45,719 nt of DNA from Fervidobacterium gondwanense DSM 13020. GTDB taxonomy: Bacteria > Thermotogota > Thermotogae > Thermotogales > Fervidobacteriaceae. A program made the translations under genes and the position numbers. The notes under the pieces are model-generated. The model saw only the letters and a list, made by a program, of their open reading frames with translations, did not search any database and was not told where the DNA came from. This document shows positions 1 to 45,719 of the stretch, piece by piece (within the stretch, counting starts at the first letter, position 1; the number at the start of each line of letters is the position of its first letter). Location of the stretch: positions 1-45,719 of the forward strand of contig NZ_FRDJ01000012.1 of NCBI RefSeq assembly GCF_900143265.1, read 5' to 3'.

Positions 1-2
1 AC

Positions 3-227
3 AACCAACTAACGAAAAAAGGGAACAAGTATCTAAGAACATACCTAGTAATGGCAGCGAACGGAGTAAAGACATACGATCCTGTATACAAAGAATATTA
101 TCGCAAAAAGTACGCAGAAGCAACAACACACAAACACATGAGAGCGCTAATATTAACTGCAAGGAAATTAGTAAATTTAGTGTATTATTTACTAAAGAAC
201 AACGTACCGTATGTACCGATGAAATAG
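3..227 (+). CDS. IS110-family transposase, C-terminal end (5' truncated by window edge)
   Basis: The reading frame is open from the window edge to TAG at 225-227 and gives about 74 residues. The piece contains KKGNKYLRTYLVMAA, followed by YDPVYKEYYRKK and ARKLVNLVYYLLK, which is the conserved end of the C-terminal transposase_20 domain of IS110/IS1111 recombinases. These DEDD-type enzymes move the element through a circular form and are guided by a bridge RNA. A second IS110 transposase starts at the right edge of the window in the same orientation; the two pieces do not overlap, so identity between copies cannot be tested here. Family assignment is firm; the subgroup is not determinable from this fragment. 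Confidence 0.88.
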   Translation, partial: NQLTKKGNKYLRTYLVMAANGVKTYDPVYKEYYRKKYAEATTHKHMRALILTARKLVNLVYYLLKNNVPYVPMK

Positions 228-284
228 GTAAAAAGAACGAAATCAAGTATGTGAAGAATGAAAGTGAAATATTAAGTTATTGAA

Positions 285-313
285 AGTCAAAGTGTTGACT
301 AGGTTTTTTATTT
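285..313 (+). terminator. weak terminator-like hairpin after IS110 transposase
   Basis: AGTCAA (285-290) pairs with TTGACT (295-300) across a 4-nt loop, followed by AGG and then a T-rich run (TTTTTTATTTTT). The stem has only 6 bp, so this is a weak candidate. It lies in the 314-nt gap (228-541) between the transposase and the next gene; otherwise that gap shows no gene, and the IS right end must lie within it. Confidence 0.3.
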
Positions 314-541
314 TTCTATTTTTTCTCCTCTTGACTTATTACCGGAAATCTTATTTCTATCTCAATAAATATTATACCATACCTAAGTAATAATTAATTT
401 CGACAACATTCGAATCGATAGAGCATTTTTCGTCTTTGATACGAGTTATTTTACATTTTCAGAGAATTTGACGCCCATTTATGCTGATGATAAACTTTCT
501 TTGGACAATTTAGACAAAGAACTATAAAGGGAGGAAGCCTT

Positions 542-1678
542 GTGCAGACGAAAAAGATTTTTTCCTCTGAAAGTTTTGTTTTCTTAGCCGTACTTATTTT
601 GTTCTTCTGGCTTTTTATAGGCTCTATGGGAAGTGCAAATTTCTTCAAGACACTGATGGCAACAGCTCACGATTTGTTGCTAAACACTGTATTCTTTATA
701 ATGGCAGTGGCTGTGCTCACCGGTGCGTTCGCAGGCTTACTTAACGAATTTGGCATAGTTCACTGGATACACTTACTACTGGATAAATTAATGAGACCGC
801 TTTACGGACTCCCTGGTATAGCTGCAATGGGAATACTTTCGACGTATTTTTCGGATAATCCGGCAATAATAGCGCTTGCAAAGGATAAATCTTACATAAA
901 CCATTTTGAAAAATGGCAGGAACCTTTGTTGTGCAACCTCGGTACAGCATTTGGGATGGGTATGATAGTCTCAACGTTCTTCATAGCTCAAGGTGGACGC
1001 GTGGGAATGAATTTAGTTCCAGCAGTAATCATTGGAAACATTGCTACGGTTATTGGAAGCATCGTAAGTGTAAGGTTGTTCTCTGTATGGACTAAAAAGA
1101 AACTTGGAAGTGTACACAAAGAAGTTGAACACACAAACCCGCATTTTAGAAATGTACGCGAAGGTAACTGGTTTGAGAGATTTCTTGAAGCCATGCTCGA
1201 TGGGGGAAAAACAGGGGTTGACATAGGACTTGGAATCATACCAGGAGTCATAGTAATAAGTACAGTTGTCATGATGTTAACCTTTGGGCCAAAGGATCCA
1301 ACTGCGGGGTATCAAGGATTAGCATACGAAGGCATCGCTATCTTTGACAAATTTGGCCGAATAGTTTTTCTTCCATTCAAAGTACTTTTTGGTTTTGACA
1401 GTTCTCAGCTTCTGGCATTTCCAATAACGTGTCTTGGCTCCACTGGAGCTGCGTTAGCTCTGGTTCCACGCTTTTTAGAACACGGACTTATTAAACCAAG
1501 TGACATTGCCGTCTTTACAGCAATAGGCATGACGTGGAGCGGATACTTGAGCACCCATGTTGGTATGATGGATGCTCTTGGATACAGATATTTAACAAGT
1601 AAGGCAATTCTTTCGCATACAATAGGTGGTATTGTTGCTGGTTTCAGCGCTAATGTACTGTACAATTTATTCTTTTGA
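542..1678 (+). CDS. nucleoside-recognition (Gate) domain membrane protein
   Basis: A 378-residue polytopic membrane protein with roughly eight hydrophobic segments, beginning with one at residues 12-32. The segment FAGLLNEFGIVHWIHLLLDK and the later STVVMMLTFGP region match the Gate (nucleoside_recognition) fold shared by SpmA/SpmB-like and transporter-like proteins. The transported substrate is not known for such proteins, and nothing nearby identifies it. The start is GTG at 542 behind a good ribosome site, GGGAGG, at about 530. An MBL hydrolase follows 53 nt downstream in the same direction and may be cotranscribed. Membrane location is clear; a transport role is inference. Confidence 0.75.
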   Translation: MQTKKIFSSESFVFLAVLILFFWLFIGSMGSANFFKTLMATAHDLLLNTVFFIMAVAVLTGAFAGLLNEFGIVHWIHLLLDKLMRPLYGLPGIAAMGILSTYFSDNPAIIALAKDKSYINHFEKWQEPLLCNLGTAFGMGMIVSTFFIAQGGRVGMNLVPAVIIGNIATVIGSIVSVRLFSVWTKKKLGSVHKEVEHTNPHFRNVREGNWFERFLEAMLDGGKTGVDIGLGIIPGVIVISTVVMMLTFGPKDPTAGYQGLAYEGIAIFDKFGRIVFLPFKVLFGFDSSQLLAFPITCLGSTGAALALVPRFLEHGLIKPSDIAVFTAIGMTWSGYLSTHVGMMDALGYRYLTSKAILSHTIGGIVAGFSANVLYNLFF

Positions 1679-1731
1679 GATCTCAATATACATATTATTT
1701 TAGTGCCTGAAGAATCTGTGGGGGTGTAGTA

Positions 1732-2337
1732 ATGAAATTGTCCATTTCTGAGTTAAAAGTATACAAGACATCCGGTGAGTTTGAAACGAACACATATGTC
1801 TTTACAATTGATGACATAACGTATGTAGTTGACCCAGGGATAGGGGTGGGAAAATACCTCGGCGGAGTAAAATGCGACGTTATACTAACACATGGCCATT
1901 ACGACCACATAGCTGGACTTTCTGAGCTAAAACACGAACGAATTTACATTTCGCCTGAAGACAGTAAAGCACTATCCGACCCATCAGTTAATCTTTCTGT
2001 CCTTTTTGATGAACCATTTAGCTTAGATGTAAATTGGTATAACGTAGACGAATACTTCAACACACTCTTCGCACCGGGCCATACTAATGGTTCTCGAATT
2101 ATACTCTTTGACGGTGTGATTTTTACAGGTGATGTAGTTTTTTCAAACTCTATAGGGAGAGTGGACCTATATATTGATGAGCATGATAAAGTTAAAATGA
2201 GAGAAGAGATGAAGAAGACGATATATTCGCTTAGAAAGTTTCTAAAAACACTCCCACAGGATTGGTACATCTGCCCTGGTCATGGAGAAATGGTGACGAT
2301 CAAAAGACTATTCGAAATAAATCCATTTTTTAAATAA
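1732..2337 (+). CDS. MBL-fold metallo-hydrolase (glyoxalase II-like)
   Basis: A 201-residue single-domain metallo-beta-lactamase-fold protein. The metal ligands are visible in order: THGHYDH at about residues 53-59 (HxHxDH), APGHT near 118, FTGDVVF near 132, and PGHGE near 182. This is the short, YcbL/GloB-like architecture, which hydrolyses thioesters or related substrates with a di-metal centre. Length and motif spacing suggest an intact cytoplasmic enzyme. GTAGTAATG at the start has the GGGGGTG ribosome site just upstream. The true substrate cannot be told from the sequence. Confidence 0.85.
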   Translation: MKLSISELKVYKTSGEFETNTYVFTIDDITYVVDPGIGVGKYLGGVKCDVILTHGHYDHIAGLSELKHERIYISPEDSKALSDPSVNLSVLFDEPFSLDVNWYNVDEYFNTLFAPGHTNGSRIILFDGVIFTGDVVFSNSIGRVDLYIDEHDKVKMREEMKKTIYSLRKFLKTLPQDWYICPGHGEMVTIKRLFEINPFFK

Positions 2338-2382
2338 CCAGGCTACTCACTCGTTATCCTTTTCATATATCCTTAGGCAAGT

Positions 2383-3909
2383 TCATGCCAGTAAAATTAC
2401 CCTATTTTTCCCTGTTCGTTTCGCAATGTATAGGTTGGTATCCGCCTTATCTATTATTTTTTCAAATGTATCCGTATATTGTGGAACAAAGCTCACTGCT
2501 CCAATACTAATCGTGAAGCTTACATCAACAAAACTACTGTTGTCTTTTTCACATCTTACTTTCATTTTGGCAACTTCGTCTCTAAATAAGTTTAAGTGTT
2601 TCGCAAAGTCATCGGATTCTTTAGATACGTTGTAAATGGTAAATTCCTCTCCTCCAAATCTTTCAAATTCATCTGACGATCTCTGGAAACACTTCCTTAT
2701 CATCACTGCCAAAGCTCTTAAACACGCATCACCGCACAAATGTCCATATTTATCGTTTATTTCTTTGAAGTTATCTATATCCACTATTGCAAAGTTTATA
2801 TAAAAACCTTCCCTTCTTGCAATGTTGAAATCTTTGGGAAAACTTTCATCAAAATGCCTTCGGTTGTGAAGCCCTGTGAGTGCGTCTGTTGTAGAAATTT
2901 CCATTAAGAGCTCGTTTTGTTCATATATTTGCGCTGTTTTCTCTTCTACAATTCTATCTGTTTCTTTAACGTAATTATCGTGCTCTTGACCGATTTCGTT
3001 GTAGGAAGTTATGAACCCTTTCAGTTCATCTTTGTATTTGTCATAGTTCTTAATTTCTTTAAAACTCGTTCTGCTGTGCTCACGGATTTCTCTTGAAACA
3101 ATTTCAAAAGACAGAGACAATTTTTTGCTCAGTTGACGGGAAAGTATAAGAACAATCAAAAATAGTGCAGCCAATAACAATGCTCCAAAAATTAAGATTG
3201 GACGAATTGACTTGTACACCATATCGATTGACACCACAGCGAATATTTTTACATCATAAAGCATTCTCTCATCAGAAAAAATGAAACTATCATTGGTTGT
3301 GGTCTCTGTTCCTTTCTTGAAAGAGAAAATATTCATGTTCCCCAAGCTAAACATAATTCCTCTATTATCATCTGAAACTATGTTTGTGAAAAAGTCTCTT
3401 ACAAATCTACTAAAGTTAATTAGAGAAAGCACCTCTACATCCTCATTAGGTTTGTAATTTCTAACTAAGTATAGGCTGTTATTAAGTAGGATAAACGCTT
3501 TGCTACGGTAAAAAATAGTGTCATCCACGTTAGATACCTTATCAGTCCCATAAGAAAAAATCGTTTTTTCAACATACCTTACCTGGAACATTTCTGCGTA
3601 TGGAAAGTATGATTTAAAGGAACTAATCTGCTTTTCCAATTTCGCTCTGGTACTTGTGCTCATGTTTTCATCGTCCATTGCCAAAGAATAGAAATCGACA
3701 TCACTGACAGCATTCATCAAACTCTTTTCAAAAACCGAGAGTGCATATTTTAAGTTCGACGTAAAGTAAGAAGATAAAGTATTAAGATATCTTTTTTCTG
3801 AATTCATTTTATGAAAAATCTCGAGAGTCACGAATGAAGATACAGCGATTAGAACGGTAAAAACGCTAATGACAAAAAGCACATCAAAAAGTTTTGTTCT
3901 TATCTTCAT
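2383..3909 (-). CDS. membrane-anchored diguanylate cyclase (GGDEF)
   Basis: A 508-residue signalling protein. A first transmembrane helix at residues 8-30 and a second at about 233-258 bracket an extracytoplasmic sensor region. A predicted coiled linker (ending VEEKTAQIYEQNELLMEIS) leads to a C-terminal GGDEF domain beginning DALTGLHNRRHF at about 342. The active-site motif is GGEEF at 419-423, a catalytically competent variant, and RSSD sits five residues before it, so the product-inhibition I-site (RxxD) is intact. It should make cyclic di-GMP from two GTP in response to an unknown external signal. It is convergent with the MBL gene, and no PilZ or EAL gene is nearby. Confidence 0.93.
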   Translation of the reverse strand: MKIRTKLFDVLFVISVFTVLIAVSSFVTLEIFHKMNSEKRYLNTLSSYFTSNLKYALSVFEKSLMNAVSDVDFYSLAMDDENMSTSTRAKLEKQISSFKSYFPYAEMFQVRYVEKTIFSYGTDKVSNVDDTIFYRSKAFILLNNSLYLVRNYKPNEDVEVLSLINFSRFVRDFFTNIVSDDNRGIMFSLGNMNIFSFKKGTETTTNDSFIFSDERMLYDVKIFAVVSIDMVYKSIRPILIFGALLLAALFLIVLILSRQLSKKLSLSFEIVSREIREHSRTSFKEIKNYDKYKDELKGFITSYNEIGQEHDNYVKETDRIVEEKTAQIYEQNELLMEISTTDALTGLHNRRHFDESFPKDFNIARREGFYINFAIVDIDNFKEINDKYGHLCGDACLRALAVMIRKCFQRSSDEFERFGGEEFTIYNVSKESDDFAKHLNLFRDEVAKMKVRCEKDNSSFVDVSFTISIGAVSFVPQYTDTFEKIIDKADTNLYIAKRTGKNRVILLA

Positions 3910-4137
3910 ATCATAGACCTCTTCTCATATTTTCATTATTCACGCGGTATACCTGACGGTACTTTAGACATCGATTTATATCATTTCGTTCAGATAATAG
4001 CGAATACCTAATATTGAATGTCGAAAACCCTGCTACGGAAACACTTTTCAAGAACTGAAGCTTTTGCAAAGCACAGACAAAACTTCCGTTGGAATTTAGA
4101 AAATATTCTGAAATTCTTAATAAAGAGAGAAAAATGA

Positions 4138-4143
4138 TATAAT
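4138..4143 (+). promoter_or_regulatory. -10 element for the NYN-maf-radC run
   Basis: A perfect TATAAT lies 41 nt before the TTG start at 4184. No good -35 hexamer is present at 16-18 nt upstream, so only the -10 is claimed. The 274-nt gap 3910-4183 between the divergent genes shows nothing else that I recognise. Confidence 0.45.
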
Positions 4144-4183
4144 ATATAAGTGAGGCAAGAGACAAGAGTGGAGGTTTGGAACT

Positions 4184-5113
4184 TTGAGCAATTTACCAGA
4201 TATATATGATCAACAGTATCTTCAAAGGTTACATTCCCTTGAGATAAAAAGAAAAGTTATACTGGACATTCTCAGAAACTATAAAAAGATAGAAAAAGAA
4301 AAGTTAGAAGTGCTTATTAAGAATTTAGAACATCCAGACAAGGTAGGATTGAAAAAAATCAATCCTTTAATTTTTTCATTCCTAATTGATAGTCTACTGA
4401 ATATTCGCGAAAATCTCGAAGTAAAAATTGCAGAATTTGAAAAGAGTAGAATATCGAGGTACGTTCTTTTCGAAATACTATTCTGGTCAAAACCTTCAAG
4501 TTATCCTTTTCCTAATGAGAAAATATCTAATTATAGATCTTTTGTTCAACAAAAACGTGAAAAAGCAAAGAAAATGGGAGTTGAAAATTTTCTCCAACTA
4601 TATGCTTTGGAGAGCGTTGAAAGGGATACATTTTTGAAAGAGATCAAAAGCACCGTGCTCAAAATAAGGCCAGAAAACCTTGAAGAGTATCTGTGGGTCC
4701 GCGACTTTGTAGAATATCTCACTCCTATCGAAAAAGAAAATTTAAGGCAAAAACTTCACCCATATGTTTGGAAGATTCTTATAAGTAAGAGCACCGCAAT
4801 TCCGATTGTAATTGATGGCAACAATGTACTGATGTCACCAAAATTGAAGTTTCCGGAGAAAATAGATTCGCTACTCGAATACATAGCAAGACTCAATCAA
4901 ACATATTTTCCTTTCTTCATTGTCTTTGATGAGAATGCAAAATACAAATTCCGCACAAAGTACTTCGAGTACAAAAGAGTATACTACCACTCACCTGCTG
5001 ATGAGCTGATCATAGGACTTGCAAAAGAATTAGGAGGTGTAGTCTGCTCACAAGACAGATTCAAAGATTACGCTGACAATATAAAGAATATATGGTATGA
5101 ATTGGGAATATAA
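4184..5113 (+). CDS. NYN/PIN-like nuclease-domain protein
   Basis: 309 residues. The first ~200 are charged and largely helical with no recognised domain. The last ~105 carry IPIVIDGNNVLMS at about 206, then FIVFDENAKY, ELIIGLAKELGG and VVCSQDRF. These acidic positions match the NYN/Zc3h12a-type PIN fold, which cuts RNA using bound divalent metal. The start is TTG at 4184 behind GTGGAGG. Maf follows after 17 nt and RadC overlaps Maf, so the gene probably heads a nucleic-acid or nucleotide housekeeping operon. RNase activity is inferred from the fold; the substrate is unknown. Confidence 0.7.
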   Translation: MSNLPDIYDQQYLQRLHSLEIKRKVILDILRNYKKIEKEKLEVLIKNLEHPDKVGLKKINPLIFSFLIDSLLNIRENLEVKIAEFEKSRISRYVLFEILFWSKPSSYPFPNEKISNYRSFVQQKREKAKKMGVENFLQLYALESVERDTFLKEIKSTVLKIRPENLEEYLWVRDFVEYLTPIEKENLRQKLHPYVWKILISKSTAIPIVIDGNNVLMSPKLKFPEKIDSLLEYIARLNQTYFPFFIVFDENAKYKFRTKYFEYKRVYYHSPADELIIGLAKELGGVVCSQDRFKDYADNIKNIWYELGI

Positions 5114-5130
5114 AGTAAAGGGGGCAAGAA

Positions 5131-5751
5131 ATGATAATACTTGGTACATCATCTCCAAGAAGGATCGAGCTCTTTTCGCACTTTAAACTTCCATTTCAGA
5201 TTTTGGCACCACAAATCGATGAAAAAGTAGACGAAACTCTATACAAAACTCCTGAAGCCGTTGTTATAAAAATTGCAAAAGATAAGTTGCAAAAGATATG
5301 TGATAACACTATAAACCGCGAGGACATTGATGTAATTATTACAGCAGATACGATAGTGTGGATGGATGGCAGAATTTTTGGAAAGCCAAGAGACAGTAGT
5401 AACGCAAAAGAAATTCTCAGAGAGCTTTCTGGAAAATGGCACAAAGTTTTTACCGGTGTCTGTGTTAAAATAGATAACGAAGAATTCAGTTTTTACGAGG
5501 AAACAAGTGTAAAGTTCAGAGAGCTTGAAGACGAAGAGATAGATTTTTATGTATCCACCGGAGAGCCTTTAGACAAAGCCGGGGCTTATGGTATTCAGGA
5601 ACTTGGAGGCGTTCTTGTCGAAAGAATAGAGGGGGATTACACTAACGTTGTCGGACTACCTTTACCAAAGCTTTGGAAACTTCTGTTCGACAGGGGGGTA
5701 ATCAAACGTTATGCAACTCGAAAATGGTCCGAGGGAGAGGCTATTAAATGA
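5131..5751 (+). CDS. maf: Maf-family nucleoside triphosphate pyrophosphatase
   Basis: A 206-residue protein opening with LGTSSPRRIELF, the Maf signature, followed by ITADTIVWMDG near residue 70, GKP near 85 and KVFTGVC near 108. The family hydrolyses non-canonical or excess nucleoside triphosphates (dTTP/UTP or modified nucleotides) to monophosphates, guarding DNA and RNA. Length is normal, with a slightly extended C-terminus that runs 41 nt into radC. The ribosome site GGGGGC is just before ATG at 5131. The subfamily (YhdE versus YceF) was not resolved. Confidence 0.92.
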   Translation: MIILGTSSPRRIELFSHFKLPFQILAPQIDEKVDETLYKTPEAVVIKIAKDKLQKICDNTINREDIDVIITADTIVWMDGRIFGKPRDSSNAKEILRELSGKWHKVFTGVCVKIDNEEFSFYEETSVKFRELEDEEIDFYVSTGEPLDKAGAYGIQELGGVLVERIEGDYTNVVGLPLPKLWKLLFDRGVIKRYATRKWSEGEAIK

Positions 5752-6373
5752 CGGGGCTCAAAATTTGACAACTGAAGAACTCATTGCTATCTTGTTAAGA
5801 ACAGGCACGAAAGAAAAAGATGTTATCGCGCTTTCAAGAGAGATATTCGATAGATACGATAGGAGTCTTTACAAACTTTCAAAAGCGACGATTGATGAGT
5901 TAAGGGAAATAAAAGGACTTGGCGATGTAAAAATAGTGACATTACTTTCGGCACTTGAAATATCAAAACGACTTGTCAAAGAAGAATACAAAGAATCCTT
6001 CGTTTCTTTGAAATCACCAGAAGATGTTTACAAATACTGCATTGATATGCAGTCTTTTGAACAAGAAGTGGTAAGAGTGTTGTTTGTTGACTCAAAATTA
6101 AGATTGATAGGTTCAAAGGACATATCCAAGGGGACAATAAACACATCTATAGCTCATCCAAGAGATATATTCAGGGAAGCCTTAACAAAGAATGCGCCTG
6201 GAATAATCGTTGCTCACAATCACCCGTCTGGCGACCCTACACCAAGTACAGATGACATAGAGATAACAAAGAAACTTATAGAAGCCGGAAAAATAATAGG
6301 AATTACTGTCCATGATCATGTAGTTATCGGAACTGGATATATTAGTATTATCTCGAGAATAAAAGACAAATAG
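5711..6373 (+). CDS. radC: RadC family JAB1/MPN-domain protein
   Basis: 220 residues. The N-terminal part has helix-hairpin-helix character (TTEELIAILLRTGT, then IKGLGDVK near 75). The C-terminal MPN domain has the complete JAMM metal site: H-N-H followed by seven residues and S-T-D-D (HNHPSGDPTPSTDD at about 169-182). Despite the name, RadC proteins have no proven DNA-repair role; a metallo-hydrolase function on DNA or protein is likely. The ATG at 5711 lies inside maf, an overlap of 41 nt, which suggests translational coupling. The spacing from the nearest GGGGGG is about 12 nt, which is long. Confidence 0.9.
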   Translation: MQLENGPRERLLNDGAQNLTTEELIAILLRTGTKEKDVIALSREIFDRYDRSLYKLSKATIDELREIKGLGDVKIVTLLSALEISKRLVKEEYKESFVSLKSPEDVYKYCIDMQSFEQEVVRVLFVDSKLRLIGSKDISKGTINTSIAHPRDIFREALTKNAPGIIVAHNHPSGDPTPSTDDIEITKKLIEAGKIIGITVHDHVVIGTGYISIISRIKDK

Positions 6374-6386
6374 GGAGATGACAAAT

Positions 6387-7571
6387 ATGTACGGTTCTAA
6401 TGAGGAAGATAAATTAAAGAACATAATGAAGTTGAAAGAAGAATTGGAAAAAGATCTCAAGAAAAAAGGCCTTTTGAAAGATAAAAAGCAAGAAACTTCA
6501 AAAAGTTCTACCGTCGATGAGTCAACAATGAAAAGACTCAAGGAAAGTGTTGTAAAGAGTTCTCACATAGTTCCTGAAGAAAGCCTTACTCTGTACAATA
6601 TCAACCTTCAAGACTACGATGCAAGTATTGAGGATGTTATAAAAGCACTGAGAATATTTTCCGCGAAAACCACAAACATGAACCATAAACTAATATTTGA
6701 AGGTCTGGTAAAACTGCTCGAGGGAAATGTAAAAGGCGCAAAAGATTCTTTCACACAAGCTCAGGGAATAGAAGCTCAGTATAATAAAATCCTTTCAAAT
6801 TTATACAGCGGAGAAGATGTATCCCAAGAGCTCGCACTCTTTTTGAAGTCATATCCTGATTCAATTTATCCGTTACTTCTCATACTTGAGCGAGAGATTA
6901 TTAAAGGTACCGCTGATGGAATAGAAAAGATACTGTCAATATTGTCTAAGAGGTCTTATTTCTGGCATCTTATTTTTGAGCTTTTTAAAGACACTTACTC
7001 TGAAGAAGCTGCTATTTCCGCTGTGAGAGAAAAGGTATTTGCATCTTTAATAATGCTGTTGTTTGTATATATTGATAGAACAAAGGATCTCCCAATTCAA
7101 AACCATACATGTCTTAATGCTCACAAATCATATTTACGGGGTGAAACAATTTCAGCCCCCGATTGGTGTCCCTTTGGCAGAATTGCGATAGAAGCAAGAA
7201 GATACTTGGCAGGTTATAAAATAGACTTTGGAGCAGTGAAACCATTCGAAAAAACACCTGAAGGAAAGCTCTTCTTGGGACTTGTCTACCTCAATGAGGG
7301 AAACAAAACCATCGCAGAACAGTATATAAACGCATTTGAAAAGCAAGTAGGGGATTATAAAATATACAAGAAACATCTTAAGCAGTCTAAAATGGGAATT
7401 GAGCAGTTTATAGCCCTGCCGAGCGACTTTGAACCTGTCGAAGAAAAAATCTCCATTATAGAATTCGTCACAAAAAATCCGGGTTATGATATCTATGTTA
7501 GATATCGCAAATTCGAATTCGTTCGCTTGGTCTTTTCCGAAGAGCACTGTAAAATAAATTATTCAAAATAA
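6387..7571 (+). CDS. TPR-like protein of unknown function
   Basis: About 394 residues, soluble, with a strongly charged coiled start (KLKEELEKDLKKK) and helical repeats from residue 70 on (for example FEGLVKLLEGNVKGAKDSF and LGLVYLNEGNKTIAEQYI) that resemble TPR units. The tail from about residue 340 looks like a small beta domain. I do not recognise a named family. ATG at 6387 is chosen because GGGAG at 6372-6376 is 10 nt before it; ATG at 6378 is only one base from the same site. It follows radC by 13 nt and precedes the aminotransferase by 13 nt, so cotranscription is likely. A scaffold role is only a guess. Confidence 0.65.
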   Translation: MYGSNEEDKLKNIMKLKEELEKDLKKKGLLKDKKQETSKSSTVDESTMKRLKESVVKSSHIVPEESLTLYNINLQDYDASIEDVIKALRIFSAKTTNMNHKLIFEGLVKLLEGNVKGAKDSFTQAQGIEAQYNKILSNLYSGEDVSQELALFLKSYPDSIYPLLLILEREIIKGTADGIEKILSILSKRSYFWHLIFELFKDTYSEEAAISAVREKVFASLIMLLFVYIDRTKDLPIQNHTCLNAHKSYLRGETISAPDWCPFGRIAIEARRYLAGYKIDFGAVKPFEKTPEGKLFLGLVYLNEGNKTIAEQYINAFEKQVGDYKIYKKHLKQSKMGIEQFIALPSDFEPVEEKISIIEFVTKNPGYDIYVRYRKFEFVRLVFSEEHCKINYSK

Positions 7572-7584
7572 AGGAGGACTCAAA

Positions 7585-8715
7585 ATGATACCACTTTTTG
7601 ACTTAACAAGACAGTACAACAAGCTCCGCGAAGAAGTGCTCAGAACAGTTGACAGCGTCCTTTCTGATGGAAGAGTCATACTTGGACCGGCAGTGGAAAA
7701 CTTTGAAAAAGAACTTGCAGAATATTTGGATGTGAAGCATGCTATTGGAGTTGCAAATGGAAGTGATGCGCTCGTAATAGCGCTCCACGCTCTCGGCATA
7801 GAAAAGGGCGACAAAGTTGTTACTACTCCATATACATTCTTCGCAACAGCATCATGCATTGTTCGAAACGGAGGTGTACCTGTTTTCGTCGACGTTGATC
7901 CCGAAACGTACAATATAGACCTTGAACAGGTAGAACACGCAATAAGAAAAGAAAACGCTAAAGCCGTAATTCCAGTTCACCTTTTCGGTAGAACTGTGGA
8001 TTTTGAAAAACTCCACTTCCTAAAAGTCAAATATGGTGTTAAAATATTAGAGGATGCTGCGCAATCTATAGGAAGCGAAGGAAAAACTGATAATATCATT
8101 AAAAAGTCAGGCACATTCGGAAATATTGGTATTTTTTCATTCTTTCCAACCAAAAACCTTGGTGCATACGGTGATGCTGGTGCAATAGTTACGAACGACG
8201 ATACACTTGCAGAAAGAGCGAAAATGTTGAGACAGCACGGCTCAAAGAAGAAGTATTTTCATGAAATGGTTGGATACAATTCAAGACTTGACTCTCTTCA
8301 TGCTGCAATACTTTCAGTTAAATTGAAGTATCTTGATGAATGGACAGAGAGAAGAATAAACATCGCAAAAGAATACCAGAGACTATTTGAAGAGAAGAGA
8401 CTACCGCTGAAGTATCCGAAAGTCGAAGAAAAAGGTTACAGATCACACGTTTACCACCAATACGTTGTCGAATTCGAAGATGAACAGACAAGAGACAGAG
8501 TAAAAGAGTACCTAACGAAGAACGATATTGGAACAGCTCTTTACTATCCACTACCACTACATTTGCAAAAGTGCTTTGCAGAGTACGGATACAAAGAAGG
8601 TGATTTTCCTGTTTCAGAAAGACTATCTAAAACGACGCTCGCACTCCCAATATTCCCTGAGCTTACCGATGAGGAAATAGCAACAATTGTAGAGAAAATC
8701 AGCGAGGTGATTTAA
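7585..8715 (+). CDS. DegT/DnrJ/EryC1/StrS-family PLP aminotransferase
   Basis: A 376-residue fold-type I enzyme. Visible features are GVANGSDALVIALHALGI near 50 (cofactor phosphate loop), EDAAQSIGS near 153 (Asp to the pyridine nitrogen) and FFPTKNLGAYGDAGAIV near 187, where the Lys forms the Schiff base. Such enzymes transaminate nucleotide-linked keto-sugars, using glutamate, in cell-surface glycan synthesis. No sugar dehydratase or glycosyltransferase lies nearby, so the substrate is unknown. GGAGG sits 8 nt before ATG. The next gene starts on the base after its stop. Confidence 0.92.
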   Translation: MIPLFDLTRQYNKLREEVLRTVDSVLSDGRVILGPAVENFEKELAEYLDVKHAIGVANGSDALVIALHALGIEKGDKVVTTPYTFFATASCIVRNGGVPVFVDVDPETYNIDLEQVEHAIRKENAKAVIPVHLFGRTVDFEKLHFLKVKYGVKILEDAAQSIGSEGKTDNIIKKSGTFGNIGIFSFFPTKNLGAYGDAGAIVTNDDTLAERAKMLRQHGSKKKYFHEMVGYNSRLDSLHAAILSVKLKYLDEWTERRINIAKEYQRLFEEKRLPLKYPKVEEKGYRSHVYHQYVVEFEDEQTRDRVKEYLTKNDIGTALYYPLPLHLQKCFAEYGYKEGDFPVSERLSKTTLALPIFPELTDEEIATIVEKISEVI

Positions 8716-8949
8716 ATGGCAGAGCTTCAGAACGAAAAACAAGCACAAAACGAACAATTTCTTCAAACACTCGAAAATTTCGTCAGGAGATATCTGAGAG
8801 TTAGAGATACTATAAAAGAACTCAACAAAGAAAAAAAGGACTTGGAAGACGCGATAATACAAATGGTTGAAGGTACGGATATAGACCATATAATAGTCGA
8901 TGGCTCTGTTGTAGAATTTGAAAACAAGACAAAGATAAAACTTAAGTAA
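8716..8949 (+). CDS. small coiled-coil protein of unknown function
   Basis: 77 residues, highly charged, with a long heptad-like helix (RYLRVRDTIKELNKEKKDLE) and a short C-terminal beta-like tail (IIVDGSVVEFENKTKIKL). The ATG follows the aminotransferase stop with no gap, and GAGGTGA inside the end of that gene serves as its ribosome site, so it is translationally coupled. Codon use matches its neighbours. It is intact and real, but no family was recognised. Confidence 0.65.
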   Translation: MAELQNEKQAQNEQFLQTLENFVRRYLRVRDTIKELNKEKKDLEDAIIQMVEGTDIDHIIVDGSVVEFENKTKIKLK

Positions 8950-9009
8950 ATAATACAAAGTATCCGGAAAAACCGGCATACAAAAAACCTTACGTGGGGG
9001 GAAGAGTGT

Positions 9010-10365
9010 ATGGACAGGTATTTCAAGATAACCGAACAAGGTTCTAGTGTACGTACTGAGATCATCGCGGGTATAACAACCTTCCTAACGCTTGCTTACA
9101 TTGTCTTCGTTAACCCGTCTATACTTGTGCAAGCAGTACCAGGCATATTTGACCAAACTGGTAAGATTCTCGACCAAGCACTTTACAACAGCTACTACGG
9201 CGCTTTCATGGTTGCTACGATCGTTGGCGGTGCTATTGCAACACTTATTATGGGACTTTTTGCAAACTATCCGTTCGCACTTGCACCGGGTATGGGACTA
9301 AATGCATACTTTACATATACAGTTTGTCTCAAACTTGGTATTCCATGGCAGCTTGCATTAACGGCAGTATTTATCGAGGGTTTAATCTTTGTGATACTCA
9401 CAATTACCGGTGCAAGGAATTTCGTGGCAAAAGCTGTCCCACAACCTGTTAAGGCTGCAACTGGTGCAGGTATAGGATTGTTCATAGCACTAATCGGACT
9501 CAAGAACGCAGGTATCGTCATGCCAGACCCAATAACAGCCGTAACACTCGGACATCTTAACAAGCCAGACACACTACTCGCTGTAATAGGCTTCTTCATA
9601 ACTGTCGTTCTTTTTGCACTCAACGTTCCTGGGTCAATACTCTTAGGAATAATCCTCACAACAGTCATTGGTGCAATGCCAGTTTTCAATGTAACACACT
9701 ACCAAGGGATAATAGGCAAAATACCAGATATATCCCCAACTTTCTTCAAAATACAGTTCAACCCCGAGACGTTGCTATCAGCAACATTCTGGATAGTTGT
9801 CGGCACGTTCTTTTTTGTAGACTTCTTCGATACACTTGGTACATTGACAGGTCTTGCTGAAGGTACAGGCTTTACAAAGAAGAACGGAGAAATGGAAAGA
9901 GCAAACAGGGCATACTTGGCAGACGCGATAGGAACAGTTGCAGGTGCATTGTTTGGAACATCCACTGTTACAACATACATCGAGAGCAGTACAGGTATTG
10001 CAGTTGGTGGAAGAACAGGTCTTACAGCGGTCGTAGTTGCATTACTCATGCTTGCAATGCTCTTCTTCTCACCACTTGCTCTCACAATACCAGCAGCAGC
10101 AACAGCACCAGCGCTTATATTCGTCGGCGTTCTCATGGTCAAGAGCTTGATGTCGATAAAATGGGATGACGTAACAGATGCAGTCCCTGCGTTTGTGACG
10201 CTCACCATGATACCCTTCACATATTCTATTGCTAACGGTATAGCGCTCGGAATAATAACATACCCAATAGTCAAAGCATTATCAGGCAAGAGAAAAGAAA
10301 TCCACTGGTTCACGTGGATTCTTGCAGCACTGTTTGTCGCTTACTTAACATTCTTCAGAGAATGA
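9010..10365 (+). CDS. NCS2-family purine permease (AzgA-like)
   Basis: A 451-residue integral membrane protein. It shows the AzgA-branch hallmarks: an N-terminal TEIIAGITTFLTLAYIVFVN, FALAPGMGLNAYFTYTV near 92, GAGIGLFIALIGLKNAG near 152 and FFVDFFDTLGTLTGLAEGTG near 270. These form the two inverted repeats that bind the nucleobase. Members import adenine, guanine or hypoxanthine by proton symport. A GGGGGGAAG ribosome site precedes ATG. The 60-nt upstream gap is too short for a purine riboswitch and contains only a small hairpin. A strong terminator follows the gene. Confidence 0.93.
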   Translation: MDRYFKITEQGSSVRTEIIAGITTFLTLAYIVFVNPSILVQAVPGIFDQTGKILDQALYNSYYGAFMVATIVGGAIATLIMGLFANYPFALAPGMGLNAYFTYTVCLKLGIPWQLALTAVFIEGLIFVILTITGARNFVAKAVPQPVKAATGAGIGLFIALIGLKNAGIVMPDPITAVTLGHLNKPDTLLAVIGFFITVVLFALNVPGSILLGIILTTVIGAMPVFNVTHYQGIIGKIPDISPTFFKIQFNPETLLSATFWIVVGTFFFVDFFDTLGTLTGLAEGTGFTKKNGEMERANRAYLADAIGTVAGALFGTSTVTTYIESSTGIAVGGRTGLTAVVVALLMLAMLFFSPLALTIPAAATAPALIFVGVLMVKSLMSIKWDDVTDAVPAFVTLTMIPFTYSIANGIALGIITYPIVKALSGKRKEIHWFTWILAALFVAYLTFFRE

Positions 10366-10383
10366 AACAGACAGTTAACAGCA

Positions 10384-10417
10384 AAGCCCCGGAGATTTCT
10401 CCGGGGCTTGTTTTTCT
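10384..10417 (+). terminator. intrinsic terminator after NCS2 permease
   Basis: AAGCCCCGGAGA pairs with TCTCCGGGGCTT across a 2-nt loop and is followed by TTGTTTTTC. A long GC-rich stem plus T-run makes this a confident Rho-independent terminator. Confidence 0.9.
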
Positions 10418-10435
10418 TGTTCTATTTCAACATGG

Positions 10436-10441
10436 TATAAT
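10436..10441 (+). promoter_or_regulatory. -10 element for small membrane protein
   Basis: A perfect TATAAT lies just past the terminator and 47 nt before the ATG at 10488. The -35 region is poor (T-rich and overlapping the terminator tail). Confidence 0.4.
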
Positions 10442-10487
10442 ACAAAGTAGGGGGCTGAAACACCAAGAACTTGGGGGATAGGGAAAT

Positions 10488-10625
10488 ATGAGAAAGAGAA
10501 ACAACAAAATGGGTTATCGAAACGGAGCAATTTTAGTATCCGTTTTAATTATTTTAATTGTTGTTGTAATCATCCTCTCAAAGCTATGGTTTCTGCTTGG
10601 GTTAAGACTTAAAGGATATCCATGA
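10488..10625 (+). CDS. 45-residue single-pass membrane peptide
   Basis: An open frame of 45 codons with ATG at 10488, a GGGGGATAGGG ribosome site and its own upstream TATAAT. The basic N-terminus (MRKRNNK) precedes a very hydrophobic run (ILVSVLIILIVVVIILSKLW), then GLRLKGYP and TGA. This is the layout of a small inner-membrane protein. Its function is unknown. Placement between a terminator and a convergent hydrolase, with promoter and ribosome site, argues that it is real; conservation was not tested. Confidence 0.5.
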   Translation: MRKRNNKMGYRNGAILVSVLIILIVVVIILSKLWFLLGLRLKGYP

Positions 10626-10640
10626 TATGTTTGATGCATT

Positions 10641-11615
10641 CTAAACCGCATTCTGATTAGCTTTTTTGTATATTCGCTGAGCCTGTTTTTTGAAAAATTT
10701 GAGGCTCTTTCCTGCGATAAAACGTCTGAATAGATAAGATGATTTGTGTCCTGATGGCACAGTTATTTTTGTTGCATTTGGTAATAGTCTGTAAAGCCCA
10801 TTTGATGCTTGTTTTGGTATAACCTTGTCAAAAACACCCGAGAACATTAAAACGGGTTGTTTGACAAATTTTGCGTACGATAGAGGGTCATAATGGAAAC
10901 ACGTTGGGGTTAGCGTGAATATATCGTTCAGTTCCTTTAGTGAATGAACTTTCCGCCTACTGCTTGACCTTAGCTCTATACATTTTGGTTCATCTTTGCA
11001 TCCCCACTCATTGCTGAATTTCTTGTATCCTTCCCTTACTGGCTCAACATACGGAGAATACCAATTAATCCAGCGCCAGTCACCACCTGTGAAAGCAAGC
11101 ACACCGATATCCAATCTGCTATCGAGTGCAAGGCTCATTGTCGCTATCATCCCACCAAAGCTGAACCCCATAATTCCCAATGGCAAATCATTACTTACGC
11201 CTTGAATGAGTCCTGACTCTAAAAGGTCTATCGTCCTTCTCACATCCTTGATCGCTTGGTGGAAGCGTACAATACAATGTGCCGGTGAATGATGGAAGAA
11301 AGGCTCTCCTCCGTTCCACTCCTGCTTTGTGCGCTGCATGTGGTAGGGTTGTATAAGAAAATACGTCTCTATGCCTTTTTGTGCAAAATTCTCTGCAAAC
11401 CACATGAGATATGGAATATGTCCATTCCCAATTCCATGCAAGAATATCAGTCTCATCCAAGGATTTTCTGCGCTATATCTGTAGACATATACTCTGCTTG
11501 ACTCTGGAATATCTGGTTCATAGACCGTGTCGAAACTTAGAAGTACGTATTTCTCGTCCTCTTTTTCGACCTTAAGATTAAAAGGCAAATTCTTATCGTA
11601 CTCATAAATGTACAC
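10641..11615 (-). CDS. alpha/beta hydrolase
   Basis: About 324 residues. The oxyanion-hole region reads FLHGIGNGHIPYLMWFAENF, the nucleophile elbow is GFSFGG (Ser at about 152 from this start), and the acid and base candidates are in FSGVFDKVIP and VPSGHKSS near the C-terminus, completing a Ser-Asp-His triad. It resembles ABHD18-type (abhydrolase family 10-like) proteins. The substrate is unknown, probably an ester. GTG at 11615 is preferred because GGGGG lies 8 nt before it; TTG at 11630 is in frame but overlaps that site. The PAP2 gene ends 24 nt upstream, so the two are likely cotranscribed. Confidence 0.82.
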   Translation of the reverse strand: MYIYEYDKNLPFNLKVEKEDEKYVLLSFDTVYEPDIPESSRVYVYRYSAENPWMRLIFLHGIGNGHIPYLMWFAENFAQKGIETYFLIQPYHMQRTKQEWNGGEPFFHHSPAHCIVRFHQAIKDVRRTIDLLESGLIQGVSNDLPLGIMGFSFGGMIATMSLALDSRLDIGVLAFTGGDWRWINWYSPYVEPVREGYKKFSNEWGCKDEPKCIELRSSSRRKVHSLKELNDIFTLTPTCFHYDPLSYAKFVKQPVLMFSGVFDKVIPKQASNGLYRLLPNATKITVPSGHKSSYLFRRFIAGKSLKFFKKQAQRIYKKANQNAV

Positions 11616-11639
11616 TACTTGCACCCCCAATTTTCTAAA

Positions 11640-12266
11640 TTATTCGGGACTTTTTGTTGAATAAAAGACATCGGCTATATAATATCCAGTCGAGCTGCCG
11701 AACATAACATCCGACAACCAATGATTATTGGACCACAATCTTTGCGCCGAGAAAACCAGAGGTATTGAATACCACACATCTCCGAAACGCTTTGCAATTG
11801 GCGTAAAAATAGACCAACTCAAAGCACTGTGACCAGATGGGAATGATTGGTAACCCTCAGTGAGAGAGAACGGTTTAAAAATGAAAGGGTTGTTTTCAGC
11901 GTACGGGCGTCCTCTTCCAACAACAAACTTTACTAATCCAACAAAAACAGCGGTAGTCAAGAAACTCTCTATCACTGTGAATGCTGTATATTCATCGAAT
12001 GGATACGCAACGGCTGCACTCACAACCGCAATCGCAGTGAAATGAACAAGATTCAAGTCGTTAAGAAAATCAAATAAATTCGATCTTGACACCCCCCTAT
12101 TTACAGGTTCATCTAACAAAAAGGATGGAAGCGGAACACAGAAAACAGGAACAATTACCTTTGACAAGTTATGTACGTCCATTACTAATTCATCCAAATA
12201 ATCAGCTCCAAAACTTATAAAAGGAATCAGTAACAATAAGAACATAGCTAAAGACCTTTTCAACAT
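11640..12266 (-). CDS. PAP2-family membrane phosphatase
   Basis: About 208 residues with an N-terminal hydrophobic signal and several further membrane segments. All three motifs of the phosphatidic acid phosphatase type 2 family are present: K-x6-RP in KFVVGRGRP, PSGH in FPSGHSALS, and R-x5-H-x3-D in RLWSNNHWLSD. The enzyme should dephosphorylate a lipid phosphate or pyrophosphate (undecaprenyl pyrophosphate or phosphatidate) on the outer face. ATG at 12266 is chosen since AGGAGGGG lies 9 nt before it; TTG at 12272 is only 3 nt from it. Confidence 0.88.
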   Translation of the reverse strand: MLKRSLAMFLLLLIPFISFGADYLDELVMDVHNLSKVIVPVFCVPLPSFLLDEPVNRGVSRSNLFDFLNDLNLVHFTAIAVVSAAVAYPFDEYTAFTVIESFLTTAVFVGLVKFVVGRGRPYAENNPFIFKPFSLTEGYQSFPSGHSALSWSIFTPIAKRFGDVWYSIPLVFSAQRLWSNNHWLSDVMFGSSTGYYIADVFYSTKSPE

Positions 12267-12355
12267 TATCAATCACCCCTCCTAAAGATTATTATAGCCC
12301 CTGAACCTCTTAAGTCAACTATTACTGACCGAACATAGTTCTTAAAAAAGAGTGG

Positions 12356-12361
12356 TATAAT
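12356..12361 (+). promoter_or_regulatory. -10 element for S41-like gene
   Basis: Perfect TATAAT 45 nt before the ATG at 12406; no convincing -35 at the normal spacing. Confidence 0.4.
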
Positions 12362-12405
12362 TATTATGTGAATGGCGGCTCAGTATAAATGTAAGGGGTG
12401 GTGCT

Positions 12406-13686
12406 ATGAAATGGTTCAATTTTACAGTTATCTTTATTATAGCCATTGTCATAATTGGTCTTTTTGGATTTTACATATATGAACATTATAGATACTCACC
12501 GTTTGCGTTACTCGTTGACGTAGGAGTTGCGAAAGAATACCTAAGAGACAGACACGTTGATTTATGGAATCCGGTGAAAAGAGATGAGATTGTTTTTGAG
12601 AATGTAGAAATCACCGAAAGATTGAGTACTTATGAATTCGCACTCAAACTTGAACCAATCCTGTCAAAACTAAACGACGGAATTACAAGAATAGAAATTC
12701 AATTAAAATCAACGGACAAAGTTCTCCCGATGAGCTTCAAACTTATTGATGGAGACGTTATAGTCTACAAAAGCAAATGCGAAATTCCTGTTGGTTCAAG
12801 AATACTTACAATGAACGGATACCAAATAAAAGACATAATTGAGAAATACAGAGATTTATTCCCCACACTTGATGAATTTGAAAGAGAATATGCTTTTGTC
12901 GATAAATTACTGTATGCTTATCCCAGCATAATTGATGGCTCAACTATTCACATCACATATTATCTTCCTAACTCCAGTGTACAAAGAACAGCGTACATCA
13001 AAGCAATGGACAAGAAAAGATGGGACACTGAAATAAAAAAAGACGTCGAGAATGTCAAGATTTACAAGATAAAGGATTATGCAATTCTAAAAATACTCAG
13101 CTTCGAGATCTTTGATAAGAAGCAAATGACAAGTTTGCTTGAAGCATTTGGTGAACTAAATGACGCAACGAATGTAATCTTCGACTTAAGATATGCAAAC
13201 GACGGCGACAGCACAATACCGACGATTATAATATCAAAACTAATTACAAGTCCAACGGCACTGTATCCGAAATACACGGGCAGATTTAGAAACAAGGAAA
13301 TCGAAAAGAAACAAATTCCAATAGAACCAGACGACCATAGAATAGATGCAAAAGTTTATTTTCTTGTCAACAACTCTTGTTTCTACCAGCCACAAAAGAC
13401 GCTCATAACAGTTCTGAATCAGCACCAACTTGGAAATTTCATCGCTTGGAATATTCCTGAAAGTATCAACAAAGGCGTTTACTATACAGATGAATTTTGG
13501 AAAATACTCCCCAATACTCGCACATACATAGTAATGCCTCAAGGCAGAGTCGAATACAATACCAATATTGACTTTGTTATAGGTGACGGACCAGATGTGG
13601 CCATAGAAGAACTGATCGATGAAAATCGCTACTTTGAATGGTTGAAAAACTTTATTGACATGTTAGAAACTACCAAAGAAGAATAA
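12406..13686 (+). CDS. membrane-anchored S41 peptidase-like protein, probably non-catalytic
   Basis: 426 residues with one N-terminal transmembrane helix (about 6-26). A PDZ-like segment (PVGSRILTMNGYQIKDIIE near 132) and a C-terminal part with NVIFDLRYANDGD and KVYFLVNN resemble the C-terminal processing peptidase (S41) core. At the place where active enzymes have a Ser within a TASASE-like motif, this protein reads NSCFYQPQKT, so the usual nucleophile is not evident. It may be a pseudoenzyme that binds peptides. The PAS-phosphatase gene starts 13 nt downstream, which suggests an operon. Assignment rests on weak pattern similarity. Confidence 0.5.
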   Translation: MKWFNFTVIFIIAIVIIGLFGFYIYEHYRYSPFALLVDVGVAKEYLRDRHVDLWNPVKRDEIVFENVEITERLSTYEFALKLEPILSKLNDGITRIEIQLKSTDKVLPMSFKLIDGDVIVYKSKCEIPVGSRILTMNGYQIKDIIEKYRDLFPTLDEFEREYAFVDKLLYAYPSIIDGSTIHITYYLPNSSVQRTAYIKAMDKKRWDTEIKKDVENVKIYKIKDYAILKILSFEIFDKKQMTSLLEAFGELNDATNVIFDLRYANDGDSTIPTIIISKLITSPTALYPKYTGRFRNKEIEKKQIPIEPDDHRIDAKVYFLVNNSCFYQPQKTLITVLNQHQLGNFIAWNIPESINKGVYYTDEFWKILPNTRTYIVMPQGRVEYNTNIDFVIGDGPDVAIEELIDENRYFEWLKNFIDMLETTKEE

Positions 13687-13699
13687 GAAGGTGGCATTT

Positions 13700-14755
13700 A
13701 TGGAACTATCGGAATATCTTTCAAGAACGAACGTTTTGGACTTTTTACAAGCACTCGAAATTTCCGCATACGTTGTTGACAAAAATAGAAAGATTGTCTT
13801 CTGGAACGGACAAGCGACAAGTCTAACAGGATATGACTCAGAAGAAGTCATAGGAAGGAAATGCGCTGAACAAGTGCTTAATCATGTTGATAGAACAGGC
13901 ATTCCCGTCTGTTCAACCGACCTTTGCCCATTATACCAAGCTATCAAAAATGGTATTCCAGTCGAAGTACCTTTTGCGGTATATGGGTTGACAAAATCAG
14001 GTAAAAGGAGGCCTTTTTCTGTATTCGGTCTACCTATCAAAAACGGTAATGAAATACTTGGAGCTGTAGAACTATTTACAGATGCCGAGAAATTGGATGC
14101 TGACATGTCACTCGCTATAACCATTCAAGAAGGGTTCGTACCTGAAAGTAACGACAAGATAGAATTCTTCTACCGCCCGTCAACAGGACTTGGTGGAGAC
14201 ATGATTTACTACAACCCACCATGGATTGGAATCATCGACATCAGCGGTCATGGAGTAGCCGCTGCGCTTGTGAGTATGCTGATTAGGATTTCTCTCGACT
14301 CTGTCATTGCCTTCGACCCTCCTTTAAATGCGCTTCCATACTTGTTAGAGAATGAACTGAAAAGATTCAAATTGCAGGGAGTATACTTAACATCGATATT
14401 CGGACAGCTTAAGGAAGATGAATTTACCTTTATAAACATGGGACATCCATCTCCAGTTAACATAACACAAAAAAAGGTTGTTAAAACGAAGAATGTTGTT
14501 CCAGTTGGATGGGGGTTAAGTGATGAGTACGATGAATCGATTATTAATCGCCATAAGCTTTCAGACGGCAATCTGCTCCTTTATACAGATGGACTTACAG
14601 AAATGAAAACAAAAACTGGTATGCTGGGAACAGAAGGACTAATCAGCACACTCGCGCCTGAAGATAATACAACAAGCATATATTTAAAAACACTCTCACT
14701 TAGGGCTTCTGGCTTACAAGAAGACGACATAACAATGATACTAATCAAACAATAA
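13700..14755 (+). CDS. PAS domain - PP2C/SpoIIE-type serine phosphatase
   Basis: About 351 residues. An N-terminal PAS domain (ISAYVVDKNRKIVFWN near 21) carries a Cys cluster: C at about 55, then C in GIPVCSTDLCPLYQAI. The C-terminal half is a PPM/SpoIIE phosphatase with FYRPSTGLGGDMIYY, DISGHG near 182 and LLYTDGLTEMK near 293, supplying the metal-binding Asp residues. It probably dephosphorylates an anti-sigma-factor antagonist or similar protein in response to the PAS signal. ATG at 13700 is used because AAGGTGG is 7 nt before it; GTG at 13691 overlaps that site. A terminator follows. Confidence 0.88.
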   Translation: MELSEYLSRTNVLDFLQALEISAYVVDKNRKIVFWNGQATSLTGYDSEEVIGRKCAEQVLNHVDRTGIPVCSTDLCPLYQAIKNGIPVEVPFAVYGLTKSGKRRPFSVFGLPIKNGNEILGAVELFTDAEKLDADMSLAITIQEGFVPESNDKIEFFYRPSTGLGGDMIYYNPPWIGIIDISGHGVAAALVSMLIRISLDSVIAFDPPLNALPYLLENELKRFKLQGVYLTSIFGQLKEDEFTFINMGHPSPVNITQKKVVKTKNVVPVGWGLSDEYDESIINRHKLSDGNLLLYTDGLTEMKTKTGMLGTEGLISTLAPEDNTTSIYLKTLSLRASGLQEDDITMILIKQ

Positions 14756-14778
14756 CCATTTGTCTACAACGCATAGCA

Positions 14779-14811
14779 GAGGGCATTTTTCAATGCCCTT
14801 TGTTTTTTGTT
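14779..14811 (+). terminator. intrinsic terminator after PAS-PP2C gene
   Basis: AGGGCATT (14780-14787), loop TTTC, AATGCCCT (14792-14799), then TTGTTTTTTG. A standard Rho-independent structure separating this operon from the ars-type operon. Confidence 0.88.
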
Positions 14812-14830
14812 TGAAAGTTAAAAAAGTCAC

Positions 14831-14859
14831 TTGAAAATATTAGAATATTCTTATATACT
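14831..14859 (+). promoter_or_regulatory. arsR promoter with embedded operator-like palindrome
   Basis: TTGAAA (14831-14836) and TATACT (14854-14859) are separated by exactly 17 nt. The spacer holds the perfect palindrome AGAATATTCT (14842-14851). ArsR-family repressors bind such AT-rich dyads across the -35/-10 spacer, so self-repression is likely. The repressor gene starts 42 nt downstream of the -10. Confidence 0.7.
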
Positions 14860-14900
14860 AAATACAGAAATTACACTTTATGCTTGAAAGGAGTGGAAGC

Positions 14901-15194
14901 ATGGTAGAGAACTTAGAGAAGTATGCAGAGACATTAAAAGTGATCGCACACCCGATAAGATTGCAAATACTTATGATGTTAAAAGATAACGAAAAACTCT
15001 GCGTGTGTGAAATGTTACCACGCATCGGTATTAGTCAACCAAACCTATCTCAACACCTGTCCATGATGAGACTAAGTGGACTGGTCGAAACAGAAAAGAA
15101 AGGTAACATGGTCTTTTACAAACTTTCGGACAACAGATTTTTGAAAGAATTTCTGGATTTAATAGACAAATATATTAATGCAGAGGTGAAATAA
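14901..15194 (+). CDS. arsR: ArsR-family metalloid-sensing repressor
   Basis: 97 residues of winged-helix ArsR/SmtB type. The recognition region is ISQPNLSQHLSMMRLSGLV, followed by the wing KKGNMVFYKL. KLCVCEML supplies Cys34 and Cys36, the same place as the arsenite-binding Cys pair (ELCVCDL) of E. coli-type ArsR. On metalloid binding it should leave the promoter upstream. ATG at 14901 is chosen because AAAGGAGTGG lies 6 nt before it; an in-frame ATG at 14880 has no ribosome site. The permease gene starts one base after its stop. Confidence 0.9.
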   Translation: MVENLEKYAETLKVIAHPIRLQILMMLKDNEKLCVCEMLPRIGISQPNLSQHLSMMRLSGLVETEKKGNMVFYKLSDNRFLKEFLDLIDKYINAEVK

Positions 15195-15195
15195 G

Positions 15196-16296
15196 GTGAG
15201 CGAACTAAAATTATTCTTTCTAATCTTAGCCGTATTCTTCGTATTCTATTTTGTCCCATTCGATGCACCCGCTGTTAAGGACAGCATCTTAAACGGTTTT
15301 GTTATGCTCAACGAATACGCCCGCGAACACGTTCTACTTTGTTTAGTCCCTGCATTCTTCATCGCTGGCACAATTTCCGTCATGCTCAAAAAAGATGCCA
15401 TACTGAAACTTCTCGGTCCTGATGCCAAAAGAATAATATCCTACCCAATTGCAGCTATCAGCGGGGCAATACTTGCGGTTTGCTCTTGTACAATCCTCCC
15501 GCTTTTTGGTGGCATATATAAGAAAGGAGCAGGAATCGGTCCAGCAGCAACATTCCTTTTCGCAGGACCCGCTATCAACATCGCAGCGATATTTCTAACA
15601 GCAAGAATCCTTGGCTGGGACCTTGGAATTGCAAGGATGATAGCAACATTAAGTGCAGCGATACTCATAGGTTTAATTATGGAGCTGATTTACAAAGAAA
15701 AAGGTAGTGGTGGATTTGTACAAACAGCTGAGACAAACACAAGTAATGCAAAAGCACTGACATTTTTTCTGTTGCAACTCTTTTTCCTTGTACTCAGCGG
15801 GCTCAAAATAAACCCAACAATTAAAAATGCTGGACTCGGCGTACTTGGCTTATCAGTATTTGGGATGGCACTTTTCGGATTTGAAAGAGACGAAACAAGA
15901 TCTTGGATTGCTGAGACGTGGGATTTTGCTAAGAAGATACTTCCATACCTATTTGTAGGTGTATTCTTAGCAGGAATCATAACAAAACTACTTCCACAGA
16001 ATGTAGTGGTCTTCTTACTTGGCAAGAACAACATATTCTCAACATTCGTTGCTTCCATCATAGGTGCGTTAATGTACTTTGCAACGCTTACAGAAGTGCC
16101 GATAGTGCAAGCATTGACACAACTTGGAATGGCAAAAGGACCGACACTTGCATTGCTCATGGCAGGAAACTCTCTAAGTTTGCCAAGCATGATAGTCATA
16201 ACAAAGCTTCTTGGAAAAAAGAAAGCATTTACATACTTCGGCTTGGTTGTTCTTTTCTCAACAATATTTGGAATGATCTATGGTCTTATTGGATAA
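15196..16296 (+). CDS. ArsP-type permease (DUF318)
   Basis: A 366-residue polytopic protein (about eight to ten membrane spans) of the ArsP/DUF318 family (PF03773). Two pseudo-repeats are visible: AVCSCTILPLFGGIYKKGAG, with the conserved CSC near residue 96, and the later YFATLTEVPIVQALTQLGM. Members export methylated or inorganic trivalent arsenicals, and sometimes other soft-metal compounds. Its position behind arsR with one base between them, and ahead of a CxxC thioredoxin-like protein, supports metalloid efflux. GTG at 15196 is coupled to the arsR stop. The exact substrate cannot be read from sequence. Confidence 0.88.
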   Translation: MSELKLFFLILAVFFVFYFVPFDAPAVKDSILNGFVMLNEYAREHVLLCLVPAFFIAGTISVMLKKDAILKLLGPDAKRIISYPIAAISGAILAVCSCTILPLFGGIYKKGAGIGPAATFLFAGPAINIAAIFLTARILGWDLGIARMIATLSAAILIGLIMELIYKEKGSGGFVQTAETNTSNAKALTFFLLQLFFLVLSGLKINPTIKNAGLGVLGLSVFGMALFGFERDETRSWIAETWDFAKKILPYLFVGVFLAGIITKLLPQNVVVFLLGKNNIFSTFVASIIGALMYFATLTEVPIVQALTQLGMAKGPTLALLMAGNSLSLPSMIVITKLLGKKKAFTYFGLVVLFSTIFGMIYGLIG

Positions 16297-16328
16297 ACCT
16301 ACTAAACAAGCATAGGAGGGATTATTGC

Positions 16329-16568
16329 ATGGCAAAGAAGGTAGAAGTACTCGGTTCAGGATGTCCAAAGTGCAAACAGACGCTCAAGATTATTGAAACT
16401 GCGATTCAAGAACTTGGAATCAACGCAGTAGTTGAGAAAGTCCAAGACATCAACGAAATAATTTCAAGAGGAGTTGCAGCAACCCCAGCAGTAGCAATCG
16501 ATGGGAAGATAGTCCTTTCAGGAAAGATACCGACAATTGATGAAGCGAAGAAACTGCTTGCTGAGTAA
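16329..16568 (+). CDS. thioredoxin-like CxxC protein (redox-active disulfide protein 2 family)
   Basis: 79 residues beginning KVEVLGSGCPKCKQT, with the redox pair Cys12 and Cys15, and ending in a thioredoxin fold with ATPAVAIDGKIVLSG, whose cis-Pro loop is typical. This small family commonly accompanies ArsP/DUF318 permeases and may hand over or reduce the metalloid. AGGAGGG precedes ATG. It is the last gene of the arsR operon, 32 nt after the permease. Confidence 0.88.
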   Translation: MAKKVEVLGSGCPKCKQTLKIIETAIQELGINAVVEKVQDINEIISRGVAATPAVAIDGKIVLSGKIPTIDEAKKLLAE

Positions 16569-16593
16569 TTTGTAAAGAAAATCAAAAGAAACC

Positions 16594-16624
16594 CCAGTGG
16601 ATTCAAACCACTGAAGTTTTTGTT
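16594..16624 (+). terminator. probable terminator of arsR operon
   Basis: CAGTGG (16595-16600) pairs with CCACTG (16608-16613), followed by AAGTTTTTG. The stem is only 6 bp, so it is moderately supported. Confidence 0.55.
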
Positions 16625-16677
16625 TGAGCTATCGGAGTGATAGAACATAATCGATAACTTAAAGGAAGGAATTAAAT

Positions 16678-17215
16678 ATGCGTTGGTGTTTTCGAAGAAG
16701 CATAAGCATTGGTAAAAGCTTTCGCATAAACTTGAGCAAAAGTGGAATGGGAGTTATCCAAGAAACGTCACAACTATGAACAAGCGAAGCCTAATAGCAT
16801 AAGCGAAGGACCTATAGTCGTTACCATCTACAAACCTTCAAACATAAAGGACTTATCAGCATTTAGAAATCTATCAATTTCTTTGTTAATTATAGGTGTT
16901 GCCATTCTATTTGCTTCACTGCCCTTAGGAATAGCTTTCCTAAGAAACGAGGTTTTGGTGATTAACCTTTTAGCCGACTGCTTTCTTGAATTAGAGAAAA
17001 CAGAACTCGCCTTAGAGGTTCTCCAGAAAGGTCCAGTGCGTTCGAGAAAAATGGCGAATGAACAGCTCAAGCTCTTTCATTACCTTTTGGGACAAACATA
17101 TCTAAAACTCGGCAACAAAAAGAAAGCACTCTCTCACTTCCAGAAAATATATGTGGATGATAGAAATTTTAAGGATGTTGAGAAGCTTATCGAAGAGCTT
17201 GAGAGTCAGGAATAG
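16678..17215 (+). pseudogene. DUF4236-domain protein with C-terminal TPR-like part, frameshifted
   Basis: AAAGGAAGG followed by ATG at 16678 begins MRWCFRRSISIGKSFRINLSKSG, split here as two stretches: the first dozen residues and the RINLSKSGMG motif are the hallmark start of DUF4236 proteins. The frame then hits TGA after 33 codons, having lost the expected glycine-rich beta strands. From 16742 a different frame (+1) stays open to 17215 and encodes a transmembrane segment (LLIIGVAILFASLPLGIAFL) and a TPR-like tail (FHYLLGQTYLKLGNKKKALS). The two parts most simply are one gene broken by a deletion or frameshift near 16745-16800. Alternative: the 157-codon frame is independently translated from GTG 16742, but that has no ribosome site. 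Confidence 0.6.
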
Positions 17216-17252
17216 GAACACAACGGATTCAGTGAAGTCAATGAGATTATGA

Positions 17253-17258
17253 TATAAT
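17253..17258 (+). promoter_or_regulatory. -10 element upstream of darT
   Basis: Perfect TATAAT 123 nt before the darT start; no clear -35. The leader contains a modest inverted repeat, AAACCTT/AAGGTTT (17273-17300). Nothing else was recognised in the 166-nt gap. Confidence 0.4.
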
Positions 17259-17381
17259 CGACTTAGAAGAAGAAACCTTGCTTCGAAATCTTAAAGGTTT
17301 TCTCAAGAGATATAGAGTTTTCTTTGGATGATACAGACGTAGAACTTAACATTGATGATTATCAATATAGGGGGGAATACT

Positions 17382-17996
17382 TTGTTTAAGATGCTGTATT
17401 ATATAGCACCAATCTCAAATTTGCATGGAATTTTTAAACATCGCAAGGTGTTTTGCAGGAAAGATGCAGAAAGAAAAGGGTTAATAAAAGAAGATCCATC
17501 TGACAAAGATGTTCAAAGAAGGCGGACAAACAAGATTATCTATGAAGGTCGCGAAAAGAGATATAATCTTCACGATTATGTGAATTTGTATATAAATCCA
17601 AGAAACGCTATGCTTTACCGCTATTTGAGAGAAAAGGATAAGATTGCTGTCTTAGAATTTTCCGGCGATTTGTTAAGCAAGTTTAGATACGTAAGATATT
17701 CGTTCAAAAATGCTTCAGCCGATGATGCTATTATCTCAGGGAGTCCATACTTAATCAATGAAAATATACAAAGAATTTTTTCCTCATCTTGGAACGGAGA
17801 TGAAGAGCTAAAAAAGATAATGCAGTCTGAAGTATTAGTTTTTGGGTATGTGCCAATAGATTTCTTAGTGAGTATTATTACTCCGTCTAAATATATTGAA
17901 GAAGTTAAGGGAATAGTAAGGAAGTACGAACTGAACATCCCCGTTTTTTCTAAATCAAGACAAATCGAAGATATATTTTTCGAAAGTGAGTTCTAA
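17382..17996 (+). CDS. darT: DarT-like DNA ADP-ribosyltransferase toxin
   Basis: About 204 residues, the usual size of DarT. The order of motifs fits: YYIAPISNLHGIFKHR at the start, then VQRRRTNK carrying the NAD-contacting Arg, LHDYVNLYINPRNAMLY (the DarT equivalent is HDYVPFYF.PR.PMLY), and SEVLVFGYVP near 150, where the Glu is the catalytic acid. DarT enzymes attach ADP-ribose to bases of single-stranded DNA in a sequence-specific way and block replication, often in phage defence. TTG at 17382 is preferred, with AGGGGGG 6 nt before it; ATG 17391 and TTG 17352 are alternatives. The macro-domain partner follows. Confidence 0.88.
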   Translation: MFKMLYYIAPISNLHGIFKHRKVFCRKDAERKGLIKEDPSDKDVQRRRTNKIIYEGREKRYNLHDYVNLYINPRNAMLYRYLREKDKIAVLEFSGDLLSKFRYVRYSFKNASADDAIISGSPYLINENIQRIFSSSWNGDEELKKIMQSEVLVFGYVPIDFLVSIITPSKYIEEVKGIVRKYELNIPVFSKSRQIEDIFFESEF

Positions 17997-18028
17997 AGAA
18001 AATGACAAATAATAGAAAGGGGATAAAA

Positions 18029-18700
18029 ATGATTCTTATTTCGCCATATTCTGTTTTTGAACATATCTTTGAAGTTGATGCGATTGTAAATACGATAAAC
18101 ACCAAAGGCTACATGGGAAAGGGATTAGCCCTTGAATGTGCTTTAAGGTTTCCGGATATGGAGAAAAAATATAAAGAAGAATGCCAGAAACAAAAGATAA
18201 AGGCCGGGGATGTTTGGATATATGAAGTAGAGAGTGAATACTGGGAAGATCCAGAAAAGGAAATTAGGAAAACGAAAAGACTAAAAGTATTGAATGCGGC
18301 CACAAAGGATGATTATAAATTCCCTTCAAAGATTGAATGGGTTGAATCAGTGGTTAACGAAATTAAGAACTTATTAAATGGCAACGAAATTAATTCTATT
18401 ACTTTGCCTAAACTTGGTGCTGGACTTGGAAAACTAAATTGGGAGAACGTTGAGGATATTATCGTCACTAAGTTGTCTGAATTGGACAAAAAAATAATTA
18501 TTGCTTTAGATCTAATACCAGGCGAAAGGGAAAAATTAGGAATTAGACGTGCAATGAAGGAATTGTTTAGTAAAAAAACACTGTTTGAAAACAATACTGA
18601 ACATAGCTACAAAGAAAACATCTCAAGATTTAGAGAGCTTTTGAACATTGAAAATGTTGGAAAGAAAAAATACTCGGAATTGGTTAGGAAGTACTACTGA
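18029..18700 (+). CDS. darG: DarG-like macro-domain antitoxin (short form)
   Basis: About 223 residues. The N-terminal macro domain shows DAIVNTINTKGYMGKGLALECALRFPDM split over the ADP-ribose-binding loop (key stretch NTKGYMGKGLAL) and LPKLGAGLGKLNWENV near 130, both characteristic of DarG. This domain removes ADP-ribose from DNA, reversing DarT. The C-terminal part is only ~70 residues, whereas well-studied DarG proteins are about 350 residues with a larger toxin-binding domain. ATG at 18029 is chosen, 6 nt behind GAAAGGGG; an in-frame ATG at 18002 lacks a ribosome site. It sits 32 nt after darT. Confidence 0.88.
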   Translation: MILISPYSVFEHIFEVDAIVNTINTKGYMGKGLALECALRFPDMEKKYKEECQKQKIKAGDVWIYEVESEYWEDPEKEIRKTKRLKVLNAATKDDYKFPSKIEWVESVVNEIKNLLNGNEINSITLPKLGAGLGKLNWENVEDIIVTKLSELDKKIIIALDLIPGEREKLGIRRAMKELFSKKTLFENNTEHSYKENISRFRELLNIENVGKKKYSELVRKYY

Positions 18701-18722
18701 AAAGAGCTAAAACAGCCAAAAA

Positions 18723-19364
18723 TTAGTCGGAATAATAGTCCAAATAACAATTCTTGCTGCAATTCTGCTTGTACTGACCGGGTGTAAAGCTGAGGTCTTG
18801 CCTGAAGTTTACATAAGCGCTATCTATGACTTTGCAACAGGGCAGGCTGATAAACTTTCGGTCTGGGCAACCCTGAAGATTTCAGTAAGTGACAGAGACA
18901 GCCATGATGATTACGCGGATGAGATAACGGAAATATTGAGTAAGCGATTTGAAACTACTGAGAATGTTAGATATGATAGCGACGGGACCTATTATGTTGC
19001 CGACGTGGAAATCACAACAGATACCAGCAAACTAATAAGTTTTAGTCTGAAGCAAGATGGTACGTTTACAATCAATTTTAACAAGGAAGAGTTAAAGGCA
19101 GCAAACGAAGAATCAGCAGCCGTTAACTCCAATAACACAGTTTCAGAAAACGAGATTACCTTTACAATTCTTGTAGTCAACGATCTAAAAAAGAATATTG
19201 TTATAGAACCACAAGGTGGAATATATATTGATAAGGTACCATATCCATTCCCAGAAAAGATGAATGTCAAATCACGAAGTAGGTTTACTGTAGTAGTTAC
19301 TGATCTCTTTAGGGATTACTTAGTGCAGAAAGGCTCCGCACCGCTCTTCAAAATTTACTGGTAA
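18723..19364 (+). CDS. lipoprotein of unknown function, start codon missing or non-standard
   Basis: The frame runs from a stop at 18708 to TAA at 19364. Residues encoded at 18723-18788 form a classical lipoprotein signal: hydrophobic LVGIIVQITILAAILLVLTG followed by Cys at 18783-18785. Yet no ATG, GTG or TTG exists before the signal; the first usable codon is TTG 18798, which is after the lipid-attachment Cys and has no good ribosome site. The natural start therefore appears to have been lost, just 11-20 nt behind the darG stop. The mature part (~190 residues) is predicted to be beta-rich; no family was recognised. It may be a 5'-truncated pseudogene. Confidence 0.55.
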   Translation, partial: LVGIIVQITILAAILLVLTGCKAEVLPEVYISAIYDFATGQADKLSVWATLKISVSDRDSHDDYADEITEILSKRFETTENVRYDSDGTYYVADVEITTDTSKLISFSLKQDGTFTINFNKEELKAANEESAAVNSNNTVSENEITFTILVVNDLKKNIVIEPQGGIYIDKVPYPFPEKMNVKSRSRFTVVVTDLFRDYLVQKGSAPLFKIYW

Positions 19365-19447
19365 GTTCTAATTTGGCAGCCAGCCCAGGGGTAGCATGGG
19401 TGAAAAAGAGAAGAATATTCAAATGCTCATAATTTAAGGTACCATAC

Positions 19448-19478
19448 CGGCATCCATTTTAAATGGTGCCGTTTTTTA
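19448..19478 (+). terminator. intrinsic terminator after lipoprotein gene
   Basis: CGGCA-T-CCATTT pairs with AATGG-TGCCG and is followed by TTTTTT (19472-19477). Strong hairpin with T-run on the plus strand. Confidence 0.8.
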
Positions 19479-19492
19479 AACACGAAATCAGT

Positions 19493-20278
19493 TTACTGAG
19501 CGTCTTTCAGCATCTCCTTGATCAATTCTCCGCTACAATGGTATGGAATAATTTTCTTAACACCAAGAAATGTAAGTGCTTCTATAGTCCTCCTTCCCTT
19601 ACTTTCAGGCAAGTTATAGAGATGAAACCCGCCCATAAGGAGTTTAACCTGCTTCCCAAACAGTTCTGTTGCGTCTTTTACTATATTTACTATCCCTCTA
19701 TGCGCACAGCCTGTTATAAGGATTATTCCATCACCTTCATCCACTACAAGGTTTAGTTCTTCTTCAAAAAAGTCTCTAATTCTTTGACCGTTCTTTTCAA
19801 CGAAAAACTTTGAATCTGGTTCTTCAAAATTGTTGTTCAATCTGGCTGGTCCGAAGATATACATAGATTGTGAAATTCTCATCAGTTTGTCCTTGACTAT
19901 CATGAAGTCGAACCCATCTTTTGCCTCTTCCCACTGAACGCCTGTAAATCTTTCACCGCTGTACTTTGGCAAGAATGCCTCCTCTCTTAGAAAGACGTTG
20001 AACCTTTTTCCGAGGTTCGCAAGGTATCTAAGCCCACCGGCGTGGTCATAATGCCCGTGGCTTATGACCACGTTTCCCACTTCAAGTAGATTCTTACCAA
20101 TAATCTCAGCATTTCTGAGAAATACATCTGTATGCCCAGTATCAAAGAGCAACGGTGGTTCTCCGTCCTTTTCAACAAGCACTGAAAATCCATGCTCACG
20201 AATCAGTGGTTCGTTAAGTTCATCATCGCACAATATTGTTAGACATGTTGATTCTGTTTTTATGCTTCTCAATAACAT
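19493..20278 (-). CDS. MBL-fold metallohydrolase, dihydropterin-type subfamily
   Basis: 261 residues. The N-terminal REHGFSVLVEK and LLFDTGHTD, the metal motif ISHGHYDHAGG near residue 75, LITGCAHRGIVNIV near 193 and GGFHL near 222 match the large MBL subfamily annotated around dihydropterin-ribofuranosylaminobenzene-phosphate synthase (COG1237). In bacteria the true substrate is generally unknown. ATG at 20278 has a GAGGGGATGG ribosome site. It is convergent with the lipoprotein gene and followed upstream by the gene-poor 1.6-kb region. Confidence 0.85.
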   Translation of the reverse strand: MLLRSIKTESTCLTILCDDELNEPLIREHGFSVLVEKDGEPPLLFDTGHTDVFLRNAEIIGKNLLEVGNVVISHGHYDHAGGLRYLANLGKRFNVFLREEAFLPKYSGERFTGVQWEEAKDGFDFMIVKDKLMRISQSMYIFGPARLNNNFEEPDSKFFVEKNGQRIRDFFEEELNLVVDEGDGIILITGCAHRGIVNIVKDATELFGKQVKLLMGGFHLYNLPESKGRRTIEALTFLGVKKIIPYHCSGELIKEMLKDAQ

Positions 20279-20414
20279 TTTCCATCCCCTCTGTACGATA
20301 CACGCTTAGTGTAAAACGTCTATCCATAAAATCAGGCAACTCTACAATATATTATACTTCATTACTTTTCGGTAAGCTTCAATGGAGCACTAATAATCTT
20401 GACAACTCCTAACC

Positions 20415-20447
20415 ATACTATGCTATATCTTTGATATAGCATAGTAT
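20415..20447. repeat. perfect 15-bp inverted repeat with 3-nt loop
   Basis: ATACTATGCTATATC (20415-20429), loop TTT, GATATAGCATAGTAT (20433-20447), with no mismatch. Neither flank has a T-run, so it is not an obvious terminator. It could be a protein-binding dyad, an element end, or the tip of a structured RNA. Confidence 0.75.
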
Positions 20448-20499
20448 CAGCAAGTGTCAGTGTAAGCTATAACATAGTTATTAAGTGTCCAAATACTTA

Positions 20500-20527
20500 T
20501 ATCATAATAAATAATAAGTTTATGATA
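20500..20527. repeat. 8-bp inverted repeat, AT-rich
   Basis: TATCATAA and TTATGATA are separated by 12 nt. Given the AT-rich context it may be chance, but it lies only 53 nt from the perfect 15-bp hairpin. Confidence 0.4.
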
Positions 20528-21048
20528 GTTATTTAGTAAGTTCATTATATGTACTGCTTAGTTGATATACTTAATTAGTTTATACTGCTGTATCTTCTAC
20601 TGCGTGCTTACAAAGGCTTTACTATGTTACAACGAAAGTTTACTTTTCTTAGCTTTGTCTTATTCCATGTTATATCACTAATTTATTCATTCTACATGTC
20701 TTTCATCTCAAAACCTGCTGTGCCGCTTTCAGCTTCAAGCATTTGTTAGAGTGGCTATTCATTATACCATTGGAAATAAATTGCTTTCCACAATTCTTGT
20801 GTCGTGATTAGAGACTACTTACTCAGAATGCCTTTTGAGATGCCCTTCTTTCGACTTTGGCTTGGCAGGATAGCTTTTGCTTCAAGCAATACTTACCGTT
20901 CATACGCACCGTACGCCTAAGCTATCATAACTCGGAGACTCGTTGGCACGTCAATTGTAATCTTTCTTATATCCCTGCTTATCCATAACATATATGTTTC
21001 AATAGTAGTGTATTCATGCTGTTTTTCAATCGCTCATTGCCGTACTAT

Positions 21049-21086
21049 AAAAATGCAATATAAGAAACATTATATTGCATTTTTTC
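21049..21086. terminator. bidirectional terminator-like hairpin inside gene-poor region
   Basis: AAAAATGCAATATAA (21049-21063), loop GAAACA, then TTATATTGCATTTTTT. The stem is 15 bp, with T-runs on both strands. No intact gene adjoins it, so it may end transcripts of decayed genes or an unrecognised RNA. Confidence 0.65.
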
Positions 21087-21143
21087 TGAGGACTTGGTTA
21101 CCTTTGTTCCGTCAACTATTCTAAGTTCTACAACACGCACAAA

Positions 21144-21296
21144 TTATTGCTTTTCGAACACTTTCGTTTTAAATCGCTTATAAGCCCTTTCGAGAAGGTT
21201 TAACGCAATCTTATATATCTGGACAGTTTGAAAACGCTTATAGGTCAAATAAACGGCATGGTAATTTTTAGGTCTTTTCGGAAACTGCTTAAAACC
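21144..21296 (-). pseudogene. decayed C-terminal reading frame, possible transposase relic
   Basis: A minus-strand frame of 50 codons ends at TAA (21144-21146) and is preceded by TAG at 21297. It encodes a strikingly protein-like basic helical sequence including YLTYKRFQTVQIYKIALNL and ERAYKRFKTKVFEKQ, in which YKRF recurs. There is no start codon, and upstream frames are broken. The composition resembles the tail of a transposase or other DNA-binding protein, but the family is not recognised. Confidence 0.3.
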
Positions 21297-21852
21297 CTAT
21301 AAGTACATAATTATTACAACTTGTTGACATAAGATGAGGCGAGCGGTGGGAAGATGCTGTATCTTAAGAATGATAATTAGCATACACATAAAGATTTAGT
21401 GTATAAATATATACTAATGTATTAAAAGGTTATATAGGCAAAGCACAGTGAAATAGGTTTGTATAGTAATAAACTATTGCCAAAGTAAATCTATAGTAGA
21501 TAATATTATAGGCATAGCTAAAGGTATTTCACAATAGAATGTACTTCAGAAATCGTGAGTGCATTAGTGGAGACTAACAGAATTATCAACGCTGTATGTG
21601 TAGGTATGAACGCCATTTGTTAAAGAGAGCGAAAATTGAGCAGAGTGATAGACATAATATAAATCGTGTGCAGGATTTTCGCTTCTAATTATTATTCTCA
21701 TACATGCTTGAGCGCAATACTAAGCAGGTTTTTAATTAATCCAGAAGGTGCACTAATCGAGAGGTTGGACTTTGATTTCCGAGAATCCACTGATGCATTT
21801 CAAGTTAAATTCAGGCAATTCCCTAAGGACTTACATATTTTCTGGAATAAAT

Positions 21853-21880
21853 AAGCCAGGGCGTTAATAACCGTGGCTTC
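21853..21880 (-). terminator. hairpin downstream of RsiV-like gene
   Basis: AAGCCA-G-GG and CC-G-TGGCTT form a 9-bp stem with one mismatch; on the minus strand it is followed by ATTTATT. Its place 37 nt past the stop of the minus-strand gene fits a modest terminator. Confidence 0.45.
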
Positions 21881-21915
21881 AGAAGAATGCAATAAGAACA
21901 ATAGGAGTTTGAATA

Positions 21916-22632
21916 CTATTTTATAGTATACTTCAAGCAGTTTGCGAATTTGTCCCAAGGTATCGTGAATGTTGGAAGTCCAGTTGAATGCGGTGCGATT
22001 TCGTAGTCTTGGTAACGAATTTGAACTCCATCTTTTGAGATCGTAAACGCCTTATTGGAAAAATCTTCCTGGGTTATATACTCGATAGCTTCAGGGTAGT
22101 AGTCTTGCTCTTCTGATTTGATTTCTTTGATTATTTCGTCTTTTATTACCTTGGTATAATCGCATGTTCCGTCAAATAGATCCGCCAGTGTCAAAATCTT
22201 TCCGCTTTTTACATCAATAGTGTACGTTTCAAATACGGTATTACCGTGAGCACCACCTGTAAAAGTGTAATAGTAAATAACCAAGCTAATTAGGTCTCTA
22301 CCTTCATAAGTGATTTCAGTTGAAATGTGTGCTTGATATGGATAGCGAAGCTCTTCAACTTTATTAACTTCTTCTGCTATTTCTTTAACCTCTTCAACGA
22401 TTTTCTTGACCTTCTCCTGAATTCCATTATTAAGCTCGTTTTGTATATTTTCATTTTTGAAATTCTGGAACTTCGGTATTTGTACAAAGATTTTCGTTAG
22501 TTTATCTTCGGTTTTAGTTTCGACCAGCACAACCTGTTTTGTGTTCATCGAAAGTATGTATGCGATCAATGCAATCAAGAATAGTACAGAAAGTGCAGAT
22601 AGTTGCTTGGTAAATCTCTTTTGCTCTTCCAT
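21916..22632 (-). CDS. RsiV-like DUF3298/DUF4163 membrane-anchored protein
   Basis: About 238 residues. A short cytoplasmic start is followed by a transmembrane helix (about 12-31: LSVLFLIALIAYILSM) and an extracytoplasmic domain. YYYTFTGGAHGNTVFETYTI and KILTLADLF near 150 are the signature of the DUF3298 (PdaC/RsiV C-terminal) domain, preceded by a DUF4163-like region. In RsiV the domain senses lysozyme; here no sigma factor gene is nearby, so the role is unknown. ATG at 22632 is used since GGAGG lies 8 nt before it. Confidence 0.78.
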   Translation of the reverse strand: MEEQKRFTKQLSALSVLFLIALIAYILSMNTKQVVLVETKTEDKLTKIFVQIPKFQNFKNENIQNELNNGIQEKVKKIVEEVKEIAEEVNKVEELRYPYQAHISTEITYEGRDLISLVIYYYTFTGGAHGNTVFETYTIDVKSGKILTLADLFDGTCDYTKVIKDEIIKEIKSEEQDYYPEAIEYITQEDFSNKAFTISKDGVQIRYQDYEIAPHSTGLPTFTIPWDKFANCLKYTIK

Positions 22633-22675
22633 AAGAATACCTCCTCTATGTTCTCCAATTCTATTATACACCTAA

Positions 22676-22726
22676 GAAAAAACAATCCCAGCAACTAAAT
22701 CAATTCACAGTTGCCGGGAAAGATTG
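22676..22726 (-). terminator. intrinsic terminator after metallophosphoesterase
   Basis: On the minus strand CCCGGCAACT pairs with AGTTGCTGGG (one G-U) around a 12-nt loop and is followed by ATTG and TTTTTT. Positioned just past the stop at 22743. Confidence 0.8.
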
Positions 22727-22742
22727 CCTTACTTATTCGAAA

Positions 22743-23531
22743 TCAAATCTTGAAGCCTGGAATTTCTTTCAGTTCCGGCTTTTCTTCCTTTGAAGGTCCC
22801 ATATCAAATGTCTGTCCTAATGCTAAAACAGTTGCGAGTTCTATTGGTAAACCAGTTTTGATAATTTTCTCAACAGTTGTCTTAATATCGTACTCTACAA
22901 ATCGGAATTCATACCAGTAAACTCCGTTATCTACGTTCAGTATCAAGTAAGTTGCTCCGGGTTGTCCATCTTTTGTCCTTCCAACGCTACCGGGATTGAG
23001 GATTGTCTTACCATAGATGTGTTTGGCCATAATCAAATGGGTGTGACCGTTAATTATTATGTCTTCCTCTACGTTTTTCACCAGCACTCTCAATCTTTCC
23101 GCACTTGTTGAAGGTTTTACATATTCAATAAGGTAATTGATTGGACTTCCATGAACAAGTAGTATTTTGACTCCTTCAATATCTAATGATAATTTGTGTG
23201 GTAGCTTTTTCAGAAACTCTTTGTTCTCAACTGTTGTGTTCTTTATAGTCCAGCTAATCGACTCATCACCAACTTCTGTTTCTCTACCAGGATTGTACGC
23301 ACATCCACAGCTATCTTTTTCATATCCAATAGCATCGTCGTAATTACCCATGACTGTGATAATGTTCATAGCTCTAATTGTTTCAACAACTTCGTTAGGA
23401 TTCGGACCATAACCAACCAGGTCGCCAAGACAGTAAATTTCATCGATACTTTGTTTCTCAACATCTTTCATTACTGAATCTAAAGCTTCGAGGTTGGAAT
23501 GAATGTCAGAAATAAAAGCTATTCGTCGCAC
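22743..23531 (-). CDS. YfcE/MJ0936-like metallophosphoesterase
   Basis: About 262 residues with the complete calcineurin-like metal site: ISDIHSN (D-x-H) near 6, YCLGDLVGYGPNPNE near 35 (GD), TVMGNYDD near 61 (GN), LLVHGSP near 127 and INGHTH near 157 (GHTH). Such enzymes cleave phosphodiesters or phosphomonoesters with two metals. An insertion rich in Cys (SCGCAYNPG near 75) is notable. GTG at 23531 is chosen because AAAGGAG lies 8 nt before it; GTG at 23540 overlaps that site. Substrate unknown. Confidence 0.88.
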   Translation of the reverse strand: MRRIAFISDIHSNLEALDSVMKDVEKQSIDEIYCLGDLVGYGPNPNEVVETIRAMNIITVMGNYDDAIGYEKDSCGCAYNPGRETEVGDESISWTIKNTTVENKEFLKKLPHKLSLDIEGVKILLVHGSPINYLIEYVKPSTSAERLRVLVKNVEEDIIINGHTHLIMAKHIYGKTILNPGSVGRTKDGQPGATYLILNVDNGVYWYEFRFVEYDIKTTVEKIIKTGLPIELATVLALGQTFDMGPSKEEKPELKEIPGFKI

Positions 23532-23685
23532 AGAAACCACTCCTTTTGGTGATTCTACAGTTATTTATATTAATTATACTATGTCTAAACATACTTTGTG
23601 TTAAGAAATTTTGAGAAACTTACCGCACATTTTTGGTATAATGAGATTAGTCGGAATACTTAGCATTTGGAAAGGGGGGCCGATG

Positions 23686-24567
23686 ATGCGTTTCTTTGTT
23701 GCCGATGCTTTCACACAAAAACCGTTTTACGGAAATCCAGCAGGTGTTGTCTTGTTAAACGATGATCACGCGATATCAAAAGAAACGATGTTGAACATAG
23801 CAAAGGAAGTTAGATTTTCAGAAACAGCATTTGTGAGACAAAGGTCTGATAATGAATTTGTTTTGCTTTATTTCACCCCCGTTTCTGAAATAGACCTCTG
23901 CGGTCATGCAACAATTGCAACGTTTTATGTTCTAAAAGAAGAGAGCATTATTCAAGAGAATAAAAAATACATAGCTCATACAAGGACGGGAGCTATTGAA
24001 GTGACCGTTGAAGATGGTAAAGTAATGATGGAACAAGCAGAGCCTCAAATGATGGAAACATCTGAAGAAATGAATTTCGACGAGACTACTCTTGCTGAAT
24101 TGTTAGGAATAGAGGCCGGGGAGATTGGTGATGATAAATATAGCCTTAAGCCGAGAATCGTGAGCACCGGATTATGGGACATGATTATTCCTGTAAGGTC
24201 TAAACATACATTGTTTACTATTTCACCTAATCTGGATGGAATTGAGGACTTTTGTAGAATAAACAACATTGTAAGCTTTCACGTATTTACGTTAGATGAA
24301 CACAGAGCACTTGCGAATTGTAGAGATTTTGCTCCACTGTATGGAATCCCGGAAGAATCTGCAACAGGAACTGCAAATGGTGCATTGATTTATTATCTTT
24401 ATACACATGGTGTAGTCCAGCCTGATGTTACATACGAAATTATCCAAGGTGAGACCATGGGTAGGATGTCTAATATATTTGCATCATTAAAGTACAAAGA
24501 CGGTATCTACAAAGCTTTTGTTGGTGGACATGCAAGGGTTATAATCAAAGGTGATTTACATATTTGA
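23686..24567 (+). CDS. PhzF-family isomerase/epimerase-like protein
   Basis: About 293 residues. It starts MRFFVADAFTQKPFYGNPAG, the PhzF signature, with RFSETAFV near 44 holding the conserved catalytic Glu, DLCGHATIAT near 71 and EESATGTANGAL near 223. The fold has two diaminopimelate-epimerase-like halves and performs proton shifts on small metabolites; no phenazine genes are present, so the substrate is unknown. Start chosen from AAAGGGGGG at 23671-23679; ATG 23683 is equally possible. A TATAAT at 23637-23642 provides the -10, with a weak -35. A terminator follows. Confidence 0.88.
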   Translation: MRFFVADAFTQKPFYGNPAGVVLLNDDHAISKETMLNIAKEVRFSETAFVRQRSDNEFVLLYFTPVSEIDLCGHATIATFYVLKEESIIQENKKYIAHTRTGAIEVTVEDGKVMMEQAEPQMMETSEEMNFDETTLAELLGIEAGEIGDDKYSLKPRIVSTGLWDMIIPVRSKHTLFTISPNLDGIEDFCRINNIVSFHVFTLDEHRALANCRDFAPLYGIPEESATGTANGALIYYLYTHGVVQPDVTYEIIQGETMGRMSNIFASLKYKDGIYKAFVGGHARVIIKGDLHI

Positions 24568-24572
24568 ATCAA

Positions 24573-24602
24573 AAAGCGGGGTTGTATTTCCCCGCTTCTT
24601 TT
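24573..24602. terminator. bidirectional terminator between phzF-like gene and phosphohexomutase
   Basis: AAGCGGGG and CCCCGCTT enclose an 8-nt loop, with CTTTT on the plus side and a run of five A (TTTTT on the minus side) before it. It serves both convergent operons. Confidence 0.85.
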
Positions 24603-24610
24603 GGAAATTA

Positions 24611-26059
24611 TCAGCCCTTTATCTTCTCGACAAGATCTTTCATAAACTTCTCAAGCTTATCTAATTCGTTTCCAGACTTTTCACTACTATCAGTCTGTAC
24701 CATAACATATGCTTTCATCTTGGGTTCTGTTCCCGATGGTCTGACAAATATCTTTCCATTTTCAAAATCCAATAGAAGAGTTTCGTTTGGTATGACACCA
24801 TCGTACCCTTCTGAATAGTCGATTACTTCTTTCACTTCGGGTAATTCGACTGATTTGAGTTTTGAGTAAACGTCCAATGCTTGTGTAACTGATGCAAACT
24901 CAAAATTCAAGAGTTTTTCGAAGTAGTATCCATACTGCTTGTACAACGCATCAAGTCTTTCAAGTAAGTCAAATTGCTTTGCAGCCTTTGCAACTAATCC
25001 ACAAGCCAAAACTGCATCTTTATCACGCGCCATATCACCTGTAAGGTATCCACAGCTTTCTTCAAAACCAAAAATGAAATCGTACTGTGGAGTCTTTTCT
25101 ACTAAGTCACCGATGAACTTGAATCCTGTAGGAACTTCAAAGAGTCTTATACCGTGTTCTTCGCACATTGGCTTTACCATGTCTGTAGTCACTATAGTCT
25201 TTATTAACATACCTTTGTTATTGCCTTTATTGACGTATTCTGATATTAGCATGTCAGAAAGTATCACGCCAACCTGATTTCCAGTAAGCCTTACGTTCTT
25301 ATACACAACACCAACTCGGTCTGCATCGGGGTCTGTCGCTATTCCAAGTTCTACGTTGTGTTCTTCCATGTATTTTCTCAGAAGCACAAGAGCCCTGTTG
25401 TCTTCTGGGTTCGGTGTTTTCACAGTTGGAAAATTCCCATCATGGTTCATCTGTTCCTGAACCTCTATAACTTCAGCACCCATTTTTCTCAGAAGTCTTG
25501 GAACGAATCTTGTACCAGTGCCGTGAAGTGCGGAGTAAACAACCCGTAGACCTCTAAGATCCGCGTTGATAAGTTCAGCCAACTCATCTATATATTCATC
25601 GAGGATGTCTGTTCCTAAAATACTGTACTTTTCAATGGCATTTATTGGCTGATTCCAAGCTTGTTCGACTAAGTCTGAAAGTATATCGGTAACTTCAGGA
25701 ACCGCTTGCACACCGTTTGATGTGTAAACTTTGTACCCGTTGTATTCTGGCGGGTTGTGGCTCGCTGTGATAACTACCCCCATGTCCATCTTTAATTTTC
25801 GAACCCCATACGACAAAACAGGCGTTGGTACAGGTTCATCAAAGATGTAAACTTCCATACCTTCGCCTGCAAACACGGAAGCACTTATCTTGGCGAACTT
25901 TTCAGAGTTATTCCTTGTATCATATGCAATCAGTACCTTCTTTAATCCTTCCTTTTTCATGTACTCTGCAACGCCTTTTGAGGCAACAGCTACAGTCTTC
26001 TCATCAAATTCTCCTTCTCTCATAATACCGCGGATACCACCTGTACCAAAAAGAATCAT
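24611..26059 (-). CDS. phosphoglucomutase/phosphomannomutase
   Basis: About 482 residues of the alpha-D-phosphohexomutase superfamily. Motifs in order: FGTGGIRG near 4, TASHNPPEYNGYKVY near 98 with the phosphoserine, DPDADRVGV near 243 (Mg site), GFEESCGYL near 330 (sugar loop) and RPSGTEPK near 445 (phosphate loop). It interconverts hexose 1- and 6-phosphates for sugar catabolism or envelope glycan precursors. ATG overlaps the stop of the permease gene (TGATG), showing translational coupling; GGAGG lies upstream within that gene. It is the last gene of the operon beginning at 31005. Confidence 0.92.
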   Translation of the reverse strand: MILFGTGGIRGIMREGEFDEKTVAVASKGVAEYMKKEGLKKVLIAYDTRNNSEKFAKISASVFAGEGMEVYIFDEPVPTPVLSYGVRKLKMDMGVVITASHNPPEYNGYKVYTSNGVQAVPEVTDILSDLVEQAWNQPINAIEKYSILGTDILDEYIDELAELINADLRGLRVVYSALHGTGTRFVPRLLRKMGAEVIEVQEQMNHDGNFPTVKTPNPEDNRALVLLRKYMEEHNVELGIATDPDADRVGVVYKNVRLTGNQVGVILSDMLISEYVNKGNNKGMLIKTIVTTDMVKPMCEEHGIRLFEVPTGFKFIGDLVEKTPQYDFIFGFEESCGYLTGDMARDKDAVLACGLVAKAAKQFDLLERLDALYKQYGYYFEKLLNFEFASVTQALDVYSKLKSVELPEVKEVIDYSEGYDGVIPNETLLLDFENGKIFVRPSGTEPKMKAYVMVQTDSSEKSGNELDKLEKFMKDLVEKIKG

Positions 26060-27603
26060 CAATGCTCCTCCTTCCTTAAGGCTTCTATTGTTATGAACAA
26101 AGTAACGACGAATATGAAATAAAATGTATTTAATGCCATCGCAATTTCAGTATTTCTTGAACTCATTAATCGAAAAACAACGGCTGCGAATGTGGTTATT
26201 GGTGGCTCAGCTAATGTTAGAGTTCCGGATGTCTCACCTACAGAAATTGTAAATGAGTAAACGAAGGCTGTAAATATGCTATTTTTCATAAGTGGGAATG
26301 CGACTTTTGAAAACCATCTGAAAGTTCCTGCGCCATCTATTTTCGCTGAATCAATTATATTTTGCGGTATATTCCTCCAGCCAGATTCTATTATGCCAAA
26401 TGATATGGGAAGATTTATAAGCGAGTGGACAAGGATTATTTTGAGCAAAACTGGAATATCTATGAGCACATACGAAAAAGCAAGCGATACGGATGACATA
26501 GCCGCAGGTATCAATACGATATATTGTAACCTCTTTCCACGCACTGAGAAATAACCGGCAAATAAACTGACAAGAATGCTCAAAATAGATGCGCTCGTAG
26601 AGATTACAAGCGTGTACTTTACAACTTCGCTTAAACTCGCACCCGTTAAGTACGATATATCCTCTGAAAATAGCAGTTTGAAATTCTCGAGAGAGAACTT
26701 ACCGTAATAGTCGAGAAAACCTGATAAAGCTGAGTAAACAAGAGGGATAAATATCAGGATTGCTGAGATTGTAAAGAACACATAACCCCACTTCGGAAAA
26801 TTGTCCAAGTGTCTATAGTGGTGCTTCTCATGAACCTCACGCTTAAGCGATGTAAAATAACCGATAAAAGATATAAGTATAATTTGGAAAATCATCAACG
26901 TTGCTGCTGCTCTAAAATCAAACGTTACTCGCGAGTACATGTAAATCGCAACTTCTAATGTTGAGAACTGAATTCCACCAAGGATAAGCACAACGGAAAA
27001 GCTTGTAAAAGTGTATATATAAGTTAAAAAGAAAGCTCTGAGAATAGATGGCAACAACATCGGAATTTCAATCTTAGAAAATATTTCCCAACCACTTGCA
27101 CCATCAACTTTCGCAGCTTCAATTACGTATCCGTCTATATTCTCCCAAGCCTCGCCAACAATCCGAATAAAGAGTGGAAAGTTATAAAAAACATGACCAA
27201 GTAAAACTGCGCTGAAGGTATAAAGTATCCTAACATCTAAGCCAAAAGTATTGAGAAATCTTGTGTACACGCCGTTTTTCCCAAACACTAAGAAAAATCC
27301 TATTGCCATTGTTATACCGGGAAGGACAAATGGAATGCTTGACATCACTCTGAATGTGCGCCTTATAACCGGATGTATCTTCGTTCTACCGACAAGGTAA
27401 GCTCCTGGAAGTCCGAGTAAAGCAGTCAAAACTGAGGAAAGAAGAGCCTGAAATATAGTAAATCGGATCTTTGAAGCGTTGTCTATCAGTGCATCGAGCG
27501 AAAAACCTCCTGAAAAATGGAGGTTGAGGATGAAAGGAATAAAAAGTGAAAATATTATGTAAGCAATAGGAAGTATGTATATAACGTGTCTTCTCTTAAT
27601 CAT
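26059..27603 (-). CDS. two-domain ABC transporter permease (ThiP/FbpB type)
   Basis: About 514 residues with roughly twelve membrane helices and two binding-protein-dependent permease domains. Each has the EAA loop that docks to the ATPase: EAAKVDGASGWEIFSKIEIP near 165 and DSAKIDGAGTFRWFSKVAFP near 437. This fused layout is typical of thiamine (ThiP) and iron (FbpB) importers. No ATP-binding or solute-binding partner gene is in this window, so the substrate is open. ATG at 27603 is used because TTGAGG lies 8 nt before it; TTG at 27618 directly follows the upstream stop. Confidence 0.85.
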   Translation of the reverse strand: MIKRRHVIYILPIAYIIFSLFIPFILNLHFSGGFSLDALIDNASKIRFTIFQALLSSVLTALLGLPGAYLVGRTKIHPVIRRTFRVMSSIPFVLPGITMAIGFFLVFGKNGVYTRFLNTFGLDVRILYTFSAVLLGHVFYNFPLFIRIVGEAWENIDGYVIEAAKVDGASGWEIFSKIEIPMLLPSILRAFFLTYIYTFTSFSVVLILGGIQFSTLEVAIYMYSRVTFDFRAAATLMIFQIILISFIGYFTSLKREVHEKHHYRHLDNFPKWGYVFFTISAILIFIPLVYSALSGFLDYYGKFSLENFKLLFSEDISYLTGASLSEVVKYTLVISTSASILSILVSLFAGYFSVRGKRLQYIVLIPAAMSSVSLAFSYVLIDIPVLLKIILVHSLINLPISFGIIESGWRNIPQNIIDSAKIDGAGTFRWFSKVAFPLMKNSIFTAFVYSFTISVGETSGTLTLAEPPITTFAAVVFRLMSSRNTEIAMALNTFYFIFVVTLFITIEALRKEEH

Positions 27604-27618
27604 ATGAAATAGCCTCAA

Positions 27619-29478
27619 TCAGAAAACTAAATATGGTCGTTCCCCTCTTCTTACTCTTTCTATTCTACGCAATTTTTCCAAACTTTGTTTCAATCCACCA
27701 GTCCGATTTAATCTTAACCATATTCTTGAATACTCTTCAAGTATGTCTTCAAGATCCTTTTCAAATCTTTCCCATTCTTTGTCCTCAACGTTCTCTATTG
27801 TACCGTACTTGATAAGTAATTCAATAGTTCTAATTCCCATGATTGCGAGCTTCACATTATTGGCTATTTGTTCGACAACTTCCTTAAGATTATTGTTTTC
27901 CTTAAGCTTCTCTAATTTAAGAAGAGATTTGTTTAAGCTACTTTTCACATCTTCTATCGTCTTTTGTCGGAATTTCTGAGCATAATTCATCACATTTTCA
28001 GGATACAAGAATGTGTAGAAGAATGGAGTGCCATTAGGAGTGTATGGTAATCTATCGCAAATTTCCCCAAGTTCAAAAATTACATTACTTATTTCCTCTT
28101 TTGTTTCAAATACATGTATGTCTATTGCTCTAAGAACTTTCTCTATGCTGTCATCCAATGTATAGTTCCAGCTCAGTGCAGCCATATACGCAAAACCTAT
28201 CCACGAAAATGGTAGGTGCTGAGAATGACCATGGTCTCCCCAATCTGTTACTAAAACACCGTTAGCATGATATTTCTTAGCAGCCGATATCGCATTTTTG
28301 ATGTTCTCTATACAATTCTTGCTCCTGCCGATAAATGAATTCCAAGTTGAAGTACCTGGGCACACATAGAACGAAATGTTGCTTTGCTCGTACAATTTGC
28401 ACTTTTCATCAAATGGGTGGTCAGCCTCATATCCCCAAACCATAGCTATCATGTCTTTCGGTAATTCTTCAATCAATTCTGGGTGGTTTTCAATGATATC
28501 TCCCCAGAACATAACTGTCTGTTTGTGCTTTTTCGCTATATTATATACTTTCAAGAGAAAGTCAAGATACACACGTCCCTTACCTATCTTTTCGCAAAGT
28601 TCTTTAGATTTACCTTGACATAAGTCAAATGTCTCATCACAACCAATATTGACTTTGTTGCTCGAGAAATTTGGTAAGAGTTCCTGCAAAATCTCATCAA
28701 CAAGTTTGATAGATTCGGGAACAGCGGGAGAAAGCGAAAATGGTTGGAGAAATTTAGTGTCCCATGGTGTTTCAAAACCATCTGGTGCTTCAGCTAAATA
28801 TTTGTATTCGTCGTGTATGAGCCACTTTGCCATATGGCCAAAAGTATTCTGGTTCGGCACGAGCTCTATGTGTCTTTCTTTACAATATTCATCTAATTCT
28901 CTTACTTCTTCGGCGGTTAATGGAGAATATTCTTCCCAAACAACTCTGTGGTTCTTGTATGCAAATGTGTGTTCCATGTAGAGCTGTAGTTGGTTTATTT
29001 TCAAATGAGATAATTTGTCAACTAAAACTTTCAACGTATCCATTTTTGGTATTCTATCTCGGCTGATGTCGAGCATTACACCGCGGTTCAGTATGTCAGG
29101 ATAATCATGGATGTACAACTTTGGTAATTGTTTAGTCTCTGCCACATTTCTGAAGAGTTGTAAGAGTGTCTGGACGCCATAAAAAAGCCCAACATCATCG
29201 TTAGCGTAAATGCTTATTTCCTCTTCCACAAACATCTTGTACCCTTGTTGATCTACAACTACGTCTGGATTTACTGACAAATTAAGTATCAAAGCTTCAG
29301 TTCTATCCATTGATAATTCGAATCCTAATCTTCTTAGTTCTTGTCCTAAGAATTTTGTTAACTTATCAACACTGTTTGGAGCAACCTGATAAAAAGTCGT
29401 TGCAATCCTTGTACCAAGCCCAACATAACCGCTACATTGTTTCACAACTTTTGGATAAGGTATGAGAATTAATTCCAT
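27619..29478 (-). CDS. GH20 beta-N-acetylhexosaminidase
   Basis: 619 residues, no signal peptide. The N-terminal ~125 residues form the GH20b domain; the TIM barrel begins with NRGVMLDISRDRIPKMDTL near 130. NIGCDETFDL near 272 holds the Asp-Glu pair used in substrate-assisted cleavage, and MFWGDI and VTDWGDHGH follow in the barrel. The C-terminal ~180 residues are helical. It should release terminal N-acetylhexosamines from oligosaccharides or muropeptides in the cytoplasm. AGGGGGG precedes ATG; the start overlaps the end of the CobQ-like gene by 10 nt. Confidence 0.9.
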   Translation of the reverse strand: MELILIPYPKVVKQCSGYVGLGTRIATTFYQVAPNSVDKLTKFLGQELRRLGFELSMDRTEALILNLSVNPDVVVDQQGYKMFVEEEISIYANDDVGLFYGVQTLLQLFRNVAETKQLPKLYIHDYPDILNRGVMLDISRDRIPKMDTLKVLVDKLSHLKINQLQLYMEHTFAYKNHRVVWEEYSPLTAEEVRELDEYCKERHIELVPNQNTFGHMAKWLIHDEYKYLAEAPDGFETPWDTKFLQPFSLSPAVPESIKLVDEILQELLPNFSSNKVNIGCDETFDLCQGKSKELCEKIGKGRVYLDFLLKVYNIAKKHKQTVMFWGDIIENHPELIEELPKDMIAMVWGYEADHPFDEKCKLYEQSNISFYVCPGTSTWNSFIGRSKNCIENIKNAISAAKKYHANGVLVTDWGDHGHSQHLPFSWIGFAYMAALSWNYTLDDSIEKVLRAIDIHVFETKEEISNVIFELGEICDRLPYTPNGTPFFYTFLYPENVMNYAQKFRQKTIEDVKSSLNKSLLKLEKLKENNNLKEVVEQIANNVKLAIMGIRTIELLIKYGTIENVEDKEWERFEKDLEDILEEYSRIWLRLNRTGGLKQSLEKLRRIERVRRGERPYLVF

Positions 29479-30341
29479 ATTCTATCCCCCCTAAATAGAA
29501 GTTCTTTTATATAAACCATGTCTAAATTATCGCAAATGATCTTTGATATACATTCTATTTCACTATCAAGTTCATCTGTGAAAGATGATGAGTCCATGTT
29601 TTTCTCAATGTTTTTTGAACTCTTTCCAGCATCGTCTTCGTCTTCAAGATGGTGATCGATAAATGGAACAATACCAACAGTCCTAACTTTAGTCAATTTT
29701 TCAAGAGTCTTCAGTCCATCGCCTAAGTGTTCTTTACTGCCTTTGAATTTGTTTATGATGAATCCTTTGACAAGCTTTTGTTCAGCTCTTGATAGTAGTT
29801 TGTATGTTCCATATAGTGAAGCAAAAACTCCGCCAAGATGTATATTTCCAACGATTAGCACTGGTATATTAAAACTCTTAGCTACTTTCATGTTTACAAT
29901 ATCACCTTTTTTAAGGTTAAGCTCGACGGGACTTCCTGCACCTTCCACAATAACTATATCATGTTTCTCTAAAAGAGTGTTATACGCCTCTCTAATCTTT
30001 CTCCACAAAAATGTTTTTCTCCGATTGTAGTCCGTATAATGTAATCTTCCCAAGCTCTTGCCAAGCAAAAATACCTCACTGTATCCTCCGCCGACCGGCT
30101 TGATTAATACAGGATTCATCTCCTCAATTGGTTTAGTTTTAGCTCCAAAAGCTTGGAGCGCTTGAGCCCATGCAAAGATTTGACCGCTGTTGGAAGTAAA
30201 CGACACAGAGGAGAGGTTTTGAGACTTAAACGGTGCGACTTTGTAACCATTATTCGAAAAATATCTACATAGCGCAAGTGTGATTATAGATTTACCAACC
30301 GCTGAAGATGTACCTTGAATCATTAATGAACCTTTTTTCAT
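29469..30341 (-). CDS. CobQ/CbiP-like cobyric acid synthase lacking the glutaminase domain
   Basis: 290 residues. The first ~240 match the ATP-dependent synthetase half of cobyric acid synthase: IQGTSSAVGKSIITLALCR (P-loop), VAPFKSQNLS, MNPVLIKPVGG, VIVEGAGSPVELNLK, GGVFASLYGT and KGFIINKFKG. Normal CbiP is ~490-510 residues because a class-I glutamine amidotransferase domain follows. Here that domain is absent, while the last ~25 residues (CDNLDMVYIKELL) resemble the extreme C-terminus of full-length CbiP, so the middle was removed cleanly. The P-loop half could work with free ammonia or another amine source. It lies 13 nt after the DUF71 gene. Confidence 0.8.
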   Translation of the reverse strand: MKKGSLMIQGTSSAVGKSIITLALCRYFSNNGYKVAPFKSQNLSSVSFTSNSGQIFAWAQALQAFGAKTKPIEEMNPVLIKPVGGGYSEVFLLGKSLGRLHYTDYNRRKTFLWRKIREAYNTLLEKHDIVIVEGAGSPVELNLKKGDIVNMKVAKSFNIPVLIVGNIHLGGVFASLYGTYKLLSRAEQKLVKGFIINKFKGSKEHLGDGLKTLEKLTKVRTVGIVPFIDHHLEDEDDAGKSSKNIEKNMDSSSFTDELDSEIECISKIICDNLDMVYIKELLFRGDRIWN

Positions 30342-30354
30342 ATTATCATCTCCA

Positions 30355-31005
30355 TTAAAGTTGTTTCGCTCTAACTTTTAGTCGCTTTGCATTGTCGTCT
30401 TCGTAGAGCCCTTCAACGTAGAAATTAAGGGGAGAGCTGAATATTGGTCCGTCATAGACAAGCGTATGGTATTCACCATTCTCACCACAGATATCGACAC
30501 CGGATTTTTCAAGAATTCTATGTGTCTCTCTGTTCGTTAGTTCATTACCAAGGATTTCATCAATACCTAAGTTTTTCTTTACAGATACAATCAGAGCTCT
30601 AAATCCCAAGTTTGAGAACTCTTCTAAAATCACTTCTCTTTTCCTCTTCCAGAGAGGCTCTTCTACAGTAACATTATGAACGCTGCAAACTCTTTTTACC
30701 CAATCAAGATGCTCTTGTAAGTCAATATCACCGAAAATTCCGATTCCTCCTTTTGCGTGGTTACTTAAAAAATCAAGAAAGTTCTCTTCATAACTTTCCC
30801 AGCTGCTGCATCTTGTTATCAATTTTGTCCCTATTAATAAAGCTTGTTTTTCAAGTATATCTTTGCCAAAACCATGTGCTCTTGAAGAAGAACAGTCTTC
30901 ATCAAGCATAGTAAAAAGGCAATCAACTTTACCGTACTTTTTCATACCATAGTACAATGCTAAGGCAGAATCTTTTCCTCCACTCCACGATGCAAATACA
31001 AACAA
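30355..31005 (-). CDS. DUF71/COG2102 ATP-pyrophosphatase, B12-salvage type (Dph6-like)
   Basis: About 216 residues. ASWSGGKDSALALYYG at the start is the SGGKDS PP-motif of adenylating N-type pyrophosphatases, and GENGEYHTLVYDGPIF near 170 is the conserved DUF71 C-terminal motif. The eukaryotic relative Dph6 amidates diphthine with ammonia. Published comparative genomics linked a bacterial/archaeal branch of DUF71 to B12 salvage, which agrees with its place beside a CbiP-like gene and divergent from the cob operon. TTG at 31005 is chosen, 6 nt behind GGGGTG; in-frame upstream ATG codons lack ribosome sites. Confidence 0.8.
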   Translation of the reverse strand: MFVFASWSGGKDSALALYYGMKKYGKVDCLFTMLDEDCSSSRAHGFGKDILEKQALLIGTKLITRCSSWESYEENFLDFLSNHAKGGIGIFGDIDLQEHLDWVKRVCSVHNVTVEEPLWKRKREVILEEFSNLGFRALIVSVKKNLGIDEILGNELTNRETHRILEKSGVDICGENGEYHTLVYDGPIFSSPLNFYVEGLYEDDNAKRLKVRAKQL

Positions 31006-31041
31006 AACTATCACCCCATTCGTAGAATTTTGCTTATAAAG

Positions 31042-31071
31042 ATTATAGTTAACAAAATGTAGTATTGTCAA
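31042..31071 (-). promoter_or_regulatory. promoter of the DUF71-cobQ-GH20 operon
   Basis: On the minus strand TTGACA (31071-31066) and TATAAT (31047-31042) stand 18 nt apart, a near-consensus sigma-A promoter starting transcription about 30 nt before the DUF71 start codon. No riboswitch fits in so short a leader. Confidence 0.8.
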
Positions 31072-31166
31072 AAGCAAATATGTACAATATTTAGTGCTGA
31101 ATATAGAGAAATACAGTTATTGTCAAATTTTCGATTCTAATGTTCGTTATCGTGCGATTGTCAAGA

Positions 31167-31194
31167 TTGTTCATTTCTGAAAATATTGTATAAT
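31167..31194 (+). promoter_or_regulatory. promoter of the cobalamin-riboswitch operon
   Basis: TTGTTC (31167-31172), 16-nt spacer, TATAAT (31189-31194). The predicted start near 31201 lies just before the aptamer. Confidence 0.75.
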
Positions 31195-31223
31195 GCTTTT
31201 TGAAAGTAAATAGATTTCACTCT

Positions 31224-31365
31224 TTTGCAAAGGGAACTTCGGTGAGAATCCGAGGCTGCCCAGCAACCGTAAGCGGGGACGAAAACCACAATATGCCACT
31301 GAAAGCTTAGCTTTTGGGAAGGCGTGGTGAGTAGGGTGATCCGCAAGCCGGGATACCTTTGCAAA
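31224..31365 (+). promoter_or_regulatory. cobalamin (adenosylcobalamin) riboswitch
   Basis: The closing stem is TTTGCAAAGG (31224-31233) with CCTTTGCAAA (31356-31365). Inside are the conserved core GGTGAGAATCC, then GGCTGCCCAGCAACCGTAAGCGG (given here in two halves, GGCTGCCC and GCAACCGTAAGCGG) and GCCACTG, the B12 box. It senses cobalamin in the nascent transcript and lowers expression of the cobT-cobA genes downstream when the vitamin is abundant. The expression platform is the following terminator hairpin. Confidence 0.95.
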
Positions 31366-31374
31366 TGGGGATTG

Positions 31375-31416
31375 TTTTTCCCGAAAGCTCGGGCTTTACG
31401 GGAAAATTTGTTTTTA
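31375..31416 (+). terminator. riboswitch-controlled terminator before cobT
   Basis: TTTTTCCCG (from 31375) pairs with CGGGAAAA (31399-31406) enclosing a loop that can itself pair (AGCTCGGGCT region), followed by TTTGTTTTTAATTT. Its position directly behind the aptamer identifies it as the off-state structure of the B12 switch. Confidence 0.75.
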
Positions 31417-31447
31417 ATTTCTAAAGTATATAAAGGGGGAAAAGTTT

Positions 31448-32523
31448 ATGGAAATCACAAGGAAAGGCTTGAATTTCAACATTAATGCAACCTTCTCAAA
31501 TGAACTGAAAAGTGCTATAGTGAACCGACTTAACAACCTCACAAAACCCGTCGGAAGCTTAGGTTATCTCGAAGAAATCGCCCTGAAGATGGGATTAATC
31601 CAAGGAAAGGTTATCCCTGAGCTCCCAAAAAGGAAAGAAGTTTACGTGTTTACGGCAGATCATGGAGTAGCAGAAAATGGTGTTTCCGCATATCCGCAAG
31701 AGGTCACATATCAGATGATTCTAAATTTTCTCAACGGTGGTGCTGCAATTAACGTCTTTTCTCGACACGTTGGTGCAGATGTCTTTGTGGTTGACTCAGG
31801 TGTCAAAGTAGACGTAGACATTGAGCACAAAAGGTTAATAAAAGCTAAGATAGGCTACGGTACGAAAGATTTTACTAAAGGACCTGCGATGACAAAAGAG
31901 CAAGCTTATGCATGTATCGAGAAAGGTGCTGAAATCGCCGACAAAGCAATAGAAAAAGGAGCAGAATTACTTGTTGTCGGTGATATGGGAATCGGAAACA
32001 CAACAACCGCTTCTGCAGTAGCAGTGGCTTTAGGCTTTGGGCTTGACGAAATCTTAGATATTGGAACACCGTTGAATGAAGAAGGATTAAGAAAAAAGAA
32101 AGAAGCGATAAAATATGCCTTAGAAGTTAATGACCCAGACGCTAATGATCCGATTGATGTTCTGCAGAAGGTTGGTGGATATTGTATTGGACAGATGGCT
32201 GGGTTTATACTCAAAGCAGCTGAGGAAGGGTTCCCGTAATCATCGATGGTTTCCCAACAACAGCAGGGCTTTTAATCGCGTGGAAGATAAATTCGCAAGT
32301 TTTGAACTACGTATTCGCAGGACACAAATCAAAAGTCAAGGGACACAAAGTGATTCTTGATAAACTTGGTTTGAGACCAATTCTGGATCTTGATATGAGA
32401 CTCGGCGAAGGAACAGGTGCTGTGCTTTCCATTTCAATCATAGAAGCTGCGATCAAAATGATTCGAGAAATGGCGACTTTTGAAAGTGCGAACGTTTCGA
32501 AAGGAGAAGACCAACCTGTATGA
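31448..32523 (+). pseudogene. cobT: nicotinate-nucleotide-DMB phosphoribosyltransferase CobT, frameshifted
   Basis: The first frame (263 residues) contains VYVFTADHGVAENGVSAYP, GDMGIGNTTTAS and ends EEGFP then TAA at 32237-32239. The -1 frame then continues perfectly: VIIDGFPTTAGLLIAWK, GHKSKVKGH and LRPILDLDMRLGEGTGA, where the last holds the catalytic Glu, ending at TGA 32521-32523 and overlapping cobU by ATGA. Together they make a normal ~350-residue CobT, which transfers phosphoribose to the lower-ligand base. The break sits at TTCCCGTAATC: one missing G, or slippage of tRNA-Pro from CCG to CCC, would restore PVIIDGF. Without frame repair the product loses its catalytic Glu. Confidence 0.85.
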
Positions 32524-33026
32524 TTACATTGATAACCGGCGGGGTAAAATCTGGCAAGAGCACGTTTGCACAAAATTACATATTGAAAAAGCCCTACTCT
32601 AAGAGGGCATATATAGCAACAAGTGTACCATTTGACGATGAGATGAGAGAGCGCATAGAACGGCACAAAAAAGAACGCGGAACATTGTTTGATGCATTCG
32701 AAGAACCTGTGGAAGTACACAAAGTATTAAAAAAGCTCAGTGGAGGTTATGACGTTGCACTAATTGAATGCATTACGACTTATCTCGGCAATTTATTCCA
32801 TTACAATTACGACGTGGAAAACTACACTGAAAATCTGATCAATATCTTAGAGACTGTCGATTATGATGTTGTTATAGTCACAAATGAAGTTGGCTTCGGA
32901 ATAGTACCTGAAAACAAACTTGCAAGACAGTACGCAGAAACACTTGGAAAGCTCAATTCGAGACTTGCAGGCATATCAAACGAGGTTTACGTACTCTTCA
33001 GTGGGATTGAGGTAAGGATAAGATGA
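32520..33026 (+). CDS. cobU: adenosylcobinamide kinase / cobinamide-phosphate guanylyltransferase
   Basis: 168 residues. TGGVKSGKSTFAQ near 6 is the P-loop, AYIATSVPFDDEMRERIERHK near 29 contains the guanylylated region (His of RIERHK), and VALIECITTYLGNLF near 79 is the Walker B-like strand. The enzyme phosphorylates adenosylcobinamide and adds GMP, producing GDP-cobinamide for CobS. Length is normal. The start overlaps the cobT stop by ATGA, and its own stop overlaps the next start, so translation is coupled through the operon. Confidence 0.92.
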   Translation: MITLITGGVKSGKSTFAQNYILKKPYSKRAYIATSVPFDDEMRERIERHKKERGTLFDAFEEPVEVHKVLKKLSGGYDVALIECITTYLGNLFHYNYDVENYTENLINILETVDYDVVIVTNEVGFGIVPENKLARQYAETLGKLNSRLAGISNEVYVLFSGIEVRIR

Positions 33027-33673
33027 GCACAGCGAACAAGCAACTTATTGGTAGCACCTCTTGGGTCATACCTGGAACATACTACGAGAATGCAAGGATT
33101 TTGGCACATTTAGTTGACTTTGTTGAACTGTTGGTCTATACATGGGACGATGAAACCAAGGAGCTTTTAGAAAAGGAAGCTAAATATTTAGCAAAACTAA
33201 CCGGGAAGTATGGTCTGAAATATACTGTCCACTTGCCAACAAACAATGTAGAAAACATGATTAGTGCTTACAATTTTCTGAGGAAATCAGATTTGGAAAT
33301 TCTGAATTATGTAGTGCATCCAATAGATGGCATAAGTGAGTTTATTAAAGTTGCAAGCAAAGATGTTTCGGTTGAGAACTTGAAGGAAAAGGTCTTGCCC
33401 TACGAAAAGATGACTTTTGATGTTGGGCACCATTTTCTTGGTGAAAGATTCCCAATGGAGTTGATTGATAAAATAAACGAAATTCACATGATGGGTGTGC
33501 ACAGTGGAAAAGACCACGAAAAGCTTGATAAAAAAACGCTTGAAGATGTTATCAACTTTTTAGGAAGAAGGAGAATCTCTGAAATCAGTCTTATATGCTT
33601 TGAGATTTTCAATTTAGATGACTTAATAGACTCTATAACACTATTTGAGCGAACTGTTCTTAAAACAAAATAG
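33023..33673 (+). CDS. TIM-barrel protein, candidate cobamide-remodelling phosphodiesterase CbiR
   Basis: 216 residues of the xylose-isomerase/AP-endonuclease-2 barrel type. Metal-ligand candidates occur in barrel order: YTVHLPTNN near 72, NYVVHPIDG near 95, MTFDVGHHFLG near 133, EIHMMGVHSGKDHEK near 154 and SLICFEIFN near 192. CbiR, described from Akkermansia, is a cobamide phosphodiesterase in this superfamily found beside cob genes; it cuts off the lower ligand so that cobU/cobS can rebuild the molecule. Location between cobU (overlapping ATGA) and cobS strongly supports that role, but sequence identity could not be checked. Confidence 0.65.
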   Translation: MSTANKQLIGSTSWVIPGTYYENARILAHLVDFVELLVYTWDDETKELLEKEAKYLAKLTGKYGLKYTVHLPTNNVENMISAYNFLRKSDLEILNYVVHPIDGISEFIKVASKDVSVENLKEKVLPYEKMTFDVGHHFLGERFPMELIDKINEIHMMGVHSGKDHEKLDKKTLEDVINFLGRRRISEISLICFEIFNLDDLIDSITLFERTVLKTK

Positions 33674-33693
33674 CTGCAGGGGGCAATCTTCTC

Positions 33694-34428
33694 ATGGTGT
33701 TCGTGAGAGAGTTTATGATAGCTTTGAGCTTTATATCTCGTATACCCGTTAACATGAAGGGATATCAGTTAGACGCTGGAGATATTCGGAAAGTACCAAA
33801 ATATTTCTCTATTGTTGGATACCTCATTGGAAGTATCTATCTATCGGGGGCGACATTAAGCAGGCTTATTCCCAACGTAGGTGGAAGTTTATTAGTCAAA
33901 GTAATTTCAATTGCAGCAGGTTTTTATCTTTTCGATCTTTTTCACTTTGATGGACTTCTCGACATGTTCGACGGTTTTTTGAACCAGTCGAATGCTGAAA
34001 GAAGACTCGAAATAATGTCGAAAGGAAATGTTGGACCTTTTGCTGTTTTTTATGGCACGTTATACGTTATCGTCTTTTATCAACTATTTTCTCTTGTTCC
34101 ACCATACGCTCTGTTATTTTCTTCTGTCTTTGGACGATTAACGATGACTCTTTTAATTCTTTTCTCTAAACCTGCAAAGAACAAAGGGCTTGGTGCATTA
34201 CTTTATCCAACGAGCAAAAGAAATCTCGTTGGAATCCTATTTACGCTTCCTTTAATTTTTTTGAGCTACGTGGGATACGTTTTGTCATTGTTAATTGCTA
34301 TCAGTGTAGCAATCGTGGTTAATTCAATATCCGAAAGAAAAATCGGTGGAGTTACGGGCGATGTCATTGGGGGTACTTGTTTGATTGCACAGTTATTCAT
34401 TTTACTTGCTTTCTCAATTTTTGATTAA
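33694..34428 (+). CDS. cobS: adenosylcobinamide-GDP ribazoletransferase
   Basis: A 244-residue membrane protein with about six helices. FFLFDLFHFDGLLDMFDGF-type sequence is present near 83 (YLFDLFHFDGLLDMFDGFLN, split at the membrane edge), the CobS signature with Mg-binding Asp residues, and GRLTMTLLILFSKPAK and GGVTGDVIGGTCLIAQ complete the family pattern. It joins GDP-cobinamide to alpha-ribazole (phosphate), the last joining step of cobamide synthesis, at the inner membrane. Ribosome site GCAGGGGGC is before ATG at 33694. Confidence 0.93.
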   Translation: MVFVREFMIALSFISRIPVNMKGYQLDAGDIRKVPKYFSIVGYLIGSIYLSGATLSRLIPNVGGSLLVKVISIAAGFYLFDLFHFDGLLDMFDGFLNQSNAERRLEIMSKGNVGPFAVFYGTLYVIVFYQLFSLVPPYALLFSSVFGRLTMTLLILFSKPAKNKGLGALLYPTSKRNLVGILFTLPLIFLSYVGYVLSLLIAISVAIVVNSISERKIGGVTGDVIGGTCLIAQLFILLAFSIFD

Positions 34429-34471
34429 CAAACATAGTGAATAAATTTTCTAACAATGTGGGAGTGCTTAT

Positions 34472-35398
34472 ATGTTCCTTTGGGATAATACAATTGATAA
34501 TGTAATTTCACTAACTATTGCTGTCACATTTGACATAATTTTCGGAGAATATCCAACAGCCATTCATCCGGTTGTATACTTTGGATTTCTAAGTAAGTTT
34601 TTTGACAAGCACACTCAAAGATGCAGTAGCGCTTCCGAAAGATTTGTTTTAGGAATGGTCTCAGAAATTTTCGAAATTTCGTTTTGGCTGAGCATAATAT
34701 TTTTTGTTCTTGGTTTAAGATCTAATTATTACCTTATCTACATAGTACTGTGTTCTTACCTTACTAAATCAACCTTTGCAATTAAGAGCCTTTATACGCA
34801 TGTTGAAAGATGTAATGTAGAAGATGAAAAAATCTTAAGGCAAAATGTTTCCATGATTGTTAGCAGAGATACAAGAAACTTATCAAAGCAGCATCTCTAC
34901 TCGGCAGCACTCGAAAGCTTAGCAGAGAATTTCAATGATTCAGTTGTAGCGCCCATTTTCTATTTTTTGCTATTCGGTTTGCCTGGTGCTGTGGTCTATA
35001 GAATAATTAACACATACGATGCGCTGTTTGGGTACAGAAATCAAACGTATGAATGGTTTGGGAAACTTCCAGCAAGGCTTGATGATGTTGCAAACTACAT
35101 TCCCGCAAGATTAAGTGCACTGATTATTTCACTGTTCAATTTTCGTAATGCTCTCAAATACATCAAGCTCTACGGGAGATTGAAAATAAACGGCACTTAT
35201 CCGATGAGTGCGTTTGCCGGCGTACTGAGCGTTGGATTTGAAAAAATCGGTATGTATAGATTTGAAGGGAAACTTCCAGAAAAGAGTGATTTGAAGCGTG
35301 GATTGAAGCTGTATAAAAACATTTGCTCATTATGGTTATTCATAGTCTTTCTTTCTTATGCAGTGAGAATATTACTCAACGCTGGGGGCGTCATATGA
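34472..35398 (+). CDS. cbiB: adenosylcobinamide-phosphate synthase
   Basis: A 308-residue membrane protein. FDIIFGEYPTAIHPVVYFG near 21 corresponds to the CbiB signature (D-x-x-x-G-[DE]-P-x-x-x-HPV), with IVSRDTRNLS near 130, ALESLAENFNDSVVAPIFYF near 147 and GAVVYRIINTYDALFGYRN near 173. It attaches aminopropanol (phosphate) to cobyric acid. It follows cobS by 43 nt and its stop overlaps the cobD start by ATGA. Confidence 0.93.
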   Translation: MFLWDNTIDNVISLTIAVTFDIIFGEYPTAIHPVVYFGFLSKFFDKHTQRCSSASERFVLGMVSEIFEISFWLSIIFFVLGLRSNYYLIYIVLCSYLTKSTFAIKSLYTHVERCNVEDEKILRQNVSMIVSRDTRNLSKQHLYSAALESLAENFNDSVVAPIFYFLLFGLPGAVVYRIINTYDALFGYRNQTYEWFGKLPARLDDVANYIPARLSALIISLFNFRNALKYIKLYGRLKINGTYPMSAFAGVLSVGFEKIGMYRFEGKLPEKSDLKRGLKLYKNICSLWLFIVFLSYAVRILLNAGGVI

Positions 35399-36420
35399 GC
35401 GTTTTTCATGGTGGAATAAACAAAGAAACTATAATTGATTTTTCAGTTTCAATCAATCCTTTAAAACCCGATTTTTTGAAGGGTATATTTAAACTTGGTG
35501 AGGAGTACTCATCGAAATACACTTATATAGAATGGCTTGAAGAGGATTTTAAAAATGTCTTTGGTGAAGATTGCGAAATCTTCGCCGGAGCTACTGAGGT
35601 TTTGCAAATTATCGGCTTCAAATCGCTTGAAGATGCTGAGGTAATCATTCCAACTCCAAATTACGGAGAATACGAACGCGTTGCACAATTTAATGAAAAC
35701 AAAATATATAAAGTTAGTATAGTCGATTTTGACAACCGTCGATTAGATTACGAACGAATCCTTCGGCTGTCAAAAAAGATTAGAACAAAGAGTAGAAAAA
35801 AGATGTATGTCATGTTGAGCAACCCGAACAATCCAACGGGCATTTATGCAGAACTCGATGATTTAGTTCGGGAATTAGAAAACTATGGTGTGACATGCAT
35901 AATTGATGAATCCTTTATAGACTTTGTATCCGAAGAGTTAAAGGGAAAATATAATTTAGACAACTTTGAAAATGTTATTCGTATAAGAACATTTACGAAA
36001 ATTCTCGGGTATCCGGGAATAAGGATTGGATATGCCAAAAGCAAGAAATTTTCTGAATTTCTTAAACAATACCGAAGTCCGTGGGGCGTTGGTTCTCTTG
36101 GTTACCTTGCAATTCAAGAGATTATTAAGAATTACAGCAAATTCCTTGAATTCAAGGTATTAACCCAGAGATATATCTCTCAAGAACGTGAACGGTTTCA
36201 AAGGTACGCTTACTTTCCTTCAAGTGTAAACTACTTTGTTATTAAGGTTGGAAACAGCTTTGATAATACCAAAGAGTTTTTGAATTTCATCAACAATAAT
36301 GGAATGCACGTGCGGACTATGTACGATTTTGGAATGGAATCTTTTGTAAGGATCGGACTAAAGAACGCTAATGAAAATGCAAAACTAATTCAAAAACTTG
36401 TGGAATGTAGAAAAGAATGA
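35395..36420 (+). CDS. cobD: CobD-like threonine-phosphate decarboxylase (class II-type aminotransferase fold)
   Basis: 341 residues from ATG 35395, which overlaps the cbiB stop and follows GGGGGCG. It begins VFHGGINKETIIDFSVSINP, as CobD proteins do (HGG then DFS.N.NP). LSNPNNPTG near 142, CIIDESFIDF near 168 and TFTKILGYPGIRIGY near 200, with the PLP Lys and the phosphate-binding Arg, follow. It makes aminopropanol phosphate from threonine phosphate for CbiB. An in-frame earlier ATG at 35323 lies inside cbiB and is unlikely. Related histidinol-phosphate aminotransferase activity is the alternative, disfavoured by context. Confidence 0.88.
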   Translation: MSVFHGGINKETIIDFSVSINPLKPDFLKGIFKLGEEYSSKYTYIEWLEEDFKNVFGEDCEIFAGATEVLQIIGFKSLEDAEVIIPTPNYGEYERVAQFNENKIYKVSIVDFDNRRLDYERILRLSKKIRTKSRKKMYVMLSNPNNPTGIYAELDDLVRELENYGVTCIIDESFIDFVSEELKGKYNLDNFENVIRIRTFTKILGYPGIRIGYAKSKKFSEFLKQYRSPWGVGSLGYLAIQEIIKNYSKFLEFKVLTQRYISQERERFQRYAYFPSSVNYFVIKVGNSFDNTKEFLNFINNNGMHVRTMYDFGMESFVRIGLKNANENAKLIQKLVECRKE

Positions 36421-36431
36421 TGGGAGGCATA

Positions 36432-36944
36432 ATGATGGGGTTTGTGCATGTTTATACAGGTAATGGTAAAGGTAAGACAACAGCAGCATTTGGCCAGGCA
36501 CTTAGAGCCGCATGTGCAGGTATGAATGTTTTTATCGGGCAATTTATAAAGGGTATGAAATACACCGAACTTGACGTAGAAAGATATATCCCAAACATTA
36601 CTATCGAACAGTTCGGACGAGATTGCTTTATCAAAAGAAATCCTGATAAAATCGATATAGAACTTGCTCAAAAAGGGTTTGAAAAAGTAAAAAATTTCAT
36701 TCTCAATGGAACATACGATTTAGTTATTCTTGACGAGTTAAACGTAGCAATTTATTATGGTCTCATCCCAGTTAGCCAAGTGCTTGAACTGTTGGAAAAA
36801 CGCGATAAAGACGTCGAGATTATAATTACGGGAAGATATGCTCCAAATGAACTTTTGGAATACGCTGATCTGGTTACTCAGATGAGAGAGGTTAAGCATT
36901 ATTATACAAAAGGTATCATGGCAAGGAAAGGTATAGAATTTTAA
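36432..36944 (+). CDS. cobA: cob(I)alamin adenosyltransferase (CobA/BtuR type)
   Basis: About 170 residues. GFVHVYTGNGKGKTTAAFGQ at the start carries the P-loop for ATP; GQFIKGMKYTELDVE, YDLVILDELNVAIYYGL and ITGRYAPNELLEYADLVTQM are the remaining CobA signatures. It transfers the adenosyl group to reduced corrinoids. ATG 36432 or 36435 fits the GGGAGG at 36422-36427; ATG 36417 overlaps the cobD stop. It ends the B12 operon; no hairpin terminator was seen in the AT-rich stretch after it. Confidence 0.92.
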   Translation: MMGFVHVYTGNGKGKTTAAFGQALRAACAGMNVFIGQFIKGMKYTELDVERYIPNITIEQFGRDCFIKRNPDKIDIELAQKGFEKVKNFILNGTYDLVILDELNVAIYYGLIPVSQVLELLEKRDKDVEIIITGRYAPNELLEYADLVTQMREVKHYYTKGIMARKGIEF

Positions 36945-36987
36945 TACAAACAGACCAAATTCTTGATTTTTTCAATTTCTTAAATGC

Positions 36988-37015
36988 TTGACTTTTTCTA
37001 AAAGTGTATTATTAT
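36988..37015 (+). promoter_or_regulatory. promoter of the TPP-riboswitch operon
   Basis: TTGACT (36988-36993), 16-nt spacer, TATTAT (37010-37015), about 23 nt before the aptamer. Confidence 0.7.
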
Positions 37016-37037
37016 CAAATTAGAAAAGTGAATAATT

Positions 37038-37135
37038 TCCCGAAGGGGAGCTCCATACAGCGGGGCTGAGAGGAAGGAGGCAATCCTTCGACCCTATGAA
37101 CCTGATCCGGGTAATACCGGCGGAGGGATTCGGGA
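37038..37135 (+). promoter_or_regulatory. TPP riboswitch (THI element)
   Basis: The closing stem is TCCCGAA (37038-37044) with TTCGGGA (37129-37135). The core GGGGAGC, GCGGGGCTGAGAGG, ACCCTATGAACCTGATCC and GGGTAATACCGGCGGAGGGA is an almost perfect thi-box. It binds thiamine pyrophosphate and should switch off the thi4-thiC-thiDN transcript through the terminator behind it. Confidence 0.97.
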
Positions 37136-37178
37136 GAAAGATTCTAAAGAATTTTAATTAGTGTAAAAAAAGCAGAAT

Positions 37179-37218
37179 GGGTCCCTCCGAAGAATTTCGG
37201 AGGGACTTTCTTTATTTT
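37179..37218 (+). terminator. TPP-riboswitch terminator
   Basis: GTCCCTCCGAA (37181-37191) and TTCGGAGGGAC (37196-37206) form an 11-bp stem with a 4-nt loop, followed by TTTCTTTATTTT. The 5' arm (CCCTCCG) can also pair with CGGAGGG at the 3' side of the aptamer (37121-37127), giving a plausible anti-terminator when TPP is absent. Confidence 0.88.
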
Positions 37219-37244
37219 CAAACAAACTAAGGGAGGTTACTGAT

Positions 37245-38063
37245 ATGTTGAAGGAATTAAGCAGCAAAAAAGATTATCGAATTTCAGAGCTCATTGTGGA
37301 AAGGTATTTTCAGAAATTAAAAGCAAACCTCGAGGTAGACGTTGCTATTGCAGGTGCGGGACCAAGCGCGTTAGCACTCGCTATCGAACTGTCTAAAGCG
37401 GGGAAGAAAGTTGCAATCTTTGAAGCCAAGAACGAGCCCGGCGGTGGAATTTGGGGTGGCGGAATGATGTTCAACGAATTGGTTTTAGAAAGCGAGTTAG
37501 AGGGTTTTCTCAAAGAGTATTCTATAAAATATGTCAAGCACGGCGATTTGATAACCGTTGATTCCGTGCACTTTGCGTCCGCACTGCTGTATCATGCAAC
37601 CCTTAACGGCGCTGTTCTTTTCAATAACGTTTTTGTCGAAGATTTGGTCATGTACGATAAACGCGTTTGTGGTGTGGTTATAAACTGGCTTCCAACAGTC
37701 AAAGAAAGGCTTCATGTCGATCCGATTACCGTTGTTGCTAAATTCACCGTAGACGGTACCGGGCATCCGGCTAATCTTGTTAGGTTACTATCAAAACGCG
37801 GGATTATGATGAGTGTCACAGGTTCAACGGAAAATCTTTGCAGCTGTGGTACTGTCGATTACGAATTTCCAATGGATGCAGAAAATGGTGAAAAGTTCGT
37901 TGTTGAAAATACAAGAGAGATTTATCCCGGACTTTACGTGATGGGAATGGCTGCCGTGAGCGTTGGTGGTGGACCAAGAATGGGACCAATATTCGGAGGG
38001 ATGATTTTTTCAGGTATCCGTGCAGCAGAGTTAATATTGTCTGAATTGAAAAGGTTGGACTAA
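37245..38063 (+). CDS. thi4: thiazole synthase Thi4, sulfide-dependent type
   Basis: 272 residues. A Rossmann dinucleotide motif AIAGAGPSALALAIELSKAG lies near 34, followed by NEPGGGIWGGGMMF and, at the C-terminus, GMAAVSVGGGPRMGPIFGGM. Thi4 converts NAD and glycine into the ADP-thiazole moiety. At the position of the yeast sulfur-donating Cys205, the sequence reads RLHVDP, with His at about residue 157, as in archaeal enzymes that use free sulfide catalytically and are not consumed. AGGGAGG precedes ATG. First gene of the TPP-controlled operon. Confidence 0.92.
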   Translation: MLKELSSKKDYRISELIVERYFQKLKANLEVDVAIAGAGPSALALAIELSKAGKKVAIFEAKNEPGGGIWGGGMMFNELVLESELEGFLKEYSIKYVKHGDLITVDSVHFASALLYHATLNGAVLFNNVFVEDLVMYDKRVCGVVINWLPTVKERLHVDPITVVAKFTVDGTGHPANLVRLLSKRGIMMSVTGSTENLCSCGTVDYEFPMDAENGEKFVVENTREIYPGLYVMGMAAVSVGGGPRMGPIFGGMIFSGIRAAELILSELKRLD

Positions 38064-38093
38064 GAATTTGACTAAGAAAAGGTGGTGAAGAAC

Positions 38094-39377
38094 ATGCCTA
38101 CTCAAATGCAAAATGCTATAAATGGTATAGTTACAGATGAAATTAGAAAGTGTGCCGAAAACGAGGGACTTTCCGTTGAATATGTTTTGAAAAAACTTTC
38201 AGAAGGAAAGGCAGTTATTCCAAAAAACAAGCTTCATAACGTTTCCAAACCAATGATAGTTGGAGAAGACTTTTCTGTAAAGGTTAATGCAAATATAGGA
38301 ACTTCTGCGGGATACTCGTCCTTAGAAGAAGAACTGAGAAAGCTTGAAATCGCAATTTCAGCAGGTACTGATGCTGTTATGACGCTCTCTACTTGGGGAG
38401 ACCTTTCAAAGATTCGGCAAACAATTGTTGAACATTCTCCAGTTCCTGTTGGTTCTGTTCCGATATACGATTCTGCGGTCAAAGCATACGAAAGTTGTAA
38501 GAACGTGGTAGATTTTACGGAAAAAGATTTTATTGATATGGTATACGCTCATGCCAAGGATGGTATAGATTTTATGACAATCCACGTTGGCATAACACAA
38601 AATGTTTTAGAAAAACTCAAGAAGAGCAAAAGAGTACTAAGAATAGTTAGCCGTGGGGGATCTATCATTGCTGGTTGGATGATACAAAATAGAAAGGAAA
38701 ACCCATTTTACGAACATTTTGACGAGATTCTGGACATCGCTGCGGAGTTTGATGTAACTCTTAGTCTTGGCGATGGTATGAGACCAGGAACTGTGGTAGA
38801 TGCAACTGACCCTCAACAGCTTGAGGAATTATTTGTTATGGCAGAGTTGGTTGACATGGCAAGAAAAAAAGGTGTCCAGGTTATGCTCGAAGGACCTGGT
38901 CATGTGCCTCTAAATGAAATCGAAATGAATGTCAAACTGATGAAGAAAATTGGTAAAGGTGCTCCTGTATTCTTGCTTGGTCCACTTCCAACAGATAGAG
39001 GCGTTGGACACGACCACATAGTCAGTGCAGTAGGCGCTGCTTTAGCCGCTTATCATGGCTGTGATTTCATTTGCTACGTAACACCAGCAGAACACGTTGC
39101 TTTGCCTGACGAAAATGATGTAAAGTATGGCGTGATCGCTTCAAGAATAGCTGCAGTAATTGCAGATGTTGCGAAGGGAAATAAGAAGGCATTGGAACTT
39201 GAATACAATATGGCACTTGCCAGAGCAAACTTTGACTGGAATAAGATGTTTGAAATTGCGATACACCCAGAAGATGCAAAGAAAAAACTTGAAAGTAGAC
39301 CATATGAGTCTGATGGTTGTTCAATGTGTGGACCGTTTTGTGCAATAAAGATAACAAAAGAATTTGCGAATCAGTAA
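38094..39377 (+). CDS. thiC: phosphomethylpyrimidine synthase
   Basis: About 427 residues. [14 protein letters not shown] and [15 protein letters not shown] are N-terminal ThiC motifs; [47 protein letters not shown] and [12 protein letters not shown] complete the barrel. The C-terminal radical-SAM cluster ligands are C-S-M-C-G-P-F-C, that is CX2CX3C as written here. The enzyme rearranges aminoimidazole ribotide into HMP phosphate. ATG 38094 is used, 8 nt after AAGGTGG; GTG at 38082 overlaps that site. Follows thi4 by 30 nt. Confidence 0.94.
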
Positions 39378-39398
39378 AGAAAAGAGGTAGTGGGCTTA

Positions 39399-40175
39399 TT
39401 GAAGAAGAAAATGAAAAGAAAATGTATATCTACAAGCTTGATCAGGGCGAATAAAGAATTGATTTACACGTTGCCATATGCGAAGCACTACGAGCTCACA
39501 TTTTTCAAAAGTGAGGATATAGAAATCATCCAAAGATTCTTGAATGAACGTAACTCAACATTTGGTATACATGCACCATTTATATTCCGGTACAAAGAAA
39601 TTCACCCAAATCCAACTTCTCTAAATGATGAACTAAGAGATGATACATTCAAGAAGAATATCGAATGTGCTCATCTTGCGAAAAACATGGGAGCGCAATA
39701 CATTGTCATCCATTATCCAAACGCAATGCAAAAAGAAGACTGGAGAGCCGAGAAAAAGGTTGTAGATAGTTCCACTAAACACTTAACCGAGCTGAGAGAG
39801 ATTATAGACATTCGGATTGAGAACGTATACTTCAACGATAGCTTCCACTCAGCAGAAGATTTTTCATGGTTGCTTAAAGAGTCAAACGCTACACTTTGCT
39901 TAGATATAGGGCACTTGCTCTTAGATAGTGAACAGTACGAATTTGATGTTGTTAAGTTTATAGACACTCTCGAAGAGTATATTTCAGAAGTTCATATATA
40001 CTATGCTGATATTGAAACATACCAAAAATGCCACCATGCACCGTGGGGGGATTCAAAAGAATTTCTAAGACTTCTCGACAGAATAAGGTACTTAGACTGT
40101 GATTTCACAATAGAGGCTTCAAATGATTGCAAATCTGGACTCGAGAAACTTTTCGAATACTGGGAGGGATTATGA
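39399..40175 (+). CDS. xylose-isomerase-like TIM-barrel protein in thiamine operon, function unknown
   Basis: About 258 residues with a basic start. Barrel-end motifs: FGIHAPFIF near 48, YIVIHYPNAM near 100, IRIENVYFND near 140, TLCLDIGHLLLD near 165, EVHIYYADI near 194 and DFTIEASND near 236, giving the His/Glu/Asp/His/Glu metal set of PF01261 enzymes. The layout parallels the CbiR-like protein at 33023 (HxP, D[VI]GH, [IV]H, late Glu). It lies 21 nt after thiC and its stop overlaps thiD-thiN, so a thiamine-related isomerase or phosphodiesterase role is inferred. TTG 39399 is chosen behind AAGAGG; GTG 39390 is possible. Confidence 0.65.
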   Translation: MKKKMKRKCISTSLIRANKELIYTLPYAKHYELTFFKSEDIEIIQRFLNERNSTFGIHAPFIFRYKEIHPNPTSLNDELRDDTFKKNIECAHLAKNMGAQYIVIHYPNAMQKEDWRAEKKVVDSSTKHLTELREIIDIRIENVYFNDSFHSAEDFSWLLKESNATLCLDIGHLLLDSEQYEFDVVKFIDTLEEYISEVHIYYADIETYQKCHHAPWGDSKEFLRLLDRIRYLDCDFTIEASNDCKSGLEKLFEYWEGL

Positions 40176-41425
40176 TGTTCTTAGTCATATCCGGCTTTGA
40201 CCCTTCTGCTGGGGCTGGTATTTTACAAGATATTAAATCACTCTCATTACTTGGGATTACAGCATTCGGAGTTGTCAGTTGTCACACAGTGCAAAATTCA
40301 GAAAGGGTGTATTCTGTCACATTCAGAAAATGGGAAGAGATTGATAGAGAGCTTTCTGTTCTGCCTGAACCGGAAGTTGTAAAAATTGGGCTTATCTCTC
40401 CGGAGTTTGTCAGACTTATAAGAGAGAAGTTTCCCAATTCAAAGATAGTATGGAACATCATTCTTAGTTCAAGCTCTGGTTATTTCTTTGAGTCAGAAGA
40501 AGTTGTCAAGGAGCATTTAAAATACGCTGACTATATAATACTAAACAACATTGAAGCTCAAAAGCTTAATTTGTCGTTCGAAGGTGGAAATGAAAAATAC
40601 ATAATAACATTCGGACACTCAGAAGATGATTGTGAGAAAATTAAACTCTTTTATTCTGGTAGATATTTTGAGGAGGAAAAAGTAATTGTTGATGGTAATT
40701 CTCAATTTCATGGCACAGGCTGTGCTTTTAGCAGTCTATTCGCAGGTTTTTTGTATCTTAAATATCCGGTTGAAACGGCTATCAATGAATCAATGAAAGT
40801 TATGAATAAGATACTTAGCCGGAGTGCACAATCAGGATATCCAAAACAAGTCCAAAGCGAAAAACTCTCGAGGGAATGGATGAAGTACGAAATTTTGGAA
40901 GAACTCGAAGCTGTTGTAAAAGAAGTCGAAGAAATAGGAAGTAAGACCGTACCTGAAGTTGGGCAGAATATTTCTTATGCTCTCCCATGGTCTAAAAGTG
41001 AATACGAAGTTGCTAAGTTTCCTGGCAGAATACGTTTAAAAGAAGGGAAACCAACATTTGTTTCAGGACCTTCATTCAAGGATAAGTCTCATACTGCAAG
41101 GATGGTTTTGACAATTAAGGAATTTGCTCCGCACATTAGATGTGCGAGCAATATAAGGTACGAACCGAAATATATCGAAAATGCTCTCAGAGCTGGTCTC
41201 AATGTCTTCAAATATGACAGAAATAGCGAACCTGAAGAAGTGAGAAATGAAGACGGAAAATCGATGCAGCATATGATAAAAAGTGCTATCGAAGCATTAG
41301 GGAAAGTTCCTGACATAATTTACGATGAAGGTTGGTATGGAAAGGAAGCGATGATAAGAATTTTTGGAAGAAACCCAAAGGATGTTATTCATAAGATTAT
41401 GAAAATGCTATGTCATGATCAATGA
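40172..41425 (+). CDS. ThiD-ThiN fusion: HMP(-P) kinase and thiamine-phosphate synthase
   Basis: About 417 residues. The N-terminal ~240 are ThiD-like: SGFDPSAGAGILQDIKSL near 6, then VVSCHTVQN, and VDGNSQFHGTGCAFSS near 171 with the kinase anion hole. The C-terminal ~170 are ThiN: VPEVGQNISYALPWSKSEYE, FPGRIRL, GPSFKDKSHTARMVL and PDIIYDEGWYGKEAMIRIFG. ThiN replaces ThiE in joining HMP-PP to the thiazole. The start overlaps the previous stop (ATGA) behind GGGAGG. The usual WDPV-type region of ThiD is degenerate (IVWNIIL), which may be worth testing. Terminator follows. Confidence 0.9.
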   Translation: MMFLVISGFDPSAGAGILQDIKSLSLLGITAFGVVSCHTVQNSERVYSVTFRKWEEIDRELSVLPEPEVVKIGLISPEFVRLIREKFPNSKIVWNIILSSSSGYFFESEEVVKEHLKYADYIILNNIEAQKLNLSFEGGNEKYIITFGHSEDDCEKIKLFYSGRYFEEEKVIVDGNSQFHGTGCAFSSLFAGFLYLKYPVETAINESMKVMNKILSRSAQSGYPKQVQSEKLSREWMKYEILEELEAVVKEVEEIGSKTVPEVGQNISYALPWSKSEYEVAKFPGRIRLKEGKPTFVSGPSFKDKSHTARMVLTIKEFAPHIRCASNIRYEPKYIENALRAGLNVFKYDRNSEPEEVRNEDGKSMQHMIKSAIEALGKVPDIIYDEGWYGKEAMIRIFGRNPKDVIHKIMKMLCHDQ

Positions 41426-41489
41426 GTAAATTTGGAAAATTAAAATGACTAATATTGACAGAAACAATAGTAATAATGATTTTCTTGCT

Positions 41490-41517
41490 AAATCCCCTCC
41501 GAGAGGGGAGGGGATTT
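41490..41517. terminator. bidirectional terminator between thi and rib operons
   Basis: AAATCCCCTCC (41490-41500) and GGAGGGGATTT (41507-41517) form an 11-bp stem. It lies between the convergent thiD-thiN and ribH genes and abuts the ribH stop. The T tracts are short on both sides. Confidence 0.75.
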
Positions 41518-41990
41518 CAAACACATATCTTGCGTCTCAAATTAGCCATTTCAAGAGCTGCCATCGCAGCTTCAAACCCTTTATTGCCACTTTTTATACC
41601 AGCTCTATTAAGTGCTTGCTCAACAGTTTCTGTTGTGATGACTCCAAAGGTTATGGGCATGTTAGAATTCATATTGAACTGAGCTACTGCTTTTCCTATT
41701 TCGTTTGCAACGATATTGAAGTGATATGTGTCGCCCTGAATAACAGCCGCAAGAACAATGATTGCATCATATTTATCACTCTTTGTAAGCAAGTTTAGAG
41801 TGTATATAACTTCCAGACTTCCAGGAACTCTTACCACTTCAATGTCGTTCTCGTCTACACCGTGACGCAAAAGGCAGTCAAGTGCACCTTCCAATAATCT
41901 TTCTGTTACCGTCGAATTGAATCTCGAAACCACTATTCCAAATTTGAGACCTTTACCATCGTAGTGACCTTCAAATGTTTTTAGTGTCAT
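41517..41990 (-). CDS. ribH: 6,7-dimethyl-8-ribityllumazine synthase
   Basis: 157 residues. KFGIVVSRFNSTVTERLLEGA near 16, VRVPGSLEVIYTL near 54, LAAVIQGDTYHFNIVANEIG near 80 (His for catalysis) and GVITTETVEQALNRAG near 115 are the lumazine synthase signature. It condenses the pyrimidine with dihydroxybutanone phosphate. AGGGGTG precedes ATG. It is the last gene of the FMN-controlled operon, 24 nt after ribBA. Confidence 0.95.
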   Translation of the reverse strand: MTLKTFEGHYDGKGLKFGIVVSRFNSTVTERLLEGALDCLLRHGVDENDIEVVRVPGSLEVIYTLNLLTKSDKYDAIIVLAAVIQGDTYHFNIVANEIGKAVAQFNMNSNMPITFGVITTETVEQALNRAGIKSGNKGFEAAMAALEMANLRRKICV

Positions 41991-42014
41991 AGTAACACCC
42001 CTTTCGAATGAATA

Positions 42015-43226
42015 TCACAGTTTTATATCGTGCTTAAATCTAACTTTCTTAGTTAAGAGATATTTGATATTGAACTCGTTTACCTCTCCATATAGATTGA
42101 TCACATCTTCGACAATAATTCCATATCTTTCTAATTCTTGCTTCTTACGAGGATTGTTGGTCAGAAGCTTTAATCTATCGATATGGAGACTCTTTAATAT
42201 CTGATACGCTGCGCTGTATTCACGTTCATCTGGTTTCCTACCGATTTCAACATTCGCATCGTATGTATCAAGTCCGGTATCTTGAAGTCGGTAAGCTTCT
42301 ATCTTTCTCGAAATGCCAATTCCTCGTCCTTCTTGGCGTAAGTATATTAGTACTCCGCCATTATCAGCAATAGCTTTTAAAGCCTTTTCCAATTGCGAAC
42401 CGCAGTCACATCTTAAAGAGCTTAAACAATCACCTGTTACACACTCTGAATGGATTCTGACAAGCGGGGTTCTATCACGCCAGTCTTTGATAATAGCAAA
42501 GTGTTCTTTGTGATCAAGTGTGTTGTTGAAAGAAATAATTTCGAAGATTCCATATTTTGTAGGTAGCTTTGCTCGTGCAAGTGGATTAATTAACTGCGTA
42601 TTTTTCACATACATTTCCCATACATCCTGGATATCTAGCACGAGCAACCCGTATTTTTCGGATAGTGTATACAGATAATCTATATTATGTGATTCACCGT
42701 CTAAGTCTAAAATCTCGATTATGACTGAATATGGCTTAAACCCTGAAAGTCTCACAAGCTCTACAGATGCTTCACTATGTCCTTTTCTAATCGGAAACTC
42801 CTTTGCTCCTATAACCGTCACATGACCTGGATACTTGAATTCTGAAAGATCTAATTTTTCATCTGAGAACATTCTACAACTTAGAGCTCTTTCACAAGCT
42901 GGAATACCAGTTTTATACCTACTTGATGAATCAATATAATCGATAGGTATGAAGTAATTACCACCGAAATTCGACGGTAATCTAAAGAATCCTCTCTTGA
43001 GTAATGCTTCTTCTGGTCCAACGACACAAAGCAATCCTTTACCGACGGTAGTTATGAAATTCATAACTTCAGTGGTGCATATCTCAGCAGGAAAGATAAA
43101 ATCTCCTTCGATCTCTCTTTCACTGTCTATCAAAATTACTGGCTTGCCTTGTAAGAATTGGTCCCTAACTTTTGAGAGCAATTCTTCTAAAGTTCTAAAT
43201 TGTCTTTGTAGAGTTCTTTCTTCCAC
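42015..43226 (-). CDS. ribBA: bifunctional DHBP synthase / GTP cyclohydrolase II
   Basis: About 403 residues. The N-terminal RibB half has SEREIEGDFIFPAE near 37 (acidic metal site), GKGLLCVVG near 62 and KGHSEASVELVRLSG near 140; it is somewhat divergent, but the catalytic residues are kept. The RibA half has RIHSECVTGDCLSSLRCDCG near 245 (zinc Cys residues), YLRQEGRGIGISRK and LLTNNPRKK. It supplies both riboflavin precursors. GTG 43226 follows GGAGGTG by 7 nt and lies 40 nt inside ribE; TTG 43241 overlaps the ribosome site. Confidence 0.93.
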   Translation of the reverse strand: MEERTLQRQFRTLEELLSKVRDQFLQGKPVILIDSEREIEGDFIFPAEICTTEVMNFITTVGKGLLCVVGPEEALLKRGFFRLPSNFGGNYFIPIDYIDSSSRYKTGIPACERALSCRMFSDEKLDLSEFKYPGHVTVIGAKEFPIRKGHSEASVELVRLSGFKPYSVIIEILDLDGESHNIDYLYTLSEKYGLLVLDIQDVWEMYVKNTQLINPLARAKLPTKYGIFEIISFNNTLDHKEHFAIIKDWRDRTPLVRIHSECVTGDCLSSLRCDCGSQLEKALKAIADNGGVLIYLRQEGRGIGISRKIEAYRLQDTGLDTYDANVEIGRKPDEREYSAAYQILKSLHIDRLKLLTNNPRKKQELERYGIIVEDVINLYGEVNEFNIKYLLTKKVRFKHDIKL

Positions 43227-43774
43227 TCTAAACACCTCCAAGTGTATTTCGCCAAGATATCGATTTCATAATTGACTTCTTCGCCTGATTTCAGATATTT
43301 GAGATTAGTATTTTCATATGTGTGGGGTATAACTTGGATACTGAACGTGTCAATGGAAACAGATGCAATTGTCAAACTTATCCCGTTCAACGTTATCGCC
43401 CCCTTATTCACAATTCCCCAGTACTCCTTAGGTAAAGAAAAATACATATAAATCGTGTTAGAAACTCTATTCTTTAAGACGAATCTAACCATTCCGTCAA
43501 CGTGCCCAGTTACATAGTGGCCCGACAACCTATCACCGACTCTTATCGCTCTTTCAAGGTTGTAGTATCTTGATTTGCGAAGATTTGTCAATATTTGAGT
43601 TTCTTTTCCAACATCAAAGTATAGATATTGAGAATCTATCTTACTTACTGTCAAGCAAACACCATTTACCGAAATGCTTTCGCCCAAGATAACATCATCC
43701 CAACATTTTCTTAATCTTATAACATCTCCTAAGAATTCTCCCTGCTCAACTCTCTCTACAATTCCAGTGAACAT
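43187..43774 (-). CDS. ribE: riboflavin synthase, alpha subunit type
   Basis: 195 residues in two repeated lumazine-binding barrels. It begins MFTGIVERVEQG; ISVNGVCLTV near 35, GHYVTGHVDG near 85 and ITLNGISLTIASV near 130 are the repeat signatures, and VIPHTYENTNL is the conserved late motif. It dismutates two lumazines into riboflavin and pyrimidine. The tail after ILAKY is extended by ~20 residues that overlap ribBA. The start overlaps the ribD end by 19 nt. Confidence 0.94.
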   Translation of the reverse strand: MFTGIVERVEQGEFLGDVIRLRKCWDDVILGESISVNGVCLTVSKIDSQYLYFDVGKETQILTNLRKSRYYNLERAIRVGDRLSGHYVTGHVDGMVRFVLKNRVSNTIYMYFSLPKEYWGIVNKGAITLNGISLTIASVSIDTFSIQVIPHTYENTNLKYLKSGEEVNYEIDILAKYTWRCLEWKKELYKDNLEL

Positions 43775-44901
43775 CTTTTAATCACCACCATGAACTCTTT
43801 CTTGTCTTGAGAGACATTAAGCTTTGATATTTCAAAATCTTTGAATTGTTTACCTGAATCTTCCAATGAGTTGCTAATACATGAAAATACATATAAACCT
43901 TTCCCAAGTACTTTCAAAGCATAGAAGGCGTATATCTCGTCTGCAAAGTCTAAGAATTGCGAGAAAATCTCTGAGCCTCCTTCAACAAGTAGTGAGTTAA
44001 TCTTAAGATTGTGCAGAGTTTCGAGAACAAATTCGGGTGTGATTTCTTCGGAATGTATAATTTGAAGTTTATCTTCAGATACTTTCAAACAGAATTTGTC
44101 TTTGCTTGATGTAAACAATATTACTTTACCAAAACCATGGTTATCAACTGTTTTGAATATGTTCAGGTCATGAAGATTCTTCAATTTTAAAATCCTACCT
44201 TCACGGTCTAAGACTACCTTTATTGGATTCAGGTATTTTGTATTTCCGGATACTCTTGTGTTTAAGTAAGGATTATCTTTCAAAATAGTATTCGCACCAA
44301 CAAGTATAGCCATGTGTTCATGCCTTAGTTTGTGAACGATATTCTTCATGTTATTCGTGATCCATTTCGAGTTACCTTCCAAGTCTGCTATCTTTCCATC
44401 TAACGTTGCAGCGTACTTAAGTGTTACATATGGTATCTTCTTTGTCACAGATTTAATGAAGAATCTCATGATATCCTTAGCTTCTTCTTCCATGAGTCCA
44501 ATTTGTACATCAATCCCAGCGTTCCTAAGTTTTGTTATACCATCACCACTTACAGGATTAGGATCACGCGTTGCTATTATGACCTTTGAAATACCGGCCT
44601 CGATTATTGCATCGGTACATGGTGGTGTTTTACCATAGTGATCGCACGGCTCCAATGTCACGTACATCGTTGCACCTCGAAGGTCTGCGCCATTGCTCTT
44701 TGCATCCATTATTGCAATTCTTTCTGCGTGGTATTGCCCGTATGCTCTGTGGTATCCTGAACCTATGATTTCGCCACCCTTTACAATCACAGCCCCAACA
44801 GGTGGATTCGGGTTAACATATCCAACACCTTTCCTGGCAAGAGATAAGGCTCTTTTTATGTAATAATAGTCTGCTTTTGTAAATTCACCATACTGTCCCA
44901 A
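43756..44901 (-). CDS. ribD: riboflavin deaminase/reductase
   Basis: About 381 residues. The N-terminal deaminase has YVNPNPPVGAVIVKGG, YHAERIA (zinc His and catalytic Glu) and TLEPCDHYGKTPPC (zinc Cys residues). The C-terminal reductase has YVTLKYAATLDGKIA near 155 and SLLVEGGSEIFSQFL near 305. It carries out two consecutive steps after GTP cyclohydrolase II. TTG 44901 is preferred, 8 nt behind AAGGTGG; GTG 44913/44910 overlap that site. First gene after the FMN riboswitch. Confidence 0.94.
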   Translation of the reverse strand: MGQYGEFTKADYYYIKRALSLARKGVGYVNPNPPVGAVIVKGGEIIGSGYHRAYGQYHAERIAIMDAKSNGADLRGATMYVTLEPCDHYGKTPPCTDAIIEAGISKVIIATRDPNPVSGDGITKLRNAGIDVQIGLMEEEAKDIMRFFIKSVTKKIPYVTLKYAATLDGKIADLEGNSKWITNNMKNIVHKLRHEHMAILVGANTILKDNPYLNTRVSGNTKYLNPIKVVLDREGRILKLKNLHDLNIFKTVDNHGFGKVILFTSSKDKFCLKVSEDKLQIIHSEEITPEFVLETLHNLKINSLLVEGGSEIFSQFLDFADEIYAFYALKVLGKGLYVFSCISNSLEDSGKQFKDFEISKLNVSQDKKEFMVVIKRCSLEL

Positions 44902-44933
44902 CTTGCTCACCACCTTCCGAAGGTTTTAGTAAA

Positions 44934-44963
44934 AAATAAAACCCCGAGATGACTCTCGGGGTT
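44934..44963 (-). terminator. FMN-riboswitch terminator
   Basis: On the minus strand AACCCCGAGA, loop GTCA, TCTCGGGGTT, then TTATTTTTT. Its ascending arm extended as CCCCGAGAGT is exactly complementary to ACTCTCGGGG at the 5' end of the aptamer (45143-45134), so the two structures exclude each other. Confidence 0.88.
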
Positions 44964-45022
44964 ATTTAAATTACGTTCTAATAGGTTAAAGAAACACATA
45001 AGTTTCTTGTGCCTATTAGAGC

Positions 45023-45143
45023 ACTCTCTCCCATCCGGACTTTCACCGTCGGCTCCGGAATTTCACCGGATCAACCTCTTAAAACATTCTAAGAGGCTCG
45101 CGGGCTTTACCGCCGGTCGGGAATTTCACCCTGCCCCGAGAGT
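45023..45143 (-). promoter_or_regulatory. FMN riboswitch (RFN element)
   Basis: Read on the minus strand: GGGGCAGGGTGAAATTCCCG, ACCGGCGGTA, AAGCCCGCGAGC, CCGGTGAAATTCCGG, GCCGACGGTGAAAGTCCGGA and a closing GAGAGAGT. All conserved RFN blocks are present. It binds FMN and should terminate the ribD-ribE-ribBA-ribH transcript when FMN is plentiful. Confidence 0.97.
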
Positions 45144-45169
45144 ACTCTTGATATGTGTATAGTAACTTC

Positions 45170-45198
45170 ATTATACCATAACTTCTTTGCGAGCTCAA
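45170..45198 (-). promoter_or_regulatory. promoter of the rib operon
   Basis: On the minus strand TTGAGC (45198-45193), 17-nt spacer, TATAAT (45175-45170). Start predicted near 45162, about 20 nt before the RFN aptamer. Confidence 0.8.
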
Positions 45199-45241
45199 AA
45201 TTTATTCATTTAGGGAAAATGAAAAATAGAATGTAATATGT

Positions 45242-45404
45242 CTTATCCTTTTGGATAAGTATAATTATGGATACTATTTTAGAATTTCTATTCTTCTTTT
45301 CTTTCCAAATTTAGTTTAATTACAGCATTTGTTGTAGTTAATTATAATGGTAATCAAAATAAGTCCATTATAAACAGAGTGCTTAAACGAGCATTCCTGT
45401 AAGG
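45242..45404 (+). ncRNA. putative IS110 bridge RNA region (left-end leader)
   Basis: Between the rib promoter and the transposase start lie four consecutive hairpins: CTTATCC/GGATAAG (45242-45259), TTAATTACA/TGTAGTTAA with one G-U (45316-45341), TATAATGG/CCATTATA with a 14-nt loop (45343-45372) and GAGTGCT/AGCATTC with one G-U (45377-45396). IS110 elements encode a structured bridge RNA upstream of the recombinase, with internal loops that name target and donor DNA. Position and folding agree; the loops were not matched to a target, and the exact element end was not found. Confidence 0.5.
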
Positions 45405-45425
45405 AAAAATAGATTTTGAAAAAAG

Positions 45426-45481
45426 TATCGCCTCCTGATAATATATAATTACCCCATCACACTAAAATCAGGAGGCGATAC
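45426..45481 (+). promoter_or_regulatory. hairpin sequestering the transposase ribosome-binding site
   Basis: GTATCGCCTCCTGAT pairs perfectly with ATCAGGAGGCGATAC (15 bp) around a ~26-nt loop. The 3' arm contains AGGAGG, the ribosome site of the ATG at 45483. When folded, translation initiation would be blocked, a way to keep transposase low, especially on read-through RNA. A shorter transcript starting inside the loop would escape. Confidence 0.75.
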
Positions 45482-45482
45482 C

Positions 45483-45719
45483 ATGGAACAAAAGTATGTT
45501 AATCCAAAAGTTTCAAGAATTTCTCAAGACACTCTAATTGTCGGTATTGATGTTGCTAAAAGAAATCATTGGGTTAGGATGACTGATTATCGTGGAATTG
45601 ATTTGATTAGCCCTTTCAAGATTAATAATACCATAGATGGTATTAAAATGTTAGAGGAAAAAATAAGAATTATTAAGCAAAAGGAAGGGTTAAACAACGT
45701 AATCTTAGGCATGGAACCA
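45483..45719 (+). CDS. IS110-family transposase, N-terminal part (3' truncated by window edge)
   Basis: 79 codons are visible from ATG 45483. TLIVGIDVAKRNHWVRM near 17 is the start of the RuvC-like DEDD domain, with the first catalytic Asp in GIDVAK, followed by FKINNTIDGIKMLEEKI and the next acidic region (NNVILGMEP) at the edge. The ribosome site AGGAGG is 8 nt upstream and lies in a long hairpin. It is the same orientation as the transposase end at the left edge. Confidence 0.92.
   Translation, partial: MEQKYVNPKVSRISQDTLIVGIDVAKRNHWVRMTDYRGIDLISPFKINNTIDGIKMLEEKIRIIKQKEGLNNVILGMEP

Follow-up and report, generated by a model that had tools for sequence, protein, structure and literature searches.

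Cobyric acid synthase (CobQ/CbiP), which amidates positions b, d, e and g of adenosylcobyrinic acid a,c-diamide, is taken to be a glutamine-hydrolysing enzyme, and in the literature that we searched we found no earlier description of a CbiP without its glutaminase; a mention in work on B12 in the Thermotogales is possible. A precedent for doing without a glutaminase is the single-domain form of NAD synthetase, for which ammonia is the physiological nitrogen donor (PMC3376133). The B12 subgroup of the DUF71 family is distinguished by an ENGE[FY]H motif as opposed to EGGE[DE]xE and is reported to be anti-correlated with CbiZ in bacteria, according to the passages of PMC3541065 drawn on here, and we found no assigned reaction for DUF71-B12 in the literature. 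The present analysis concerns a two-gene unit in a 45,719-nucleotide stretch of Fervidobacterium gondwanense DSM 13020 DNA (the window), in which a DUF71-B12 gene lies upstream of a half-length cbiP.

29469..30341, minus strand: short CbiP (CbiP-S), 290 aa, consisting of the synthetase half and the CbiP C-terminal tail, without the glutamine amidotransferase (GATase) domain
30355..31005, minus strand: DUF71 (PF01902) PP-loop ATP pyrophosphatase of the B12 subgroup, 216 aa, with SGGKDS and ENGEYH; TTG start at 31005

Results

When CbiP-S was aligned with 21 full-length CbiPs from its own phylum, residues 1 to about 240 matched the ATP-dependent synthetase half and the final 30 or so matched the C-terminus, with the GATase of about 200 residues missing between them; a domain search of the protein gave no match to GATase_3 (PF07685). 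The excision is clean and the C-terminal tail is retained. The first-pass annotation had described a complete synthetase half and what looked like the extreme C-terminus of CbiP on either side of a lost GATase, and had suggested mapping the deletion against full CbiP. The map agrees on every count, the statement about the extreme C-terminus holding because it is the last 30 or so residues that align. The synthetase motifs (P-loop, PFK-x-QN, NP, EGAGS and GG) are all present, and the predicted fold is of the dethiobiotin synthetase type (pLDDT 82; top matches 1dbs and 1dts). No CbiP structure was found in the PDB, where our searches returned only dethiobiotin synthetases and GatD. CbiP-S scores 273.1 bits against TIGR00313 (model positions 1-242 of 477), for which the cut-off is 309.9, and passes the cut-off of 273 for the cobyric acid synthase model NF001989 with 302.9 bits while covering half of it (positions 2-242 of 480). 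The current annotation model thus labels a half-length protein as a full cobyric acid synthase, which may be why short CbiPs have gone unremarked so far.

Divergent from this unit is the late-cobamide operon that the first-pass annotation had reported, and its composition was recovered as follows.

31186..31377, plus strand: cobalamin riboswitch (Rfam RF00174, 96.3 bits), heading the operon
31448..32239, plus strand: cobT (PF02277), with an apparent frameshift near 32226-32240 and the remainder in another frame to about 32514
32520..33026, plus strand: cobU, adenosylcobinamide kinase/guanylyltransferase (profile matches)
33023..33673, plus strand: cbiR, cobamide-remodelling phosphodiesterase that releases AdoCbi-P (NF041277, 139.9 bits against a cut-off of 105)
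33694..34428, plus strand: cobS (profile matches)
34472..35398, plus strand: cbiB, adenosylcobinamide-phosphate synthase, which consumes cobyric acid (profile matches)
35323..36420, plus strand: cobD-like aminotransferase/decarboxylase (NF006225, 351 bits; TIGR01140, 134 bits, below cut-off)
36417..36944, plus strand: cobA/btuR, corrinoid adenosyltransferase (profile matches)

The earlier description had overlooked cbiR. The frameshift in cobT shows in a tblastn search with an intact homologue, which splits across two frames. The cobD-like reading frame as called starts 76 bases inside cbiB, and its true start is probably later; its product is presumed to be the source of aminopropanol phosphate. 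For the DUF71-CbiP-S unit, an Rfam search of the minus strand found no riboswitch.

The genome to which the window belongs (G000; completeness 99.35%) holds a single CbiP-like gene, and our searches of it found neither a full-length CbiP nor CbiC. The only matches to PF07685 were PdxT, next to PdxS, and PurQ, next to PurC, the names of these four proteins being assigned by reading their sequences, and no GATase of the CbiA/CbiP type was found. CbiZ was absent from all 103 genomes of the phylum, this one included. Because these genome searches found none of the alternatives, CbiP-S is the only CbiP of an organism without corrin-ring synthesis, in whose genome no dedicated glutaminase is visible. 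The first-pass annotation had allowed for a separate glutaminase subunit or a full-length CbiP elsewhere in the genome, or for a gene broken in this strain only; the genome yielded neither of the former, and further genomes have conserved the short form.

Short CbiPs occur in seven of the 103 genomes of the phylum (G000-G004, G075 and G076). In G001-G004 the gene sits between cobS and cbiB, whereas DUF71 comes directly after it in G075 and G076; G076 has an additional full-length CbiP, and the DUF71 neighbour of that full-length copy is interrupted by a Mutator-type transposase. All seven genomes have CbiB and none has CbiC. Full-length CbiP is found in the ring makers of the phylum (G008, G078-G080, G054, G061-G063) and also in several genomes that only salvage (among them G053, G065 and G077), so a salvage-only lifestyle is not in itself enough to bring about the loss of the GATase. 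For G075 against G076 the short cbiP gave a dN/dS of 0.07-0.10, a rough value because dS is high and near saturation. A broken gene was rejected on the conservation of the short form together with this low ratio. A gene split from a nearby GATase was rejected as well: with an HMM built from the GATases of full-length CbiPs, no GATase reading frame was found beside the short forms in the neighbourhoods tested.

In a tree inferred from the synthetase half by maximum likelihood, the seven short forms of the phylum fall in three places, and forcing them into a single clade cost 71.5 log units (p-AU 0.0011). A 50-row tree spanning many phyla likewise rejected one clade of all short forms (AU p 0.004) and one clade of the bacterial ones (AU p 0.002). 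Some branches in these trees are long. With a single ancestral loss rejected at p-AU 0.001-0.004, the trees indicate that the GATase domain has been lost at least three times. A clade joining the window's CbiP-S with the short forms of Bacillota (Oscillospirales and Tissierellia-type) is compatible with the data (AU p 0.61), and for that reason the gene may have been acquired by transfer.

Outside the phylum, short forms about 280 aa long turned up in a scan of named genomes, in Nitrososphaerota, one Oscillospiraceae MAG, Neofamilia and Ezakiella, and among 394 Oscillospirales genomes three of about 87 CbiPs were short. One Oscillospirales locus reads cobA-btuF-btuC-btuD-CbiP-S-DUF71 in a genome without CbiC (L070), and another btuF-btuC-btuD-PduO-like-CbiP-S followed by a DUF71 fused to CobA (L218). 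In Nitrososphaerota the order is cobD-CbiP-S-cbiB-cobS-cobY. The archaeal, Neofamilia and Ezakiella genomes with short forms contain CbiC and have only the short CbiP, and the one strong GATase_3 match in each is CbiA, as identified by its DYIDP/DFIDP-type and EGVMGYYDG-type motifs. Because these ring-making archaea and Tissierellia-type genomes have no other CbiP, the glutaminase-free protein very probably still makes cobyric acid there and supports B12 synthesis, ammonia being the simplest nitrogen source. Nitrosopumilus maritimus releases or exports cobalamin (PMC8281238).

All short forms retain the ATP-site residues (P-loop, lysine, EGAGS, ExN, N and GG), and the window's CbiP-S retains nearly all other positions that are invariant in full-length enzymes. 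Two positions stand out: N45 and E54, which do not vary among 74 full-length CbiPs, are V46 and I55 in the window's protein, which in addition to these two shared changes carries D166N. E54 is missing from every bacterial short form examined except L099, which is possibly artefactual, whereas every archaeal short form other than L094 has it; N45 is replaced in the short forms of the phylum, in those of archaea and in part of the Ezakiella group. Since E54 is kept in all full-length CbiPs, even those whose GATase has lost its catalytic cysteine (Cys-dead), and is lost in short ones, the residue changes follow the deletion of the domain. The E54 segment aligns with a region of BioD that holds an Asp which we take to be metal-binding, in an uncertain register that differs by three between hhalign and the ungapped alignment. 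The two residues may have served in interdomain coupling, at a metal site or with the substrate, and the loss of E54 could have altered catalysis in the bacterial short forms. One might read these changes as decay, CbiP-S being a non-catalytic remnant of a lost pathway in genomes that only salvage, as the want of ring synthesis in all seven genomes of the phylum and the additional D166N of the window copy would suggest. We regard this as very unlikely, given the low dN/dS, the open frames maintained in seven genomes, the retained ATP-site residues, the conserved cobS-[short cbiP]-cbiB arrangement of G001-G004 and the reliance of ring-making lineages on the same short form.

The Ezakiella family offers a view of the same process in both corrinoid amidotransferases. 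CbiA is present in 29 of its 130 genomes and has Gly in place of the GATase nucleophile Cys in 23 of those 29. Among the 21 genomes with both CbiA and CbiP, the CbiP is short in eight, Cys-dead in two (G577 and the eroded, 435-aa protein of G510), while 11 genomes have an intact one. All ten genomes whose CbiP is deleted or dead have a dead CbiA, versus five of the 11 with an intact CbiP (Fisher p 0.012, uncorrected for shared ancestry). Both enzymes have apparently lost the use of glutamine in this family, CbiA first, and ammonia would be the obvious donor for them. These data also bear on the idea that CbiP-S is fed ammonia in trans by the glutaminase of another enzyme, either CbiA or, where that is absent, a housekeeping amidotransferase. 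In the ammonia-oxidising archaea CbiA, which has an intact GATase Cys, might lend ammonia in this way, but in the window's genome PF07685 matches only PdxT and PurQ and no CbiA-type GATase was found, the Ezakiella-family CbiA is glutaminase-dead wherever CbiP has lost its GATase, and the residues that changed along with the domain suggest that the coupling is gone, so we consider such a supply distinctly improbable.

The DUF71 gene was called 13 nt from that of CbiP-S, as the first-pass annotation had it, and its product has the motif ENGEYHT, an instance of the B12-subgroup signature. The protein matches PF01902 with 123 bits, carries the PP-loop SGGKDS and clusters with B12 salvage genes; it scores 86.1 bits against the Dph6-type model TIGR03679, below the cut-off of 197.3, and the EGGE-x-E motif is absent. 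DUF71-B12 is present in all seven genomes of the phylum with short forms, and it adjoins the short CbiP in G000, G075, G076 and Oscillospirales, and full-length CbiP in G008 and G053; G071 has DUF71-B12 and CbiB without CbiP. A functional link between CbiP-S and DUF71-B12 in corrinoid salvage is likely, because all seven genomes have it and the pair recurs in Oscillospirales. The co-occurrence that the first-pass annotation had proposed to survey therefore holds in the phylum and in Oscillospirales and breaks down elsewhere, in that no B12-type DUF71 was found with the short CbiPs of ammonia-oxidising archaea, whose DUF71s are of the Dph6 type (EGGEAE), or of Tissierellia-type genomes. Since short CbiPs exist without DUF71-B12 and full-length ones with it, DUF71 is not a substitute nitrogen donor, and we rejected it as a replacement for the glutaminase.

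The pairing could have another meaning. CbiP-S and DUF71-B12 might together carry out a different salvage reaction that yields cobyric acid for CbiB as a substitute for CbiZ, such as a release or exchange that requires ATP and takes place at the link to aminopropanol or at a side chain bearing an amide, with the b, d, e, g amidation activity lost. The want of CbiZ in the 103 genomes, the seven genomes with DUF71-B12 and no ring synthesis, the two Oscillospirales pairs by BtuFCD (one with the DUF71-CobA fusion), the loss of E54 and often N45 in bacterial short forms and the anti-correlation with CbiZ mentioned in the consulted passages of PMC3541065 would all accord with such a role. We nevertheless think it unlikely, since ring-making Ezakiella and Neofamilia genomes, which have no DUF71, showed no CbiP other than an E54-less short form, and DUF71-B12 is also found beside full-length CbiP or with no CbiP at all. 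In a broader form confined to salvage-only bacteria, in which the two proteins are a new ATP-dependent corrinoid-processing pair that replaces CbiZ or repairs or re-amidates damaged side chains, the proposal is still rather doubtful; if it were true, the reaction would be one not known for either family.

Discussion

On the sequence evidence assembled here, CbiP-S is best read as a recurrent, ammonia-using variant of CbiP that is employed in corrinoid salvage in this organism. We think that it is probably a working cobyric acid synthase that dispenses with the glutaminase and completes the amidation of scavenged corrinoids. This reading draws support from the recurrence of the domain loss in lineages that are not related to one another; two of these make B12 de novo without another CbiP. 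The dethiobiotin-synthetase-type domain would use ATP to activate side-chain carboxylates of an adenosylated corrinoid, and free ammonia would then form the amides in place of ammonia tunnelled from the glutaminase. In a genome that only salvages, the substrates would be incompletely amidated corrinoids, which CbiP-S would finish to cobyric acid, and CbiB together with the CobD-like enzyme would convert this to AdoCbi-P. DUF71-B12 may catalyse an ATP-dependent step within the same salvage arm. CbiR would supply AdoCbi-P from whole cobamides by a separate route, so CbiP-S and CbiB would serve the cobyric acid branch; the CbiR of Akkermansia muciniphila produces AdoCbi-P from whole cobamides (PMC7733943). 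Of the ammonia-dependent or altered amidation route put forward in the first-pass annotation, what survives is a glutaminase-free CbiP that probably uses ammonia, in a genome limited to salvage, and what does not is DUF71 as its enabler. Ammonia oxidation and amino-acid fermentation are ammonia-rich lifestyles, and they would fit the distribution of short CbiPs.

The repeated loss of the GATase is a clean natural experiment in the way amidotransferases give up glutamine, with N45 and E54 named as residues that change together with the domain. In one family of Bacillota CbiA and CbiP alike appear to have made this switch, and the intermediates, loss of the Cys and then of the domain, are still visible. 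The short form is also used by ammonia-oxidising archaea, which have been proposed as major aquatic producers of B12 (PMC4303638). The pairing of CbiP-S with DUF71-B12 is a tractable operon in which to look for the reaction of DUF71-B12.

Among described systems, the DUF71-B12 subgroup of PMC3541065 resembles the window's protein in its ENGE[FY]H motif, B12 context, occurrence in salvage genomes and link to CbiB/BtuFCD, whereas the direct pairing with CbiP, its recurrence with a glutaminase-free CbiP and the DUF71-CobA fusion go beyond the passages of that source considered here. The diphthine-ammonia ligase Dph6 shares the DUF71 fold and amidates with free ammonia, but the window's DUF71 lacks the EGGE-x-E signature of Dph6. 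MurT likewise is an ATP-dependent synthetase that carries no fused GATase, but it has a dedicated GatD subunit, for which no counterpart serving CbiP-S was found in the window's genome. CobQ/CbiP itself shares with CbiP-S a homologous synthetase domain, the ATP-site motifs, the C-terminal tail and the neighbours CbiB, CobD and CobS; it differs in having GATase_3 and in the invariance of N45 and E54 across the 74 enzymes, CbiP-S lacking the domain and having both residues replaced. Single-domain NAD synthetase is again a synthetase without a glutaminase that exists alongside glutamine-using two-domain relatives, yet its fold is unrelated, and the glutaminase-free state is argued to be ancestral there (PMC3376133), as opposed to the repeated glutaminase loss indicated for CbiP.

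Gene context in the window

The end of the window's short cbiP, which encodes a cobyric acid synthase lacking the glutamine amidotransferase (GATase) domain, is overlapped by 10 nt by a glycoside hydrolase family 20 gene (27619-29478, - strand), and because of this overlap the transcription unit of the short cbiP may continue into sugar genes. Three further features of the window are the following.

31448-32520, + strand: cobT, with an apparent frameshift near 32226-32240
37034-37146, + strand: TPP riboswitch, preceding thi4/thiC-like genes
45019-45147, - strand: FMN riboswitch, close to the end of the window

The match of cobT to an intact homologue is split between two frames, and either a sequencing error or a real lesion may lie behind the interruption. 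A second protein resembling the cobamide-remodelling phosphodiesterase CbiR (39390-40175, + strand) is located behind the thiamine genes; its score of 43 bits falls short of the model's cut-off, 105.

Variation among related loci

In L218, one of the compared loci, DUF71-B12 is naturally fused to the corrinoid adenosyltransferase CobA/BtuR (7855-9057, - strand), and the fusion gene and the short cbiP gene overlap by 4 nt. In G076, a genome of the same phylum as the window, a Mutator-family transposase occupies the expected place of the upstream part of DUF71, adjoining a full-length CbiP (L034:7000-11002); a second CbiP/DUF71 pair, intact and with the short form of CbiP, lies within the salvage cluster.

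A Chloroflexota contig encodes a 303-aa CbiP without the GATase domain (L099:6953-7912), the nearest relative of which (L130) is full length, and the same genome carries another full-length CbiP. Since this short protein retains both E54 and N45, residues invariant in 74 full-length CbiPs, its GATase loss may be a recent event or an assembly artefact. An Oscillospirales short CbiP (L219:9052-9900), with no B12 genes in its vicinity, has Leu in place of Q40 of the PFKxQN motif. The short CbiP of the Nitrosopumilus MAG MGR_bin428 (L094) is unlike other archaeal ones, and is the sole archaeal case among those seen in which E54 is lost.

CbiA, the corrinoid a,c-amidation enzyme, has its own GATase domain, and the catalytic Cys of this domain is replaced by Gly in 23 of the 29 CbiA proteins of the Ezakiella family (L222-L250); judging from these sequences, glutamine use in a,c-amidation appears to have been lost family-wide.
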